DNA from: Bdellovibrionales bacterium
GTDB lineage: Bacteria; Bdellovibrionota; Bdellovibrionia; Bdellovibrionales; UBA1609
DNA length: 45,218 nt
Assembly: GCA_013216195.1 (NCBI GenBank)
Contig: JABSOQ010000013.1
Location: 1 to 45,218, forward strand
Direction: 5' to 3'
The notes below the pieces were generated by a model. The model worked only from the letters and a program-made list of their open reading frames with translations, had not been told where the DNA came from and ran no database searches. The stretch's first letter is position 1. Each line of letters opens with the position of its first letter. This document shows positions 1 through 45,218 of the stretch, in pieces. A program made the translations under genes and the position numbers.

Positions 1-53
1 CTAATCATCCTTACTACCTGAGCCATGAGGGCCGGGTCTCATTTTAGTACAGT

Positions 54-1346
54 CTAGCTTTTTTGAGCGATTACGAACTCAATGTCTTTTCTGAGCCAGA
101 AGTGCTGAGAGAGCGTTGAAAGGTGCTTCTTAATACCCGACTTTTCCAACCCATCTTTTTGAGCCCTTGCTAACATTTCAATAGGTTTCATATAGACCGA
201 ATAAACCTCTGGAGCCAACCTCATAGCCTTCACCCTCTCAACGATTGGCGCAATCGGCTGCTTTTTGCGCCAATTTTGCAAACTTCTCTCGACGGCAAAG
301 TAAACATAGAGAAAATCGTCGTAGTTGTCTTCGGGCTTACTTCCCAGATCGCTCCATAACTTGTCGAGCTGATCCCATGCCTTCAAGTAGCGCAAGCTGC
401 GGGCTAGTAAGTAGTGTGGTCGAACTTTGTCTTTGGCCTTTGTTATGAAACCTTCAGCTACGGTTTTGGTTTTCATGTAGTTGCCTTTATGAAGTTCTTT
501 AAGAGTTAGCAACACTTTGTACTCTCTCTTAAGACCTTTATCACTCACTGAGCGAAACTTTTCGTCTAGATAAATCTCACTCTGTTTCGACTTCTCCCAG
601 TCATTTTTAATGTTCACCACAGAGTACTTCAGTAACTGCATGCGCATGATTTCCGTAGAGAACCTCTTTTTGACATCATCTTGAGCCAATCGATCTTCGA
701 GAACCTTTAGTGATTCATCGATCTTACCAAGTCGCATCAGCGATCTGGCTTGGGCTGTCACAAGCTGTAGTTCGTATCGAAGCTCTTTTCGGCTGAAGAA
801 ACCTGGGCCCTCTTCTGCAATTGAGCTGCTAATTTCGAACCCGCCGACCCGCTCTAGTGCCTCAATCAAAGAGCTAAGAACGTAAAAACGCTCTGGGCTA
901 CCCACATTCGGGTTCTGTAAAACTGGTTTCAAAACACGATCTGAGAGAGCCAAAGCGCTGCTCGCAAGTAAACGGTACTTTTCTAGTATAGCGATCACCG
1001 CTTGAAGCTCTAAGGCCACTTGTTGACTGGTCAAAGTTCTGAGGTCGGCATTCTTACTTTGCATGTATTTTTCTAACATGCCTTTAACTTTAGCAGGGTC
1101 ACCAGATGCTGAACTCAATTCACCCATCAGAACTAAGACCATATTCGAGTAAGGCTCTGATTGTTTACCTTTAATCAAATTGCGAATAGCACCCTGGCGT
1201 TTTTTCGGGCTTAACTTTCTTAAAACGCCCACCGCTTTAGAAGTCTTCGCATTGGTAACTTGCTTTATCGCCTCAAGGGTTGGAGCCTCGAAAGCAAGAA
1301 CAGTATTGGCAGTAAAAATCATCAGTAGCAGCAAAGCTTGACGCAT
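54..1346 (-). CDS. secreted alpha-helical (TPR-like) protein
   Basis: A predicted 430-residue exported protein of unknown function. I start it at the ATG at 1346: a GAAGGGGA ribosome-binding site lies just upstream, and the protein then begins with a clean signal peptide (MRQALLLLMIFTANTVLA, cleavage before FEAP). A start 11 codons earlier would put charged residues ahead of the signal. The mature protein is rich in Leu, Lys and Glu and looks like consecutive helical hairpins, as in TPR/SEL1-type scaffolds, but no repeat is clean enough to assign. No cysteine pairs or catalytic motifs are visible. It diverges from the ATP-grasp gene, with an 79-base gap that must hold both promoters. A periplasmic scaffold or assembly role is only an inference from fold type and export. 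Confidence 0.75.
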   Translation of the reverse strand: MRQALLLLMIFTANTVLAFEAPTLEAIKQVTNAKTSKAVGVLRKLSPKKRQGAIRNLIKGKQSEPYSNMVLVLMGELSSASGDPAKVKGMLEKYMQSKNADLRTLTSQQVALELQAVIAILEKYRLLASSALALSDRVLKPVLQNPNVGSPERFYVLSSLIEALERVGGFEISSSIAEEGPGFFSRKELRYELQLVTAQARSLMRLGKIDESLKVLEDRLAQDDVKKRFSTEIMRMQLLKYSVVNIKNDWEKSKQSEIYLDEKFRSVSDKGLKREYKVLLTLKELHKGNYMKTKTVAEGFITKAKDKVRPHYLLARSLRYLKAWDQLDKLWSDLGSKPEDNYDDFLYVYFAVERSLQNWRKKQPIAPIVERVKAMRLAPEVYSVYMKPIEMLARAQKDGLEKSGIKKHLSTLSQHFWLRKDIEFVIAQKS

Positions 1347-1425
1347 ATCGTCCCCTTCTCGAAGATTGCAACGCTTCAAGTGTATCCTTCTTGAAGATCA
1401 CTGAGCAATGGTTTTATTTTAGGTA

Positions 1426-2427
1426 ATGATGAACTCAAAAACCTGCCTTTGCATTGGCGTATACAGAATGGCTCACATATGGTTGCGTGTAGCGAAGTCA
1501 ATGGGCTACCGAGTTGTAGCCACCCATTCAACTGATCTAGACCAAGATCCTTTCTTCGACCGCTCCAGAGACTTCATTGACCATTTTGCAGTCATAGACT
1601 TTGCCGACCGAGACGAAATCTTAAACCTGTGCGACCAGCAGGAGATCAATTTTATTCTCCCCCATTCGTCCTGCAATGCCTCATTGTTGCAAAGCATGTT
1701 TGTGGCTGAGTCTCGAGGTCTGTATGGGCCTCATGAATCAGCTGGCAAAAAAGTGACCAATAAAACTCTGCTCAATCCCTTTCTACAACAGAATCAGTTA
1801 CCTAGTTTTGAATTTCAGTGGACAGAGAGCGAAGCCCTCCGATTGGCACAAGCAGAGCACTTTCCGATAGTTGCAAAACCAAACCTATCAGCAGGCTCAA
1901 TTGGGGTGCGCGAGCTATCTAACCGAGTCGAGCTCGAAACTTTCTTAGAGAAAAAAGATCCCGCCCAAAATTACTTACTGCTGAATACCGATGAGCAATA
2001 TGTATTTCAACCCTCAGTGAGAGACCTACCCTACTTAGGAGTCGATGCTTTCGTTCAAGACGGTGAGTTAATACCCTTTCACTTATGGGATGGCATATGG
2101 AGGCAAGAAAACTCTCCCTTTTGCTATGGCCCGAGACTCATCACCTCGAAATACAAACTTGCAGACATCGACTTTTCTCCCGTCCAAAAAATGCTAGATT
2201 GCCTCGGCATTAAAAACTCGTGCCTCATGCTCGAGGGCTTTCATGAAGATGGAGAGATTCGAGTCATTTTTGACGTCAACTTGCGACCGACAGGCATGAA
2301 GAGCCCTGCGGGCTACAACCGAGCCTTTGACTTCAACCTTATCGAGGAGCAGATCTCGCTTTACGAATCTGGCAAGGTCACACAAGAAATTTTAAAATCA
2401 AGTTCTAGTAAAGTCATTTGCAATTAA
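1426..2427 (+). CDS. ATP-grasp ligase-like protein, ended by an in-frame TAA
   Basis: A 333-residue ATP-grasp enzyme, a family that joins a carboxylate to an amine or thiol through an acyl-phosphate. The N-terminus has a nucleotide-fold pre-ATP-grasp region (residues 1-100). The ATP-grasp core follows, with PIVAKPNLSAGSIGV around residues 146-160 and the metal-binding DVNLRPTG near residue 285. Starts at 1426 and 1429 (ATG ATG) are both possible; an AGG lies just upstream. The oddity is at the 3' end. The reading frame stops at TAA (2425-2427) but continues in the same frame for 89 well-formed codons to 2697, giving what looks like the missing C-terminal part of the enzyme. The gene is therefore either a recent nonsense mutant, a base error, or an enzyme able to work truncated. 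The substrate cannot be inferred. Confidence 0.75.
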   Translation: MMNSKTCLCIGVYRMAHIWLRVAKSMGYRVVATHSTDLDQDPFFDRSRDFIDHFAVIDFADRDEILNLCDQQEINFILPHSSCNASLLQSMFVAESRGLYGPHESAGKKVTNKTLLNPFLQQNQLPSFEFQWTESEALRLAQAEHFPIVAKPNLSAGSIGVRELSNRVELETFLEKKDPAQNYLLLNTDEQYVFQPSVRDLPYLGVDAFVQDGELIPFHLWDGIWRQENSPFCYGPRLITSKYKLADIDFSPVQKMLDCLGIKNSCLMLEGFHEDGEIRVIFDVNLRPTGMKSPAGYNRAFDFNLIEEQISLYESGKVTQEILKSSSSKVICN

Positions 2428-2697
2428 ATTTTACAATGGGGTGATGGTGGCATTTGCCAGACTACTCGGTTTCCTAAAGATGTTACGGGTCAGTTTCCAA
2501 ACATTGCCTATCACCACCTCCCGACTAAACCAGGCGACCTCATACCAAAAAACTTTCGCCACTTGGGAGACTCTGAGACATCAGGCTACTTGGTCTTGGT
2601 TGCAGACTCCCATGACGATGTCGAGAGTACACTTGAGAGTTTCTACGAGTCCTGTGAAATAGAGTTTCAAGATGATTTTGTTAAACAATACACTTAA
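2428..2697 (+). pseudogene. In-frame C-terminal remainder of the ATP-grasp protein
   Basis: These 89 codons plus a TAA directly continue the frame of the ATP-grasp gene past its stop. The translation runs from ILQWGDGGICQTTRFPKD through GYLVLVADSHDDVEST to FVKQYT. It has protein-like composition with alternating beta and helix character, as expected of an ATP-grasp C-terminal subdomain. No start codon with a ribosome-binding site precedes it, so it is unlikely to be a gene in its own right. Its last 26 bases overlap the start of the following secreted protein, the kind of short overlap seen between intact co-transcribed genes; this suggests the 2695-2697 stop is the ancestral end. Confidence 0.65.
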
Positions 2698-3760
2698 AAC
2701 TGGTCTGTGCCTCCTCTTGATTAACTCGACGGTGCTATTTGTGAGGTTTGCACAAGCAGAGTCGAGCCGAATAACCAAAAAGGAGCACACCGTCGTCGGT
2801 TGCCGAATCTACAATTCAAAAGGCCAGAGAGTTTGGGTCTACAAGGCCAGGTTCTGCCTCTTCTTAGAAGATGGAAGTTTCATTTCTTCTAATGGTTACA
2901 ATCTCGAAAAACACTCAAAAGAATTTGAACTTCTTTGGAGTAGAGATTTAAAAGTTCACCATCAAGTGAATTGGAACTCAGACAAGACGAAACTCTTAGT
3001 AATCTCTGAAGACTATCATGAGTACAAGGGCGAAAAGATTAAGTTCGACACCTTGATCATTGCTGACTCTGAAACAGGAGCTACACAACAAAAGTACAGC
3101 CTCTACGAAGACAGAGCTAACATAGAACGCCTCTCTCCAAAGGGCAGAGGAGATTCCACAATACACATTCCTGAGCTGGTGAGACGTACGCCTTCAATTA
3201 AAAACCAATTCAGTCATCTCAATTCATTCTATGAAATTCCTGACAACGAATCAGCCAAAAAGGATCCCGTTTTTTCAAAAGGTAATTTTGTAATCAATCT
3301 AAACTACAAGTTTATGATTGCCATCCTCGACTCAAAACTTGAACGAGTCATTCGGGTCATTCATCACTCTGAACTCGACAACGACGAATCGATGCACGAT
3401 GTTCAGGTGCTCTCATCCGGCGAGCTTTTAATCTACTACAACAGATCATTCAGAGGCGATCACTCGAGCCTTGTAAAGTATGACCCAATCAAAAAAATTA
3501 TGACAACTCTTTTTGAGAGTGAACCCAAAACGGTCTTCAATGCAAAGGTATGTGGTGGCATACAAGAATTAGATAATGGCAATTTACTGTATAGTGATGT
3601 GACCCAGGGGGCATGGGTTTACGAGATTGATCCATCAAAATCCAACAAGCGAGTTTGGTCTCTTAGGATCGATGACATTGTCGACAAGACTAAACAGTAT
3701 ATTCAGCAGGCTAAACGAGAAGACCTCACACAGTTTCTACAGCAGAACCTGGGCCTATAG
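2672..3760 (+). CDS. secreted arylsulfotransferase-like beta-propeller protein
   Basis: A 362-residue exported protein. A hydrophobic signal segment (residues 8-28, ending near FAQAESS) is followed by repeated beta-strand modules. The strongest family cue is the pattern HHQVNWNSDKTKLLVISED and later HDVQVLSSGELLIYYN, with a paired His-Asp-Val/Gly-Glu-Leu-Leu-Ile layout like arylsulfotransferase (ASST) and related PQQ-like propellers. ASST enzymes move sulfate between phenols in the periplasm through a histidine. Whether catalysis is kept here is not clear, so a non-catalytic propeller is the alternative. The gene begins inside the 3' end of the full-length ATP-grasp frame, implying one transcript. 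Its last 35 bases overlap the 3' end of the opposite-strand membrane protein. Confidence 0.6.
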   Translation: MILLNNTLKTGLCLLLINSTVLFVRFAQAESSRITKKEHTVVGCRIYNSKGQRVWVYKARFCLFLEDGSFISSNGYNLEKHSKEFELLWSRDLKVHHQVNWNSDKTKLLVISEDYHEYKGEKIKFDTLIIADSETGATQQKYSLYEDRANIERLSPKGRGDSTIHIPELVRRTPSIKNQFSHLNSFYEIPDNESAKKDPVFSKGNFVINLNYKFMIAILDSKLERVIRVIHHSELDNDESMHDVQVLSSGELLIYYNRSFRGDHSSLVKYDPIKKIMTTLFESEPKTVFNAKVCGGIQELDNGNLLYSDVTQGAWVYEIDPSKSNKRVWSLRIDDIVDKTKQYIQQAKREDLTQFLQQNLGL

Positions 3761-4754
3761 GTTTAGAGTATAGCTTCTTCATTATTGGAAATCTCCAAAT
3801 GATCATGTCATATAGGTAGTGACTGAGAGGCACGGACCACAAAAGGGCACTAAGCAGATAAGAAGCCAATGGGAACTCATTTAAATCGAGAGCTCTGGCT
3901 TGATAGAAGCCAAAACCAAGCAAAAAAGAGATTACGAAAAAAGCGAACAGGCTCCCCAAAACCTTTGGTGCATCGATCGTACTCTTCATGTGCTTGTGGT
4001 TGAATCTAATGTAAGAGTAGCAGTGTTGAAAAGTGTGAGGTACGTAGTAGTGCACAAGTGGCAAGGTGAGATAACAAAACCCTAAGCAAAACCAAGCACT
4101 GAACAAAAGTAAATACTTAGTAACCACCATCTCACCCGTTTTAATAATTCTGAAGGCCTCAATAGGCAAATACAGCAAGGGCGCAGCAAGGTAAGCTGAG
4201 TAGGCCCAACCAGCCTGTTGAGCTCCCAGGCTTAGAATCTGAGAATCTCCTTTTTTGAAAAAGTAAGCTTCTCCATGGATCCCAATCTCGGAGTAATTGA
4301 GCAAAAATGGCAGCAAAGCTACCAAATAAAAAAACAAAGTGTCATGAAACCTCAGTATTGATACTCCGTTTTCTTTTTGAGAAACCTGGATCCACCCTAA
4401 AAACTGCTTTACCAGATGCTGCACCAACAGAACTACCATTAGACTTATGAAGAAGGGCCTATTCCAACTGAGCATCACTGCGGCAAACAAAAATGGAAAA
4501 AGGAGCAAACCAGCAAACAGAGAAAGCCCAAAAACACCCCGCTTGTATCGAATGTAAAGCGGCAAGGTCGTGACCATAAGGTGAGAAAAGTCGAGAACCT
4601 TGACTGCCAAAATCATCGCTGGAAACAAAAAGAAGGTAAAACTATCTGCCAAGAACGCAACTAGAAGACCCAAGAGCGGGACAAAAAAAAAAACCGTTAG
4701 GTCTGTGCCTCTTGAAAAGACGTAGTGATTTTTGAAAGTCATCTGACCTAACAT
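3726..4754 (-). CDS. polytopic membrane protein with conserved histidines
   Basis: A 342-residue integral membrane protein with about eight to nine hydrophobic helices. Histidine-containing signatures recur: DFSHLMVTTLPLYIRY (about residue 55), QHLVKQFLGWIQVS, HTFQHCYSYIRFNHKH and SHYLYDMIIWRF near the C-terminus. The first and last resemble an uncharacterised family of proteobacterial membrane proteins with a D-x-x-H-x-x-x-T and an H-Y-x-x-D-x-x-I-W-R block; this is recalled, not searched. Histidine clusters facing a membrane active site recall di-iron lipid enzymes, and the upstream co-directional gene is a fatty-acid desaturase, so a lipid-modifying role is a reasonable guess. It appears to be the last gene of a minus-strand run that starts at 7244. 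Nothing in the sequence names a reaction. Confidence 0.7.
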   Translation of the reverse strand: MLGQMTFKNHYVFSRGTDLTVFFFVPLLGLLVAFLADSFTFFLFPAMILAVKVLDFSHLMVTTLPLYIRYKRGVFGLSLFAGLLLFPFLFAAVMLSWNRPFFISLMVVLLVQHLVKQFLGWIQVSQKENGVSILRFHDTLFFYLVALLPFLLNYSEIGIHGEAYFFKKGDSQILSLGAQQAGWAYSAYLAAPLLYLPIEAFRIIKTGEMVVTKYLLLFSAWFCLGFCYLTLPLVHYYVPHTFQHCYSYIRFNHKHMKSTIDAPKVLGSLFAFFVISFLLGFGFYQARALDLNEFPLASYLLSALLWSVPLSHYLYDMIIWRFPIMKKLYSKPIGPGSAVETV

Positions 4755-4809
4755 ATAAATAGGGTATCAAAAACGAGAATGTCACTCAAGTCTATGAGGC
4801 CGGTTTGAC

Positions 4810-5826
4810 TCAACTTAACCCAACTGAGGACTGGCTCAACAGATTGTCTTTTGACCAACATCTTTTAAAAAAATGCACAGGGCTTTTGTAAACCGACCTC
4901 AAATAGAAGTGATCATTCGGCAAGCCCTGAACTAGCCTTTTATGTAAACGCCCAAGGTTGTAATACGGTACCTCAGGAAACAAATGATGCAGACTATGGT
5001 ATTTGTGACCCAGGGGCAAAAATAGATGAAGATAAAAGTGTCCATCAAATGATGCAGAGTCTAGCACCTGCTCCTCAAGACTCACGGGGCGCCAGCCAGA
5101 TGTGTAGAGATGTGCCATACAGTAATGCACAAAATCTAAGGCAAACACTCCAATTCCGACAATTGCAGTGAACAGTAATAACTTGAAAACCCAAAAATAA
5201 AGAGCTGAAAAACCGATCAAGCTCAAGGTTACTAAAGCTGTACTCAAGACTTCAAATTTCTCAATCTTGCAAAGACTCCAGCTTTTTACCTTCCCACGCC
5301 CTTCGGGGTTAAACGAGAATGCCGAAGCGACCTTGCTCCACTTCAAAAAAGGTTGAATGTTGAAATAGCCAGGTAAATAGAGGCTATAGTGAACCACAAG
5401 CAATGCGGAATTCAGAACCGGAAAGATCATGCCCTGAAGCAAAGTTCTAGCAAGCCGCTTGTAAACCTGTGAGTATCGTGCATCTTTTTTTGTACCATAG
5501 CTGTTCTGATGATGATGAGGGCCATGCCCATCATAAAGATAGCTCGGCTGACGAAACCACGCACCAAAAATGAGCTGATAAATTACCCGAAATCGGTAAT
5601 CGCGCCTCATTCCATGATTGATTTCATGTGTGAACACTGAGGCTCTATGAGCAGCAAAGCTTCCAATAACTAAAGCAAGCCAAGCGTAACTAGTAAGTAA
5701 GAAAGCGACCGCAGCCCCAAGGCACACTGAACCCGTGACCAGGAGGTCAAAATAAGGAACAATTCTCTTTTTTTGCTGAAACTCTTTTCGAAGATGATCA
5801 AGCTCGCCAAAGGAGACCATCATCAT
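4810..5826 (-). CDS. membrane fatty acid desaturase / hydroxylase family
   Basis: A 338-residue membrane di-iron enzyme that introduces a double bond or hydroxyl into acyl chains. All three histidine boxes are visible: HEINH at residues 67-71, HGPHHH at 101-106, and HKYHSLHH about 60 residues before the C-terminus, followed by FPEVPYYNLGRLH. An additional HYCMAH sits in a late membrane segment. Hydrophobic stretches flank the first box (about 28-62) and the last two. The spacing and the short box 1 (HxxxH) fit the DES1/sphingolipid-like or acyl-lipid desaturase branch, but the branch is not certain. Three consecutive ATG codons start the frame and I keep the first; no strong ribosome-binding site is seen, so coupling to the gene ending five bases upstream is likely. 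Probable substrates are membrane lipids. Confidence 0.85.
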   Translation of the reverse strand: MMMVSFGELDHLRKEFQQKKRIVPYFDLLVTGSVCLGAAVAFLLTSYAWLALVIGSFAAHRASVFTHEINHGMRRDYRFRVIYQLIFGAWFRQPSYLYDGHGPHHHQNSYGTKKDARYSQVYKRLARTLLQGMIFPVLNSALLVVHYSLYLPGYFNIQPFLKWSKVASAFSFNPEGRGKVKSWSLCKIEKFEVLSTALVTLSLIGFSALYFWVFKLLLFTAIVGIGVFALDFVHYCMAHLYTSGWRPVSLEEQVLDSASFDGHFYLHLFLPLGHKYHSLHHLFPEVPYYNLGRLHKRLVQGLPNDHFYLRSVYKSPVHFFKRCWSKDNLLSQSSVGLS

Positions 5827-5831
5827 TTTAT

Positions 5832-7244
5832 TTAGTTTCTATCTCGAACTGTTCGAAACCCCACCCAAGGGTATCGACTGCCAGCAGGGTCGTGTCCACG
5901 ATTGGCAACGCGTACCCATTGAGCCTCGCAGTACCAGCCACCACCCCGTCTTACGTACCGAACTTCGCCGTCTTCACTGGGCACTCTCTCAACAGGTGGC
6001 TGATTAGTAACAGGCTGGTCTCGGTAAACATCTTGCACCCACTCCCAGACGTTGCCATGCATATCATAAAAACCCCAGTTATTGGGCTTTAGCTTCGCAA
6101 CATTGTGTGGCTGCATTTTCTTAAACGCAGTGTTGCCTGAGTTGTTAGCAAACCAACCATGGCTCTCGAGATCTGACAATTTGTCACCAGTTGCGTACTT
6201 GGTAGTGGTACCAGCCCTTGCGGCGTACTCCCACTCGATCTCGGAGGGCAATCTATATTGATAGACCCCACTTTTTTCAGTCAGGTTTATCAAGAAAATC
6301 TCGATCTCAGTTTTTGATATCGTATCAACCGGGTAGTTAGGACACATTCCGGTGGCACCCTTTTCTATATAACTTTCTGGGCAAAAGCTCTCTTGAGCCT
6401 TGCAGGAGCGCCGAGTTCGGTCACGACAAACGAAATTAGACCTTAGATAGCCCATCACCTCAAACCAAAGCCGCTGGGTAACCTCTGTTTTTTGTAGGTA
6501 AAAGTCTTTCTCAACCCGAACTCTGTGCTGAGTCTCGTCTGGGTCTCGGTCCTCTTCACTTTCGGGGCTTCCCATAAGAAACTCAGCCTGGCTGCCTTTC
6601 ACTTTTAAAAAACCATCTGGCTCATCTATCACTCCGGCGTAGGAGCGCAGTACTTCGTAGGCAAAAACATCAGTTTTGGGGATCACCCTCAGCCGGGTTT
6701 CAACATCTAAAAACCAGTTATCCACAATCTTACCAAGCTGAGTATTGATAGAGTAAATCGCCGGCTCAGCACCCTCAAACTCTTTGAGCTGCTGAATCTC
6801 CACCCTAACCTTCTTAAGGGCCGATATATTCTGTGTTTGTGCTACACATGCGGATTCTTTCTCAACAGAGGCACCGCAAACAAAATCGAGAAAAGTTAGT
6901 GCACGAAATTTTGAACGAGCAATCACTCCGTCGCCAGCAAAAATTCGTACTGCTTCGTAAAAGTGCTGCCTCAAATGCTTAGTACTAACAGTTGTCTGAG
7001 TGGTACCTTTGGCCGGAGCGCATATTACGTTCTCCTGTTCAAAAGACTTCTGATTACACACCTTGATGTGAGACTGGCCTGAGGCCCCTCCCCAAATAAT
7101 GGCTTCATTCCCCAAAAAAGGGGCTGCACTCACCTGGGAGCTCGAGAAATAGTCAATGGCCGCCTTTGTTTCAGCTTTTGGTGCACTCTGGCACCCGATC
7201 AAAAGGCTAACTGCTGCAGGTAATAACAGATTTAATTTCTTCAT
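5832..7244 (-). CDS. SUMF1/FGE-domain lipoprotein
   Basis: A 470-residue lipoprotein. The signal peptide ends in LLIGC, giving lipidated Cys18. Residues 30-215 form a domain I do not recognise, with several cysteines. From about residue 223 it matches the formylglycine-generating-enzyme (sulfatase-modifying factor) fold: FLMGSPESEEDRDPDETQHR, LQKTEVTQRLWFEVMG, YRLPSEIEWEYAARAG, DMHGNVWEWVQDVY and RRGGGWYCEA, ending WVGFRTVRD. Many bacterial proteins with this domain are non-catalytic binding or structural proteins. True FGE uses a pair of active-site cysteines in the C-terminal part; only one cysteine is evident near RRGGGWYC, so sulfatase activation is doubtful. Additional cysteines in the domain (NFVCRDRTRRSCK) suggest disulfides. 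It heads a minus-strand run with the desaturase and the histidine-rich membrane protein. Confidence 0.85.
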   Translation of the reverse strand: MKKLNLLLPAAVSLLIGCQSAPKAETKAAIDYFSSSQVSAAPFLGNEAIIWGGASGQSHIKVCNQKSFEQENVICAPAKGTTQTTVSTKHLRQHFYEAVRIFAGDGVIARSKFRALTFLDFVCGASVEKESACVAQTQNISALKKVRVEIQQLKEFEGAEPAIYSINTQLGKIVDNWFLDVETRLRVIPKTDVFAYEVLRSYAGVIDEPDGFLKVKGSQAEFLMGSPESEEDRDPDETQHRVRVEKDFYLQKTEVTQRLWFEVMGYLRSNFVCRDRTRRSCKAQESFCPESYIEKGATGMCPNYPVDTISKTEIEIFLINLTEKSGVYQYRLPSEIEWEYAARAGTTTKYATGDKLSDLESHGWFANNSGNTAFKKMQPHNVAKLKPNNWGFYDMHGNVWEWVQDVYRDQPVTNQPPVERVPSEDGEVRYVRRGGGWYCEAQWVRVANRGHDPAGSRYPWVGFRTVRDRN

Positions 7245-7353
7245 ACTAAAAGTTTAGCCCCATCTTTGTGGATTTCAAGGACTTTAAATTCAATACCAGT
7301 AGGGCTTTGCCAATCAACGAGAAGCCTCTATAATGGAGGCAATGGAGGGTGAA

Positions 7354-8007
7354 ATGACCGAATATTGGAGCCAAAAACTTTCGGCTTTTTCAGACAACCT
7401 AGCCTTAGCATCTCGTTTTGAAACAAGGTTTGATTTGCAGAAGCTGAAAGCAGAGCTGAAACAGGTTCAATCAAGTCTAGAACCGATCTACCAGATCCCT
7501 CAATGGGGAGGTTGGTCTCTTATGTCGGCATCTGGTCACCACCACGATGGGTGGCAAAAAGGACAGACTTGCTTTACCACCTCAAAAGGGGCTACCGAAC
7601 TAGATAAAGGCAAGTTTGAGGCATTGGGAGCAAAGCCATCTCGATATCATGTCAACCCAACCGAAGCGATGAAGCCCTATTGCGCAACTGTGATTCAGTA
7701 TTTTAGAGATGCTGGTCTAAACCCAACCAAAGCTCGAATCGTTGAGCTCAAAGCCCACCGAGAGACTAGTGTTCATAGGGATGCTACAGATGACGATTTT
7801 TTTGTTCGCGTTCACATACCAATTGAGACAAATGACCATTGCTACTTTGTGACCGAGGAGGGGCGAGTGCATATGCCTGCCGATGGCTCAGCCTTTCTCG
7901 TTAGAGTTAACAGACTTCATAAGGCTGTAAACTTTGGAGCCACCGACAGGTACCATTTGATGATTGATGTCGTTGTGCCTGATGATAAACAGAGTGAATT
8001 TTTGTAG
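7354..8007 (+). CDS. aspartyl/asparaginyl beta-hydroxylase-like 2OG-Fe(II) oxygenase
   Basis: A roughly 217-residue enzyme of the double-stranded beta-helix oxygenase class, which uses 2-oxoglutarate, O2 and Fe(II) to hydroxylate side chains or small molecules. The iron-binding H-x-D is in VHRDATDDDFF, the distal histidine in VNRLHKAVNFG, and the 2OG-binding arginine probably in RYHLMIDV. VRVHIPIETN matches the strand between them, as in aspartyl/asparaginyl hydroxylases. I choose the ATG at 7354 because GGAGGGTGAA directly precedes it at ideal spacing; ATGs at 7333 and 7342 are possible. A second enzyme of the same class follows six bases later, so the two are surely co-transcribed. No signal peptide is present, so it acts in the cytoplasm. 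The substrate is unknown. Confidence 0.8.
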   Translation: MTEYWSQKLSAFSDNLALASRFETRFDLQKLKAELKQVQSSLEPIYQIPQWGGWSLMSASGHHHDGWQKGQTCFTTSKGATELDKGKFEALGAKPSRYHVNPTEAMKPYCATVIQYFRDAGLNPTKARIVELKAHRETSVHRDATDDDFFVRVHIPIETNDHCYFVTEEGRVHMPADGSAFLVRVNRLHKAVNFGATDRYHLMIDVVVPDDKQSEFL

Positions 8008-8013
8008 GAGCCT

Positions 8014-8712
8014 ATGATGTTAAACACGACCCCACTTACAGTAGAGGATGCCAATAAGTTAGATCAAGTAAGCGCCAAAGACCGCGAGTACTACTTTCAG
8101 CGTATCTCATCGCTCGGTGACTTTTTTATGTTAAATCACAGCTTTGGAAGCCAAGCTTTTGAGCATGAAATTTCATCTCCTGACCTACAGTGGGTGCCAT
8201 ATAACAAAAGTAAAAAGTGGTCGAATCGCTATGGCCTTAGCCTCACCTCTCTCGATGGCGGCATTACCGGTGAGATCGATCTCAATTCTGTTATGGAATG
8301 GAACAAAAAAAATGGCACCCATTACAATGAGATGTCTTTCCGAACCAAAACACCCTACTGGAGGCACTTTCATTCGGTAACATCTCAACTCGGACCACTT
8401 GAACCCTCATTAGGTAGATCTCACCTAATTCGCCTGGCAGAGGGTGGAATCTTCCCCCCCCACCGAGATAACTACCGCGAAAGCGACCTGACTTTTAGAT
8501 TGATCAGCTTCTTTCAATGCACTCCTGACTCACTTCATATGACACTTGACGACCGCAAGGTAGCCTTTAATCCGAACTGTTTGTATTTTATGAATACTCG
8601 AAAGGTGCATTCGGTAGTTAGCTTCGATCCAAATGCGACGCTTCTGGTTTTAAATGTTGAGCTCAACCCTCTAACTATGAACTACATTATTCAGAATGTT
8701 CTTGAGAAATAG
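8014..8712 (+). CDS. second aspartyl/asparaginyl beta-hydroxylase-like oxygenase
   Basis: A 232-residue cytoplasmic enzyme. The metal site reads HRD in GGIFPPHRDNYRESDLTF, preceded by HLIRLAEGG, and the distal histidine in NTRKVHSVVSFDP, followed by LLVLNVELN. This is the same overall H-x-D...H layout as the gene just upstream, but the two proteins share little sequence, so they are distant paralogues, not a recent duplication. The ribosome-binding site GGAG sits three bases before the first ATG and six before the second; the second (8017) may be the real start. It ends nine bases from the convergent 3' end of the giant lipoprotein. Two oxygenases in one operon suggest two sequential oxidations, or one on each of two sites of one substrate. 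Confidence 0.75.
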   Translation: MMLNTTPLTVEDANKLDQVSAKDREYYFQRISSLGDFFMLNHSFGSQAFEHEISSPDLQWVPYNKSKKWSNRYGLSLTSLDGGITGEIDLNSVMEWNKKNGTHYNEMSFRTKTPYWRHFHSVTSQLGPLEPSLGRSHLIRLAEGGIFPPHRDNYRESDLTFRLISFFQCTPDSLHMTLDDRKVAFNPNCLYFMNTRKVHSVVSFDPNATLLVLNVELNPLTMNYIIQNVLEK

Positions 8713-8721
8713 ACCGTTACA

Positions 8722-11700
8722 TTAATCGTCTGTGCCATACAAGATTGTCTCATCTTCCACAGCAGCGCCTGTGTCAGAGTTCGGCTCGTACCAAGCTGCC
8801 ACAGGAACAGTTGAAATAAAGCGATAGCCGGAGGCCGGGTTGGCCATTCTAGCTTTGTACGGGCGGTTAACTTCTGCACCACCGCTGTCGAGAATAAGCG
8901 TGTGGACAGGTGTATCCACACCGATTGTTTGCGTCGGGCTGTAAACTTGAATAATGCCAGCTTCTTTTGATGCAAAAGCAACCCACTCGGAAACAACATT
9001 TATTGCATATCTTCTCTTCATTAAGTTTGTTGGTATAAATGGAGCAGCACAATTACCATCGCTATCAGCAAAGCTAGCGCCTGAAACCGGTCTATCAGCT
9101 GAAATCAATAAGCTCGAAGGGTTGTATTGATTCGAGGTACCTTCAGGACTCAATGGAACTACATCTTCCGCATTCAAATTGCCTGAACCGGTTTCAGAGT
9201 TAGAGTGCACAAACGAGTAGTTAGTTCCGTTGCTGTCTGCGGTCAACCTCATGGAAGACGATGGAACACCAATAATTTCAGTGTGACTCGGCAACAATGG
9301 CTTTGGATCGACAGTTCGATCACCTGTTCGAACCGATATATGATACGCCAAAATGGCACCTGTCGAAACAACCTGATAACTGCCATACACTGACCAAGTT
9401 AAAGTCGTATCCTCTTCAGCATTCAAATTGGCAGTGGCAAGAACAGTTGCACCTTGGCGGACTTCAACGTAAGCGGCCTCGGTCGCGTAAATACTCAACT
9501 CTTGAGCATTGTCACGAATCGCGTTGAACGAGAAGGTTTTACCGGCCCAATACGTAGGTGACCAAACAATATTGGCTTTATTAGTGTTGCCGCCTGAACC
9601 ACGCCGACCTGCTGTGAAGATGGGCTTGTCAGCATCAATGACATCAAACTGCTTTGTGCCAGGCAAATTGACGACTTCACCTTTGGCTAAAGGAGATTCA
9701 GGAATTGTAACTCCATTTATAGTGACGTAGGTGTCGTCATAAAAGGCAACGATGTTCGACGTAGTAGCACCACCTACATTCATTGCCTTGTAAGGGCTGT
9801 CGAAAAGCGTGCTATCTGGCTTTGTCGAGCCTGAGCTCAGCTGAGAGTAGTCTGAGAAAGAAGAATCGTAAGAGACACGAACTTGAAACTCATAGGTCGT
9901 GCTAGGCTGAAGCCCGGTGACCGTAGCTGAGGTCACTGTGCTTACACCATCATTGAAATTCAACCAAGTCGTTGTACCACTAACCCGGTATTGGATCTCG
10001 TAGTCATTTATTGTGAAGCCACCGGGATTGATCACACTCCAAGTGAGATCTGCACTGTTACTCAAAGTCGATGGCACCGACAAACTTGTTACAACTGGAG
10101 TCGCCGTGTTTTTTGATACCACTTGCACCGCTTGGTTCGCAGCGACTGCACTTGCATTCTGATGATCTGCAGTGATCGTGATGCTATCGCTATCAGCCAG
10201 ACCCGAGACATCTCGTGATCCTGATGTCCAAGAGCCTGAGCTGCAAACCACTGAAAATGGTGTAACTCCAGGAATCTCAACGTCAACGTTTTGGCCATTC
10301 TCACTACAGGTTCCACTTACCAAATACGTGGCTTCATTTGTTGAGTTGATGTTCGGAGCAGAACTAAAGCCAACAGTAGGAGCCGCTGAATCTTTGGCAA
10401 CATTGACTGACGCAGTTGGCGCTGTGAGATGGTCTGCCGTCACCAAAACTGAAGCAGAATCAGTAACTGTTGAGACGTTAAGGCTCGACAACGACCAGAA
10501 ACCAAGGTTGCAATTGGTATTGAAACTCAAAGAGTCTACAAACACAGAAACTTGAGAGCCGTTACCACTGCAAGTTCCAGACAGAGCGTATGAAAATTCA
10601 TTTGAATTGTCGATATCAGGAGCGCTTGTAATGGCAACTGTGTCGCTCAAAGTGTCTTTAACAACGGTCACACTCGCCTGAGTCGCAGAATTACCAGCCG
10701 CATCTACGTGACCTGCAGTGATTAGAAAGCTTGGGTTATCTGCTTGGCCAGAAAGTTCTAAAGTTCCTGTAGAAAAACTACCCGCTGAGCAGACTGGAGA
10801 AACCAGCAAGCTGCCTACATTTAGGCTAACTGAGACACCACTCTCACTGCACGTTCCAACAACTGAATAGGAACCTTGATTCGCAGCTGTAATGTCAGGT
10901 GCTGATGTAATCGAAACAGTCGGCAACACTGTATCAAGAAGGTAGGAGACTGTGGCACTAGAGCAAGCTGAAGGGTTACCAGCTTCATCTGTTGTTGAGG
11001 CATAAAAGGTGTAGGCCCCGTCTGTTAGAGAGCTCGATGTGACTGTAACTGATGCGCCCGTGCTGCCGACTGTGCCAAGAGCCGTCACACACGCATCTGA
11101 GAACAGTGTTACTGTCTCACCAGGGTTAACACCAAAAACCACAACCCCAGGTGTACTGTCATTATCTATGGCCGACAAACCGCCTTCTAGAGTTAAGCTC
11201 GATGGGGCTGTGGGAGCAACAGTGTCGAGTGTGTAGTTGACTGTAGCCACTGAGCAAGTTGATCGACCTCCCGAAGAGTTCTCCGCATCTGCATAAAATG
11301 TGTAGCTTCCATCAGGCAAACTTGAAGCTGTAAGATTGATCGATGCTCCACCTGCGATGCCAGTGGCAACGTCAGTTACGCATGCATCAGAGTACAAACG
11401 AATTGTATCACCCACGGTCACTCCTGATACGACTACAACCGGAGTCGGGTTATTGTCTATTGGCTGAATGCCTGCATCTAGAGCCAAACCTGTTGGTGCA
11501 TCTGGAGCAGCTTGATAAGTGTAGCTCACAGATGAAACTGAACAACTTGAAGAATTACCCACAGGATCAGTTGAGTCGGCAAAGAAGCTGTAGCTACCCT
11601 CTGTCAGTGCAGTTGATGTCAAAGTTATGCTTGAGCCGGTCGCTGTGCCACTTGCAACTGCAGTCGAACAAGCATCTGAGTACAAAACAACTGAGTCTCC

Positions 11701-12795
11701 CGCTACTAATCCGCTGATGATGATATCTGGAGTCTCGTCTGAATCGGTGGTGTTAAGACCAAATGCCAACGCCAGTGATGTTGGTGCCGCAGGTGAAGTC
11801 GTATCAACAGTGTAAGTCACATTTGCTACGGAACAACCAGACACATTGCCTGCCGAATCAGCCGAAGCCGCGTGAAAGGTATAACTGCCATCCAATAAAG
11901 TCGACGCTTCGACTATCACACTGCTACCGGTGCTTACTACTGAACCAACTGCAGTGAGACAAGAATCAGAGTACAAAGTTACTGTATCACCACTGACCAC
12001 ACCTGAGACTTCGATCTCGGGGGTGTTGTCTGCAGCTACTCCTGCTGTGGGGTTGTTTCGGCTTAGAGAAGAGGGCTCTGTCGGAGCCGTATTGTCTAGC
12101 TCGGCAGATACTGTTACTTGTGGGCTCACAATCGTGGTAGCATAGGCATCTCTAGCCTGAACATGCAGATAGTAAGTTCCAGTCACACCTGCCTGAGAAG
12201 TTGAGCTTGTTGCGCTGTAAGGCTCTGAACTGAACGCAAATGCAGGGTTCGTATTCACCGCGTACCGATACTCGCAAGAGGTGATTGCTCCACTGCAACT
12301 CCATGACCAATTCTTACTCTGAGCTGCGTTTGCATCATTAGTCAAACCCGTCACAACAAGACTCGAGCCAATCACTTCATAACTAGCTGTAGCCGAAGAA
12401 CAAGGAGAGACTGCACTTGTCGTGCTACTGACTCTTCTTGCATATAATGAATAGGTGCCGGTCGCTAGGCTTGAGATACTAACATCAACAGTTTCTGAGG
12501 TCGCTGTTTGCGAACCGGCTATACTCGTACAAGTCGAATTGAAGTGAACTTCAACCAACTCGCCCGAAGCAACTCCTGCGACTCGTAAGGTGATGCTTGG
12601 GTTTGGGCTTGGGCTTGAGCTCGGGCTTTGAAGAGTGATCGATGTAACGGGTGCAAGCTTGAGAGCGCCACCAAATTCTTCATCTATCGGAGGCTGCCCC
12701 CCCCCACAACCCACGAGATAAATAGAGGCCGTGATCAAAAGACCTGCTTTTGACGTATGGCCTGCTAACACTGTAAGACATCTAAGTACGTTCAA
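8722..12795 (-). CDS. giant Ig-repeat surface lipoprotein
   Basis: A 1357-residue lipoprotein with TTG start; GAGG lies a few bases upstream. The signal peptide ends YLVGC (lipidated Cys30). After a Ser/Pro linker come Ig-like modules of about 95 residues. The best copies share NDSTPGVVVFGV, a SDAC motif, DGAYTFYAS and SACSSATVSY, so each module carries two cysteines that can form a disulfide. Around residues 640-930 is a different repeat in three copies, each opening with SITSAPDI and a GTCSE-type block, also with paired cysteines. A fibronectin type III domain follows. The last 350 residues contain VTINGV, FTAGRRGSGG and LLPSHTEIIGVP, recalling the IgGFc-binding-protein-type domain. The role is probably adhesion or surface scaffolding. 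Such size and repetition imply export to the outer surface; no LPXTG or autotransporter barrel is present. Confidence 0.85.
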   Translation of the reverse strand: MNVLRCLTVLAGHTSKAGLLITASIYLVGCGGGQPPIDEEFGGALKLAPVTSITLQSPSSSPSPNPSITLRVAGVASGELVEVHFNSTCTSIAGSQTATSETVDVSISSLATGTYSLYARRVSSTTSAVSPCSSATASYEVIGSSLVVTGLTNDANAAQSKNWSWSCSGAITSCEYRYAVNTNPAFAFSSEPYSATSSTSQAGVTGTYYLHVQARDAYATTIVSPQVTVSAELDNTAPTEPSSLSRNNPTAGVAADNTPEIEVSGVVSGDTVTLYSDSCLTAVGSVVSTGSSVIVEASTLLDGSYTFHAASADSAGNVSGCSVANVTYTVDTTSPAAPTSLALAFGLNTTDSDETPDIIISGLVAGDSVVLYSDACSTAVASGTATGSSITLTSTALTEGSYSFFADSTDPVGNSSSCSVSSVSYTYQAAPDAPTGLALDAGIQPIDNNPTPVVVVSGVTVGDTIRLYSDACVTDVATGIAGGASINLTASSLPDGSYTFYADAENSSGGRSTCSVATVNYTLDTVAPTAPSSLTLEGGLSAIDNDSTPGVVVFGVNPGETVTLFSDACVTALGTVGSTGASVTVTSSSLTDGAYTFYASTTDEAGNPSACSSATVSYLLDTVLPTVSITSAPDITAANQGSYSVVGTCSESGVSVSLNVGSLLVSPVCSAGSFSTGTLELSGQADNPSFLITAGHVDAAGNSATQASVTVVKDTLSDTVAITSAPDIDNSNEFSYALSGTCSGNGSQVSVFVDSLSFNTNCNLGFWSLSSLNVSTVTDSASVLVTADHLTAPTASVNVAKDSAAPTVGFSSAPNINSTNEATYLVSGTCSENGQNVDVEIPGVTPFSVVCSSGSWTSGSRDVSGLADSDSITITADHQNASAVAANQAVQVVSKNTATPVVTSLSVPSTLSNSADLTWSVINPGGFTINDYEIQYRVSGTTTWLNFNDGVSTVTSATVTGLQPSTTYEFQVRVSYDSSFSDYSQLSSGSTKPDSTLFDSPYKAMNVGGATTSNIVAFYDDTYVTINGVTIPESPLAKGEVVNLPGTKQFDVIDADKPIFTAGRRGSGGNTNKANIVWSPTYWAGKTFSFNAIRDNAQELSIYATEAAYVEVRQGATVLATANLNAEEDTTLTWSVYGSYQVVSTGAILAYHISVRTGDRTVDPKPLLPSHTEIIGVPSSSMRLTADSNGTNYSFVHSNSETGSGNLNAEDVVPLSPEGTSNQYNPSSLLISADRPVSGASFADSDGNCAAPFIPTNLMKRRYAINVVSEWVAFASKEAGIIQVYSPTQTIGVDTPVHTLILDSGGAEVNRPYKARMANPASGYRFISTVPVAAWYEPNSDTGAAVEDETILYGTDD

Positions 12796-13131
12796 ACTTG
12801 CCTCACCTAAAGTTAGTGCGCTTAACTTTGCACTAATCTTTTCTTAACTCGTTCTTAATATTTATCGGTAACTGCCTAAGATAGCTGAACTTTAGATTAG
12901 ACAATTTTGAAGAAAAGTTATTCAATTTCGACTTCAAATCGAACCTAGAGCACATTCGCCCCTTTTCAGTTCGAGAGTCTCATACTGAACCACAGATGCG
13001 TCAGCTTGGTCCCATTTTTAAGGCAAGCTTTGCCTCAATATGAATCAAGTGATGGGCATTAATGAAGGCGTGGTCATCGCCGGATTTTGAAATGACCCCT
13101 ACTCGCGAACCCAGGCCCTTCGAGTTTTCTG
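12796..13131. other. 336-base gap upstream of the giant lipoprotein
   Basis: No convincing gene is seen. Near the lipoprotein start the minus strand has the direct repeat TTAAGAA-N3-GTTAAGAAAAG (12838-12858), a likely promoter or regulator element. A perfect inverted repeat AGGCAA-GCT-TTGCCT occupies 13021-13035; it is not followed by a run of T on either strand. The 3' end of the YedE-like gene at 13132 lies just beyond, so this stretch is also where its transcript should end. Confidence 0.4.
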
Positions 13132-13563
13132 CTATGGCAGGTACTTATCTAGTAATGGTTTACATATTCGAAACAAACCCTTCCCCAGCATCATGGCCCC
13201 GACAAAGACTGCGCTCTCTAGGTTGCCTGAAGGCAAACTCGTAATCGCTGGCCCTGGGCAAAACCCTCCGATGCCCCAACCAATGCCGAAAAGGGCAGCT
13301 CCAACCAATAGACTTGGTGTCAAATCTGATTTCGTTGGCAAATGAAACTGATCAACCAATACTGGAGACTCTCTTTTTGTTATGAACCGAAAGAGCACCG
13401 AGTGCACACCAATCGCTCCAATCATAACGAAAGCAAGAGCTGGATTCCAATCCCCAAACAGGTCGAGAAAACCAATCACTTTTTGTGGCTGAGTCATGCC
13501 TGAAATACCAAGACCCAAGGCGAATAAAAAACCTACAATGAGTGCAACCAAAGAATGCTTCAA
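13132..13563 (-). CDS. YeeE/YedE-family sulfur-transport half protein (DUF6691 type)
   Basis: A 143-residue membrane protein with four hydrophobic helices. It carries the family signature GIGGFCPGPA, whose cysteine lines the permeation path in YeeE-type thiosulfate/sulfur-compound transporters. The first 20 residues form a helix ending GMTQPQKVIGFLD, also typical of the DUF6691 half. The frame starts with TTG at 13563, overlapping the TGA stop of the gene before it in TTGA, so translation is coupled. These half-length proteins usually occur as adjacent pairs, matching the layout here. It is the last gene of the Spy/ECF sigma/anti-sigma operon, which suggests that import of a sulfur compound is part of that stress response. 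Confidence 0.85.
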   Translation of the reverse strand: MKHSLVALIVGFLFALGLGISGMTQPQKVIGFLDLFGDWNPALAFVMIGAIGVHSVLFRFITKRESPVLVDQFHLPTKSDLTPSLLVGAALFGIGWGIGGFCPGPAITSLPSGNLESAVFVGAMMLGKGLFRICKPLLDKYLP

Positions 13564-14000
13564 TAGACCACTCCGCCCAGAAATGCATCAACAATTGCAA
13601 CGGTAGCTATTCCAAAGCAAATGAAAGTCAAGGTAGCCGTAATCGACCTCAAAGAAAAACGGCTAATGCCGCAAACACCGTGGCCACTGGTACAGCCATT
13701 ACCTAGAACAGTGCCGAAACCTACCAATAGGCCAGCCAAGGCTATACGGCCCAGCCCGTGATCGACCGAATTGATCAAAGAATCTGCATAGAAAAACCTG
13801 AGAGTGACTCCACCCAGAACTAGCCCTACAACAAAGAAACCTCTCCAAACCCAGTCGCCCTTATCGCGAATAATCAGCTTGTAAGTTATTCCACTGACTC
13901 CTGTTACCCGCCCCAGAGCGAGTAACATGATTGTCACAGACAAACCTATTAGCATCCCGCCAGCTAATGCCATCAAAACCTGCTGAACATCAAAAACCAC
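13560..14000 (-). CDS. YeeE/YedE-family sulfur-transport half protein
   Basis: A membrane protein of about 146 residues when started at the GTG at 14000. The signature [12 protein letters not shown] is present near the C-terminal half, with the paired cysteines of the YeeE/YedE family. Four hydrophobic helices are visible, the first being [20 protein letters not shown]. The frame stays open upstream to a TTG at 14102, but the extra 34 residues (starting LFYNRALPCREP) lack a hydrophobic or family-like pattern and have no ribosome-binding site; GAGAGAG a few bases before the GTG is better. It overlaps the next half protein by four bases. The pair probably makes one functional channel. The 104-base gap after the anti-sigma gene is short enough for a single transcript. 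Confidence 0.8.
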
Positions 14001-14104
14001 GCCGTACTCTCTCAAACCTCTTGATAAATTCGACAACAACCAATAGCGGGGCCGGGCTACCAGAGGCTCACGGCAAGGCAAAGCTCGATTATAAAAAAGC
14101 AAAA

Positions 14105-14410
14105 TTATAAGAGGTCTCGGTATGCCGGTAACAGGTCTGTTTGCTCCTCATCGAGTACCCTATAGGAGTCTGCCAAAAACTCGGCGATCTCTTCGTCCTG
14201 CTTAGGGTCGTGGCCATAGGGCATTAGAACAAAAATAAAAACCAAAAGGCCAGAAACCAATGGGGCCCATAACCAAATCTGAAAATGCCCCTTTTCTGAC
14301 TCTTCGATTCGAGTACGAATCTGACTCCACTCCTGCGCCGGAGCCTCGTAACGGGTATCGGAGTCATGCTGGCTTAGTAGATCTCTAATCTTCTTATCTT
14401 TTTCATCCAT
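14105..14410 (-). CDS. putative membrane anti-sigma factor
   Basis: A 101-residue protein with one transmembrane helix (about residues 46-66, IWLWAPLVSGLLVFIFVLMP). The charged N-terminal cytoplasmic half contains APAQEWSQIRTRIEESE, and a short acidic tail lies on the far side. The ATG at 14410 has GGAG at ideal spacing, and the gene overlaps the sigma factor stop by eight bases, the usual arrangement for an ECF sigma factor and its cognate anti-sigma. It lacks the HxxxCxxC zinc motif of ZAS-type anti-sigmas, so redox zinc release is not its mechanism. The assignment rests on position, size and topology. The periplasmic Spy-like protein encoded first in the operon is the natural candidate for its signal input. 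Confidence 0.65.
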   Translation of the reverse strand: MDEKDKKIRDLLSQHDSDTRYEAPAQEWSQIRTRIEESEKGHFQIWLWAPLVSGLLVFIFVLMPYGHDPKQDEEIAEFLADSYRVLDEEQTDLLPAYRDLL

Positions 14411-14891
14411 GCTCAACTCCAAGCTTTTTCAAATACTTAGTAAATTCATCTCTCGCGGCATGAAGCCGTGACTTAATGGTACCTTCTGGCACATTTTCCA
14501 ATACTGAAATTTCTTTTATGCTAAAACCAAGTTTGTAAAACAGAACAAAACAAGACCTTTTTTCAGCGGTCATCGACATTGTTGCAACTTCAATAAGCTC
14601 TCGCAGCTCATAACTAGTACCTTCGCTGGAAACAGGCTCCAAGATCGGCTGTGTTGGCTTCCGCTTTCTAAATGAATCTATGGCCACATTCTTAGCAATG
14701 GCGATCAACCAGGTCTTATCTGATGAATCGCCTCGAAACTTGCCACGTGCTCTCCAAGCTTTAAAAAAGGTTTCCTGCACAAGATCATCGGCCAAATCTT
14801 TGCCACCGAACCATACAAGAAACCTTCGCAACTCAGTCACGTGCCTTCGGTAAAGTCCTTCAAAAAGAGCTAGTTCTTTTGATTGATTAAT
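14403..14891 (-). CDS. ECF-family RNA polymerase sigma factor with probable ATT start
   Basis: A 162-residue sigma-70 factor of the ECF type. Region 2 reads DLADDLVQETFFKAWRARGKF with TWLIAIAKNVAIDSFRKR; region 4 reads FVLFYKLGFSIKEISVLENV and GTIKSRLHAARDE, the helix-turn-helix. The first ordinary start codon in frame is the GTG at 14840, but that would cut off part of region 2. Upstream of it the frame encodes a continuation matching the family (NQSKELALFEGLYRRH). No ATG, GTG or TTG occurs between that and the upstream in-frame TGA at 14916. The only near-start is ATT at 14891, preceded by AAAAGGGG at eight bases and overlapping the stop of the Spy-like gene. A rare start would keep sigma levels low and tie them to translation of the gene before it. 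Confidence 0.8.
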   Translation of the reverse strand: MNQSKELALFEGLYRRHVTELRRFLVWFGGKDLADDLVQETFFKAWRARGKFRGDSSDKTWLIAIAKNVAIDSFRKRKPTQPILEPVSSEGTSYELRELIEVATMSMTAEKRSCFVLFYKLGFSIKEISVLENVPEGTIKSRLHAARDEFTKYLKKLGVEHG

Positions 14892-15294
14892 TGTTACGAC
14901 CCCTTTTACTAGCTCTCAACTCAACAAACTTTTTTCTCTGTTTGGGTGTGAGAACTTTTCGAATTTTAAGAAGGTTCTCAAAACGCTTAGTAGCTGTCTC
15001 TTTTCTTAGCTCTTGCAACTTGGTATGCAGAGCTCGCAGCTTAGATTCACTTGCATCTGAACCCATGGCCTCTTTGAGTTCTAGTCGTGCCGCTTTCTTC
15101 TGTTGTCTCAGCTCTTTCATCTGACCTTTGTTGGCCTTGCGCATCTCTTTCAGTGAGCTCTTTTGCTCATCGCTCAGGTTCAGTTCTTTCAGAACCTTCC
15201 GCATGACTCCTTTTTTTCCACCAGGCTGGGCATAAGCGACAGGCGCTGGAGTCATCAAAAAAAAGACCATCAAAATAGGCAATTGCAGTCTCAT
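14887..15294 (-). CDS. Spy/CpxP-like periplasmic LTXXQ-motif protein
   Basis: A 135-residue exported protein. The ATG at 15294 has AAAGGAG upstream and begins a signal peptide ending PVAYA before QPGGKK. The mature part is highly charged helices with two LTXXQ-type motifs (NLSDEQKSSL and VLTPKQRKKF), as in Spy and CpxP, which act as ATP-independent chaperones or as stress sensors. In CnrX-like members the same fold senses metals, but this protein has a single histidine and no cysteine, so metal sensing is unlikely. It is the first gene of the operon with the ECF sigma and the anti-sigma-like protein, and a good ECF-type promoter lies upstream. Sensor or chaperone for envelope stress is inferred from this arrangement. 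Confidence 0.75.
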   Translation of the reverse strand: MRLQLPILMVFFLMTPAPVAYAQPGGKKGVMRKVLKELNLSDEQKSSLKEMRKANKGQMKELRQQKKAARLELKEAMGSDASESKLRALHTKLQELRKETATKRFENLLKIRKVLTPKQRKKFVELRASKRGRNN

Positions 15295-15348
15295 ACTTAC
15301 TCCTTTGGTTTCAATTAGCACTTTCTCAAAAAGCGTGCGTTTTGAGTA

Positions 15349-15376
15349 TTAGACGCCACCTGACTCAAAAAGGTTC
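15349..15376 (-). promoter_or_regulatory. ECF-type promoter for the Spy/sigma/anti-sigma operon
   Basis: On the minus strand a GAACC -35 element (plus 15372-15376) is followed by a 16-base spacer and a CGTCTAA -10 element (plus 15349-15355). GAACC...CGTC with a 16-17 base spacer is the classic ECF sigma pattern. It lies 55 bases upstream of the Spy-like start codon. The operon it drives encodes an ECF sigma, so autoregulation is the simplest reading. Confidence 0.6.
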
Positions 15377-15511
15377 AATCAGAAATTCTCTAGAGCTAAC
15401 AATAACTTAGGTCACCACTTACGAGAAGCAAGATTTTGCCAAGCAGGCATTTGACCAAGACTGCGCATCTAGGAGATCATCAGTTTCATAGCAATACTGG
15501 AGTCTCAAAAA

Positions 15512-15763
15512 TTGAATCTTGCAACCACTTTTGAAAGCTTGGCATGTGTAACCAGTACTCTCGCAATTGCGACAACAGCGATAGCTATGCCACAAAGGCT
15601 TACTAGCAACCAACTCTTCTTGCCGCTTTACACAGCTGGCATGGTTCAATGGGGTCTTTATGGGTTGTGGGCTGATAATCCTCTCATCACTGTTACATCG
15701 GTCATTCAAGTTTTAATTTGCTTGTGGCTTCTTTCAAAATGGTGGAGGCTTGTCAAAGCATGA
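15512..15763 (+). CDS. semiSWEET/PQ-loop small membrane protein
   Basis: An 83-residue protein with three hydrophobic helices, the size of bacterial semiSWEET sugar transporters, which work as dimers of three-helix bundles. It keeps the PQ-loop proline-glutamine (IAMPQRLTSNQLFLPLYTAG) and the second-half signature MVQWGLYGLWADNPLITVTS. The apparent start is a TTG with weak upstream sequence; the true start might lie a few codons further in. It shares its stop with the next gene's start (ATGA), so they are translationally coupled. It diverges from the Spy/ECF operon. Substrate is not readable; semiSWEETs carry sugars, but related PQ-loop proteins carry amino acids. Confidence 0.65.
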   Translation: MNLATTFESLACVTSTLAIATTAIAMPQRLTSNQLFLPLYTAGMVQWGLYGLWADNPLITVTSVIQVLICLWLLSKWWRLVKA

Positions 15764-16017
15764 TACATGCTCACTTAGCTGCTCTATTTGTGACCAGTGC
15801 GCTTCTTTGCCTCGGGTTTACAGCTAGAGGACCTATCGATATTCGGTTCCGAGGATTTGCCTACCTATATGCAATCAGTCTCCTGAGCTGGCTCGGTCTT
15901 GGTGTTGTGAACAAATCTTTCGGCCTAATCTCGATTTCATTGTTTCAATTACTTGGACTACTGCTTTCAAACTTCACTCTCTCGAATGAGGAGAATCGAT
16001 ATGACAATGAAATTTGA
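15760..16017 (+). CDS. second small PQ-loop-like membrane protein
   Basis: An 85-residue protein with three hydrophobic helices that follows the semiSWEET-like gene with a four-base ATGA overlap. The second half, YAISLLSWLGLGVVNKSFGL, aligns by eye with the YTAGMVQWGLYGLWADNPLI segment of its neighbour (matching Y, S/M, W-x-G and the hydrophobic spacing). The PQ motif itself is absent. I read it as a diverged semiSWEET half, so the two may form a heterodimer. The last 17 bases overlap the RDD gene. The family claim rests on alignment by eye and on size and topology, so confidence is moderate. Confidence 0.55.
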   Translation: MIHAHLAALFVTSALLCLGFTARGPIDIRFRGFAYLYAISLLSWLGLGVVNKSFGLISISLFQLLGLLLSNFTLSNEENRYDNEI

Positions 16018-16558
16018 ATCTAAGCGACTTATTGCATCTGTTGTCGACAGTCTTATTGTGATCACTGTGTTCTTTTTGCTTCTCACGGTCTTCAATTTTA
16101 TTTTTCCATCTACCCAAGTGAAATTTGCTTTTATGAGCTCAATGCCCTCTGAGCAACTGCATTGGTTTTTTATTAAAGCTGCATTTCTGCCAGTGACTTC
16201 TGCAGCCTATTACGCATTTTGTGTCTCTTCAAAAATCAAGACCCCAATCGGTCTTTGGTTAGCTGGTTTTGAAACGATACCAAGACCGGGTGTTGGTCCT
16301 TTGCAAATCGGTATCAGAAAAGTGATTGTCATAGCTCTCAAGTGGTCTCTTATTTTGTTCGTTGCTCCACTGTTCGAAGTTGTTGTCAGGGTTCTCAACA
16401 TCGAGTTCTTGAATACCTTTATGCCGGTAATCTCAATTGCGATTTTGGGGCTCTGTGCACTACTTTGGCTAATTAGCCATCTTAAGTACAGCGAAGACAA
16501 TCAGAACTACTTTTGGGATCACCTCTCCGGTGTACAAATCAAAAGAAAACCCAACTAA
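16001..16558 (+). CDS. RDD-family membrane protein
   Basis: A 185-residue protein with four to five hydrophobic helices. The RDD signature is visible: ESKRLIASVVDSLIV at the N-terminus (R and D of helix 1), KTPIGLWLAGFE after helix 2 and NYFWDHLSGVQI near the C-terminus, equivalent to the W-x-D-x-x-x-x-T/V end motif. I start at the ATG at 16001, which has AGGAG at seven bases; the frame extends upstream only to a weak ATG within the preceding gene. It overlaps the small PQ-loop gene and is thus the third gene of a small transport operon. RDD proteins have varied roles (some act as Na+/H+ antiporters); no particular function is supported. Confidence 0.75.
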   Translation: MTMKFESKRLIASVVDSLIVITVFFLLLTVFNFIFPSTQVKFAFMSSMPSEQLHWFFIKAAFLPVTSAAYYAFCVSSKIKTPIGLWLAGFETIPRPGVGPLQIGIRKVIVIALKWSLILFVAPLFEVVVRVLNIEFLNTFMPVISIAILGLCALLWLISHLKYSEDNQNYFWDHLSGVQIKRKPN

Positions 16559-16709
16559 ATGCAAATAGTTGACTGTCTCATTTGGGCTCACAGAGATGCC
16601 ACAAACCATTAAGTATTTTGCCTTAAACCTTAACTCTTAGTTAATTTCGGCGTTTTCATGATCCAAGCCTCCGATACCAAAATAGGTCTAAGAAAGGGAG
16701 GAATATCGA

Positions 16710-17477
16710 ATGGCCAACGTGCTCGTGATAGACGACGATGTAGTCTTTCAATCCTCCGTCGCCCATGCGCTAGAAAAGCTCGGGCATCATTGCCAATTGG
16801 GCACGAATCTACAAACCGCAAGAGAGCTGATTCGATTCAACAAATTTCAAGTTTGCATTCTGGACCATATGCTCAGCAATGATGAAACCGGTCTTGATCT
16901 CATACCTGAGCTTCAAAAAAATCAAATCGCATGCATTTTTGTCACGGCCTTCCCGACTCGTGAGACTTTTCAAAAAACCTGGGCCCTAGGGGTAACAGAG
17001 ACTTTTCACAAGCCCTTGAATCTCGAACTTCTAGCTGAGGCCGTGGTGATTGCTGCTGAAGTAGGGCCAGCTGCTCCCTACACTGGCCACATCGACCTTG
17101 AGCAATTTGACGAGAAGCAAAACGACCCCAACAACTACCCCCGGCTACTTGACGAGACGCTTGTCGATCTTAAACAGATTCTTGGATTGGAAGTGCCCCT
17201 TGAGCTACTGGATCAACTGCGTGAACAATGCGCCACAGACTGCCAAACAATTTTAGAGGCTGAAGCTGACTCTGACTACATCGCTGTACAACAGGCTTCT
17301 CATAAGCTCGCTGGGGCACTGATGAACTTTGGCTTGCAGCGGGCAGAAATTATGGCCCGAGCAGTGCACAGGTACGCGTCACAATCTAGCGCAGAAACCT
17401 GGCCTCAAATGAAAAGTCTAGTGAAAGAAATTGACCCCTCTTTAAGTGAGGCAACCCAATTCATCAAGGCCTCATAG
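16710..17477 (+). CDS. response regulator with C-terminal Hpt domain
   Basis: A 255-residue cytoplasmic signalling protein. The receiver domain (1-115) has the acidic pocket IDDD at residues 7-10, phosphoacceptor Asp52 in CILDHML, Thr in FVTAF and Lys in FHKPL, so it should be phosphorylatable. From about 145 a helical Hpt domain follows, with His198 in ASHKLAGALMNFG, the histidine that passes phosphate to another receiver. A receiver-Hpt protein is a shuttle in a multi-step phosphorelay. AGGGAGGAATATCGA precedes the ATG, a strong ribosome-binding site. The CheY-like gene that follows is the likely partner, though 125 bases and a promoter-like element separate them. No kinase is encoded in this window. 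Confidence 0.85.
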   Translation: MANVLVIDDDVVFQSSVAHALEKLGHHCQLGTNLQTARELIRFNKFQVCILDHMLSNDETGLDLIPELQKNQIACIFVTAFPTRETFQKTWALGVTETFHKPLNLELLAEAVVIAAEVGPAAPYTGHIDLEQFDEKQNDPNNYPRLLDETLVDLKQILGLEVPLELLDQLREQCATDCQTILEAEADSDYIAVQQASHKLAGALMNFGLQRAEIMARAVHRYASQSSAETWPQMKSLVKEIDPSLSEATQFIKAS

Positions 17478-17602
17478 AGCTAAAAGAAACTAAAGTTTCA
17501 AATTGAGACATAGTTTTTTAATTATCTGTTAACCAGCCCTTATGAACTAAAGAGTCGTTCTGAAATTGCCGTTTAAGAATTTGTTAAGAAAAGGAGAGTT
17601 TC

Positions 17603-18013
17603 ATGTTTGCGAATAGCACAGGTATTCTTGTAGTAGATGACATGAAGACAATGCGAAAAATTGTCTCTAAGTCATTAAGGTCAATGGGCTTCGAAAAGAT
17701 CACCGAAGCAGAAGATGGTCAGAAAGCCTGGGTGCTTCTCAACGAACCTCCTTTTCCGATAGAACTTGTCATCTCTGACTGGAACATGCCGAACAGCTCA
17801 GGCCTTGATTTTTTGAAGCGTGTGAGAGCCAGTGAGCAATACAAGACACTTCCGTTTATGCTACTCACTGCTGAAAACGAGGCTGAACAGGTTAAAGAAG
17901 CAGTGGTTGCTGGAGTTAGCAACTACATGGTTAAGCCCTTCACTCCTGCTACACTTGGTGAAAAGCTAAAAGCAGTCTGGGCTAAGCACAATCCTGGTGC
18001 AGCTGCAGCTTAA
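17603..18013 (+). CDS. CheY-like single-domain response regulator
   Basis: A 136-residue stand-alone receiver close to chemotaxis CheY. It has Asp12-Asp13, phosphoacceptor Asp59 in VISDWNMP, the Thr of LLTAEN and the Lys of YMVKPF, plus the G-x-x-F-L-K-R helix of CheY. WNMPNSSGLDFLKRVR is nearly diagnostic for CheY, which in its phosphorylated form binds the flagellar switch protein FliM. A small Ala-rich tail (PGAAAA) follows. AAGGAG sits nine bases before the ATG. Upstream lies TTAAGAA-N3-GTTAAGAAAAG (17573-17593), also found ahead of the giant lipoprotein. A hairpin terminator follows the gene. No cheA or cheW is present here, so the kinase acts from elsewhere. Confidence 0.88.
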   Translation: MFANSTGILVVDDMKTMRKIVSKSLRSMGFEKITEAEDGQKAWVLLNEPPFPIELVISDWNMPNSSGLDFLKRVRASEQYKTLPFMLLTAENEAEQVKEAVVAGVSNYMVKPFTPATLGEKLKAVWAKHNPGAAAA

Positions 18014-18043
18014 AGATTCATGAGCTCGTAGAAATCGTAATTC

Positions 18044-18073
18044 AAAGGCCTCAGCTACACGCTGGGGCTTTCT
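18044..18073 (+). terminator. rho-independent terminator after the CheY-like gene
   Basis: The arms AAAGGCCTCAGC (18044-18055) and GCTGGGGCTTT (18061-18071) form an 11-pair stem with one bulged G and one G-U pair around a five-base loop, and the 3' side ends in TTTCT. It lies 30 bases past the stop codon. Confidence 0.7.
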
Positions 18074-18272
18074 AGTTTGAGTGGTTCTTGACACGATTTT
18101 GCTTTCATCGTTTCAAGTTAGAAAACACAACTACTGAACGCATCAAGCCCTTAGGCGAGATACGACGCTTTACCTTCGTTAATTTCCCATAAAAGTATCT
18201 AAAAGCACAAAACAAGACGTGAAGACTTCTAGTAGAAATCCGATATAAAAATAGCAACATTGGAGTATTTGG

Positions 18273-19118
18273 GTGGGAAACTTTCAGATCGAAAAAGATA
18301 AAGAAATTGTGGTTATCAAATGTCCAACAGAGATCGCGACTGCAAACGTTGAAGAATTTGCTGATCTGAGTAAGAGTCTGCTTTTAGAGCAAGCCAAAGT
18401 CTTCATCCTTGATTTTGGTTCGACACTTGGTATCTCTCCCCAAGCCTTTCAGCCTTTTTTAGTTTTCAAAAAAGAGCTCAAAGGCATACAAAAAATGTTG
18501 TTCTCAATTGGCCTAAAAGAAGATCTGTTAAATGACATCAAAAACCGTGGACTCGAAGCTATTTTCTCACCAGAGAAAAACATCGACACTGTAAAAAAAG
18601 CTGCTGGCCTTCGCACTGCTAAAAAACTCGATGTTAGTTTTATTAACCCGTTTATTGTTGCCACAAAAACAGCCCTCGAAGTGCAGGCTGATACCGAGGT
18701 GTCGGTTTTAAAACCTTATGTTAAAAAAGAAGCTCTGCCTTACGACATCGGCATCGCAGGTGTCATTAGTCTGATCACAGATGGCTTCACAGGCTCTATC
18801 ACTCTCTGCTTCCCTACTCAGACCTTTCTCGACATTTACAACAAGATGTTTGAAGAAGACAACAAAGAGATCAATGAGGAGCTCGAAGACTTTGCTGGTG
18901 AGCTGCTCAATATCATATACGGGCAAGCAAAAGTGATTCTCAACGATGAACTTGGCCACGAACTGCAAAAAGCACTTCCGGCAGTTCTTACTTCTGAAAA
19001 GTTAAAAATTCGCCACACCGGTCAAGGGCCAGTATTTGTGCTGCCTTTTGATAGCCAATTAGGGAAGTTCCACATCGAAATCGAAATGGCTAGCAATGGA
19101 CAGCAACAAGCAGCCTAA
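18273..19118 (+). CDS. STAS-CheX fusion protein
   Basis: A 281-residue protein starting with GTG; GGAG sits nine bases upstream. Residues 1-105 look like a STAS-type domain (alternating strands and helices, DFGSTLGISPQ). Residues 145-275 are a CheX-like domain: the helix EINEELEDFAGELLNIIYGQAK carries the E-x-x-x-x-x-N-I-I-x-G-x-A pattern of CheX/CheC phosphatases, which dephosphorylate CheY. A STAS domain in front of CheX is not the usual arrangement. The last 23 bases overlap the HD-GYP gene, so the two are translated together. The nearby CheY-like protein is the obvious target. STAS domains bind anions, nucleotides or partner kinases, so this may be a regulatory handle. Confidence 0.7.
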   Translation: MGNFQIEKDKEIVVIKCPTEIATANVEEFADLSKSLLLEQAKVFILDFGSTLGISPQAFQPFLVFKKELKGIQKMLFSIGLKEDLLNDIKNRGLEAIFSPEKNIDTVKKAAGLRTAKKLDVSFINPFIVATKTALEVQADTEVSVLKPYVKKEALPYDIGIAGVISLITDGFTGSITLCFPTQTFLDIYNKMFEEDNKEINEELEDFAGELLNIIYGQAKVILNDELGHELQKALPAVLTSEKLKIRHTGQGPVFVLPFDSQLGKFHIEIEMASNGQQQAA

Positions 19119-20463
19119 CTACACCCTTCTCACCATTGGGTTGGATCGACAGGTTCTCACTTGGTTAAGGGAGGAGCTATCCACTGTAAATATTGAGGCG
19201 TTAAGCACGGCACAGGCTTTTGAAGAAGTTTTAGAGCTTGAAGATGTCGACAACTATATAAACTTCGTAATAACTGGCCCATTTGTTCAGCAAATTGACG
19301 GAGACGAGCTCGCCCAGGGCATAAGACTCACCTTCCCGCAATGCAGGCTACTAATGATAGCCACCTCAAGGGTGGATCTCGAAATCAATTCACTCAAAAA
19401 GAATGGTGCCTCAGAGGTGTATATCTACCCTGGCGACAAAGGCCTTCTCGATGTCGAGCTCGACAAAATAGTTGCAAGCCTTGGCAAAGACCCTGGGCTT
19501 ACTAGATATCGGCCCGTTCAGTTGATTGATATCGCTGCTGGGGACGAGCTGCCTTTTGACATGAGTGTCTTTTTACCCCTTAACAACAAATACGTTAAAA
19601 TGGTCAAGGCCGGGTCTGAAGTTCGAGAAAAGCAATTCAATAAGTTAACAGAAAAATCTGTTGGTCAGGTTTATATCAATTCACAAGAGATGGACCAGTT
19701 CTACAATTACTGTGCTGAGAAGCTCGCTGACGCAGCCGACCCGAACTCAGCCATTCCTGAGACTGAGCGAATGGCTCAGCTTCAAACGACAACACGGGAT
19801 CTGTTCACTTCTATTTTTGACACAACTGAGTCGGCTGACTTCTCTGTGGGTCAACAAATCATGGATCAAAGCCAGAAAATTGTAGACAAGTACCTCGAGA
19901 AAAAAACTGGTAACAGTTTTCATGAGCAAATTGCAGGTCTCTTAGGTAAAACGACTGATACCTATTCACATGCCTCAAATGTTTCAGCGCTAGCTTGCTT
20001 ACTTAGTATGGCCACTGGAGTGGGTAAGCCTGAAGATCTTGCGATTGCGGGGCTGTTTCATGACATGGCCTTGGTCGATTTTCCAATTCCAGAACATGAA
20101 CCAACTCCTGAATTTATCGAAAAGCTCGATGACCAAAACAAAAAGATCTACATGGAGCATCCCCTCAATGCGGTGCGAGTCTTGAAAACTAAGAGAATGG
20201 CCGTCACAGAAACTGTGGCCAAAATCATAGAGCAGCATCACGAGCGTGCAGATGGAAAGGGCTTCCCTAAACAACTGAACTCAGCCAAAATCTCAATGGA
20301 AGCACAGCTTCTGGCTATTGCAGACCAGGTCGACTACCTTGCTCAGAGAAAAGCCTCTCGAAAACGCTATAACCTGCAGGAAGCAATTGAACACCTTGCG
20401 GATAGTGGAGCCTACTCTTTCGAGCTTATTGGTAAAATTAAAAAAGCCATACTCACAGGATAA
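19096..20463 (+). CDS. HD-GYP phosphodiesterase-like protein with degenerate receiver
   Basis: A 455-residue cytoplasmic protein. Residues 1-130 have receiver-like secondary structure (TLLTIGLDRQVL, CRLLMIATSR) but no acidic phosphoacceptor, so it is probably not phosphorylated. Residues 140-240 form a small unassigned domain (VQLIDIAAGDELPFDM, FLPLNNKYVKMVK). From 275 on is the HD-GYP domain: the metal-binding GLFHDMALVD, the MEHPLNAVRVLK motif and QHHERADGKGFPKQ, in which the GYP tripeptide is GFP. HD-GYP enzymes hydrolyse cyclic di-GMP; the key histidines and aspartates are present, so activity is plausible. The gene overlaps the STAS-CheX gene by 23 bases, linking chemotaxis output with c-di-GMP turnover. 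Confidence 0.8.
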   Translation: MDSNKQPNYTLLTIGLDRQVLTWLREELSTVNIEALSTAQAFEEVLELEDVDNYINFVITGPFVQQIDGDELAQGIRLTFPQCRLLMIATSRVDLEINSLKKNGASEVYIYPGDKGLLDVELDKIVASLGKDPGLTRYRPVQLIDIAAGDELPFDMSVFLPLNNKYVKMVKAGSEVREKQFNKLTEKSVGQVYINSQEMDQFYNYCAEKLADAADPNSAIPETERMAQLQTTTRDLFTSIFDTTESADFSVGQQIMDQSQKIVDKYLEKKTGNSFHEQIAGLLGKTTDTYSHASNVSALACLLSMATGVGKPEDLAIAGLFHDMALVDFPIPEHEPTPEFIEKLDDQNKKIYMEHPLNAVRVLKTKRMAVTETVAKIIEQHHERADGKGFPKQLNSAKISMEAQLLAIADQVDYLAQRKASRKRYNLQEAIEHLADSGAYSFELIGKIKKAILTG

Positions 20464-20597
20464 CCAGGCCTTACCAATTCAGTTATTGTCTTCAGCATTC
20501 TCTAGCGCGGCTGAATTGCCCTTTTGGCAGTTGGCAATCGACACCAGCTTAGATCTTCGCTAGTATTGCATTGATTCGCGATAACTGGAGGCCTCTT

Positions 20598-21971
20598 ATG
20601 AAGATTCAAAGTTTCAACCCCGCCAACGGCGAACTTATTCACACCTTCACTTATGAAAGTTCATCTGAGGTAGAGGCAAAGGTCGACAAGGCCTTCGGTT
20701 ACAAAAGACGACCACTTGAAAGCCTTATTGAGAGCCTGAGGGCACTTAAGAGTGATCTGTTGAGTTTTCAAAAGTCACTCGCAGAGACAATCACCGGCGA
20801 GATGGGTAAACCTATCGTTCAGGCTGAAGCCGAGATCAAGAAATGTCTCATCCTTTGCGATTACTATATGGAAAACTCAGCAGAGCATTTGAAAGATCAA
20901 CCTCTACAAGGCAACTTCGACAACAGCTTCATCAGCCACCAACCGCTCGGGGTGATTCTTGGTATCATGCCCTGGAACTTCCCGGCGTGGCAGGTTCTTC
21001 GTTTTGCTGTGCCAACTATACTGTCTGGCAACTCAATTCTTTTGAAGCATGCCGAGAACGTCCAACAAACGGCAAATCAATTAGAAAAGCTCATTCAAAA
21101 GCACTTCGGCAACGATCTCTATCAAAACTTACGCACATCCATCGAACAGACCGAGGCAATGATTAAAGACCCACGAATTCGAGGTGTGTCACTCACTGGA
21201 AGCACTCGAGCGGGTAAGCGGGTTGCGGCCTTAGCTGGGGCAGCACTCAAACCATGTGTGCTCGAACTTGGCGGCAGTGACCCTTATCTTGTACTTGATG
21301 GTGTCGACGTAAAGAAGGCGGCTATGACTATTGCAAAAGGGCGCTTTATGAACGCTGGTCAAAGTTGCATTTCCCCAAAACGCATTCTTGTAGAAAAACC
21401 GGCCTACGCTGAATTTGAAGAGCATATGCTAAATGAAATCTCAAAACTCGAACTGGCACAACCGACATTGAAGACTACTCGACTGGGCCCAATTGCTAGA
21501 GAAGACTTACTTCTCAATCTCGACCGCCAGGTCAAAGCCTCAATAGAACAGGGGGCAATCTGCAAGACTGGGGGTCGCAGAGCTGAAGGTGCAGGCTTCT
21601 ATTATGAACCAACTCTGTTGACTCAAGTTCAACCTGACATGGTTGCATTCCGTGAGGAGCTTTTTGGCCCTGTAGCAGTTATGGTCGAAATCGAAAATAT
21701 TGAGCAAGGCCTAGAGTTCGCCAATAACTGTGAGTTTGGACTAGGCGCAGCTGTTTTTGCTCCTCCAGATAAAGTCGACTTAGCGACTCAAATTGCAAGA
21801 GACAAGCTCGATGCTGGCTGTTGTTTTGTGAACGATTTTGTTAAATCGGATCCAGCGTTTCCTTTTGGAGGCACTAAGCAAAGTGGTTACGGCAGAGAGC
21901 TTGCGAAACAAGGCTTGCTAGCATTCACAAACGCCAAAACAGTGGCGATTAGAAGTGCCATGGGTATTTAG
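20598..21971 (+). CDS. succinate-semialdehyde-type NAD(P)+ aldehyde dehydrogenase
   Basis: A 457-residue aldehyde dehydrogenase. Catalytic Cys257 lies in NAGQSCISPKR, the general-base Glu223 in VLELGGSDPYL, and the C-terminal PFGGTKQSGYGREL is the family end motif. LGIMPWNFPAWQVLR and GSTRAGKRVAALAG fit the succinate-semialdehyde dehydrogenase (GabD/Sad) branch. Length fits. I start at 20598, where GGAGGCCTCTT lies directly upstream; the frame extends nine codons further with no ribosome-binding site. The last 23 bases overlap the convergent menB gene. The protein oxidises a short aldehyde to an acid, most likely succinate semialdehyde in GABA or polyamine degradation, though glutarate or lactaldehyde cannot be excluded. 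No neighbour supports a pathway. Confidence 0.88.
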   Translation: MKIQSFNPANGELIHTFTYESSSEVEAKVDKAFGYKRRPLESLIESLRALKSDLLSFQKSLAETITGEMGKPIVQAEAEIKKCLILCDYYMENSAEHLKDQPLQGNFDNSFISHQPLGVILGIMPWNFPAWQVLRFAVPTILSGNSILLKHAENVQQTANQLEKLIQKHFGNDLYQNLRTSIEQTEAMIKDPRIRGVSLTGSTRAGKRVAALAGAALKPCVLELGGSDPYLVLDGVDVKKAAMTIAKGRFMNAGQSCISPKRILVEKPAYAEFEEHMLNEISKLELAQPTLKTTRLGPIAREDLLLNLDRQVKASIEQGAICKTGGRRAEGAGFYYEPTLLTQVQPDMVAFREELFGPVAVMVEIENIEQGLEFANNCEFGLGAAVFAPPDKVDLATQIARDKLDAGCCFVNDFVKSDPAFPFGGTKQSGYGRELAKQGLLAFTNAKTVAIRSAMGI

Positions 21972-22827
21972 AAAAGTTCTTGTCTCTTTTTTCTAAAAAG
22001 GACTCTCGGCCCTCTTTTGCCTCTTCTGTGCCGTAAGCAAGCCTTGTTGCCTCTCCGGCGAAAACCTGCTGGCCCACTAATCCATCATCAACTAAGTTCA
22101 TCGCAAACTTCGACATTCTTATGGCGGTAGGACTCTTTTTCATGATCTCTGCGGCCCACTCAAGAGCAACGGCTTCAAGTTTATCGTGATCAACGACCTC
22201 GTTCACCATGCCCATCAACTTGGCTTCCTCTGCAGAATAGTCTTTACCTAAGAAAAAGATTTCTCGAGCGCGTTTTTGTCCAACCATTTTTGCCAAATAG
22301 GCAGAGCCATAACCGCCATCAAAGCTCGCGACATCGGTATCCGTTTGCTTGAAAATTGCATGCTGCTTACTGGCAAGTGTCAAATCGCAAACTACGTGCA
22401 GCGAATGCCCGCCTCCCACTGCCCAACCGGGAACTACAGCTATGACAACCTTCGGCATAAAGCGAATTAATCTTTGAACCTCAAGAATGTGCAAACGCCC
22501 GACAGAGACACTACCATCTTTGTATTCATACCCAGATTCACCTCTAACCTTTTGATCTCCACCAGAGCAAAAAGCCCAACCAGCATCATTAGGCGATGGC
22601 CCGTTTCCAGTGAGCAACACGGTTCCGACATCTGGAGTCTGTCTGGCATGATCTAGGGCTCGGTAGAGCTCATCGACGGTCTGAGGTCTAAAAGCATTTC
22701 TGAGCTCAGGGCGATCAAAGGCAATTCTAACAGTGCCCTGGCTTTTGGCCCGATGATATGTAATGTCCTGAAAATCAAAGCCTTTTACCTGCTCCCAAGA
22801 GTCAGGTTGAAAAATTTCTGAAATCAC
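21949..22827 (-). CDS. menB: 1,4-dihydroxy-2-naphthoyl-CoA synthase
   Basis: A 292-residue crotonase-fold enzyme of menaquinone synthesis that closes the ring of o-succinylbenzoyl-CoA. Diagnostic motifs are GWAFCSGGDQKVRGESGYE, VVPGWAVGGGHSLHVVCD and SFDGGYGSAYLAKMVGQKRA, which together separate MenB from other enoyl-CoA hydratases. The GTG at 22827 is chosen since AGGAG sits seven bases upstream; a frame-start at 22869 would add residues with no ribosome-binding site. It is a lone men gene here, convergent with the aldehyde dehydrogenase and divergent from the big glycosyltransferase fusion. Presence implies that the organism makes menaquinone for respiration. Confidence 0.93.
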   Translation of the reverse strand: MISEIFQPDSWEQVKGFDFQDITYHRAKSQGTVRIAFDRPELRNAFRPQTVDELYRALDHARQTPDVGTVLLTGNGPSPNDAGWAFCSGGDQKVRGESGYEYKDGSVSVGRLHILEVQRLIRFMPKVVIAVVPGWAVGGGHSLHVVCDLTLASKQHAIFKQTDTDVASFDGGYGSAYLAKMVGQKRAREIFFLGKDYSAEEAKLMGMVNEVVDHDKLEAVALEWAAEIMKKSPTAIRMSKFAMNLVDDGLVGQQVFAGEATRLAYGTEEAKEGRESFLEKRDKNFSKYPWHF

Positions 22828-22980
22828 AGATTCGCTCCTTTGCCAGAGTTTGTGGTTTATCACCATCAACAGCCGTTGGCAGCAAGATCCAACTCGACAC
22901 TAAGCGTCTAAATGCTTCGAATTTGTTCTTTCTTGCGTGCAAAGCAAAGGGTAGAACATCCCTTCTTTCGGGGGTTTTGA

Positions 22981-25929
22981 TTGGAGAGTACTGACTTGCA
23001 ATTGTCGATTGTGGTGCCGACACACCGTCGTGCCGACAGCCTTGTTCGCTTGCTGAAAAGTTTCAAGCACCAAGATCTGCAGCCAGATCATTTCGAAGTT
23101 ATTGTGGTCTCAAACCTTCCGGATCAAGAGACCGAGCTGAAGCTGTCGCAACTCACTCCAAAACATCAAATGCACTACTTCACAGCGGGTAAAGTTGGTG
23201 TGAACTGGGCTCGAAATCTTGGGTTAAGTAAAGCCAAAGCCGACTTTGTGTTTTTTCTAGATGATGACTGCGAACTCACGCACAATGACCATTTCTCAAG
23301 ACTGATTACGATACACAAGCAGCTTCCACATGTGGCTGCCGTCGGAGGGCTTTATACGCTACCCGCTGAAGCGAACCCCTATGAAAGAGCTTACACCAAA
23401 ATGTCAAATGACTGGGTTAAAGACTCTTTAGATAAAGACCTCATGCAAGTCGAGCGACTTCTAGGCGGTAACGTTTGCTACAAGAAATCACTACTTAAAA
23501 AGGCAGACCTAGAGTTCAACTCGGCCATCGTGTTTGGCGGTGCTGAAACTGAGTTGCATAATCGCATGGTCAAGAACTTCATGGACATGCGACTGTCGAA
23601 CTTGAGTGTGCGTCACCATGTGAAGCTCGATGCTCAGACTTTTTTTGCAAAGGCCATAAGACAGGGCTACGGCAGCCATTTCCAAGACGAGAAAAGCGAT
23701 CCAAATTCTCTGCAACTGTTAAGCAAAAAGCGCCTCTCTTTCTTGAACTTTCAATACCGGCACCTTTTCCGTGTTGGCCAAAAGAAAGCGAATCGCGGAG
23801 AAACTTGGCCTAGCGCTAAAATTAGCCGGCGAAAGATGTGGGCCTACGAGCTTGAAAGCCGAACTGCCAAGTTGGCCTCAGACAGTTATGCAGCTGCAAG
23901 TCTCGCATACTGGACTGCCTATCACCATATTCTCGTAGTGCTTGGAAAAGTCTGGAAGCAGGTGGGTTATGTTTGGAAACTCGCTGTGGTGGGGTTTCAC
24001 AAAGCCTACTGGCCTGCACATGGTAGTGCAATTCAAGCTGGCCATTACATCAGAAGCTTTGCTGTCAAAAACTACAGAAAATACGTAGTTGGAGCATTCT
24101 GGAAACTCGCACATTCGACTCACTTCGTATTTGATGTATTTCGGCACCAGGTTCCTGCGTTTCTTCAACACAAACTACCAGAAAAGATGCGCACAGAAAT
24201 GAAGCGGCTAAATGTTCGCCTACGCGCCGGCTTCGATGATCGCTTAGCTGGCTACAAGTTTAGTGTTTCTGACAAGCCTAGTGTTTATTTTCCAATCTCG
24301 AAAACTTGCACCAAGAACTGCGATTACTGTGGGCTGATTCGAGCGAAAGATCAGTTTGCCGATTTCAACTTATCAAACACGGATGCAGATGAGCTGACTG
24401 CAGATCTGAAGCACATGGGTTACAATCGTCTTACGATTCCTTGTAATTTGGCAGCAATGAGTTCGAGTGAGGCTGATGAGAACCTCGCAGCCCTTGGTCA
24501 GTTCGATAAAGAATTGCTATTGAACCCAGATATCCTGGCCGATTCAAATTGGCAGGCCTTGATAAAAGATTGGCAAGTTAAGGGATTCGAGTTTCTTCTT
24601 TTGCACAGACCCGGCAATAGCTTTCGTGAGATTTATAAGTTTCTGAAAAAAGGCAAAGCTCCTTACCGCGTTCTCAGTGTGCAAGATGTTTCACCAGAAC
24701 TCTCCAGCCTCTACTCGACCCTCTATCCAGAAGACCATCAGCTTGTAGAGTGGCTCTCAACATCAGCTGTCGAGCCGGTCTTACGTGACCCAAAAAACCG
24801 AAAAAGGGCTCAGAACATTGCTAGAACACTCAAGTTCTTTGAGAAAGAAGATATCAAAACTCTGCCTAAGACTTCGAACTTACACTACCCATTTTTGGTG
24901 CCCACTGAGAACGTAACTACAGTGTTACCATCTGGCGAAATGGCATGGTCATCCGATAGCTTTGGCCAAGCCGGCAAAATCAATTATTCGATAGTTATCC
25001 CTGTGCGATTTCAGATTAGTCATGCTTGTAAAGTTTTGCGAAATCTGTCAGCTAACGCCTATGAAAAATCGTCATTTGAAGTGATATTTGTAGATGACGG
25101 AAACGACCAACCCTTGTCGCCTGAGATTGCAAAGTGCTTTCAAGAACATTGCGACTCAGATCTTAAAGCTTGTGTAGTCCGATGGGACCGAAAGGCTGGT
25201 GACCGCTTTGATGATTCTTATAGAGCGGGCCAAGCTCGGAACCTAGGGGTTCGCCACTCCCGAGGCGAGAGATTGATGTTCGTTGACTCTGACATACTCA
25301 TCAGCCCCCAATTGCTTTTTGATCTCGACTCTCAACTTGGTGACAAGATGCTAGTTCAGTTTCCTCGACACATGATGAAAGAGTCTGCCTCGCACCAGTT
25401 TATGCCCTACGAGCAGATCGACCAATCGGAGCACACCTACAAACAGAATCACTACTGGGAGCAATTCAAAGCCACAAAAGACTGGGAAAGTCTCAAAAAC
25501 TACTGGAAGTACACTTGTACTTACGGCCTCGCGGTCACACGAAAGACCTTTGAGTCAGTTGGACCCTTTCGTTCTGAATACATCTACTACGGCTTTGAAG
25601 ATGTCGACTTCGGCTACCGGCTCTATCAAAGCGGGGCAAAATTTTTGCTATTGAACTCTCCGGTATACCACCTGTATCCAGACAAAGAGAATTCGTTTCA
25701 TTTTGACCAGCAAAAGAGGTTCAATGCCCTATCTCGCTCTGCCAGTATCTTCTTGCATAGAAACTTCGATCTAGCCTTTTATATGGACTTAAATCACTTT
25801 TTAGATTCCTCAGTATCTCTTCGACTTCTTAAACCCTATTATTATCTGAGATACAGATGGAAGGCTTTAAGTGGAACCGAAAAAACTGAAAAACCCCGCA
25901 GAAAACAAGTGCAACCAAGCGCAAATTAG
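22981..25929 (+). CDS. GT2 - radical-SAM-like - GT2 fusion protein
   Basis: A 982-residue protein with three modules. Residues 8-245 are a GT2 (GT-A fold) glycosyltransferase: LSIVVPTHRRADSL, Asp94-Asp96 in FLDDDCE and LLGGNVCYKKS. Residues 250-430 are a Trp/His/Tyr-rich stretch that may lie at the membrane. Residues 430-665 carry a radical-SAM cluster motif Cys443-x3-Cys447-x2-Cys450 (KTCTKNCDYCGL). The usual GGE(P) strand is not visible, so SAM binding is uncertain. Residues 667-900 form a second GT2 domain with Asp769-x-Asp771 in MFVDSDILISP and YGFEDVDFGYRL. It starts with TTG; GGGGG lies nearby. The gene overlaps the next one by 59 bases, opening an operon with two more radical SAM genes. 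Probable function: multi-step building of a surface glycan. Both sugars and the radical step are unknown. Confidence 0.8.
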   Translation: MESTDLQLSIVVPTHRRADSLVRLLKSFKHQDLQPDHFEVIVVSNLPDQETELKLSQLTPKHQMHYFTAGKVGVNWARNLGLSKAKADFVFFLDDDCELTHNDHFSRLITIHKQLPHVAAVGGLYTLPAEANPYERAYTKMSNDWVKDSLDKDLMQVERLLGGNVCYKKSLLKKADLEFNSAIVFGGAETELHNRMVKNFMDMRLSNLSVRHHVKLDAQTFFAKAIRQGYGSHFQDEKSDPNSLQLLSKKRLSFLNFQYRHLFRVGQKKANRGETWPSAKISRRKMWAYELESRTAKLASDSYAAASLAYWTAYHHILVVLGKVWKQVGYVWKLAVVGFHKAYWPAHGSAIQAGHYIRSFAVKNYRKYVVGAFWKLAHSTHFVFDVFRHQVPAFLQHKLPEKMRTEMKRLNVRLRAGFDDRLAGYKFSVSDKPSVYFPISKTCTKNCDYCGLIRAKDQFADFNLSNTDADELTADLKHMGYNRLTIPCNLAAMSSSEADENLAALGQFDKELLLNPDILADSNWQALIKDWQVKGFEFLLLHRPGNSFREIYKFLKKGKAPYRVLSVQDVSPELSSLYSTLYPEDHQLVEWLSTSAVEPVLRDPKNRKRAQNIARTLKFFEKEDIKTLPKTSNLHYPFLVPTENVTTVLPSGEMAWSSDSFGQAGKINYSIVIPVRFQISHACKVLRNLSANAYEKSSFEVIFVDDGNDQPLSPEIAKCFQEHCDSDLKACVVRWDRKAGDRFDDSYRAGQARNLGVRHSRGERLMFVDSDILISPQLLFDLDSQLGDKMLVQFPRHMMKESASHQFMPYEQIDQSEHTYKQNHYWEQFKATKDWESLKNYWKYTCTYGLAVTRKTFESVGPFRSEYIYYGFEDVDFGYRLYQSGAKFLLLNSPVYHLYPDKENSFHFDQQKRFNALSRSASIFLHRNFDLAFYMDLNHFLDSSVSLRLLKPYYYLRYRWKALSGTEKTEKPRRKQVQPSAN

Positions 25930-26497
25930 TCGACGGCTAACTTTGGGCAATTTGCTCACTATACTTTTAGCTTTGCTAGTGGGTTCTAGCTGCTCCTCTG
26001 TTATCAAGCGACCCGATTCTGACAGCTCCCCAAAGCCAAGATCACAGTCAATTGAAAAGCCGAAGGCCGCTCAACTAGATAAAAAGCAGCTCGCCAAACA
26101 ATTGGGGCTGTACCGAGACAAAACCGAGATCGGCTTTAAACAGATAACCTTCAATGACTGTTCAATCCCACGTCAATTTCGTAAAAATAGCGAGTGCAGC
26201 ACCCAGTTTTTAGCAATGATCAATTTTCGTATGCGCTGTCGCGATTCTGAGGGCACCGTCGAGCAACAGGTCACAAACTATGAACTCACCGCTCTTACCT
26301 CAGACAATATCAAATGGGATCTCGGTTCACTAAGTGGAACCACCAAGACCGATTCTCGCGGTTTTGGGCAAGTGATCGTGCGAAGCTGGTCCCGAGTCGA
26401 CAACAAGCAATTTCGCCTCACAGCAAATGGTCAAATTATGGGGGTTTCTGCCAAACAGGTACGCCAGTTTGTCTTGCCAAAATATTGGTGCAATTGA
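25871..26497 (+). CDS. putative lipoprotein of the radical SAM operon
   Basis: A 208-residue exported protein starting with GTG (GGAAGG upstream), inside the 3' end of the fusion gene with a 59-base overlap. The N-terminal hydrophobic segment LLTILLALLVGSSC ends at a cysteine, but the lipobox is weak (GSSC instead of LAGC), so a membrane anchor is possible instead. A Ser/Pro/Lys linker follows, then a beta-rich domain of about 120 residues with cysteines in FNDCSIP, SECSTQF, RMRCRD and a C-terminal YWCN. I do not recognise the fold. Its place between a glycosyltransferase fusion and two radical SAM enzymes suggests it works with their product at the cell envelope. Confidence 0.6.
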   Translation: MEPKKLKNPAENKCNQAQISRRLTLGNLLTILLALLVGSSCSSVIKRPDSDSSPKPRSQSIEKPKAAQLDKKQLAKQLGLYRDKTEIGFKQITFNDCSIPRQFRKNSECSTQFLAMINFRMRCRDSEGTVEQQVTNYELTALTSDNIKWDLGSLSGTTKTDSRGFGQVIVRSWSRVDNKQFRLTANGQIMGVSAKQVRQFVLPKYWCN

Positions 26498-26532
26498 TAG
26501 GAATTAAGCCATCTCAACCTTGAGGGGGCTTC

Positions 26533-27726
26533 TTGAAAAACGAAGATTTCATTCAAATTCCCTTTGATCGAATTGACCGGGTCGGTCAGCGCTCTCTTCT
26601 CAACAGAGACCTGTTTTGTGTGTCATGGATCCTTGGCCGTTTTTGCAATTACAGTTGCTCATACTGCTGGCCCTATGCTCACTCAAACAAGCCAGATCAC
26701 AGACCTGTAGAACTCGTTAAAGGTACAATCGATGAAATCAAACGGCAGGCTACCAATAGAGGCTTTCGCTCGTTTCACTTTTCATTCAGCGGGGGTGAGC
26801 CGACTGCCAACCCTAAGTTTTTGGATATCATTTCGCATTACGCCTCTGATCGCGACAAAATGAATTACCTTTCGACTCACATGACTTCAAATTGCAGCCC
26901 TAGCATCAAGTGGTACAAAAGGTACGTTGAGGCTACCAAAGAACTCGACCGAGTTAGCATCACTGCTAGTTACCACTCTGAGTTTGCTAAAAAAGACATC
27001 TTTGCTGAGAAGCTTTTGTTCTTACAAGAGAACGGGGTCAACATCACAATCAACATGGTTATGGTTCCTGAGCGGTTTGATATGCTCTGGGAAACAGCAC
27101 TGTTTTTTCACGAACAAGAGATCAACGTCACACTGAAGCCTCAGAGCAACCCGAACGCCACAAAAGTGGTCGATGGCTACACTGAAGAGCAACTGTTGCG
27201 ACTTCGCACCGGCATGCCGCAAATGGACTTCACTGGTAAGCATTCAAAAGTCAAAAAAGCTGTAGACCCCAACCGACTACCACCAAGTGATTTCAAACCT
27301 CCTGCGCCTAAGCCCAATACACCCAAGAAGTCAGACGACGGTTACGTCAGCCCAGTTCTTCAGGTTGAGCTTATGGATGACTCTGGCAAGAAATGGTACA
27401 TGGACCAAGCCGAGCGATTTAATGCGTTCAACTTCAATCAATTTAAAGGCTGGGAGTGCAGCGCTGGCTACAGAAGCATCATCATTCGTGAGCCAGACGG
27501 AACAATCAAGAGAAGTTACTCTTGTCATGACGAACCATTGGGGCATATCGACACTGGTTTTCAGCTCTTTCCAAAGGTTATGCCTTGCGTAACTCCCTCT
27601 TGTGTCAGCAGTGCTGATAGCAAAATTCCAAAAAGGAAGCCCGGCACGGGTTTACCTCTCTGGCCGCAAAAGGTAACCTCAAACACTCAGCAAACAAGAG
27701 GTGGGGCTCCAGATGTCATGGCTTAA
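26533..27726 (+). CDS. radical SAM enzyme with extra C-terminal cysteines
   Basis: A 397-residue protein starting with TTG; GAGGGGG lies just upstream. The radical SAM cluster motif is Cys38-x3-Cys42-x2-Cys45 (RFCNYSCSYCWP), and the SAM-binding GGEP is at residues 87-90. The barrel runs to about 220. A proline-rich linker follows, then a cysteine-bearing C-terminal region with WECSAGYRS, SYSCHDE and MPCVTPSC, which resembles a SPASM/twitch auxiliary cluster. Such enzymes make carbon-centred radicals on peptides or sugars. The gene is in an operon with the GT2-radical SAM fusion and overlaps the next, twitch-type, radical SAM gene by 14 bases. No short precursor peptide gene was found nearby, so a RiPP pathway is not supported. 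Confidence 0.85.
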   Translation: MKNEDFIQIPFDRIDRVGQRSLLNRDLFCVSWILGRFCNYSCSYCWPYAHSNKPDHRPVELVKGTIDEIKRQATNRGFRSFHFSFSGGEPTANPKFLDIISHYASDRDKMNYLSTHMTSNCSPSIKWYKRYVEATKELDRVSITASYHSEFAKKDIFAEKLLFLQENGVNITINMVMVPERFDMLWETALFFHEQEINVTLKPQSNPNATKVVDGYTEEQLLRLRTGMPQMDFTGKHSKVKKAVDPNRLPPSDFKPPAPKPNTPKKSDDGYVSPVLQVELMDDSGKKWYMDQAERFNAFNFNQFKGWECSAGYRSIIIREPDGTIKRSYSCHDEPLGHIDTGFQLFPKVMPCVTPSCVSSADSKIPKRKPGTGLPLWPQKVTSNTQQTRGGAPDVMA

Positions 27727-29239
27727 TTGGTTAGGTTTCAAAAAAAATGAAGATCAACAACAGGCAGCAGCCACACCACTGCCGGCACCCTGCTCAACTC
27801 AAGAGTCTAAAACCGTTAAAGCGAAAAAGAGCGACTCTCCTTTTTTGACTGATACGTTCTGCATTTTGCCCTGGGCGCACCTCAGCACTCGGCCTAATGG
27901 TCACATGAGAGTTTGCTGCACAGCTAATGCCTCGTCTGCGGCGGCAACTAATGACAAGAAGTACGGTGGCGAAGTTGGCATTCTCAAAAATGACGATGGC
28001 AAGCCTGCAAACTTGAACCACACAACTCTTTCACAAGGGTGGAACAATGCCTACATGAAGAGCATACGAAAACAGATGCTCGCTGGCGAAGTGCCCCCAT
28101 CTTGCTCAAAGTGCTTCAAAGAAGAGGCTGCTGGGCACCGCTCAAAAAGACAATGGGAGACCGAGTACTGGTCGCGTAGGCTCGACGTCAATAAGCTCGT
28201 CGAAGACACTCAAGAAGACGGGTCTGTTCCTCCACAAATTGCCTATGTCGACCTGAGGCTCGGCCACAAATGCAATTTGAAATGCTCAATGTGTTCACCT
28301 CACGACAGCTCTTTGTGGGTCAAAGACTGGAACACAATGTACCCGCAGGTGAAGAACAAGAACCTAAAGCAAATTATGGTTTGGGCCAATGAGGGCAAGG
28401 TCGATGGAGCCAGCTACGACTGGTACCTAAACAACGATTCCTTCTGGACAGAACTCTACGAGCAGATTCCAAACCTTAGGCAGCTTTATTTCGCTGGCGG
28501 CGAAGCCACCATCATAGATAAGCACTACGAGATCTTAGAAAAGTGCATTGAGACGGGCCATGCCCATCACATTGAATTGCGCTACAACTCTAATGGCATA
28601 CATATGCCTGCCAAACTGTTTGAGTTATGGAGCCACTTTCCAAAAGTTAGATTTCACTTCTCTGTCGACAGCATTGGTGAAATGAACGAATACATTAGGC
28701 ATCCTAGCAAATGGTCTGTTATCGAGAGGCAGTTTAAAAGACTTGATGCGACCCCTGACAATGTTGAAGTGACTATTGCGTGTGCTGTACAAGCATTGAA
28801 CATTTACTACTTACCAGAGTTCATTGACTGGAAGCTCTCGCAGAACTTTAAAAAGATCAATCCGGCCCCATTAGGTGCAGGCTTAATCAACGTACATTTC
28901 GTTTATCATCCGGCGTGCTTGAATGTGAAAATCTTCCCGAAAGAATTCAAGCAGCAAGTTCGTGAAAAGTACGAAGCCTATTGTGCTGACTTAGCCAAAC
29001 GCTATTCTGACGACCAAGAGTTTCTTGATAACGCCTACGGCATCAAACGACTGATGGGCCTTGTACAATTTATGGAGTCTGAAGACTGGTCACAAAGAAT
29101 GCCAGAGTTTCAAGAGTACATTCGCCTGCTCGACAAAACGAGAGGCCACTCTTTTGAACAGACTTTCCCAGAGATGGCTCACTTACTTGATTGGCAGGCG
29201 GAGCCAAAACTCGAGGCACAGCCTGAGGCAACCCTCTAG
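27713..29239 (+). CDS. N-terminal twitch-domain radical SAM protein
   Basis: A 508-residue protein of the twitch-containing radical SAM family. Residues 49-71 have FCILPWAHLSTRPNG followed by RVCCTA, the start of a twitch-type auxiliary cluster region that precedes the barrel. The core cluster motif is Cys187-x3-Cys191-x2-Cys194 (HKCNLKCSMCSP) with FAGGEA as the SAM-binding strand. CSKCFKEEAAGHRS lies between. The ATG at 27713 (AGAGGTGG upstream) overlaps the preceding radical SAM gene; a GTG four codons earlier is less likely. The same domain order recurs in the 40234-41640 protein. Such proteins are found among surface-polysaccharide genes in bacteria and in some large phages. The reaction is unknown; with two radical SAM neighbours it is probably a partner step. 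Confidence 0.85.
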   Translation: MSWLNWLGFKKNEDQQQAAATPLPAPCSTQESKTVKAKKSDSPFLTDTFCILPWAHLSTRPNGHMRVCCTANASSAAATNDKKYGGEVGILKNDDGKPANLNHTTLSQGWNNAYMKSIRKQMLAGEVPPSCSKCFKEEAAGHRSKRQWETEYWSRRLDVNKLVEDTQEDGSVPPQIAYVDLRLGHKCNLKCSMCSPHDSSLWVKDWNTMYPQVKNKNLKQIMVWANEGKVDGASYDWYLNNDSFWTELYEQIPNLRQLYFAGGEATIIDKHYEILEKCIETGHAHHIELRYNSNGIHMPAKLFELWSHFPKVRFHFSVDSIGEMNEYIRHPSKWSVIERQFKRLDATPDNVEVTIACAVQALNIYYLPEFIDWKLSQNFKKINPAPLGAGLINVHFVYHPACLNVKIFPKEFKQQVREKYEAYCADLAKRYSDDQEFLDNAYGIKRLMGLVQFMESEDWSQRMPEFQEYIRLLDKTRGHSFEQTFPEMAHLLDWQAEPKLEAQPEATL

Positions 29240-29256
29240 CTAACAAAAGTTAGTTT
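29239..29256. terminator. short hairpin between convergent radical SAM genes
   Basis: GCTAAC-AAAA-GTTAGT with a following TTT on the plus strand; a five- to six-pair stem with a four-base loop at the exact junction of the two convergent genes. It is short for a terminator, so this is a weak call. Confidence 0.35.
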
Positions 29257-30503
29257 ACAAACTGAGAATTAAAAAGGTCGAAGTCTTTTCGACCACAGGT
29301 TTTAGAGCACGTAAAGAGCTTGCCCTCTTGATAGCTAGGCTTCTCCCATGAGTTGGGCAGGCGGCTTTGAAAAAACTCAGACTGCACCACATTCTCAATG
29401 CCTCGTTCAATCGCATTCAGCGAGTCGAGACCACGCTCTAAAGTTTCAAACATCTTCCATAATTCGCCGGTCTTGGGCTTTGAGTACCAAGGGTACATTC
29501 GAATAGCGAGCCAACAGCAAGGCAATGCAAAACCCTCAGCTGTAAGGTAAACACTTTTCTCTGCAGCAACTTTGCAATCAATGGGAGCTTTCTCTATGTA
29601 ATCGACAAGTGGCTTAGCTGAGGCTGCCGGCTTCACAGCGACAGGTTCTTCTTTTTGTTGAGGCTCTTCACTAACAGTCTCTAAAGAACCTCCGCTAGTA
29701 GATGGAGCTGCTATTGAGGACTTTTTCTTCGAAGGTTTGTAGACCTGACCCTCTTTAGTGAACGAAACCGGAGCCGCTTCTTTGATTTGACTTTGTTTTG
29801 CCTTCTCAGTCTTCAAGGCCGAGTTGATATATTTCTCTCCTCTTGGCATCTGGATGGTGTATTCAACCTCCCCATCTCGGTTCATTACAACCTGCTCGTC
29901 TTTGCGAGCCGATTTAGTATTGCTAAAAAATCGGCCTGTCTTTTTGACCTGAAACTTTTGAATGCCCCACATCTCAGCCAAAGTTCTTGCATACTCGACC
30001 TGGTGTTCATTGTGACGAAAGACAATATAATCCCAACGAGCCACCCCTCCAGCGGCAAGAAAGGCTTTTACGTTCTCCTCGACTTTGTGCCAAACAACAC
30101 CTTTGCGGTAAAGGTGATTGGTGTCCTCAAGACCATCGATTGCGAACACTGCTCGATCGACAACCTTTGCCATCTTAGACCAATAGCTAGGGCTACGGAG
30201 CCCGCCATTTGAAAAGATCTCTAGCTGAATTTCGGGGTGAACATTTCTCAACCATTCGAAGATTTCTAAACTCTCAGAGGCAGCTGCAGGGTCACCATAA
30301 TTACCGCACATGTACACTTTGTTGAGCTGTCTCACAAAACTCTCAGAGAGAGCTTTCTGCACATCGGTTAGACTCAGCTCTGTGATTGGCAGTTGGGGGT
30401 TGATGGCCCCTCCGCTCACGGCCCTCAAACACATCGGGCAGGTTGCATTGCACTTGGAGGTGGTCTCCATGTGCAAAATTTTGATCTCGTAACTCTGATA
30501 CAT
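29250..30503 (-). CDS. SPASM-like radical SAM protein with low-complexity insert
   Basis: A 417-residue protein. The cluster motif is Cys18-x3-Cys22-x2-Cys25 (TSKCNATCPMCLR) near the very N-terminus, with CGNYGDPAAASES in the position of the GGEP strand. Residues 225-310 form a charged Ser/Pro/Lys/Glu-rich stretch (KPSKKKSSIAAPSTSGG, EEPQQKEEP) that is almost surely a flexible insert. After it comes a SPASM-like region: PIDCKVAAEKSVYLTAEG, LPCCWLAIR and FTCSKTCGR, which offers enough cysteines for auxiliary iron-sulfur clusters. It faces the twitch radical SAM gene (10 bases apart) and diverges from the pilin-like gene. The opposite strand suggests separate regulation from the 22981-29239 operon. 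Confidence 0.85.
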   Translation of the reverse strand: MYQSYEIKILHMETTSKCNATCPMCLRAVSGGAINPQLPITELSLTDVQKALSESFVRQLNKVYMCGNYGDPAAASESLEIFEWLRNVHPEIQLEIFSNGGLRSPSYWSKMAKVVDRAVFAIDGLEDTNHLYRKGVVWHKVEENVKAFLAAGGVARWDYIVFRHNEHQVEYARTLAEMWGIQKFQVKKTGRFFSNTKSARKDEQVVMNRDGEVEYTIQMPRGEKYINSALKTEKAKQSQIKEAAPVSFTKEGQVYKPSKKKSSIAAPSTSGGSLETVSEEPQQKEEPVAVKPAASAKPLVDYIEKAPIDCKVAAEKSVYLTAEGFALPCCWLAIRMYPWYSKPKTGELWKMFETLERGLDSLNAIERGIENVVQSEFFQSRLPNSWEKPSYQEGKLFTCSKTCGRKDFDLFNSQFVN

Positions 30504-30684
30504 AGTGGGGCACTCTATCAGACCACCAAGTTATTCGCAGCAAAATTATGTTAACCTAGGAGCTGATTTTCACTGGATTTTCTCACTTTGAGCCAGTTTC
30601 TTGGGTTTTCAACAGCCGTTGTTTCGAGAGAACACATTAGAGGTTACAATTAGAGAAACTTGGGGCTAGTTTAAGGATTGTTGA

Positions 30685-32319
30685 ATGTATGTGCGGTTGA
30701 TTTCTCCATTGAAAAATCAGCAAGGTGTGTCACTTGCGGAAGGTTTAGTAAGTGTTGGCGCTGTTGCTGGTCTAGCAGCTCTTATTGCCACCTTGGCAAC
30801 ACAAACAGATACCAGACAATACACATTAAAGAGATCTTGTGAGTCTTTAGCGGCATCGATTACTGAGGCCGTGGCCGAGCAAGGTGTTTACGCAGATATC
30901 TACGGTATCGTACCAGGAAAAGATCCTGTGACGACGGATCCTGATGGGGGTGGAACTTACCCCACTGAGTTAGCCGTGGGCCAAGCCAATGACATGATTG
31001 GTGATGCTCCAGGTGGGCCAATGCCAATTGTTCAAAATACTGATCTCTATCCCGGAGTCACCGAGTTGATCGGAACTGGCCCCACTCCCGTTATTAATAC
31101 TCATAGATTGATCAAAGGTAGCATGGCAGCACTTAACGCCATCTATGCCAGCGCAGATGTTTGTACCAATTGGTCAACCTACCCAAATCTAACTACTCAT
31201 GATGGTACACAGGTTACGGCCCTTGGCATAACCTCTGAACTGTTCAACTTGCCAACTGATCTTGAGATTCGAATTCAGCTTAGAGTTCAACCTGCAAACG
31301 GCGGAGCCGAAGGCTGCCCTGGAGCTGGAACTCCAAGATATATTCGGCCAGGAAGCGCTGCTGACCCTGGGGCTGTTGGGGTTAGAGCCTCTGAAAATGC
31401 CTTCGACCTCTTGTCTTACGATTCAGAAGATGGCGCAAATGATGGGGTTGCCACGCCTCCTGCTAATTCAGTTGTTGGTGACGCTTACGTGTTGCGCGTA
31501 AGGGTCGCATTCGACGCCGATGGTGATGGTGCGCGTGAAGGCTCTTGTATAAAAACTCAAACATTTAGATACCCGGTTGATTCGGAACCACCGAACCCAC
31601 CTGATGCTTTTGAAATTTCAGCTAAGACTCCAGAACTGCCGACTACAGTGGCCGATGCAAATGCTCTCGCAGGACTTGGTCTGTCGTGTACAGCGACTCC
31701 GACCACAGCTAACCAGAGAATCACAATTCGGCTAGTTTACAACGGCTCATTTCGCCCAGGCGATGTGCCACTTTGTAGGGACATTTCGCAGACCCTCAAT
31801 AGAGACCGTGATGCTGACGGCAACGTTGCCACTGATGATTGGGTCTATGGTCAAATACCTGGAGCAGGTGTGAGAACGACTCAATTCTCGGCCGGGGGAA
31901 GCCCAAAGAGAATGTGTGCACGAGCTGCAGGAGGGCCGTACGGGATCGGTATCGACCCAAGTGACTTGCCTGATTACACCGCCTTCCCCGACAGGGTAAA
32001 TGGTGAAGAAGAACCTATGGATTGGGCCCCGGGTGGAGCCGCACTCGATCATTGGGTACCATGCTCTGAAATGAGGCTATGTGGTAAAAGCGTAGATTTC
32101 GTTAACATGACCGATAACGGTTTGCCAGCACCTCCAAACCCAACTGGGGCTAGGCCCTGGAAGTTTCACGAGACCATTCGTGATTACGAACTTCAAGTGA
32201 CATGGCGAGAAATACCAGCCGACTGTATCGTGGGTATCGAAGCTAGAACTGTTGATTTGGCTGGTAACATGTCACCAGTCGTTCGGTTGGCGGATCCAAC
32301 ACCGCCAGGTCGGTATTGA
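30685..32319 (+). CDS. large type IV pilin-like protein, N-terminal portion
   Basis: A 544-residue frame with a prepilin leader. The first 14 residues are basic and end at Gly14; the mature protein would start VSLAEGLVSV with the conserved Glu at position +5, then a hydrophobic helix (GAVAGLAALIATLATQ). Prepilin peptidase would cut after Gly14. The remaining 500 residues are a long, beta-rich, Gly/Asp/Pro-rich extracellular part with a C-terminal Ig-like module (IVGIEARTVDLAGNMSP). Ordinary pilins are about 150 residues, so this is a pilin-tip adhesin or a pseudopilin with a long head. AAGGA sits eight bases before ATG. The frame ends at TGA 32317-32319, but the sequence appears to continue in the +1 frame to 32863, which suggests a frameshift. 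Confidence 0.7.
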   Translation: MYVRLISPLKNQQGVSLAEGLVSVGAVAGLAALIATLATQTDTRQYTLKRSCESLAASITEAVAEQGVYADIYGIVPGKDPVTTDPDGGGTYPTELAVGQANDMIGDAPGGPMPIVQNTDLYPGVTELIGTGPTPVINTHRLIKGSMAALNAIYASADVCTNWSTYPNLTTHDGTQVTALGITSELFNLPTDLEIRIQLRVQPANGGAEGCPGAGTPRYIRPGSAADPGAVGVRASENAFDLLSYDSEDGANDGVATPPANSVVGDAYVLRVRVAFDADGDGAREGSCIKTQTFRYPVDSEPPNPPDAFEISAKTPELPTTVADANALAGLGLSCTATPTTANQRITIRLVYNGSFRPGDVPLCRDISQTLNRDRDADGNVATDDWVYGQIPGAGVRTTQFSAGGSPKRMCARAAGGPYGIGIDPSDLPDYTAFPDRVNGEEEPMDWAPGGAALDHWVPCSEMRLCGKSVDFVNMTDNGLPAPPNPTGARPWKFHETIRDYELQVTWREIPADCIVGIEARTVDLAGNMSPVVRLADPTPPGRY

Positions 32320-32863
32320 CCCAGTCGTGCGCAACACTCTTATCATGACTGAGGCAGGCCTGAATTCGCGAGTTTTTCAAAGACCTGTTTGTTCAGTAGC
32401 TGGTCAAACGGGCGCCGGCTGGACTGGTGGTGGAACGAACTTTCCAACCAGCCAGTCGCGTGATGGACAGGTTCTTAGCCCTGGTACACCCAACTATGGT
32501 GAGTTTGTGCCTGGGATGGGTTGGTGGTGCCGACCACCTGAATACAACGGTAGTGGAAGGCCTGCTAACTTTATGGAACCCAACATTAACTACGCAGCTC
32601 TCGCCGCCGAGACTGGCTTAAACGACCCGAACCCAAACAACAATGTGGTCTCTGAGCACAGAATCATGAACTGGCGAACCAACTCCTCGTTTGACAATCT
32701 CGGTAACCCTGAGGCAGCAACTCCATCTTCAGACACGCCGGGTAACGGTGGTAACGGTGATGGCAACTGGGTGAATGACTTCCCGAATGGTTACTACACA
32801 TGTCGGCCAAGTGGTTGCTGTATCAATGCCCCTGGCTCGTCAACCTGTACTCCTTTCAACTAG
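32318..32863 (+). CDS. frame-shifted C-terminal part of the pilin-like protein
   Basis: The frame opens inside the end of the pilin-like gene (nominal TTG start at 32252; the codon after the pilin stop is 32318) and runs to 32863. It encodes a Gly/Asn/Pro-rich segment with DPVVRNTLIMTEAGL, GGGTNFPTSQSRD, WWCRPPEYNGSG and a cysteine-rich end PSGCCINAPG. It has no signal peptide or credible ribosome-binding site (an internal ATG at 32345 is possible). Because it follows directly and has the same beta-rich style, I take it as the remainder of one 726-residue protein. A +1 shift at the TAT-TGA-C site would join the two frames. A base error is the alternative. Confidence 0.5.
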   Translation, partial: DPVVRNTLIMTEAGLNSRVFQRPVCSVAGQTGAGWTGGGTNFPTSQSRDGQVLSPGTPNYGEFVPGMGWWCRPPEYNGSGRPANFMEPNINYAALAAETGLNDPNPNNNVVSEHRIMNWRTNSSFDNLGNPEAATPSSDTPGNGGNGDGNWVNDFPNGYYTCRPSGCCINAPGSSTCTPFN

Positions 32864-32882
32864 AAGCTAAAAGGCAGACTTT

Positions 32883-32910
32883 CCTCGCAGTGCACCAATG
32901 GGCTGCGAGG
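32883..32910 (+). terminator. hairpin after the pilin-like gene
   Basis: CCTCGCAG (32883-32890) and CTGCGAGG (32903-32910) form a perfect eight-pair GC-rich stem around a 12-base loop, 20 bases after the last stop codon. No T-run follows, so it may be a transcript end stabilised by the hairpin or a rho-dependent site. Confidence 0.4.
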
Positions 32911-33005
32911 CCTAGAGTCTATCTGAGCTGTTCAGGTGACTAGCAGCTAGGCCCCTTCCATGCTTTTGTGCTAAAACTAGTGAAAACAAAAGCGAGGTTT
33001 GTTTT

Positions 33006-33893
33006 TTGAGCTTAATGATTGGCGTCTGCACCTCTGGGCGTATTGAATTGCTATTTGAGTGCCTTTACAGTTTGCAAAAGCAAGATTTTGACATGAGTCA
33101 GGTGCAGATTGTTGTGCCACTGATGGCTAAACACCAGCCAACCTTGGCAAAACGCTTATCACACTTTGATGGTCTAAATATAGAAACCCCTTTTACGGAT
33201 GAGTACAACGCCTCGACGTTGAGAAACCTGTTTCTGAAAACTTGCAAACAACCACTGCTCTATATGATCGATGAAGATTGCTCTTTGCCAAAGAGCACTC
33301 ACCTTCGTGACCTCGTGGCCTATCATCAGGCCTTTCCGAAGGTAGAGGTGATCGGCGGTAGATACCAAAACGGCTCCAATACGAGCTACTTCGGCAAAGC
33401 CTACAATTTGGTCTGTGATTTGTGGCAAGACCGAAATGATTTCTACTCCCAATCGGATCGCCTAAAACACGTTTTGGGCGGCAATATGTCTTTGAAGATA
33501 AGTCGAGAAATCAAGATGTTTCGCTTTGGTGACCAGTCTGACTTTGGAGGCGAGGAGTTGTCGTATCTCAAACAGCTGCAAAAGGCTGGAATTCGAGTGA
33601 TGCTCGTGAATGGCTTAAACATCACCCACAATGCACAACATGACATCGCTAGTTTTTTGTCTCGAGCCTGGCTTCATGGTGGCAATAAGTACTATCTTGA
33701 AAAAGAAAACTTTGGCACCGTCTTCAAAGATCGAACAATGTTGTTCTCAAAACAGCGGCCAGCAGATGAAAAGATTCTCGCAGGTGCTTATCTTGGCATT
33801 GTGCAACTCTCCTATCTTAAAGAGTTCGTCAAAAACGATCTGTCTTCTCGCAGTTTAGGTCATTGGAAACGCCAACTACTAAAAAGAACATGA
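33006..33893 (+). CDS. GT2-family glycosyltransferase
   Basis: A 295-residue GT-A-fold enzyme that transfers a sugar from a nucleotide donor. Asp-Glu-Asp in MIDEDCSLP is the metal site, and LGGNMSLKISR, GGEELSYLKQL and HNAQHDIAS follow as in GT2. The layout (DEDC, then IGGRYQ, KAYN, VLGGN) is parallel to the first GT2 module of the 982-residue fusion (DDDC, VGGLY, RAYT, LLGGN), so the two are paralogues. A TTG at 33006 has GAGG at eight bases; the ATG three codons later is too far. The stop overlaps the next gene's start in ATGA. Acceptor unknown; role in the same surface glycan pathway is an inference. Confidence 0.8.
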   Translation: MSLMIGVCTSGRIELLFECLYSLQKQDFDMSQVQIVVPLMAKHQPTLAKRLSHFDGLNIETPFTDEYNASTLRNLFLKTCKQPLLYMIDEDCSLPKSTHLRDLVAYHQAFPKVEVIGGRYQNGSNTSYFGKAYNLVCDLWQDRNDFYSQSDRLKHVLGGNMSLKISREIKMFRFGDQSDFGGEELSYLKQLQKAGIRVMLVNGLNITHNAQHDIASFLSRAWLHGGNKYYLEKENFGTVFKDRTMLFSKQRPADEKILAGAYLGIVQLSYLKEFVKNDLSSRSLGHWKRQLLKRT

Positions 33894-34486
33894 GAAGCTT
33901 CGACCCAAAGTCAGTTCCAAAACCGCCAAACGGCCAAGCTTTTGATTGGAGTGCTACTCAAGACCCTGTGGTGCTCGAAATTGGTTGTGGCAACGGTATG
34001 CACCCTTTACAGTTTGCTAAAGCCAACCCAACGACCTCGGTGATTGCCATTGAGCAAACTCAGAATAAGTTCGAAGCCTTTGAAAAAAGAATTGCGGCTA
34101 GTGGGCCAATCGAAAACTTGTTCGCCATTCGTGCCGATGCGATTTGGTGGTGTGCACACAACTTGAATAGCCCGGCATGCCTTGAGCAGATCTTTCTTCT
34201 CTACCCGAACCCTAACCCAAAAGAAAGCCAGGCAAATAAGAGATTCCACAACATGCCTTTCATGGGCTTTTTACTCCAATTCTTAAAGCCGGGTGGCCAG
34301 TTACATTTGGCTAGCAACATCTCGGCCTATGTCGAGGAAGCAAAAACTCAATTTGTCTCAACTTGGGATCTCACTTTAAGAGAAGAGAAGCTGCTCAACT
34401 CGAACAGAGAGCCTAGAACTGCATTCGAAAAGAAATATCTCGAGCGCGGAGAAACCTGCAAAAATTTGATCTTCGAGAAGAAATAA
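33890..34486 (+). CDS. TrmB-like SAM-dependent methyltransferase
   Basis: A 198-residue class I methyltransferase closest to TrmB, the tRNA guanine-N7 methyltransferase. The SAM loop is VLEIGCGNGMH, FAIRADAIWW follows, and LKPGGQLHLASNI and TAFEKKYLERGETCK are family features. The key TrmB block FPDPWPKxRH is here LYPNPNPKES, so the conserved Asp and the basic residues are lost. This makes a change of substrate possible. The start at 33890 shares ATGA with the end of the GT2 gene, so the pair is co-translated. Coupling to a glycosyltransferase suggests either a chance tRNA gene in the operon or methylation of a glycan or other small substrate. Confidence 0.75.
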   Translation: MRSFDPKSVPKPPNGQAFDWSATQDPVVLEIGCGNGMHPLQFAKANPTTSVIAIEQTQNKFEAFEKRIAASGPIENLFAIRADAIWWCAHNLNSPACLEQIFLLYPNPNPKESQANKRFHNMPFMGFLLQFLKPGGQLHLASNISAYVEEAKTQFVSTWDLTLREEKLLNSNREPRTAFEKKYLERGETCKNLIFEKK

Positions 34487-34525
34487 AGCTCAAGGAAGCA
34501 CCCCTGCCATGTCGATAGTTAGATT

Positions 34526-35248
34526 ATGCACGACCAAAAAACGAAACTTCTTGCTGTCTCACCAGCCGACCAGTTTGCCGCAAGCTTTCTTGGTGTATTA
34601 AAGCCTTTCTTTGATATACAGCTCGCAAGCACCCTCGACATGGCTCTATTTTTGGTGAAAGAGTGGGAGCCTGATCTCGTGCTTGCCAATATGTCGTCTG
34701 ACTTACAAGAGTTTCCAGCACAATGCGGAGAGTACTTCGACAACCCCCAAAAGAGCCTTATCGTGGTTGTGAACTCTCTACCGACAAGTCTCGACAAATA
34801 CCACCGCTGGAATGTTTCTGCCCTGTTAGATACGACAGATTCACCAGAAAAAGTTCTCTTTCAAATTCGCTCTCTACATGGCAAAGTCTCAAAATTCACA
34901 GTCTCAAGAGGTTCCTCCAGCGGAAGTGAAACTGAAGTGACTCCATTCAAAGAAGTGTTGGGGCTGAAGATATATGAGAATGACTACATGGTAAAAAGAG
35001 GCGATCAAATTATCACAACGACGCCGACCCAGTTTAAGCTTCTTATAGCTTTTGCTAACCACCCCGATCAGCTACTGTCTCGCACCTGGATCAAGCAAGA
35101 AGTTTGGCAAAACTCTGATATTTCCCCGAGATCAATTGATGCTCAAATCTCAAAACTCAAGAAATTGATTCCTGAGTTAGAGGGCTCTCTGATGAACATC
35201 TACGGCAAAGGCTATATCTTGGCTGAGTCCCACAAGAACGCAGCCTAA
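34526..35248 (+). CDS. OmpR/PhoB-type winged-helix regulator with degenerate receiver
   Basis: A 240-residue transcription regulator. Residues 1-115 have the alternating pattern of a receiver but lack the acidic pair (LLAVSPADQF) and have Asn/Met where the phosphoacceptor should be (LVLANMSSDL), so phosphorylation control is lost. Residues 145-235 are the winged-helix DNA-binding domain: TPTQFKLLIAFANHP, SRTWIKQEVWQ, RSIDAQISKLKK and the wing IYGKGYIL. Such atypical response regulators often bind a small ligand or act constitutively. No ribosome-binding site stands out before the ATG. The gene is convergent with the VWA-protein gene, separated by six bases. Regulated genes cannot be told from the sequence. 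Confidence 0.8.
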   Translation: MHDQKTKLLAVSPADQFAASFLGVLKPFFDIQLASTLDMALFLVKEWEPDLVLANMSSDLQEFPAQCGEYFDNPQKSLIVVVNSLPTSLDKYHRWNVSALLDTTDSPEKVLFQIRSLHGKVSKFTVSRGSSSGSETEVTPFKEVLGLKIYENDYMVKRGDQIITTTPTQFKLLIAFANHPDQLLSRTWIKQEVWQNSDISPRSIDAQISKLKKLIPELEGSLMNIYGKGYILAESHKNAA

Positions 35249-35254
35249 AGATCA

Positions 35255-36445
35255 TCAGCCGCGTGGGCAAGTGTATCTGACATCTACGACTGTACCGATC
35301 ACGTCTTGTGAAAACACGATACGGTTGTTGCTATCAAGTTGATAAGTCAAACCTGGGATCTCTGGCGTGGTTGTCACATCGAGCTCATTTGGCGTACAAG
35401 GAATCTGCAATGGCACCTCGTTCAGAAGATCCGAGATCTCACCTAATTCATTTGTGTAGTTGTTTGAGCAGATAGAACCATTAGTACCAGCCATAAGAAT
35501 TGAATTCGCACGACCAGCCTTACCAGCCTCGATCAAAGCGCTGTTAGGTGAAGACAGCTCTCTGTAGATATCTCCGTATTGACCAAATACCCACTGGTTA
35601 CCTTGTGCATCTTGAGAGTTCTTACATCCTGTATCACCGGGCTGAATAATAATCGAGTGGACGCTCATTGTTTTTGTCGCACCCATAGCAGTAGCCGCTT
35701 TCTGCACAAGAGTTGCTGGCAAGTCATACGACTCAAGAGCTTTACCTTTGAGATTATTCGTTCTCGAACTTGCAGATTCACCGCCAGTAGACCGCTCATC
35801 TTCATCAGACAAGATTACAATGGCCAAATGACCGTTACCCCGAAAGAAGCTTGAGTTCTCTGAGCGATCCAGTGCTCTGTTTACAGCATAGATTGCTCTT
35901 TCATCAGAAGATGGGCAGTTTTGAAAGTTGCTGTTGTCACAGTTAGCAGATTCTGGTCTCTGAACCGTTTGTTCAAAGTAAGTGATGTTGCTGTTGTGAA
36001 CTGAGTTACTGTCATTCGCGTTTCTCAAGACTTTTTGACCGTTCGGGAAGGCGATGAACTTACCGTCCCATAGAGTTCCATTGCCGTTAGCAGCCGTCTG
36101 TTGAGAGTTATCACTTGAGGGAATGTCTGTCGTCGTGATCGCAATCTGGTAGTCAATTCCCCGAATCGAATCGAGAAACGAAGGAAACCTGTTTGCCATC
36201 TCTTGCTGTTCAGCAAACATGGACCCTGAGTTATCTGTAACGAACAGAATGTCGACCTGACCCATTCTAACCGAGTAGTTAAACTCTTGAAAGCCCGTGG
36301 GGGTAATTGTACAAGTGCCGTCGCCGAAGTTGTCGTTGTAGTCTTCGCATTCAGAGCTAGGCTTCACATCAAACTTCACGTCTGAGCAAGCCGCGTACAA
36401 CGAAACTCCCATCATTATGATTCCAAATCTCAACCAGTTTTTCAT
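35255..36445 (-). CDS. VWA-domain lipoprotein
   Basis: A 396-residue lipoprotein with AAAGGGAG before its ATG. The signal peptide ends LYAAC (lipidated Cys20). From about residue 60 is a von Willebrand factor A domain with the MIDAS metal-binding DNSGS in ILFVTDNSGSMFAEQ, and the later IVILSDEDERSTGG keeps an acidic loop. Cysteines in ANCDNSNFQNC and CTNELGE-like loops suggest disulfides. The C-terminal 70 residues (VPLQIPCTPNELDVT, VVDVRYTC) are beta-rich. VWA domains bind partner proteins through the metal, so adhesion or complex assembly at the outer membrane is likely. The 242-base gap upstream separates it from the divergent membrane-anchored gene. Confidence 0.85.
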   Translation of the reverse strand: MKNWLRFGIIMMGVSLYAACSDVKFDVKPSSECEDYNDNFGDGTCTITPTGFQEFNYSVRMGQVDILFVTDNSGSMFAEQQEMANRFPSFLDSIRGIDYQIAITTTDIPSSDNSQQTAANGNGTLWDGKFIAFPNGQKVLRNANDSNSVHNSNITYFEQTVQRPESANCDNSNFQNCPSSDERAIYAVNRALDRSENSSFFRGNGHLAIVILSDEDERSTGGESASSRTNNLKGKALESYDLPATLVQKAATAMGATKTMSVHSIIIQPGDTGCKNSQDAQGNQWVFGQYGDIYRELSSPNSALIEAGKAGRANSILMAGTNGSICSNNYTNELGEISDLLNEVPLQIPCTPNELDVTTTPEIPGLTYQLDSNNRIVFSQDVIGTVVDVRYTCPRG

Positions 36446-36729
36446 AATAGGCTCCCTTTCACGAACCTATAGAACAAGATATGTACCACCAGCCCCCACC
36501 CCGCTAACTGGCCGTAACTATTGATGTTTTTTGAACATATTTCAGAGGTGAGATTTCAGGCTTCGTCGTAGTTTTAGACAATTTGCCGAGGATTGTCTTT
36601 CGCACTAATTTTAAGGGGTTAAGAGAAATAGCGTCTACTAGGCTGACACCAGGTACAGATTTCAATCGAACATTTGGCACATTATGATTGTCACTAGCTA
36701 GTGCCCCTCAAGTTCGCTACACTCGATCT

Positions 36730-37371
36730 ATGTCATCAAAAGAATTCTGCTCTTCAATGCCCACAAAAAACAAAAACTCGTGCTCTCGCCCGCTTCAAGC
36801 CCGAAGCTTGCTGAGAGGAGCTTCTGGCCAAGCAACCATTACCTCTATGATTGCAGCGATACTTTTTATGACCGTAATGGGTGTCGCCGGCGTCTTTGGC
36901 TACAAAGTCTATCAGTTTGAACAGATGAGTAGTATCGAGCGACTCAATTACCTTTGGAAGCAAGATATGAACCTACTCAAACCCACACAACATGTTCACA
37001 AAGGCTGGAACAGTATCGCAGAGTTCGAAGCTTTTGGAGGCTCCGAGAAGGCTAAAGAATGGCTTAACGACCTGCAAGTGCCCGTTCGAAAGGTTGAGAA
37101 AGGCAAATTTAAGCTTGAGATTCTGCTTTTAGAGTTCGACCAAGAAGATGTTGAGCATGCCGTGATTCAAATGAACCTTGTCGAGATCAAGTCACAGAAT
37201 ATGGTTTGGGAGTTAGGCCGTACCTACAAACTCAACTCTTACTACGATCACCTGATGCAAGAAATTAAAGATTCAAAGGCGAAACCCGCTGAAGAGCCTG
37301 AGCCAAGTACAGCCAAACCTGGTGAGGCAGAAGCTCCTAGTAAAGCAAAAGAGACCTTACCCAAGAAATAG
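36730..37371 (+). CDS. membrane-anchored protein with low-complexity tail
   Basis: A protein of 213 residues from the ATG at 36730 (a TTG at 36688 would add 14). It has a basic, cysteine-containing N-terminus, then RGASGQATITSM directly before a transmembrane segment (IAAILFMTVMGVAGVFGYKV), a layout that recalls class III pilin or TadE-type leaders but without a clear cleavage motif. A domain of about 100 residues follows with IEFEAFGG-like and VRKVEKGKFKLEILLLEFD strands. The last 35 residues are Ala/Pro/Glu/Lys repeats (EEPEPSTAKPGEAEAPSK). No family recognised. TATGAT at 36684-36689 could be the -10 element. It lies near the VWA lipoprotein and the large pilin-like protein, perhaps as part of one surface structure. 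Confidence 0.55.
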   Translation: MSSKEFCSSMPTKNKNSCSRPLQARSLLRGASGQATITSMIAAILFMTVMGVAGVFGYKVYQFEQMSSIERLNYLWKQDMNLLKPTQHVHKGWNSIAEFEAFGGSEKAKEWLNDLQVPVRKVEKGKFKLEILLLEFDQEDVEHAVIQMNLVEIKSQNMVWELGRTYKLNSYYDHLMQEIKDSKAKPAEEPEPSTAKPGEAEAPSKAKETLPKK

Positions 37372-37546
37372 CTGGTTCTTCATTGCAAATGGACTAGACC
37401 TACACAAAAAAGTGGAGCTTACACCAGATTTCGATTGCAAGAGCTTTTAAGCGCCCCACTATATGCCACGAGCACTTTGCAACCCCCTGCCAAGCAATTA
37501 ACCAGTTATAAAAAACCAGTCACAAGCAACCAACTGCTGTCGCCAC

Positions 37547-37616
37547 TTGAGATTTGAGATTTGAGATTTGAGATTTGAGATTTGAGATTTGAGATTTGAG
37601 ATTTGAGATTTGAGAT
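37547..37616. repeat. TTGAGAT heptamer tandem repeat, 10 copies
   Basis: Ten perfect, uninterrupted copies of TTGAGAT fill 70 bases between two convergent transcripts (the genes ending at 37371 and 37663). Unit size seven would change frame if coding, but no reading frame crosses it. Such repeats vary in number by slipped-strand mispairing. The rest of the 291-base gap has no gene. Confidence 0.95.
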
Positions 37617-37618
37617 CA

Positions 37619-37655
37619 GTTAAAGCCCAGCCAATGATGCCGGCAAGGCTTTAAC
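37619..37655 (-). terminator. hairpin past the sodium:solute symporter
   Basis: GTTAAAGCC (37619-37627) and GGCTTTAAC (37647-37655) make a perfect nine-pair stem around a 19-base loop that holds further GCC/GGC pairs. It starts eight bases past the symporter stop. No T-run follows, and the heptamer array begins immediately after it. Confidence 0.5.
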
Positions 37656-37662
37656 CATGAAA

Positions 37663-39564
37663 TCAAATGATCTTTTCTAAGAAGACAGTTTTGCCCTCAA
37701 GAAGGTAGGCTAACTTTTTGGAGGCCTCTGATAGCTTCACTTGATGCTCATCACTATCAAAGATCTTAGCCAATTTCATATGTTCTGATCTCAGACCACC
37801 AAGCCACCATCGGTCGTCAGACAGGTACACAATGTCGCCTTCTTCGGCCTTCAAACGCTTAGCAAGTGAGCTGCTAATCGCTATTCTCTTTTCTGCCAAT
37901 GCCTCATCGACAATTGGCTCAAGACCCGCGACTTTCTCTCCTATTTTATGATTCGGCTTAGCTCCCTTATAGACCTCCATAGCCACGTCAAGAGTGCTTG
38001 CAGTGAGGCCATGAGTTTTTTCTTTAGAAGGGGCTGGAGTAAATAGGGTGACTAAGATGCCGATAACAGCTGAAGCTGTCATCCCGAACATCGCTCGAAA
38101 ATAAATGTACTCGCCGTTAGTTGGCCCCATTACAAACTCTGACAGTGGGCGGATCATGTCTGGGTACCAAACTGTCGCAAGGGTGACCACACTCCCCACA
38201 ATCATAGAAGTACAGGCGGCTATCCCGTTAAACCGCTTCCAAAACGCTCCTAAAAAGATCGTCGTCACAATGGCAGGAATGATCACCATGATGCCTTTGT
38301 AGTGTATCGACATCAAACTACCCTTTTGCTTGGCAAACCAGATAACTAGCAACAGACCAATTATGGTCGAGATACCTGATGCCCATCTCGCAGCGACCAA
38401 GTAGTGTTTGTCATCGGCCTCTGGTTTAATCAGTGGCTTGTAGATGTCATAGATCCCGATAGCTGCACAGGCGTTAATGAGGGTGTCAATTGTCGACATC
38501 AAGGCTGCCGTGAGAGCTGCAATGATGAACCCAAACATGATCGAGTTTTGCCTTAAGGTCTCCCATGCAACGACAATGAAGGTGTGAAAGTTGTCTTGAA
38601 TTTCAATCAAGTTGTAGCCCGGAATGGCCCCGCCCATGAGAAGCTGCTTTTCAATCAAGGCCTTACCTATCCAACCCACTGCACCGACGATGATGGCCGA
38701 TAAAGGCAAGGTAATGAGCAGGTTGAAAACGTTTGCTTTTCTAGCATCGTTCATGCTCTTGATGGTGAGGTATCGCATCAGAAAACCCTGGTTCATAAAG
38801 GTAAAGGCAATACTCCCGGCAAGTGCCTCTCCCCAGAACAGACCTGCAGTGTTAAACTTTGGATCATCAGTGAGATGCACAAAGGGCAACCGGTGTTCTA
38901 CAGGCAGAAAACCCCAAAACTCACTAAAGCCGCCAACGGCGTAAAGACCAACACCAATGGCTGTAAAACCCGCGATGTAGAGCATGATGCCTTGAAACAA
39001 GTCTGTGAAAATAACGGCTGTTTGACCACCAAAGGTCACGTAAGCTCCAAGAATAAAAGCAATGATCGGTACTGTGTATGTTGGGTTCAGCCCAAACATG
39101 CCCTCAACTGCCACTCCAATAGTGAAGAGGTTGTAGCCAATGTAGTAGAACATGTAGGCCAGGATAATTGTCACAGCAATATAGCGAGCCGTTTTGTTAA
39201 ATCGCCTTTCAAAATACTCTGGAATCGACTTCACTTTAGAGTAGTAAACAATCGGCAACCAACCAAACATAAAGAATGGGATAATAAACCAATCATTTAA
39301 GTAGGTAAGAGTACTACTTAAACCCGTCTCATAACCCTGCTGTGAGTACTTCAAGTAACTGTAAGAACCAATACCCGTCGCAACCATACTCGCTGCTGGG
39401 ATCCACCAACTAAATCGCTGACCTGAGTAAAAGAAGTCATTAATGTTCGCACTGAACCTAGCGAAGTAAGTTCCAAATGCTGTGATCAAAATAAAATAAC
39501 CGACTACGATAAAGCCAATGATAACGGCAGCGTCGTCAGGAATGGCCACTCCAAAAGAATTCAT
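37663..39564 (-). CDS. sodium:solute symporter family transporter
   Basis: A 633-residue membrane transporter of the SSS family with about 13 hydrophobic helices. Early landmarks are NDFFYSGQRFSWWIPAASM and GIGSYSYLKY (helix 1-2 loop), then SIPEYFERRF and FGGQTAVIFTDLFQG. AALMSTIDTLINACAAIG in the second half holds the usual sodium-site S/T residues. The C-terminal 110 residues are a soluble extension (VAGLEPIVDEALAEKR, LSDDRWWLGGLRSEH) not typical of short members. The ATG overlaps the end of the small membrane protein gene in ATGA. Substrate is not visible; SSS members carry sugars, acids, amino acids or vitamins. The pair with the small protein may form one system. Confidence 0.85.
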   Translation of the reverse strand: MNSFGVAIPDDAAVIIGFIVVGYFILITAFGTYFARFSANINDFFYSGQRFSWWIPAASMVATGIGSYSYLKYSQQGYETGLSSTLTYLNDWFIIPFFMFGWLPIVYYSKVKSIPEYFERRFNKTARYIAVTIILAYMFYYIGYNLFTIGVAVEGMFGLNPTYTVPIIAFILGAYVTFGGQTAVIFTDLFQGIMLYIAGFTAIGVGLYAVGGFSEFWGFLPVEHRLPFVHLTDDPKFNTAGLFWGEALAGSIAFTFMNQGFLMRYLTIKSMNDARKANVFNLLITLPLSAIIVGAVGWIGKALIEKQLLMGGAIPGYNLIEIQDNFHTFIVVAWETLRQNSIMFGFIIAALTAALMSTIDTLINACAAIGIYDIYKPLIKPEADDKHYLVAARWASGISTIIGLLLVIWFAKQKGSLMSIHYKGIMVIIPAIVTTIFLGAFWKRFNGIAACTSMIVGSVVTLATVWYPDMIRPLSEFVMGPTNGEYIYFRAMFGMTASAVIGILVTLFTPAPSKEKTHGLTASTLDVAMEVYKGAKPNHKIGEKVAGLEPIVDEALAEKRIAISSSLAKRLKAEEGDIVYLSDDRWWLGGLRSEHMKLAKIFDSDEHQVKLSEASKKLAYLLEGKTVFLEKII

Positions 39565-39884
39565 TCAACCACTCCTTTAAACGGGACATTAATTGCGAGA
39601 ATTACCCATAACCCATGCAGGGTAGAGAAAAAGACGAAACCGCCTAGAAGGAGGTTCATCCAAAATCTCTCGTTGCCTCGAGAGGGCTTAAGCGCTCCAG
39701 ACTTGAGAATAACCAACATCCCAATACCAAAAGTTAGCAAGCCAAAGCCGTACATATAAAGGTAAGATGTCCACGGGTTTTCTTTGCCGAGCAACCCAAC
39801 AAGCAGCCTCGGATAGAAATAGCAAATCGCGATGACCCCCGCGACCAGGGCCCAAAATTTTGGACTCAACGGCTTATTCGACAT
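39561..39884 (-). CDS. small membrane partner of the symporter
   Basis: A 107-residue protein with three hydrophobic helices (FWALVAGVIAICYF, GFGLLTFGIGMLVIL and LLGGFVFFSTLHGLWVILA) and short loops. Its start has GGGGA at five bases upstream. It overlaps the symporter start by four bases, so they are co-translated. Small subunits next to SSS transporters are known (for example the DUF4212 type), but this one does not clearly match that signature. Likely a stability or regulatory subunit; not certain. Confidence 0.65.
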   Translation of the reverse strand: MSNKPLSPKFWALVAGVIAICYFYPRLLVGLLGKENPWTSYLYMYGFGLLTFGIGMLVILKSGALKPSRGNERFWMNLLLGGFVFFSTLHGLWVILAINVPFKGVVE

Positions 39885-40233
39885 AATTTCCCCACGCTTA
39901 GATATCTACCCGCAAACTGCGAGCGACTTTGTAGTATGAGCAAACGGGGATACCAAAATTTTCATGTACAACCAACAATATTAGCGAATCTGGTGCTTTG
40001 CCCGAATGCAGCTGATTCTGACCAGCTGCGCCAGATGCAATTCTTTCACTGCCTTCTCCCAATGTGCTTAGAAAACAAGCCATTTCGGGGGCTTGATTGC
40101 CCCGATAAGCCTCTCCAAAACTGCCAAATGGTCTCGGGTTCATGAGCAGCACAACCCTCTACTGATCTGCTCAACATATATTGATAAAAGCATTTATCGC
40201 CAGTACACTCGCGCCCGCGAGCAGGGGTACCTA
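39885..40233. other. 349-base gap with an inverted repeat before the twitch radical SAM gene
   Basis: No gene is supported here: short frames on both strands overlap one another and none has a family pattern or ribosome-binding site. Both the divergent symporter pair and the radical SAM gene must have promoters in it. GATAAA-AGCA-TTTATC at 40183-40198 is a perfect six-pair inverted repeat, 36 bases ahead of the chosen start, and may be an operator. Confidence 0.4.
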
Positions 40234-41640
40234 ATGAGCGAATCAAAAGACAGCAGCTTAGACAAAGTGAGTGAAACCAAACAGCGACTAGACAAGGTGT
40301 CTGACGCATTTTGTTTGGCCAAGTGGTACCAAGCCACACTTCACCTTCACAATGGCAACACTCAAAGTTGCCATCATGTGGGTTCTCACAGGGTACACAA
40401 AACTGACTTAAATGCTCGAGGCCCCATGGCCCTTCACAACACTCCTGAAAAAAAACTTGAGCGCACCCAGATGCGGAAAGGCCAAAAGCCAGCCGGATGT
40501 GAATATTGCTGGAAGCTCGAAAGACAAGGCGAGATCAGTGACCGCACTTATAAGAGTGCTGAAGACTGGTCGATGCCCTTTTTAGATGAGACTGCAAAGT
40601 TTGATGGTTCTGAAGATGTATTGCCAAAATACCTAGAGCTGGCTTTCGATAACGTTTGTAACTTTAAGTGCATGTACTGTAGCCCACTCTACTCTTCTAG
40701 CTGGGAGGCCGAGATTAAAAAACACGGCCCCTTCCCGACCACTGGCTTCTACAACAATATGAGCCTATTCAAGTTTCAGGGCAGAAGCGTTCTACCCGAT
40801 CAAGACAAACGAAAGTATATAGACGCTTTCTGGGAATGGTGGCCTCAGCTCAAGAATGAACTTATACACTTGCGAGTGACTGGCGGTGAACCGCTGTTGA
40901 CTGACGAAACTTGGAGACTTCTAGATGAGCTGAAGTCAGGCGAGTTCAAAAATTTGAACTTTGCCATCAATTCGAATTTGGGATTGTCGACAAAGATTAT
41001 GAAGAAGTTCGTAGACAATCTGAACCAAATTCGACCCAACGTAAAATCGGTGCTTGTGTACGCCTCAATCGATACGGTTGGAAGACAAGCTGAGTACATA
41101 AGAAACGGGCTTGTAGAAGATCAGTTTTTTACCAATTTAGAAACTCTTCTTCGCGAGACTGATGGCAAAGTGGTGGCTTCACTTATGATCACAGTGAATG
41201 CACTTAGCATTTTCGGTCTCAAGGGTCTTATGCAAAAGATCGAAGCTTTACGTCAGAAATACCCTGAGGCAGTCATTGCTTTTGACACACCTTATTTAAG
41301 AAACCCAGAGCACCTCTGTTTGCACATCTTGCCTCCTGAAATGTCTGTCTACATTCAAGAGGCTGTGGCCTTCTTAAAACAAAGTGATTACTTCAGCGAC
41401 AGAGAAGTAAATCGGCTCGAGAGGCTTTTGTCGTTAATGAAAGACAACCCATGGGGCAAGAGCAAACTTAAAAGGCTAAGAGAAGATTTTTATAAGTTCA
41501 TGAAAGAGCATGACTTAAGAAGAAAAACTGACTTCTTGGGAACTTTTCCGGAGCTTGATGAGTTTTGGCAAGATATCGAGACTCACCTGGGTCGCTGGAC
41601 ATTTCGAAAACTCACTGAATTTATCAGACCGCAGCTTTAG
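40234..41640 (+). CDS. N-terminal twitch-domain radical SAM protein
   Basis: A 468-residue protein, second of its type in the window. I start at the ATG at 40234, where AGGGG lies upstream; the frame extends 47 codons further without family-like sequence. The N-terminal region FCLAKWYQATLHLHNGNTQS-C (about residues 26-47) and GCEYCWKLE match the twitch start of the 27713 protein. The radical SAM motif is Cys142-x3-Cys146-x2-Cys149 (VCNFKCMYCSP), with VTGGEPLL as the SAM-binding strand. It has no neighbours of the glycan operon and sits alone between a symporter and a GH13 enzyme. Presumably it is an independent enzyme of the same family, acting on another substrate. Confidence 0.85.
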   Translation: MSESKDSSLDKVSETKQRLDKVSDAFCLAKWYQATLHLHNGNTQSCHHVGSHRVHKTDLNARGPMALHNTPEKKLERTQMRKGQKPAGCEYCWKLERQGEISDRTYKSAEDWSMPFLDETAKFDGSEDVLPKYLELAFDNVCNFKCMYCSPLYSSSWEAEIKKHGPFPTTGFYNNMSLFKFQGRSVLPDQDKRKYIDAFWEWWPQLKNELIHLRVTGGEPLLTDETWRLLDELKSGEFKNLNFAINSNLGLSTKIMKKFVDNLNQIRPNVKSVLVYASIDTVGRQAEYIRNGLVEDQFFTNLETLLRETDGKVVASLMITVNALSIFGLKGLMQKIEALRQKYPEAVIAFDTPYLRNPEHLCLHILPPEMSVYIQEAVAFLKQSDYFSDREVNRLERLLSLMKDNPWGKSKLKRLREDFYKFMKEHDLRRKTDFLGTFPELDEFWQDIETHLGRWTFRKLTEFIRPQL

Positions 41641-41653
41641 TTGACGCCAGTTT

Positions 41654-41773
41654 CTACGCTACAAGTTTTTTCAGTCTCGATACTTTGAGCTGGTACAGCC
41701 TCGACAATACAAGTTTTTACAGTCTCCAAACTCTAAGTTCTTACATTTTCGACAATACCAGTTTTTATTGTCG
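41654..41773. repeat. five degenerate 24-bp tandem repeats
   Basis: Five contiguous 24-base units (starting 41654, 41678, 41702, 41726 and 41750) fit the pattern CGACAATACAAG-TTTTTACAGTCT, with the TAxAAGTTxTTxCA core best kept in units 1, 3 and 4. They lie between convergent genes. On the minus strand the units are eight codons long and read, after two stops, in the frame of the GH13 gene as a Cys/Lys/Asn-rich peptide (DNKNWYCRKCKNL, then DCKNLYCRGC). Confidence 0.8.
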
Positions 41774-41823
41774 CCTCGAAGTTTGGCTTGAGTGAGCTCT
41801 TGAAAAGACTAGCTTTTGAACTC

Positions 41824-43527
41824 TCATACAGAACTAAGATCGAATGGCCACTCAAAACTATATGGTGACAAAGTCTGCCCCTCAAACGTCTGCTGCTTAT
41901 CCGAGACATTAAAAATAAATCTCGCCTTTTTACTGCCAATAGACTTCTCAACTACCCATAGCTCATCAGGGCTATCCATGGTTTTCAGCTCTGCTTGCGG
42001 GTGAAAGACAATATGCTCTCGTCGAGACTTTAGCAGGGCCTTTGTACGCATGAAAACCTCGCGATGAATTCCAGCCTCATTAAGTAGCGAGTCCACCTCT
42101 GAGGTAGTGAATTTGCGACGATTCAAATCTCTTCGATGATTAGTCTTTTCAAAACCCTCTTGCCAATTAGGAGTAGCAAAAAGGTTATGGAAGTAAAAGC
42201 CAACTACCCCTGGAAACACAAATGACATCGCATAAGAGCAAAGAATCTTTTGTATATGAAGCTCACTGTCTTCCTCATATAGTGCACTTCCCCAAGTTAT
42301 ATTGAGCTCATAAGGTTTTTGCGCTTCGCCTACAGATCTAAAATTTACCTGCCCACCGAGCTCCTGCATACGTTCAGCAAGCCGTAGAACTTGGTCATCG
42401 GTCAGAATTCCCTCAAGGGGGCGAACGCCTATGCCGTCATGAGTGGCCGTAAAATTGAAGAAGCTCGTGTGCCCGGGTAGAGGCTCTAATTTCGATGACC
42501 AGTCTTTGAGGTGAGTCGCCGTGCCTTCCACCAACGCATGCAAAATCAAAGGCGCGAGACTGAAATTGTAAACCATATGGGCTTCGTCATCTCCTGAGCC
42601 CAAGTAACTGACGTTCTCTTGATGAGGAACATTCGACTCTGTCACGAGGATGGTAGTCGGGTCTATTGTTGAGCAGACTTCACGAAAGGCTTTTACCAAG
42701 AGATGAGTTTTCTCGTGATGAACGCAAGAGGTACCAAGCTCCTTCCAGAAGAATGGCACAGCATCTATCCGCAGGTACCTGGAGCCTTTTTCAATATAGA
42801 GTTTCAAGACTTTGACAAACTCGATAAACACTTTGGGCTCTGCAAAATTGACGTCAATCTGATCAGCGCTAAACGTTGACCAAACGAAAGTTGCTTCACC
42901 CATTCTAGAAAACTCAGTGAGGAGGTCTGTGCTTCTGGGCCTCACAACCTGCTGCAACTGCTTGTGGAGCTCTGTCTCAGGCTCTGGTCTGGCACCAAAT
43001 ACGTGAAAGAAGTTTGAATATTCGGGTGAACCTTCTAAAAACTTAACAAACCAGGTGTGCTCCGAAGAGGTGTGGTTGAAGACGGCATCGAACATCAACT
43101 CACATTCAAAGGCCTCGACATCTCGCCAACTGCCAAAACTGCTGTCCACTTCAGTGTAAGAGCTCACCGAGAAGCCCCCATCTGAGGTATAAGGGTAAAA
43201 CGGCAACAGATGCACTCCAGAAAAACACTCCGTAAGCTCAGCCTCGTAGAAGCTCTTCAGAGCTCCCAAGCTAGTTTGCTCGGCATGGCCCTCAATTTGA
43301 TCTGCATAGGAAATTAACAGGCAGTCGGATTGATCAAAGGGGCCGTAATTCTGGGTATTCTTTTCACAACCCAACTGGCTATCCACATCAGATCCAAGTT
43401 CCTTATTTGGTAGATCTAGTTTAAGCTCCTGCTTCTTATCTAGACAAATCTCACCAATCTCGGCCAAGAGCTCAGCGCTTTGTCCAGGGTAGAGTTGCTC
43501 TAAGTATTGTTGCAGTAAGGTTGTCAT
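41824..43527 (-). CDS. GH13 sucrose/glucosylglycerate phosphorylase-like enzyme
   Basis: A 567-residue alpha-amylase-family enzyme of the GH13_18 kind. Landmarks are HLLPFYPYTSDGGFSVSSYT, DAVFNHTS, the nucleophile Asp in YLRIDAVPFFWKELG, the acid/base Glu in ILVTESNVPHQENV and FTATHDGIGVRPLEG for the third acidic residue. GH13_18 phosphorylases split sucrose, glucosylglycerate or sucrose-6-phosphate with phosphate to give glucose-1-phosphate. The exact substrate is not clear; the H-x-E-K-T-H-L-L stretch is typical for both branches. The start codon overlaps that of the divergent symporter. Only a weak GAGAG lies upstream. Together they suggest uptake and phosphorolysis of a glucoside, perhaps a compatible solute. 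Confidence 0.85.
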   Translation of the reverse strand: MTTLLQQYLEQLYPGQSAELLAEIGEICLDKKQELKLDLPNKELGSDVDSQLGCEKNTQNYGPFDQSDCLLISYADQIEGHAEQTSLGALKSFYEAELTECFSGVHLLPFYPYTSDGGFSVSSYTEVDSSFGSWRDVEAFECELMFDAVFNHTSSEHTWFVKFLEGSPEYSNFFHVFGARPEPETELHKQLQQVVRPRSTDLLTEFSRMGEATFVWSTFSADQIDVNFAEPKVFIEFVKVLKLYIEKGSRYLRIDAVPFFWKELGTSCVHHEKTHLLVKAFREVCSTIDPTTILVTESNVPHQENVSYLGSGDDEAHMVYNFSLAPLILHALVEGTATHLKDWSSKLEPLPGHTSFFNFTATHDGIGVRPLEGILTDDQVLRLAERMQELGGQVNFRSVGEAQKPYELNITWGSALYEEDSELHIQKILCSYAMSFVFPGVVGFYFHNLFATPNWQEGFEKTNHRRDLNRRKFTTSEVDSLLNEAGIHREVFMRTKALLKSRREHIVFHPQAELKTMDSPDELWVVEKSIGSKKARFIFNVSDKQQTFEGQTLSPYSFEWPFDLSSV

Positions 43528-45130
43528 GCTCGAAACTCTCGATTGGATAGTTATTCTAGTTTATCTGGCCTTCATGATCACACTGAGTGTGTACCTTAGC
43601 AAAGGGCAGAAAGACAAAACAGATTACTACCTGGGTGGAAATGACTTGAGCGCTTGGTCAGTAGCCCTCTCGACAATGGCTACCCAATGCTCTACCAATA
43701 GCTTATTAGGAGCACCGGCATTTGTCGCCTTTTCTGCGGGCGGAGGGCTCATCTGGCTGCAATACGAACTTGCTCTCCCCCTGGCCATGATCGGTCTCAT
43801 ACTTTTCGTGCTACCAATCTTCCGTCACCTGAAAATCATTTCAGTTTACAGCTATTTAGAAGGCAGGTTTGACCTTTCAACTCGCTTAGCACTGAGCCTG
43901 TTTTTTCAAGTGTTACGGGCGTTCTCAACTGGCGTTATCGTATACGGTGTTTCACTTGTTCTCGTCATGTGTTTAGACGTTCCCTTTTGGGCAGCAACGC
44001 TAGGCTTGGGTGTTGTAACCGTAGTCTACGATATGTTTGGAGGCATGAAAGCCGTTGTGATCTCTGATGTCATTCAGATGGGCATCTTGTTTTCTACAAT
44101 TTTGTTAGCTATCTGCTATGCCGTCTACTTTATAGGGGGTGTTGAAGAGGTCGTGAATTGGGTTCCCCGCGAGAGAGTTCAAGCTCTCGATTTTTCGTCG
44201 CACGGTTTGGGTGATGGCAAAGACTTCGGTTTTTGGCCGATGCTTTTTGGTGGTGTCTTCCTGTATATGGCCTACTACGGCACAGACCAGTCACAAGTTC
44301 AAAGGGAGCTCTCCACAAGGTCTGTAGATGACACAAATCAATCGCTTTTCCTAAATGGCATCTTTCGCTTTCCTCTGGTTTTCGCATATTGTTTTCTGGG
44401 GCTTTGCCTATCGGCATATGCGGCCAAGTTCCCAGAATTCTTAGATCTCATTCCACTCAATTCGGCAGGCACTGCAAGAAACTACAACCTGGCTGTTCCC
44501 ATGTTTGTGATCGACCGATTTCCTGTGGGCTTAGTAGGTTTGGTCATGGTCGGGCTTTTCGCCGCTGCCATGTCATCTCTTGATTCTGTAATCAACAGCC
44601 TCAGCGCCGTTACCCTCAGGGACTTTGTGCAACGTCTTGTTTTGGCGGACATGAAGACTGAGGTTGAGATTTGGTGGTCGAGAGGTCTGACACTATTTTG
44701 GGGTGTTGTCTGTGTTGGTTTTGCATTTTTTGTCGAGAACATTTCAGATTCTGTAATCGTGACAGTTAACAAGATTGGCTCACTCACTAATGGCTCTATA
44801 TTGGGAGTGTTTCTGTTGGGCTTGCTGACAAAAAAGACTTCGGCTACTGGCGCAAATATGGGCTTGATTTTAGGTGTTGCAGTCAACACCTACCTCTGGA
44901 TCTTCTGGCCTTCAGTATCTTGGCTCTGGTGGAACATTATTGGGGTCGTGGTGACCATGGCGAGCGGAGTATTGATTAGCCAATTGAAACCTGAGACCAA
45001 AGATGTCGAATTGTACAACTGGAGCCCTAACTTTCTAAGAAACGCAGGAGCTCAAATCGACTGGTCCAAAAGAAGCTACGCTCTGGTCGCTTACTTCTTT
45101 GTAATCTTGGCACTCTGCTTCGCAATCTGA
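43526..45130 (+). CDS. sodium:solute symporter (SGLT-like)
   Basis: A 534-residue SSS transporter with about 14 hydrophobic helices. The first helix starts at residue 6, so the ATG at 43526 must be right; AAGG sits seven bases upstream, inside the divergent gene's coding start. KTDYYLGGNDLSAWSVALSTMATQCSTNSLLG and the DSVINSLSAVTLRDF block with AAAMSSLDS are the sodium-binding signature, similar to sugar-carrying SGLT members. YMAYYGTDQSQVQRELS is the family loop. A sugar substrate is suggested by its neighbour, the GH13 phosphorylase-like gene. Confidence 0.88.
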   Translation: MLETLDWIVILVYLAFMITLSVYLSKGQKDKTDYYLGGNDLSAWSVALSTMATQCSTNSLLGAPAFVAFSAGGGLIWLQYELALPLAMIGLILFVLPIFRHLKIISVYSYLEGRFDLSTRLALSLFFQVLRAFSTGVIVYGVSLVLVMCLDVPFWAATLGLGVVTVVYDMFGGMKAVVISDVIQMGILFSTILLAICYAVYFIGGVEEVVNWVPRERVQALDFSSHGLGDGKDFGFWPMLFGGVFLYMAYYGTDQSQVQRELSTRSVDDTNQSLFLNGIFRFPLVFAYCFLGLCLSAYAAKFPEFLDLIPLNSAGTARNYNLAVPMFVIDRFPVGLVGLVMVGLFAAAMSSLDSVINSLSAVTLRDFVQRLVLADMKTEVEIWWSRGLTLFWGVVCVGFAFFVENISDSVIVTVNKIGSLTNGSILGVFLLGLLTKKTSATGANMGLILGVAVNTYLWIFWPSVSWLWWNIIGVVVTMASGVLISQLKPETKDVELYNWSPNFLRNAGAQIDWSKRSYALVAYFFVILALCFAI

Positions 45131-45166
45131 AAAAAGCAGATACCACAGTCATCGCCCCACCAAGAC

Positions 45167-45206
45167 AATGAGACATCAAGACAATGAGACAATGAGACAA
45201 TGAGAC
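45167..45206. repeat. AATGAGAC octamer repeats
   Basis: One AATGAGAC (45167-45174), an eight-base interruption, then three perfect copies in a row (45183-45206), about 40 bases past the symporter stop. The array may continue past the end of the window. Confidence 0.85.
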
Positions 45207-45218
45207 AAAATTCTAGCT

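Follow-up and report, generated by a model that had tools for sequence, protein, structure and literature searches.

The window analysed here, a stretch of 45,218 nucleotides on a contig that is part of the 4.1-Mb draft genome of a Bdellovibrionales bacterium, encodes a protein in which two glycosyltransferase modules of the GT2 type, GT2a and GT2c, flank a degenerate domain resembling radical SAM enzymes (Table 1). This three-module protein is the product of a single fusion of two genes that are usually neighbours. Because the middle domain has been kept across the phylum even after its iron-binding cysteines were lost, its role is probably to support the two glycosyltransferases and not to perform radical chemistry, and canonical radical SAM catalysis by this module is unlikely. 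The reading we prefer, in which two inverting GT2 enzymes cooperate and a degenerate barrel derived from radical SAM enzymes serves as a scaffold or metal site of GT2c, has in our estimate a probability of about 0.6.

Table 1. Coding features of the fusion gene and of its surroundings, given as positions in the window.
Feature	Position	Strand	Remarks
Fusion ORF, 982 aa, single open frame	22981..25929	+	TTG start; GT2a, aromatic linker, degenerate radical-SAM-like domain, GT2c
N-terminal GT2 module (GT2a), residues 1-290	22981..23850	+	DDD 94-96, GGAE 186-189; EpsD-like
Basic, aromatic linker, residues 291-426	23851..24258	+	Similar to repeat tails seen in stand-alone GT2a
Middle domain, residues 427-666	24259..24978	+	Six beta-alpha units, radical-SAM-like, degenerate; from AF2 models and Foldseek
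C443-x3-C447-x2-C450 (CTKNCDYC)	24307..24330	+	Within the middle domain
P487-C488-N489	24439..24447	+	After strand 2, at the GGEP position of radical SAM enzymes; possible fourth ligand
C-terminal GT2 module (GT2c), residues 667-982	24979..25926	+	VDDG 704, DSD 769-771, GFEDVD 871; C-terminus KPYYYLRY
Small putative lipoprotein	25871..26497	+	Start overlaps with the fusion gene's end
Genuine radical SAM protein, part of the conserved cassette	26533..27726	+	CNYSCSYC, SGGEP
Twitch-domain radical SAM protein	27701..29239	+	NF033640, 445 bits (cut-off 170)
Third cassette member, radical SAM protein	29250..30503	-	CNATCPMC
Stand-alone GT2 paralogue of GT2a	33006..33893	+	26% identity

Both terminal modules scored above the curated cut-offs of GT2 families in Pfam. 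PF00535 matched the whole protein with 114.8 bits (cut-off 23.3) and had its best stretch at residues 9 to 172 of GT2a, the module of the acidic triad D94 to D96. In GT2c, PF10111 covered residues 670 to 923 with 60.2 bits (cut-off 27.3) and PF02709 residues 840 to 890 with 24.9 bits (cut-off 23). The acidic motifs of GT2c are the DxD pair D769/D771 and the ED pair E873-D874, and its nearest solved relative in the PDB is the chondroitin polymerase K4CP, by structure as well as by sequence (E 2.5e-7). A recount of the residues placed DDDC at 94, FVDSD at 767, GFEDVD at 871, cysteines at 443, 447 and 450, and C488 within PCN. Thus the residue numbers given in the initial annotation for Asp94-Asp96, Asp769/Asp771 and the three cysteines are exact. 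Its order of three modules with a radical-SAM-like middle holds.

Homologues with the same three-part layout, which the initial annotation had recommended to search for, do exist. The scan of contigs of close relatives with the single protein as a query yielded no matches; with an alignment as a query it returned two congeners and nothing else, both MAGs of Bdellovibrionales/Bdellovibrionia. One of these (G100) has the same module order in 1220 aa with one additional N-terminal module, the other (G099) has the middle domain and GT2c, its N-terminus being lost near a contig end. The fused layout without cysteines also occurs in two further genera (L048 and L067). Across the order a GT2c profile matched 45 of 141 genomes; when middle domain and GT2c were combined in one profile, 51 of the 369 genomes from the phylum matched at E 1e-20, in some cases via the GT2 part only. 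The commonest form of the family is an ORF of about 500 aa with a middle-like domain followed by GT2c, and a separate GT2a gene lies at most 1.5 kb from the family gene in 25 of 48 loci. One stand-alone homologue is encoded at L066:9640-11142, and another on the complete 2.66-Mb chromosome G045. On the tree the fused proteins (window, G100, L048 and L067) and the truncated protein of G099 form one clade with a support of 99/97, and the fusion state changes once. The single clade, the single change and the usual adjacency of GT2a together identify the three-module protein as a fusion of customary neighbours. Outside the cellular genomes, the phages searched gave no match, the plasmids searched ordinary GT2 domains and nothing more, and the viral contigs searched matches that were nearly all in the GT2 part, with 22-34% identity. 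In the literature searched we did not find the three-module layout described.

Several variants of the architecture were seen in passing. The additional module at the N-terminus of the fusion in G100 (L008:11395-12030(+)) had no significant Pfam or PHROG match and is possibly another GT-A-like domain (VVDGDN). The fused protein at L067:7793-11221(+), the middle domain of which is devoid of the cysteine motif, has a further C-terminal GT2 that looks DPM1-like by eye, and a protein of 1351 aa (L076:5344-9396(-)) contains a diverged second copy of the middle-like domain and GT2 in tandem. GT2c relatives at L093:9438-10763(-) and L094:8668-10011(+) start with a different, short cysteine-rich stretch.

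Stand-alone GT2a proteins have repeat tails to which the linker of the fusion protein is similar; this likeness would fit a fusion of two neighbouring genes. The linkers of the congeners carry a YW..Y repeat. Basic and aromatic linkers or C-terminal tails of this kind were noted in GT2 proteins at 23851-24258, L009:6971-7541(-), L060:6479-8569(-), L066:11235-13157(+) and L048:7897-11073(+). They contain 14-26% W/Y/F and hardly any D/E; tandem repeats are clear in several of them with best lags of 20-36 aa, the repeat signal of the fusion's own linker being barely above that of shuffled sequence. Several proteins end in KPYYxLRY.

The cysteines of the middle domain are strictly kept in some lineages and missing in others. 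CxxxCxxC and P-C-N are both invariant in the three proteins of the same genus (window, G100 and G099), and CxxxCxxC by itself is invariant in 14 proteins of the middle-domain family spread over several clades, which argues that the motif is more than a chance occurrence. The residue ahead of the third cysteine is Y or F in most of the Cys-bearing members. At the position of GGEP after strand 2 the family has PCN, PPN, PAN and the like; the initial annotation had correctly reported that GGEP was not visible, and P487-C488-N489 takes its place. Of the 42 members whose state was mapped on the tree, 12 have CxxxCxxC and 30 lack it (states counted by hand). The bearers are spread over several distinct clades, with at least seven changes of state, a count that does not set the direction of change. 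It is simpler to assume a Cys-bearing ancestor and repeated losses, given how unlikely it is that one motif would arise again and again at one place. Profiles of Cys-bearing and Cys-less domains matched each other at 99.9% (E ~1e-34), also with the cysteine columns masked. Thus the middle domain exists without its cysteines, and this persistence makes canonical radical SAM catalysis unlikely as its general role. Of 3 independent pairs, on average 1.7 had the fourth cysteine and the three-cysteine motif agreeing in direction and 0.0 had them opposed, a number of pairs too small for testing. Relatives of the middle domain that lack GT2 and have both CxxxCxxC and PCN were observed as stand-alone proteins at L053:12334-14676(+), where the protein has a long aromatic repeat tail, and at L081:2267-3586(+).

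The origin of the middle domain was approached by structure models and by profiles. An AF2 model of residues 401-982 (582 residues) had a pLDDT of 85 and a pTM of 0.87 and displayed six beta-alpha units ahead of GT2; a model of the middle domain alone was weaker with a pLDDT of 74. Foldseek against the PDB returned TIM barrels of MTHFR and N-acetylneuraminate lyase with TM ~0.4 and no radical SAM protein among the best 50 matches listed. Among the viral models, radical SAM or Fe-S oxidoreductases made up most of the best 23 matches, in a library that may hold few other TIM barrels. In Pfam and NCBIfam nothing exceeded the curated cut-offs over the middle region. PF04055 reached 13.3 bits (E 0.09; cut-off 29.5 bits), zf-CHCC scored as high as Radical_SAM, and PF04055 was listed for just 2 of the 14 Cys-bearing members with a best E of 0.055. 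Of the sub-threshold NCBIfam families of these members 10 of 15 are radical SAM families, and these weak scores come from the cysteine motif by itself. With hhalign the match to known radical SAM families was at most 26% and was gone once the three cysteines were masked, and searching the PDB by sequence with the middle-domain profile gave chance matches only. The middle domain has in common with the radical SAM superfamily (PF04055) the CxxxCxxC motif, placed in the loop that follows strand 1, an aromatic residue ahead of the third cysteine and, in its models, six beta-alpha units. It differs in that GGEP is absent, the score stays below the gathering threshold and the cysteines are missing in most relatives.

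These data also bear on the view that the middle domain never was a radical SAM enzyme and is instead an unrelated TIM-barrel-like domain that has a four-cysteine zinc or Fe-S site in some lineages. The PDB matches with MTHFR and N-acetylneuraminate lyase, the dependence of the hhalign likeness on the cysteine motif and the equal score of zf-CHCC speak for it. Against it speak the location of the motif where radical SAM enzymes have theirs, in the loop between strand 1 and the next helix, the aromatic residue preceding its third cysteine, the subsequent strand 2 and PCN at the spacing of GGEP, and the viral structure library pointed mostly to radical SAM proteins. We regard such an independent origin as unlikely. 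The initial annotation had made its radical SAM claim dependent on the fold and on constant cysteines. Of the two outcomes that together would have refuted it, variation of the cysteines across the family was observed; the modelled fold has six beta-alpha units and TIM-barrel matches, which are MTHFR and N-acetylneuraminate lyase in the PDB and mostly radical SAM proteins among the viral models.

Intact radical SAM enzymes travel with the glycosyltransferase family. The same three radical SAM genes as downstream of the fusion gene are located near a family gene in L060, L066, L077, L091 and L092, which represent genera of two taxonomic families. Orthologues of the protein encoded at 26533 were present in 22 of 369 genomes, and 19 of the 22 also had a family gene (compared by hand and uncorrected for kinship of the genomes). 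The neighbouring twitch-domain protein belongs to NF033640, whereas the fusion protein is not a member. A second twitch-like radical SAM protein is encoded at 40093-41640, and its relatives are found near a family gene in L048, L088 and L089. As to other neighbours, in each of the three congeners the fusion gene is followed by a gene for a small putative lipoprotein (25871-26497; L008:15054-15683; L009:3457-4053(-)), with a transposase-like ORF inserted between the two in G099. Two overlapping ORFs at 30685-32319 and 32252-32863 had no Pfam match, and the first starts like a prepilin-type surface protein.

The company of intact radical SAM genes indicates that the host of the pathway makes such enzymes, and together with the invariant CxxxCx(aromatic)C of Cys-bearing members from several clades it could be taken to mean that the middle domain itself is an active, non-canonical radical SAM enzyme, able to bind SAM in the absence of GGEP through a [4Fe-4S] cluster on C443/C447/C450 and to alter a sugar or linkage of the GT2 product. 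We consider this doubtful, as P-C-N replaces GGEP, the domain stays while its cysteine state changes at least seven times, the scores are far below curated cut-offs and a second active enzyme is unnecessary given the intact ones of the same locus. The proposal of the initial annotation that the protein alters a sugar or linkage by radical chemistry is not borne out: GGEP is absent, the cysteines are mostly missing while the domain persists and Radical_SAM scores below every curated cut-off. We find its fallback, in which the domain is a degenerate iron-sulfur one, more convincing. That the protein is an ordinary two-GT2 polymerase with a neutral remnant or meaningless spacer in its middle is very improbable, because the middle domain, although it diverges faster among the congeners than GT2c (31-34% identity, 34% to G100, versus 56%), precedes GT2c in nearly all members examined from the whole phylum and has a confident fold in the AF2 model that includes GT2c.

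We return to two cooperating transferases around a degenerate barrel. The protein would have been formed by joining the products of neighbouring genes, a GT2a with an aromatic and basic tail and a two-domain protein of degenerate barrel and GT2c. Both GT2 modules, which have kept their nucleotide-sugar and metal motifs, most likely take turns in adding sugars to a single surface glycan or glycolipid. The architecture, the motifs, the fusion, the synteny and the distribution of the cysteines are observed; we infer the substrate, the order or alternation of the sugars, the metal, the direction of the cysteine changes and an association with the membrane through the aromatic linker. The middle barrel would serve as a non-catalytic scaffold of GT2c, in which cysteines 443, 447, 450 and 488 in the lineage of the window probably form a structural metal site, presumably for [4Fe-4S] or Zn. 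Radical chemistry on the product, if there is any, would be carried out by the three intact radical SAM proteins next door. As a counterpoint, the four invariant cysteines in the genus of the window could stand for a cluster that is still live and has a separate function. A version in which Cys488 completes a four-cysteine [4Fe-4S] ligation, and the former catalyst acts as a redox- or oxygen-responsive switch controlling the dual glycosyltransferase, appears rather improbable to us.

The family occurs throughout Bdellovibrionota, and its middle domain is not modelled above the cut-offs by Pfam or NCBIfam. It offers a radical-SAM-like domain that can be traced from four cysteines to none beside intact radical SAM enzymes, and thus a natural experiment on the reuse of such a barrel after its catalysis is lost, as well as a lead to a surface glycan of Bdellovibrionota.

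Two known systems invite comparison. The mycofactocin glycosyltransferase MftF (TIGR03965) is a GT2 enzyme encoded with the radical SAM maturase MftC, and the fusion gene likewise has radical SAM neighbours. The fusion protein scored 102 bits with TIGR03965, the best stretch being in GT2c, which is far below the cut-off of 280 bits, and no conserved small ORF or precursor-peptide gene was found near the cassette; membership in MftF and a RiPP pathway of the MftF/MftC type were therefore rejected. K4CP (KfoC) of E. coli K4 and also the heparosan synthase PmHS combine, like the fusion protein, two GT2 (GT-A) modules in one polypeptide, and GT2c shares the Glyco_transf_7C element with two-GT2 polysaccharide synthases such as K4CP. 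Unlike these enzymes, the fusion protein has a radical-SAM-like domain of 240 aa and an aromatic, basic linker between its two modules, and in most genera of its family the two GT2 are separate genes. By analogy, the architecture of the fusion protein would fit an alternation of two sugars on one chain as in K4CP.
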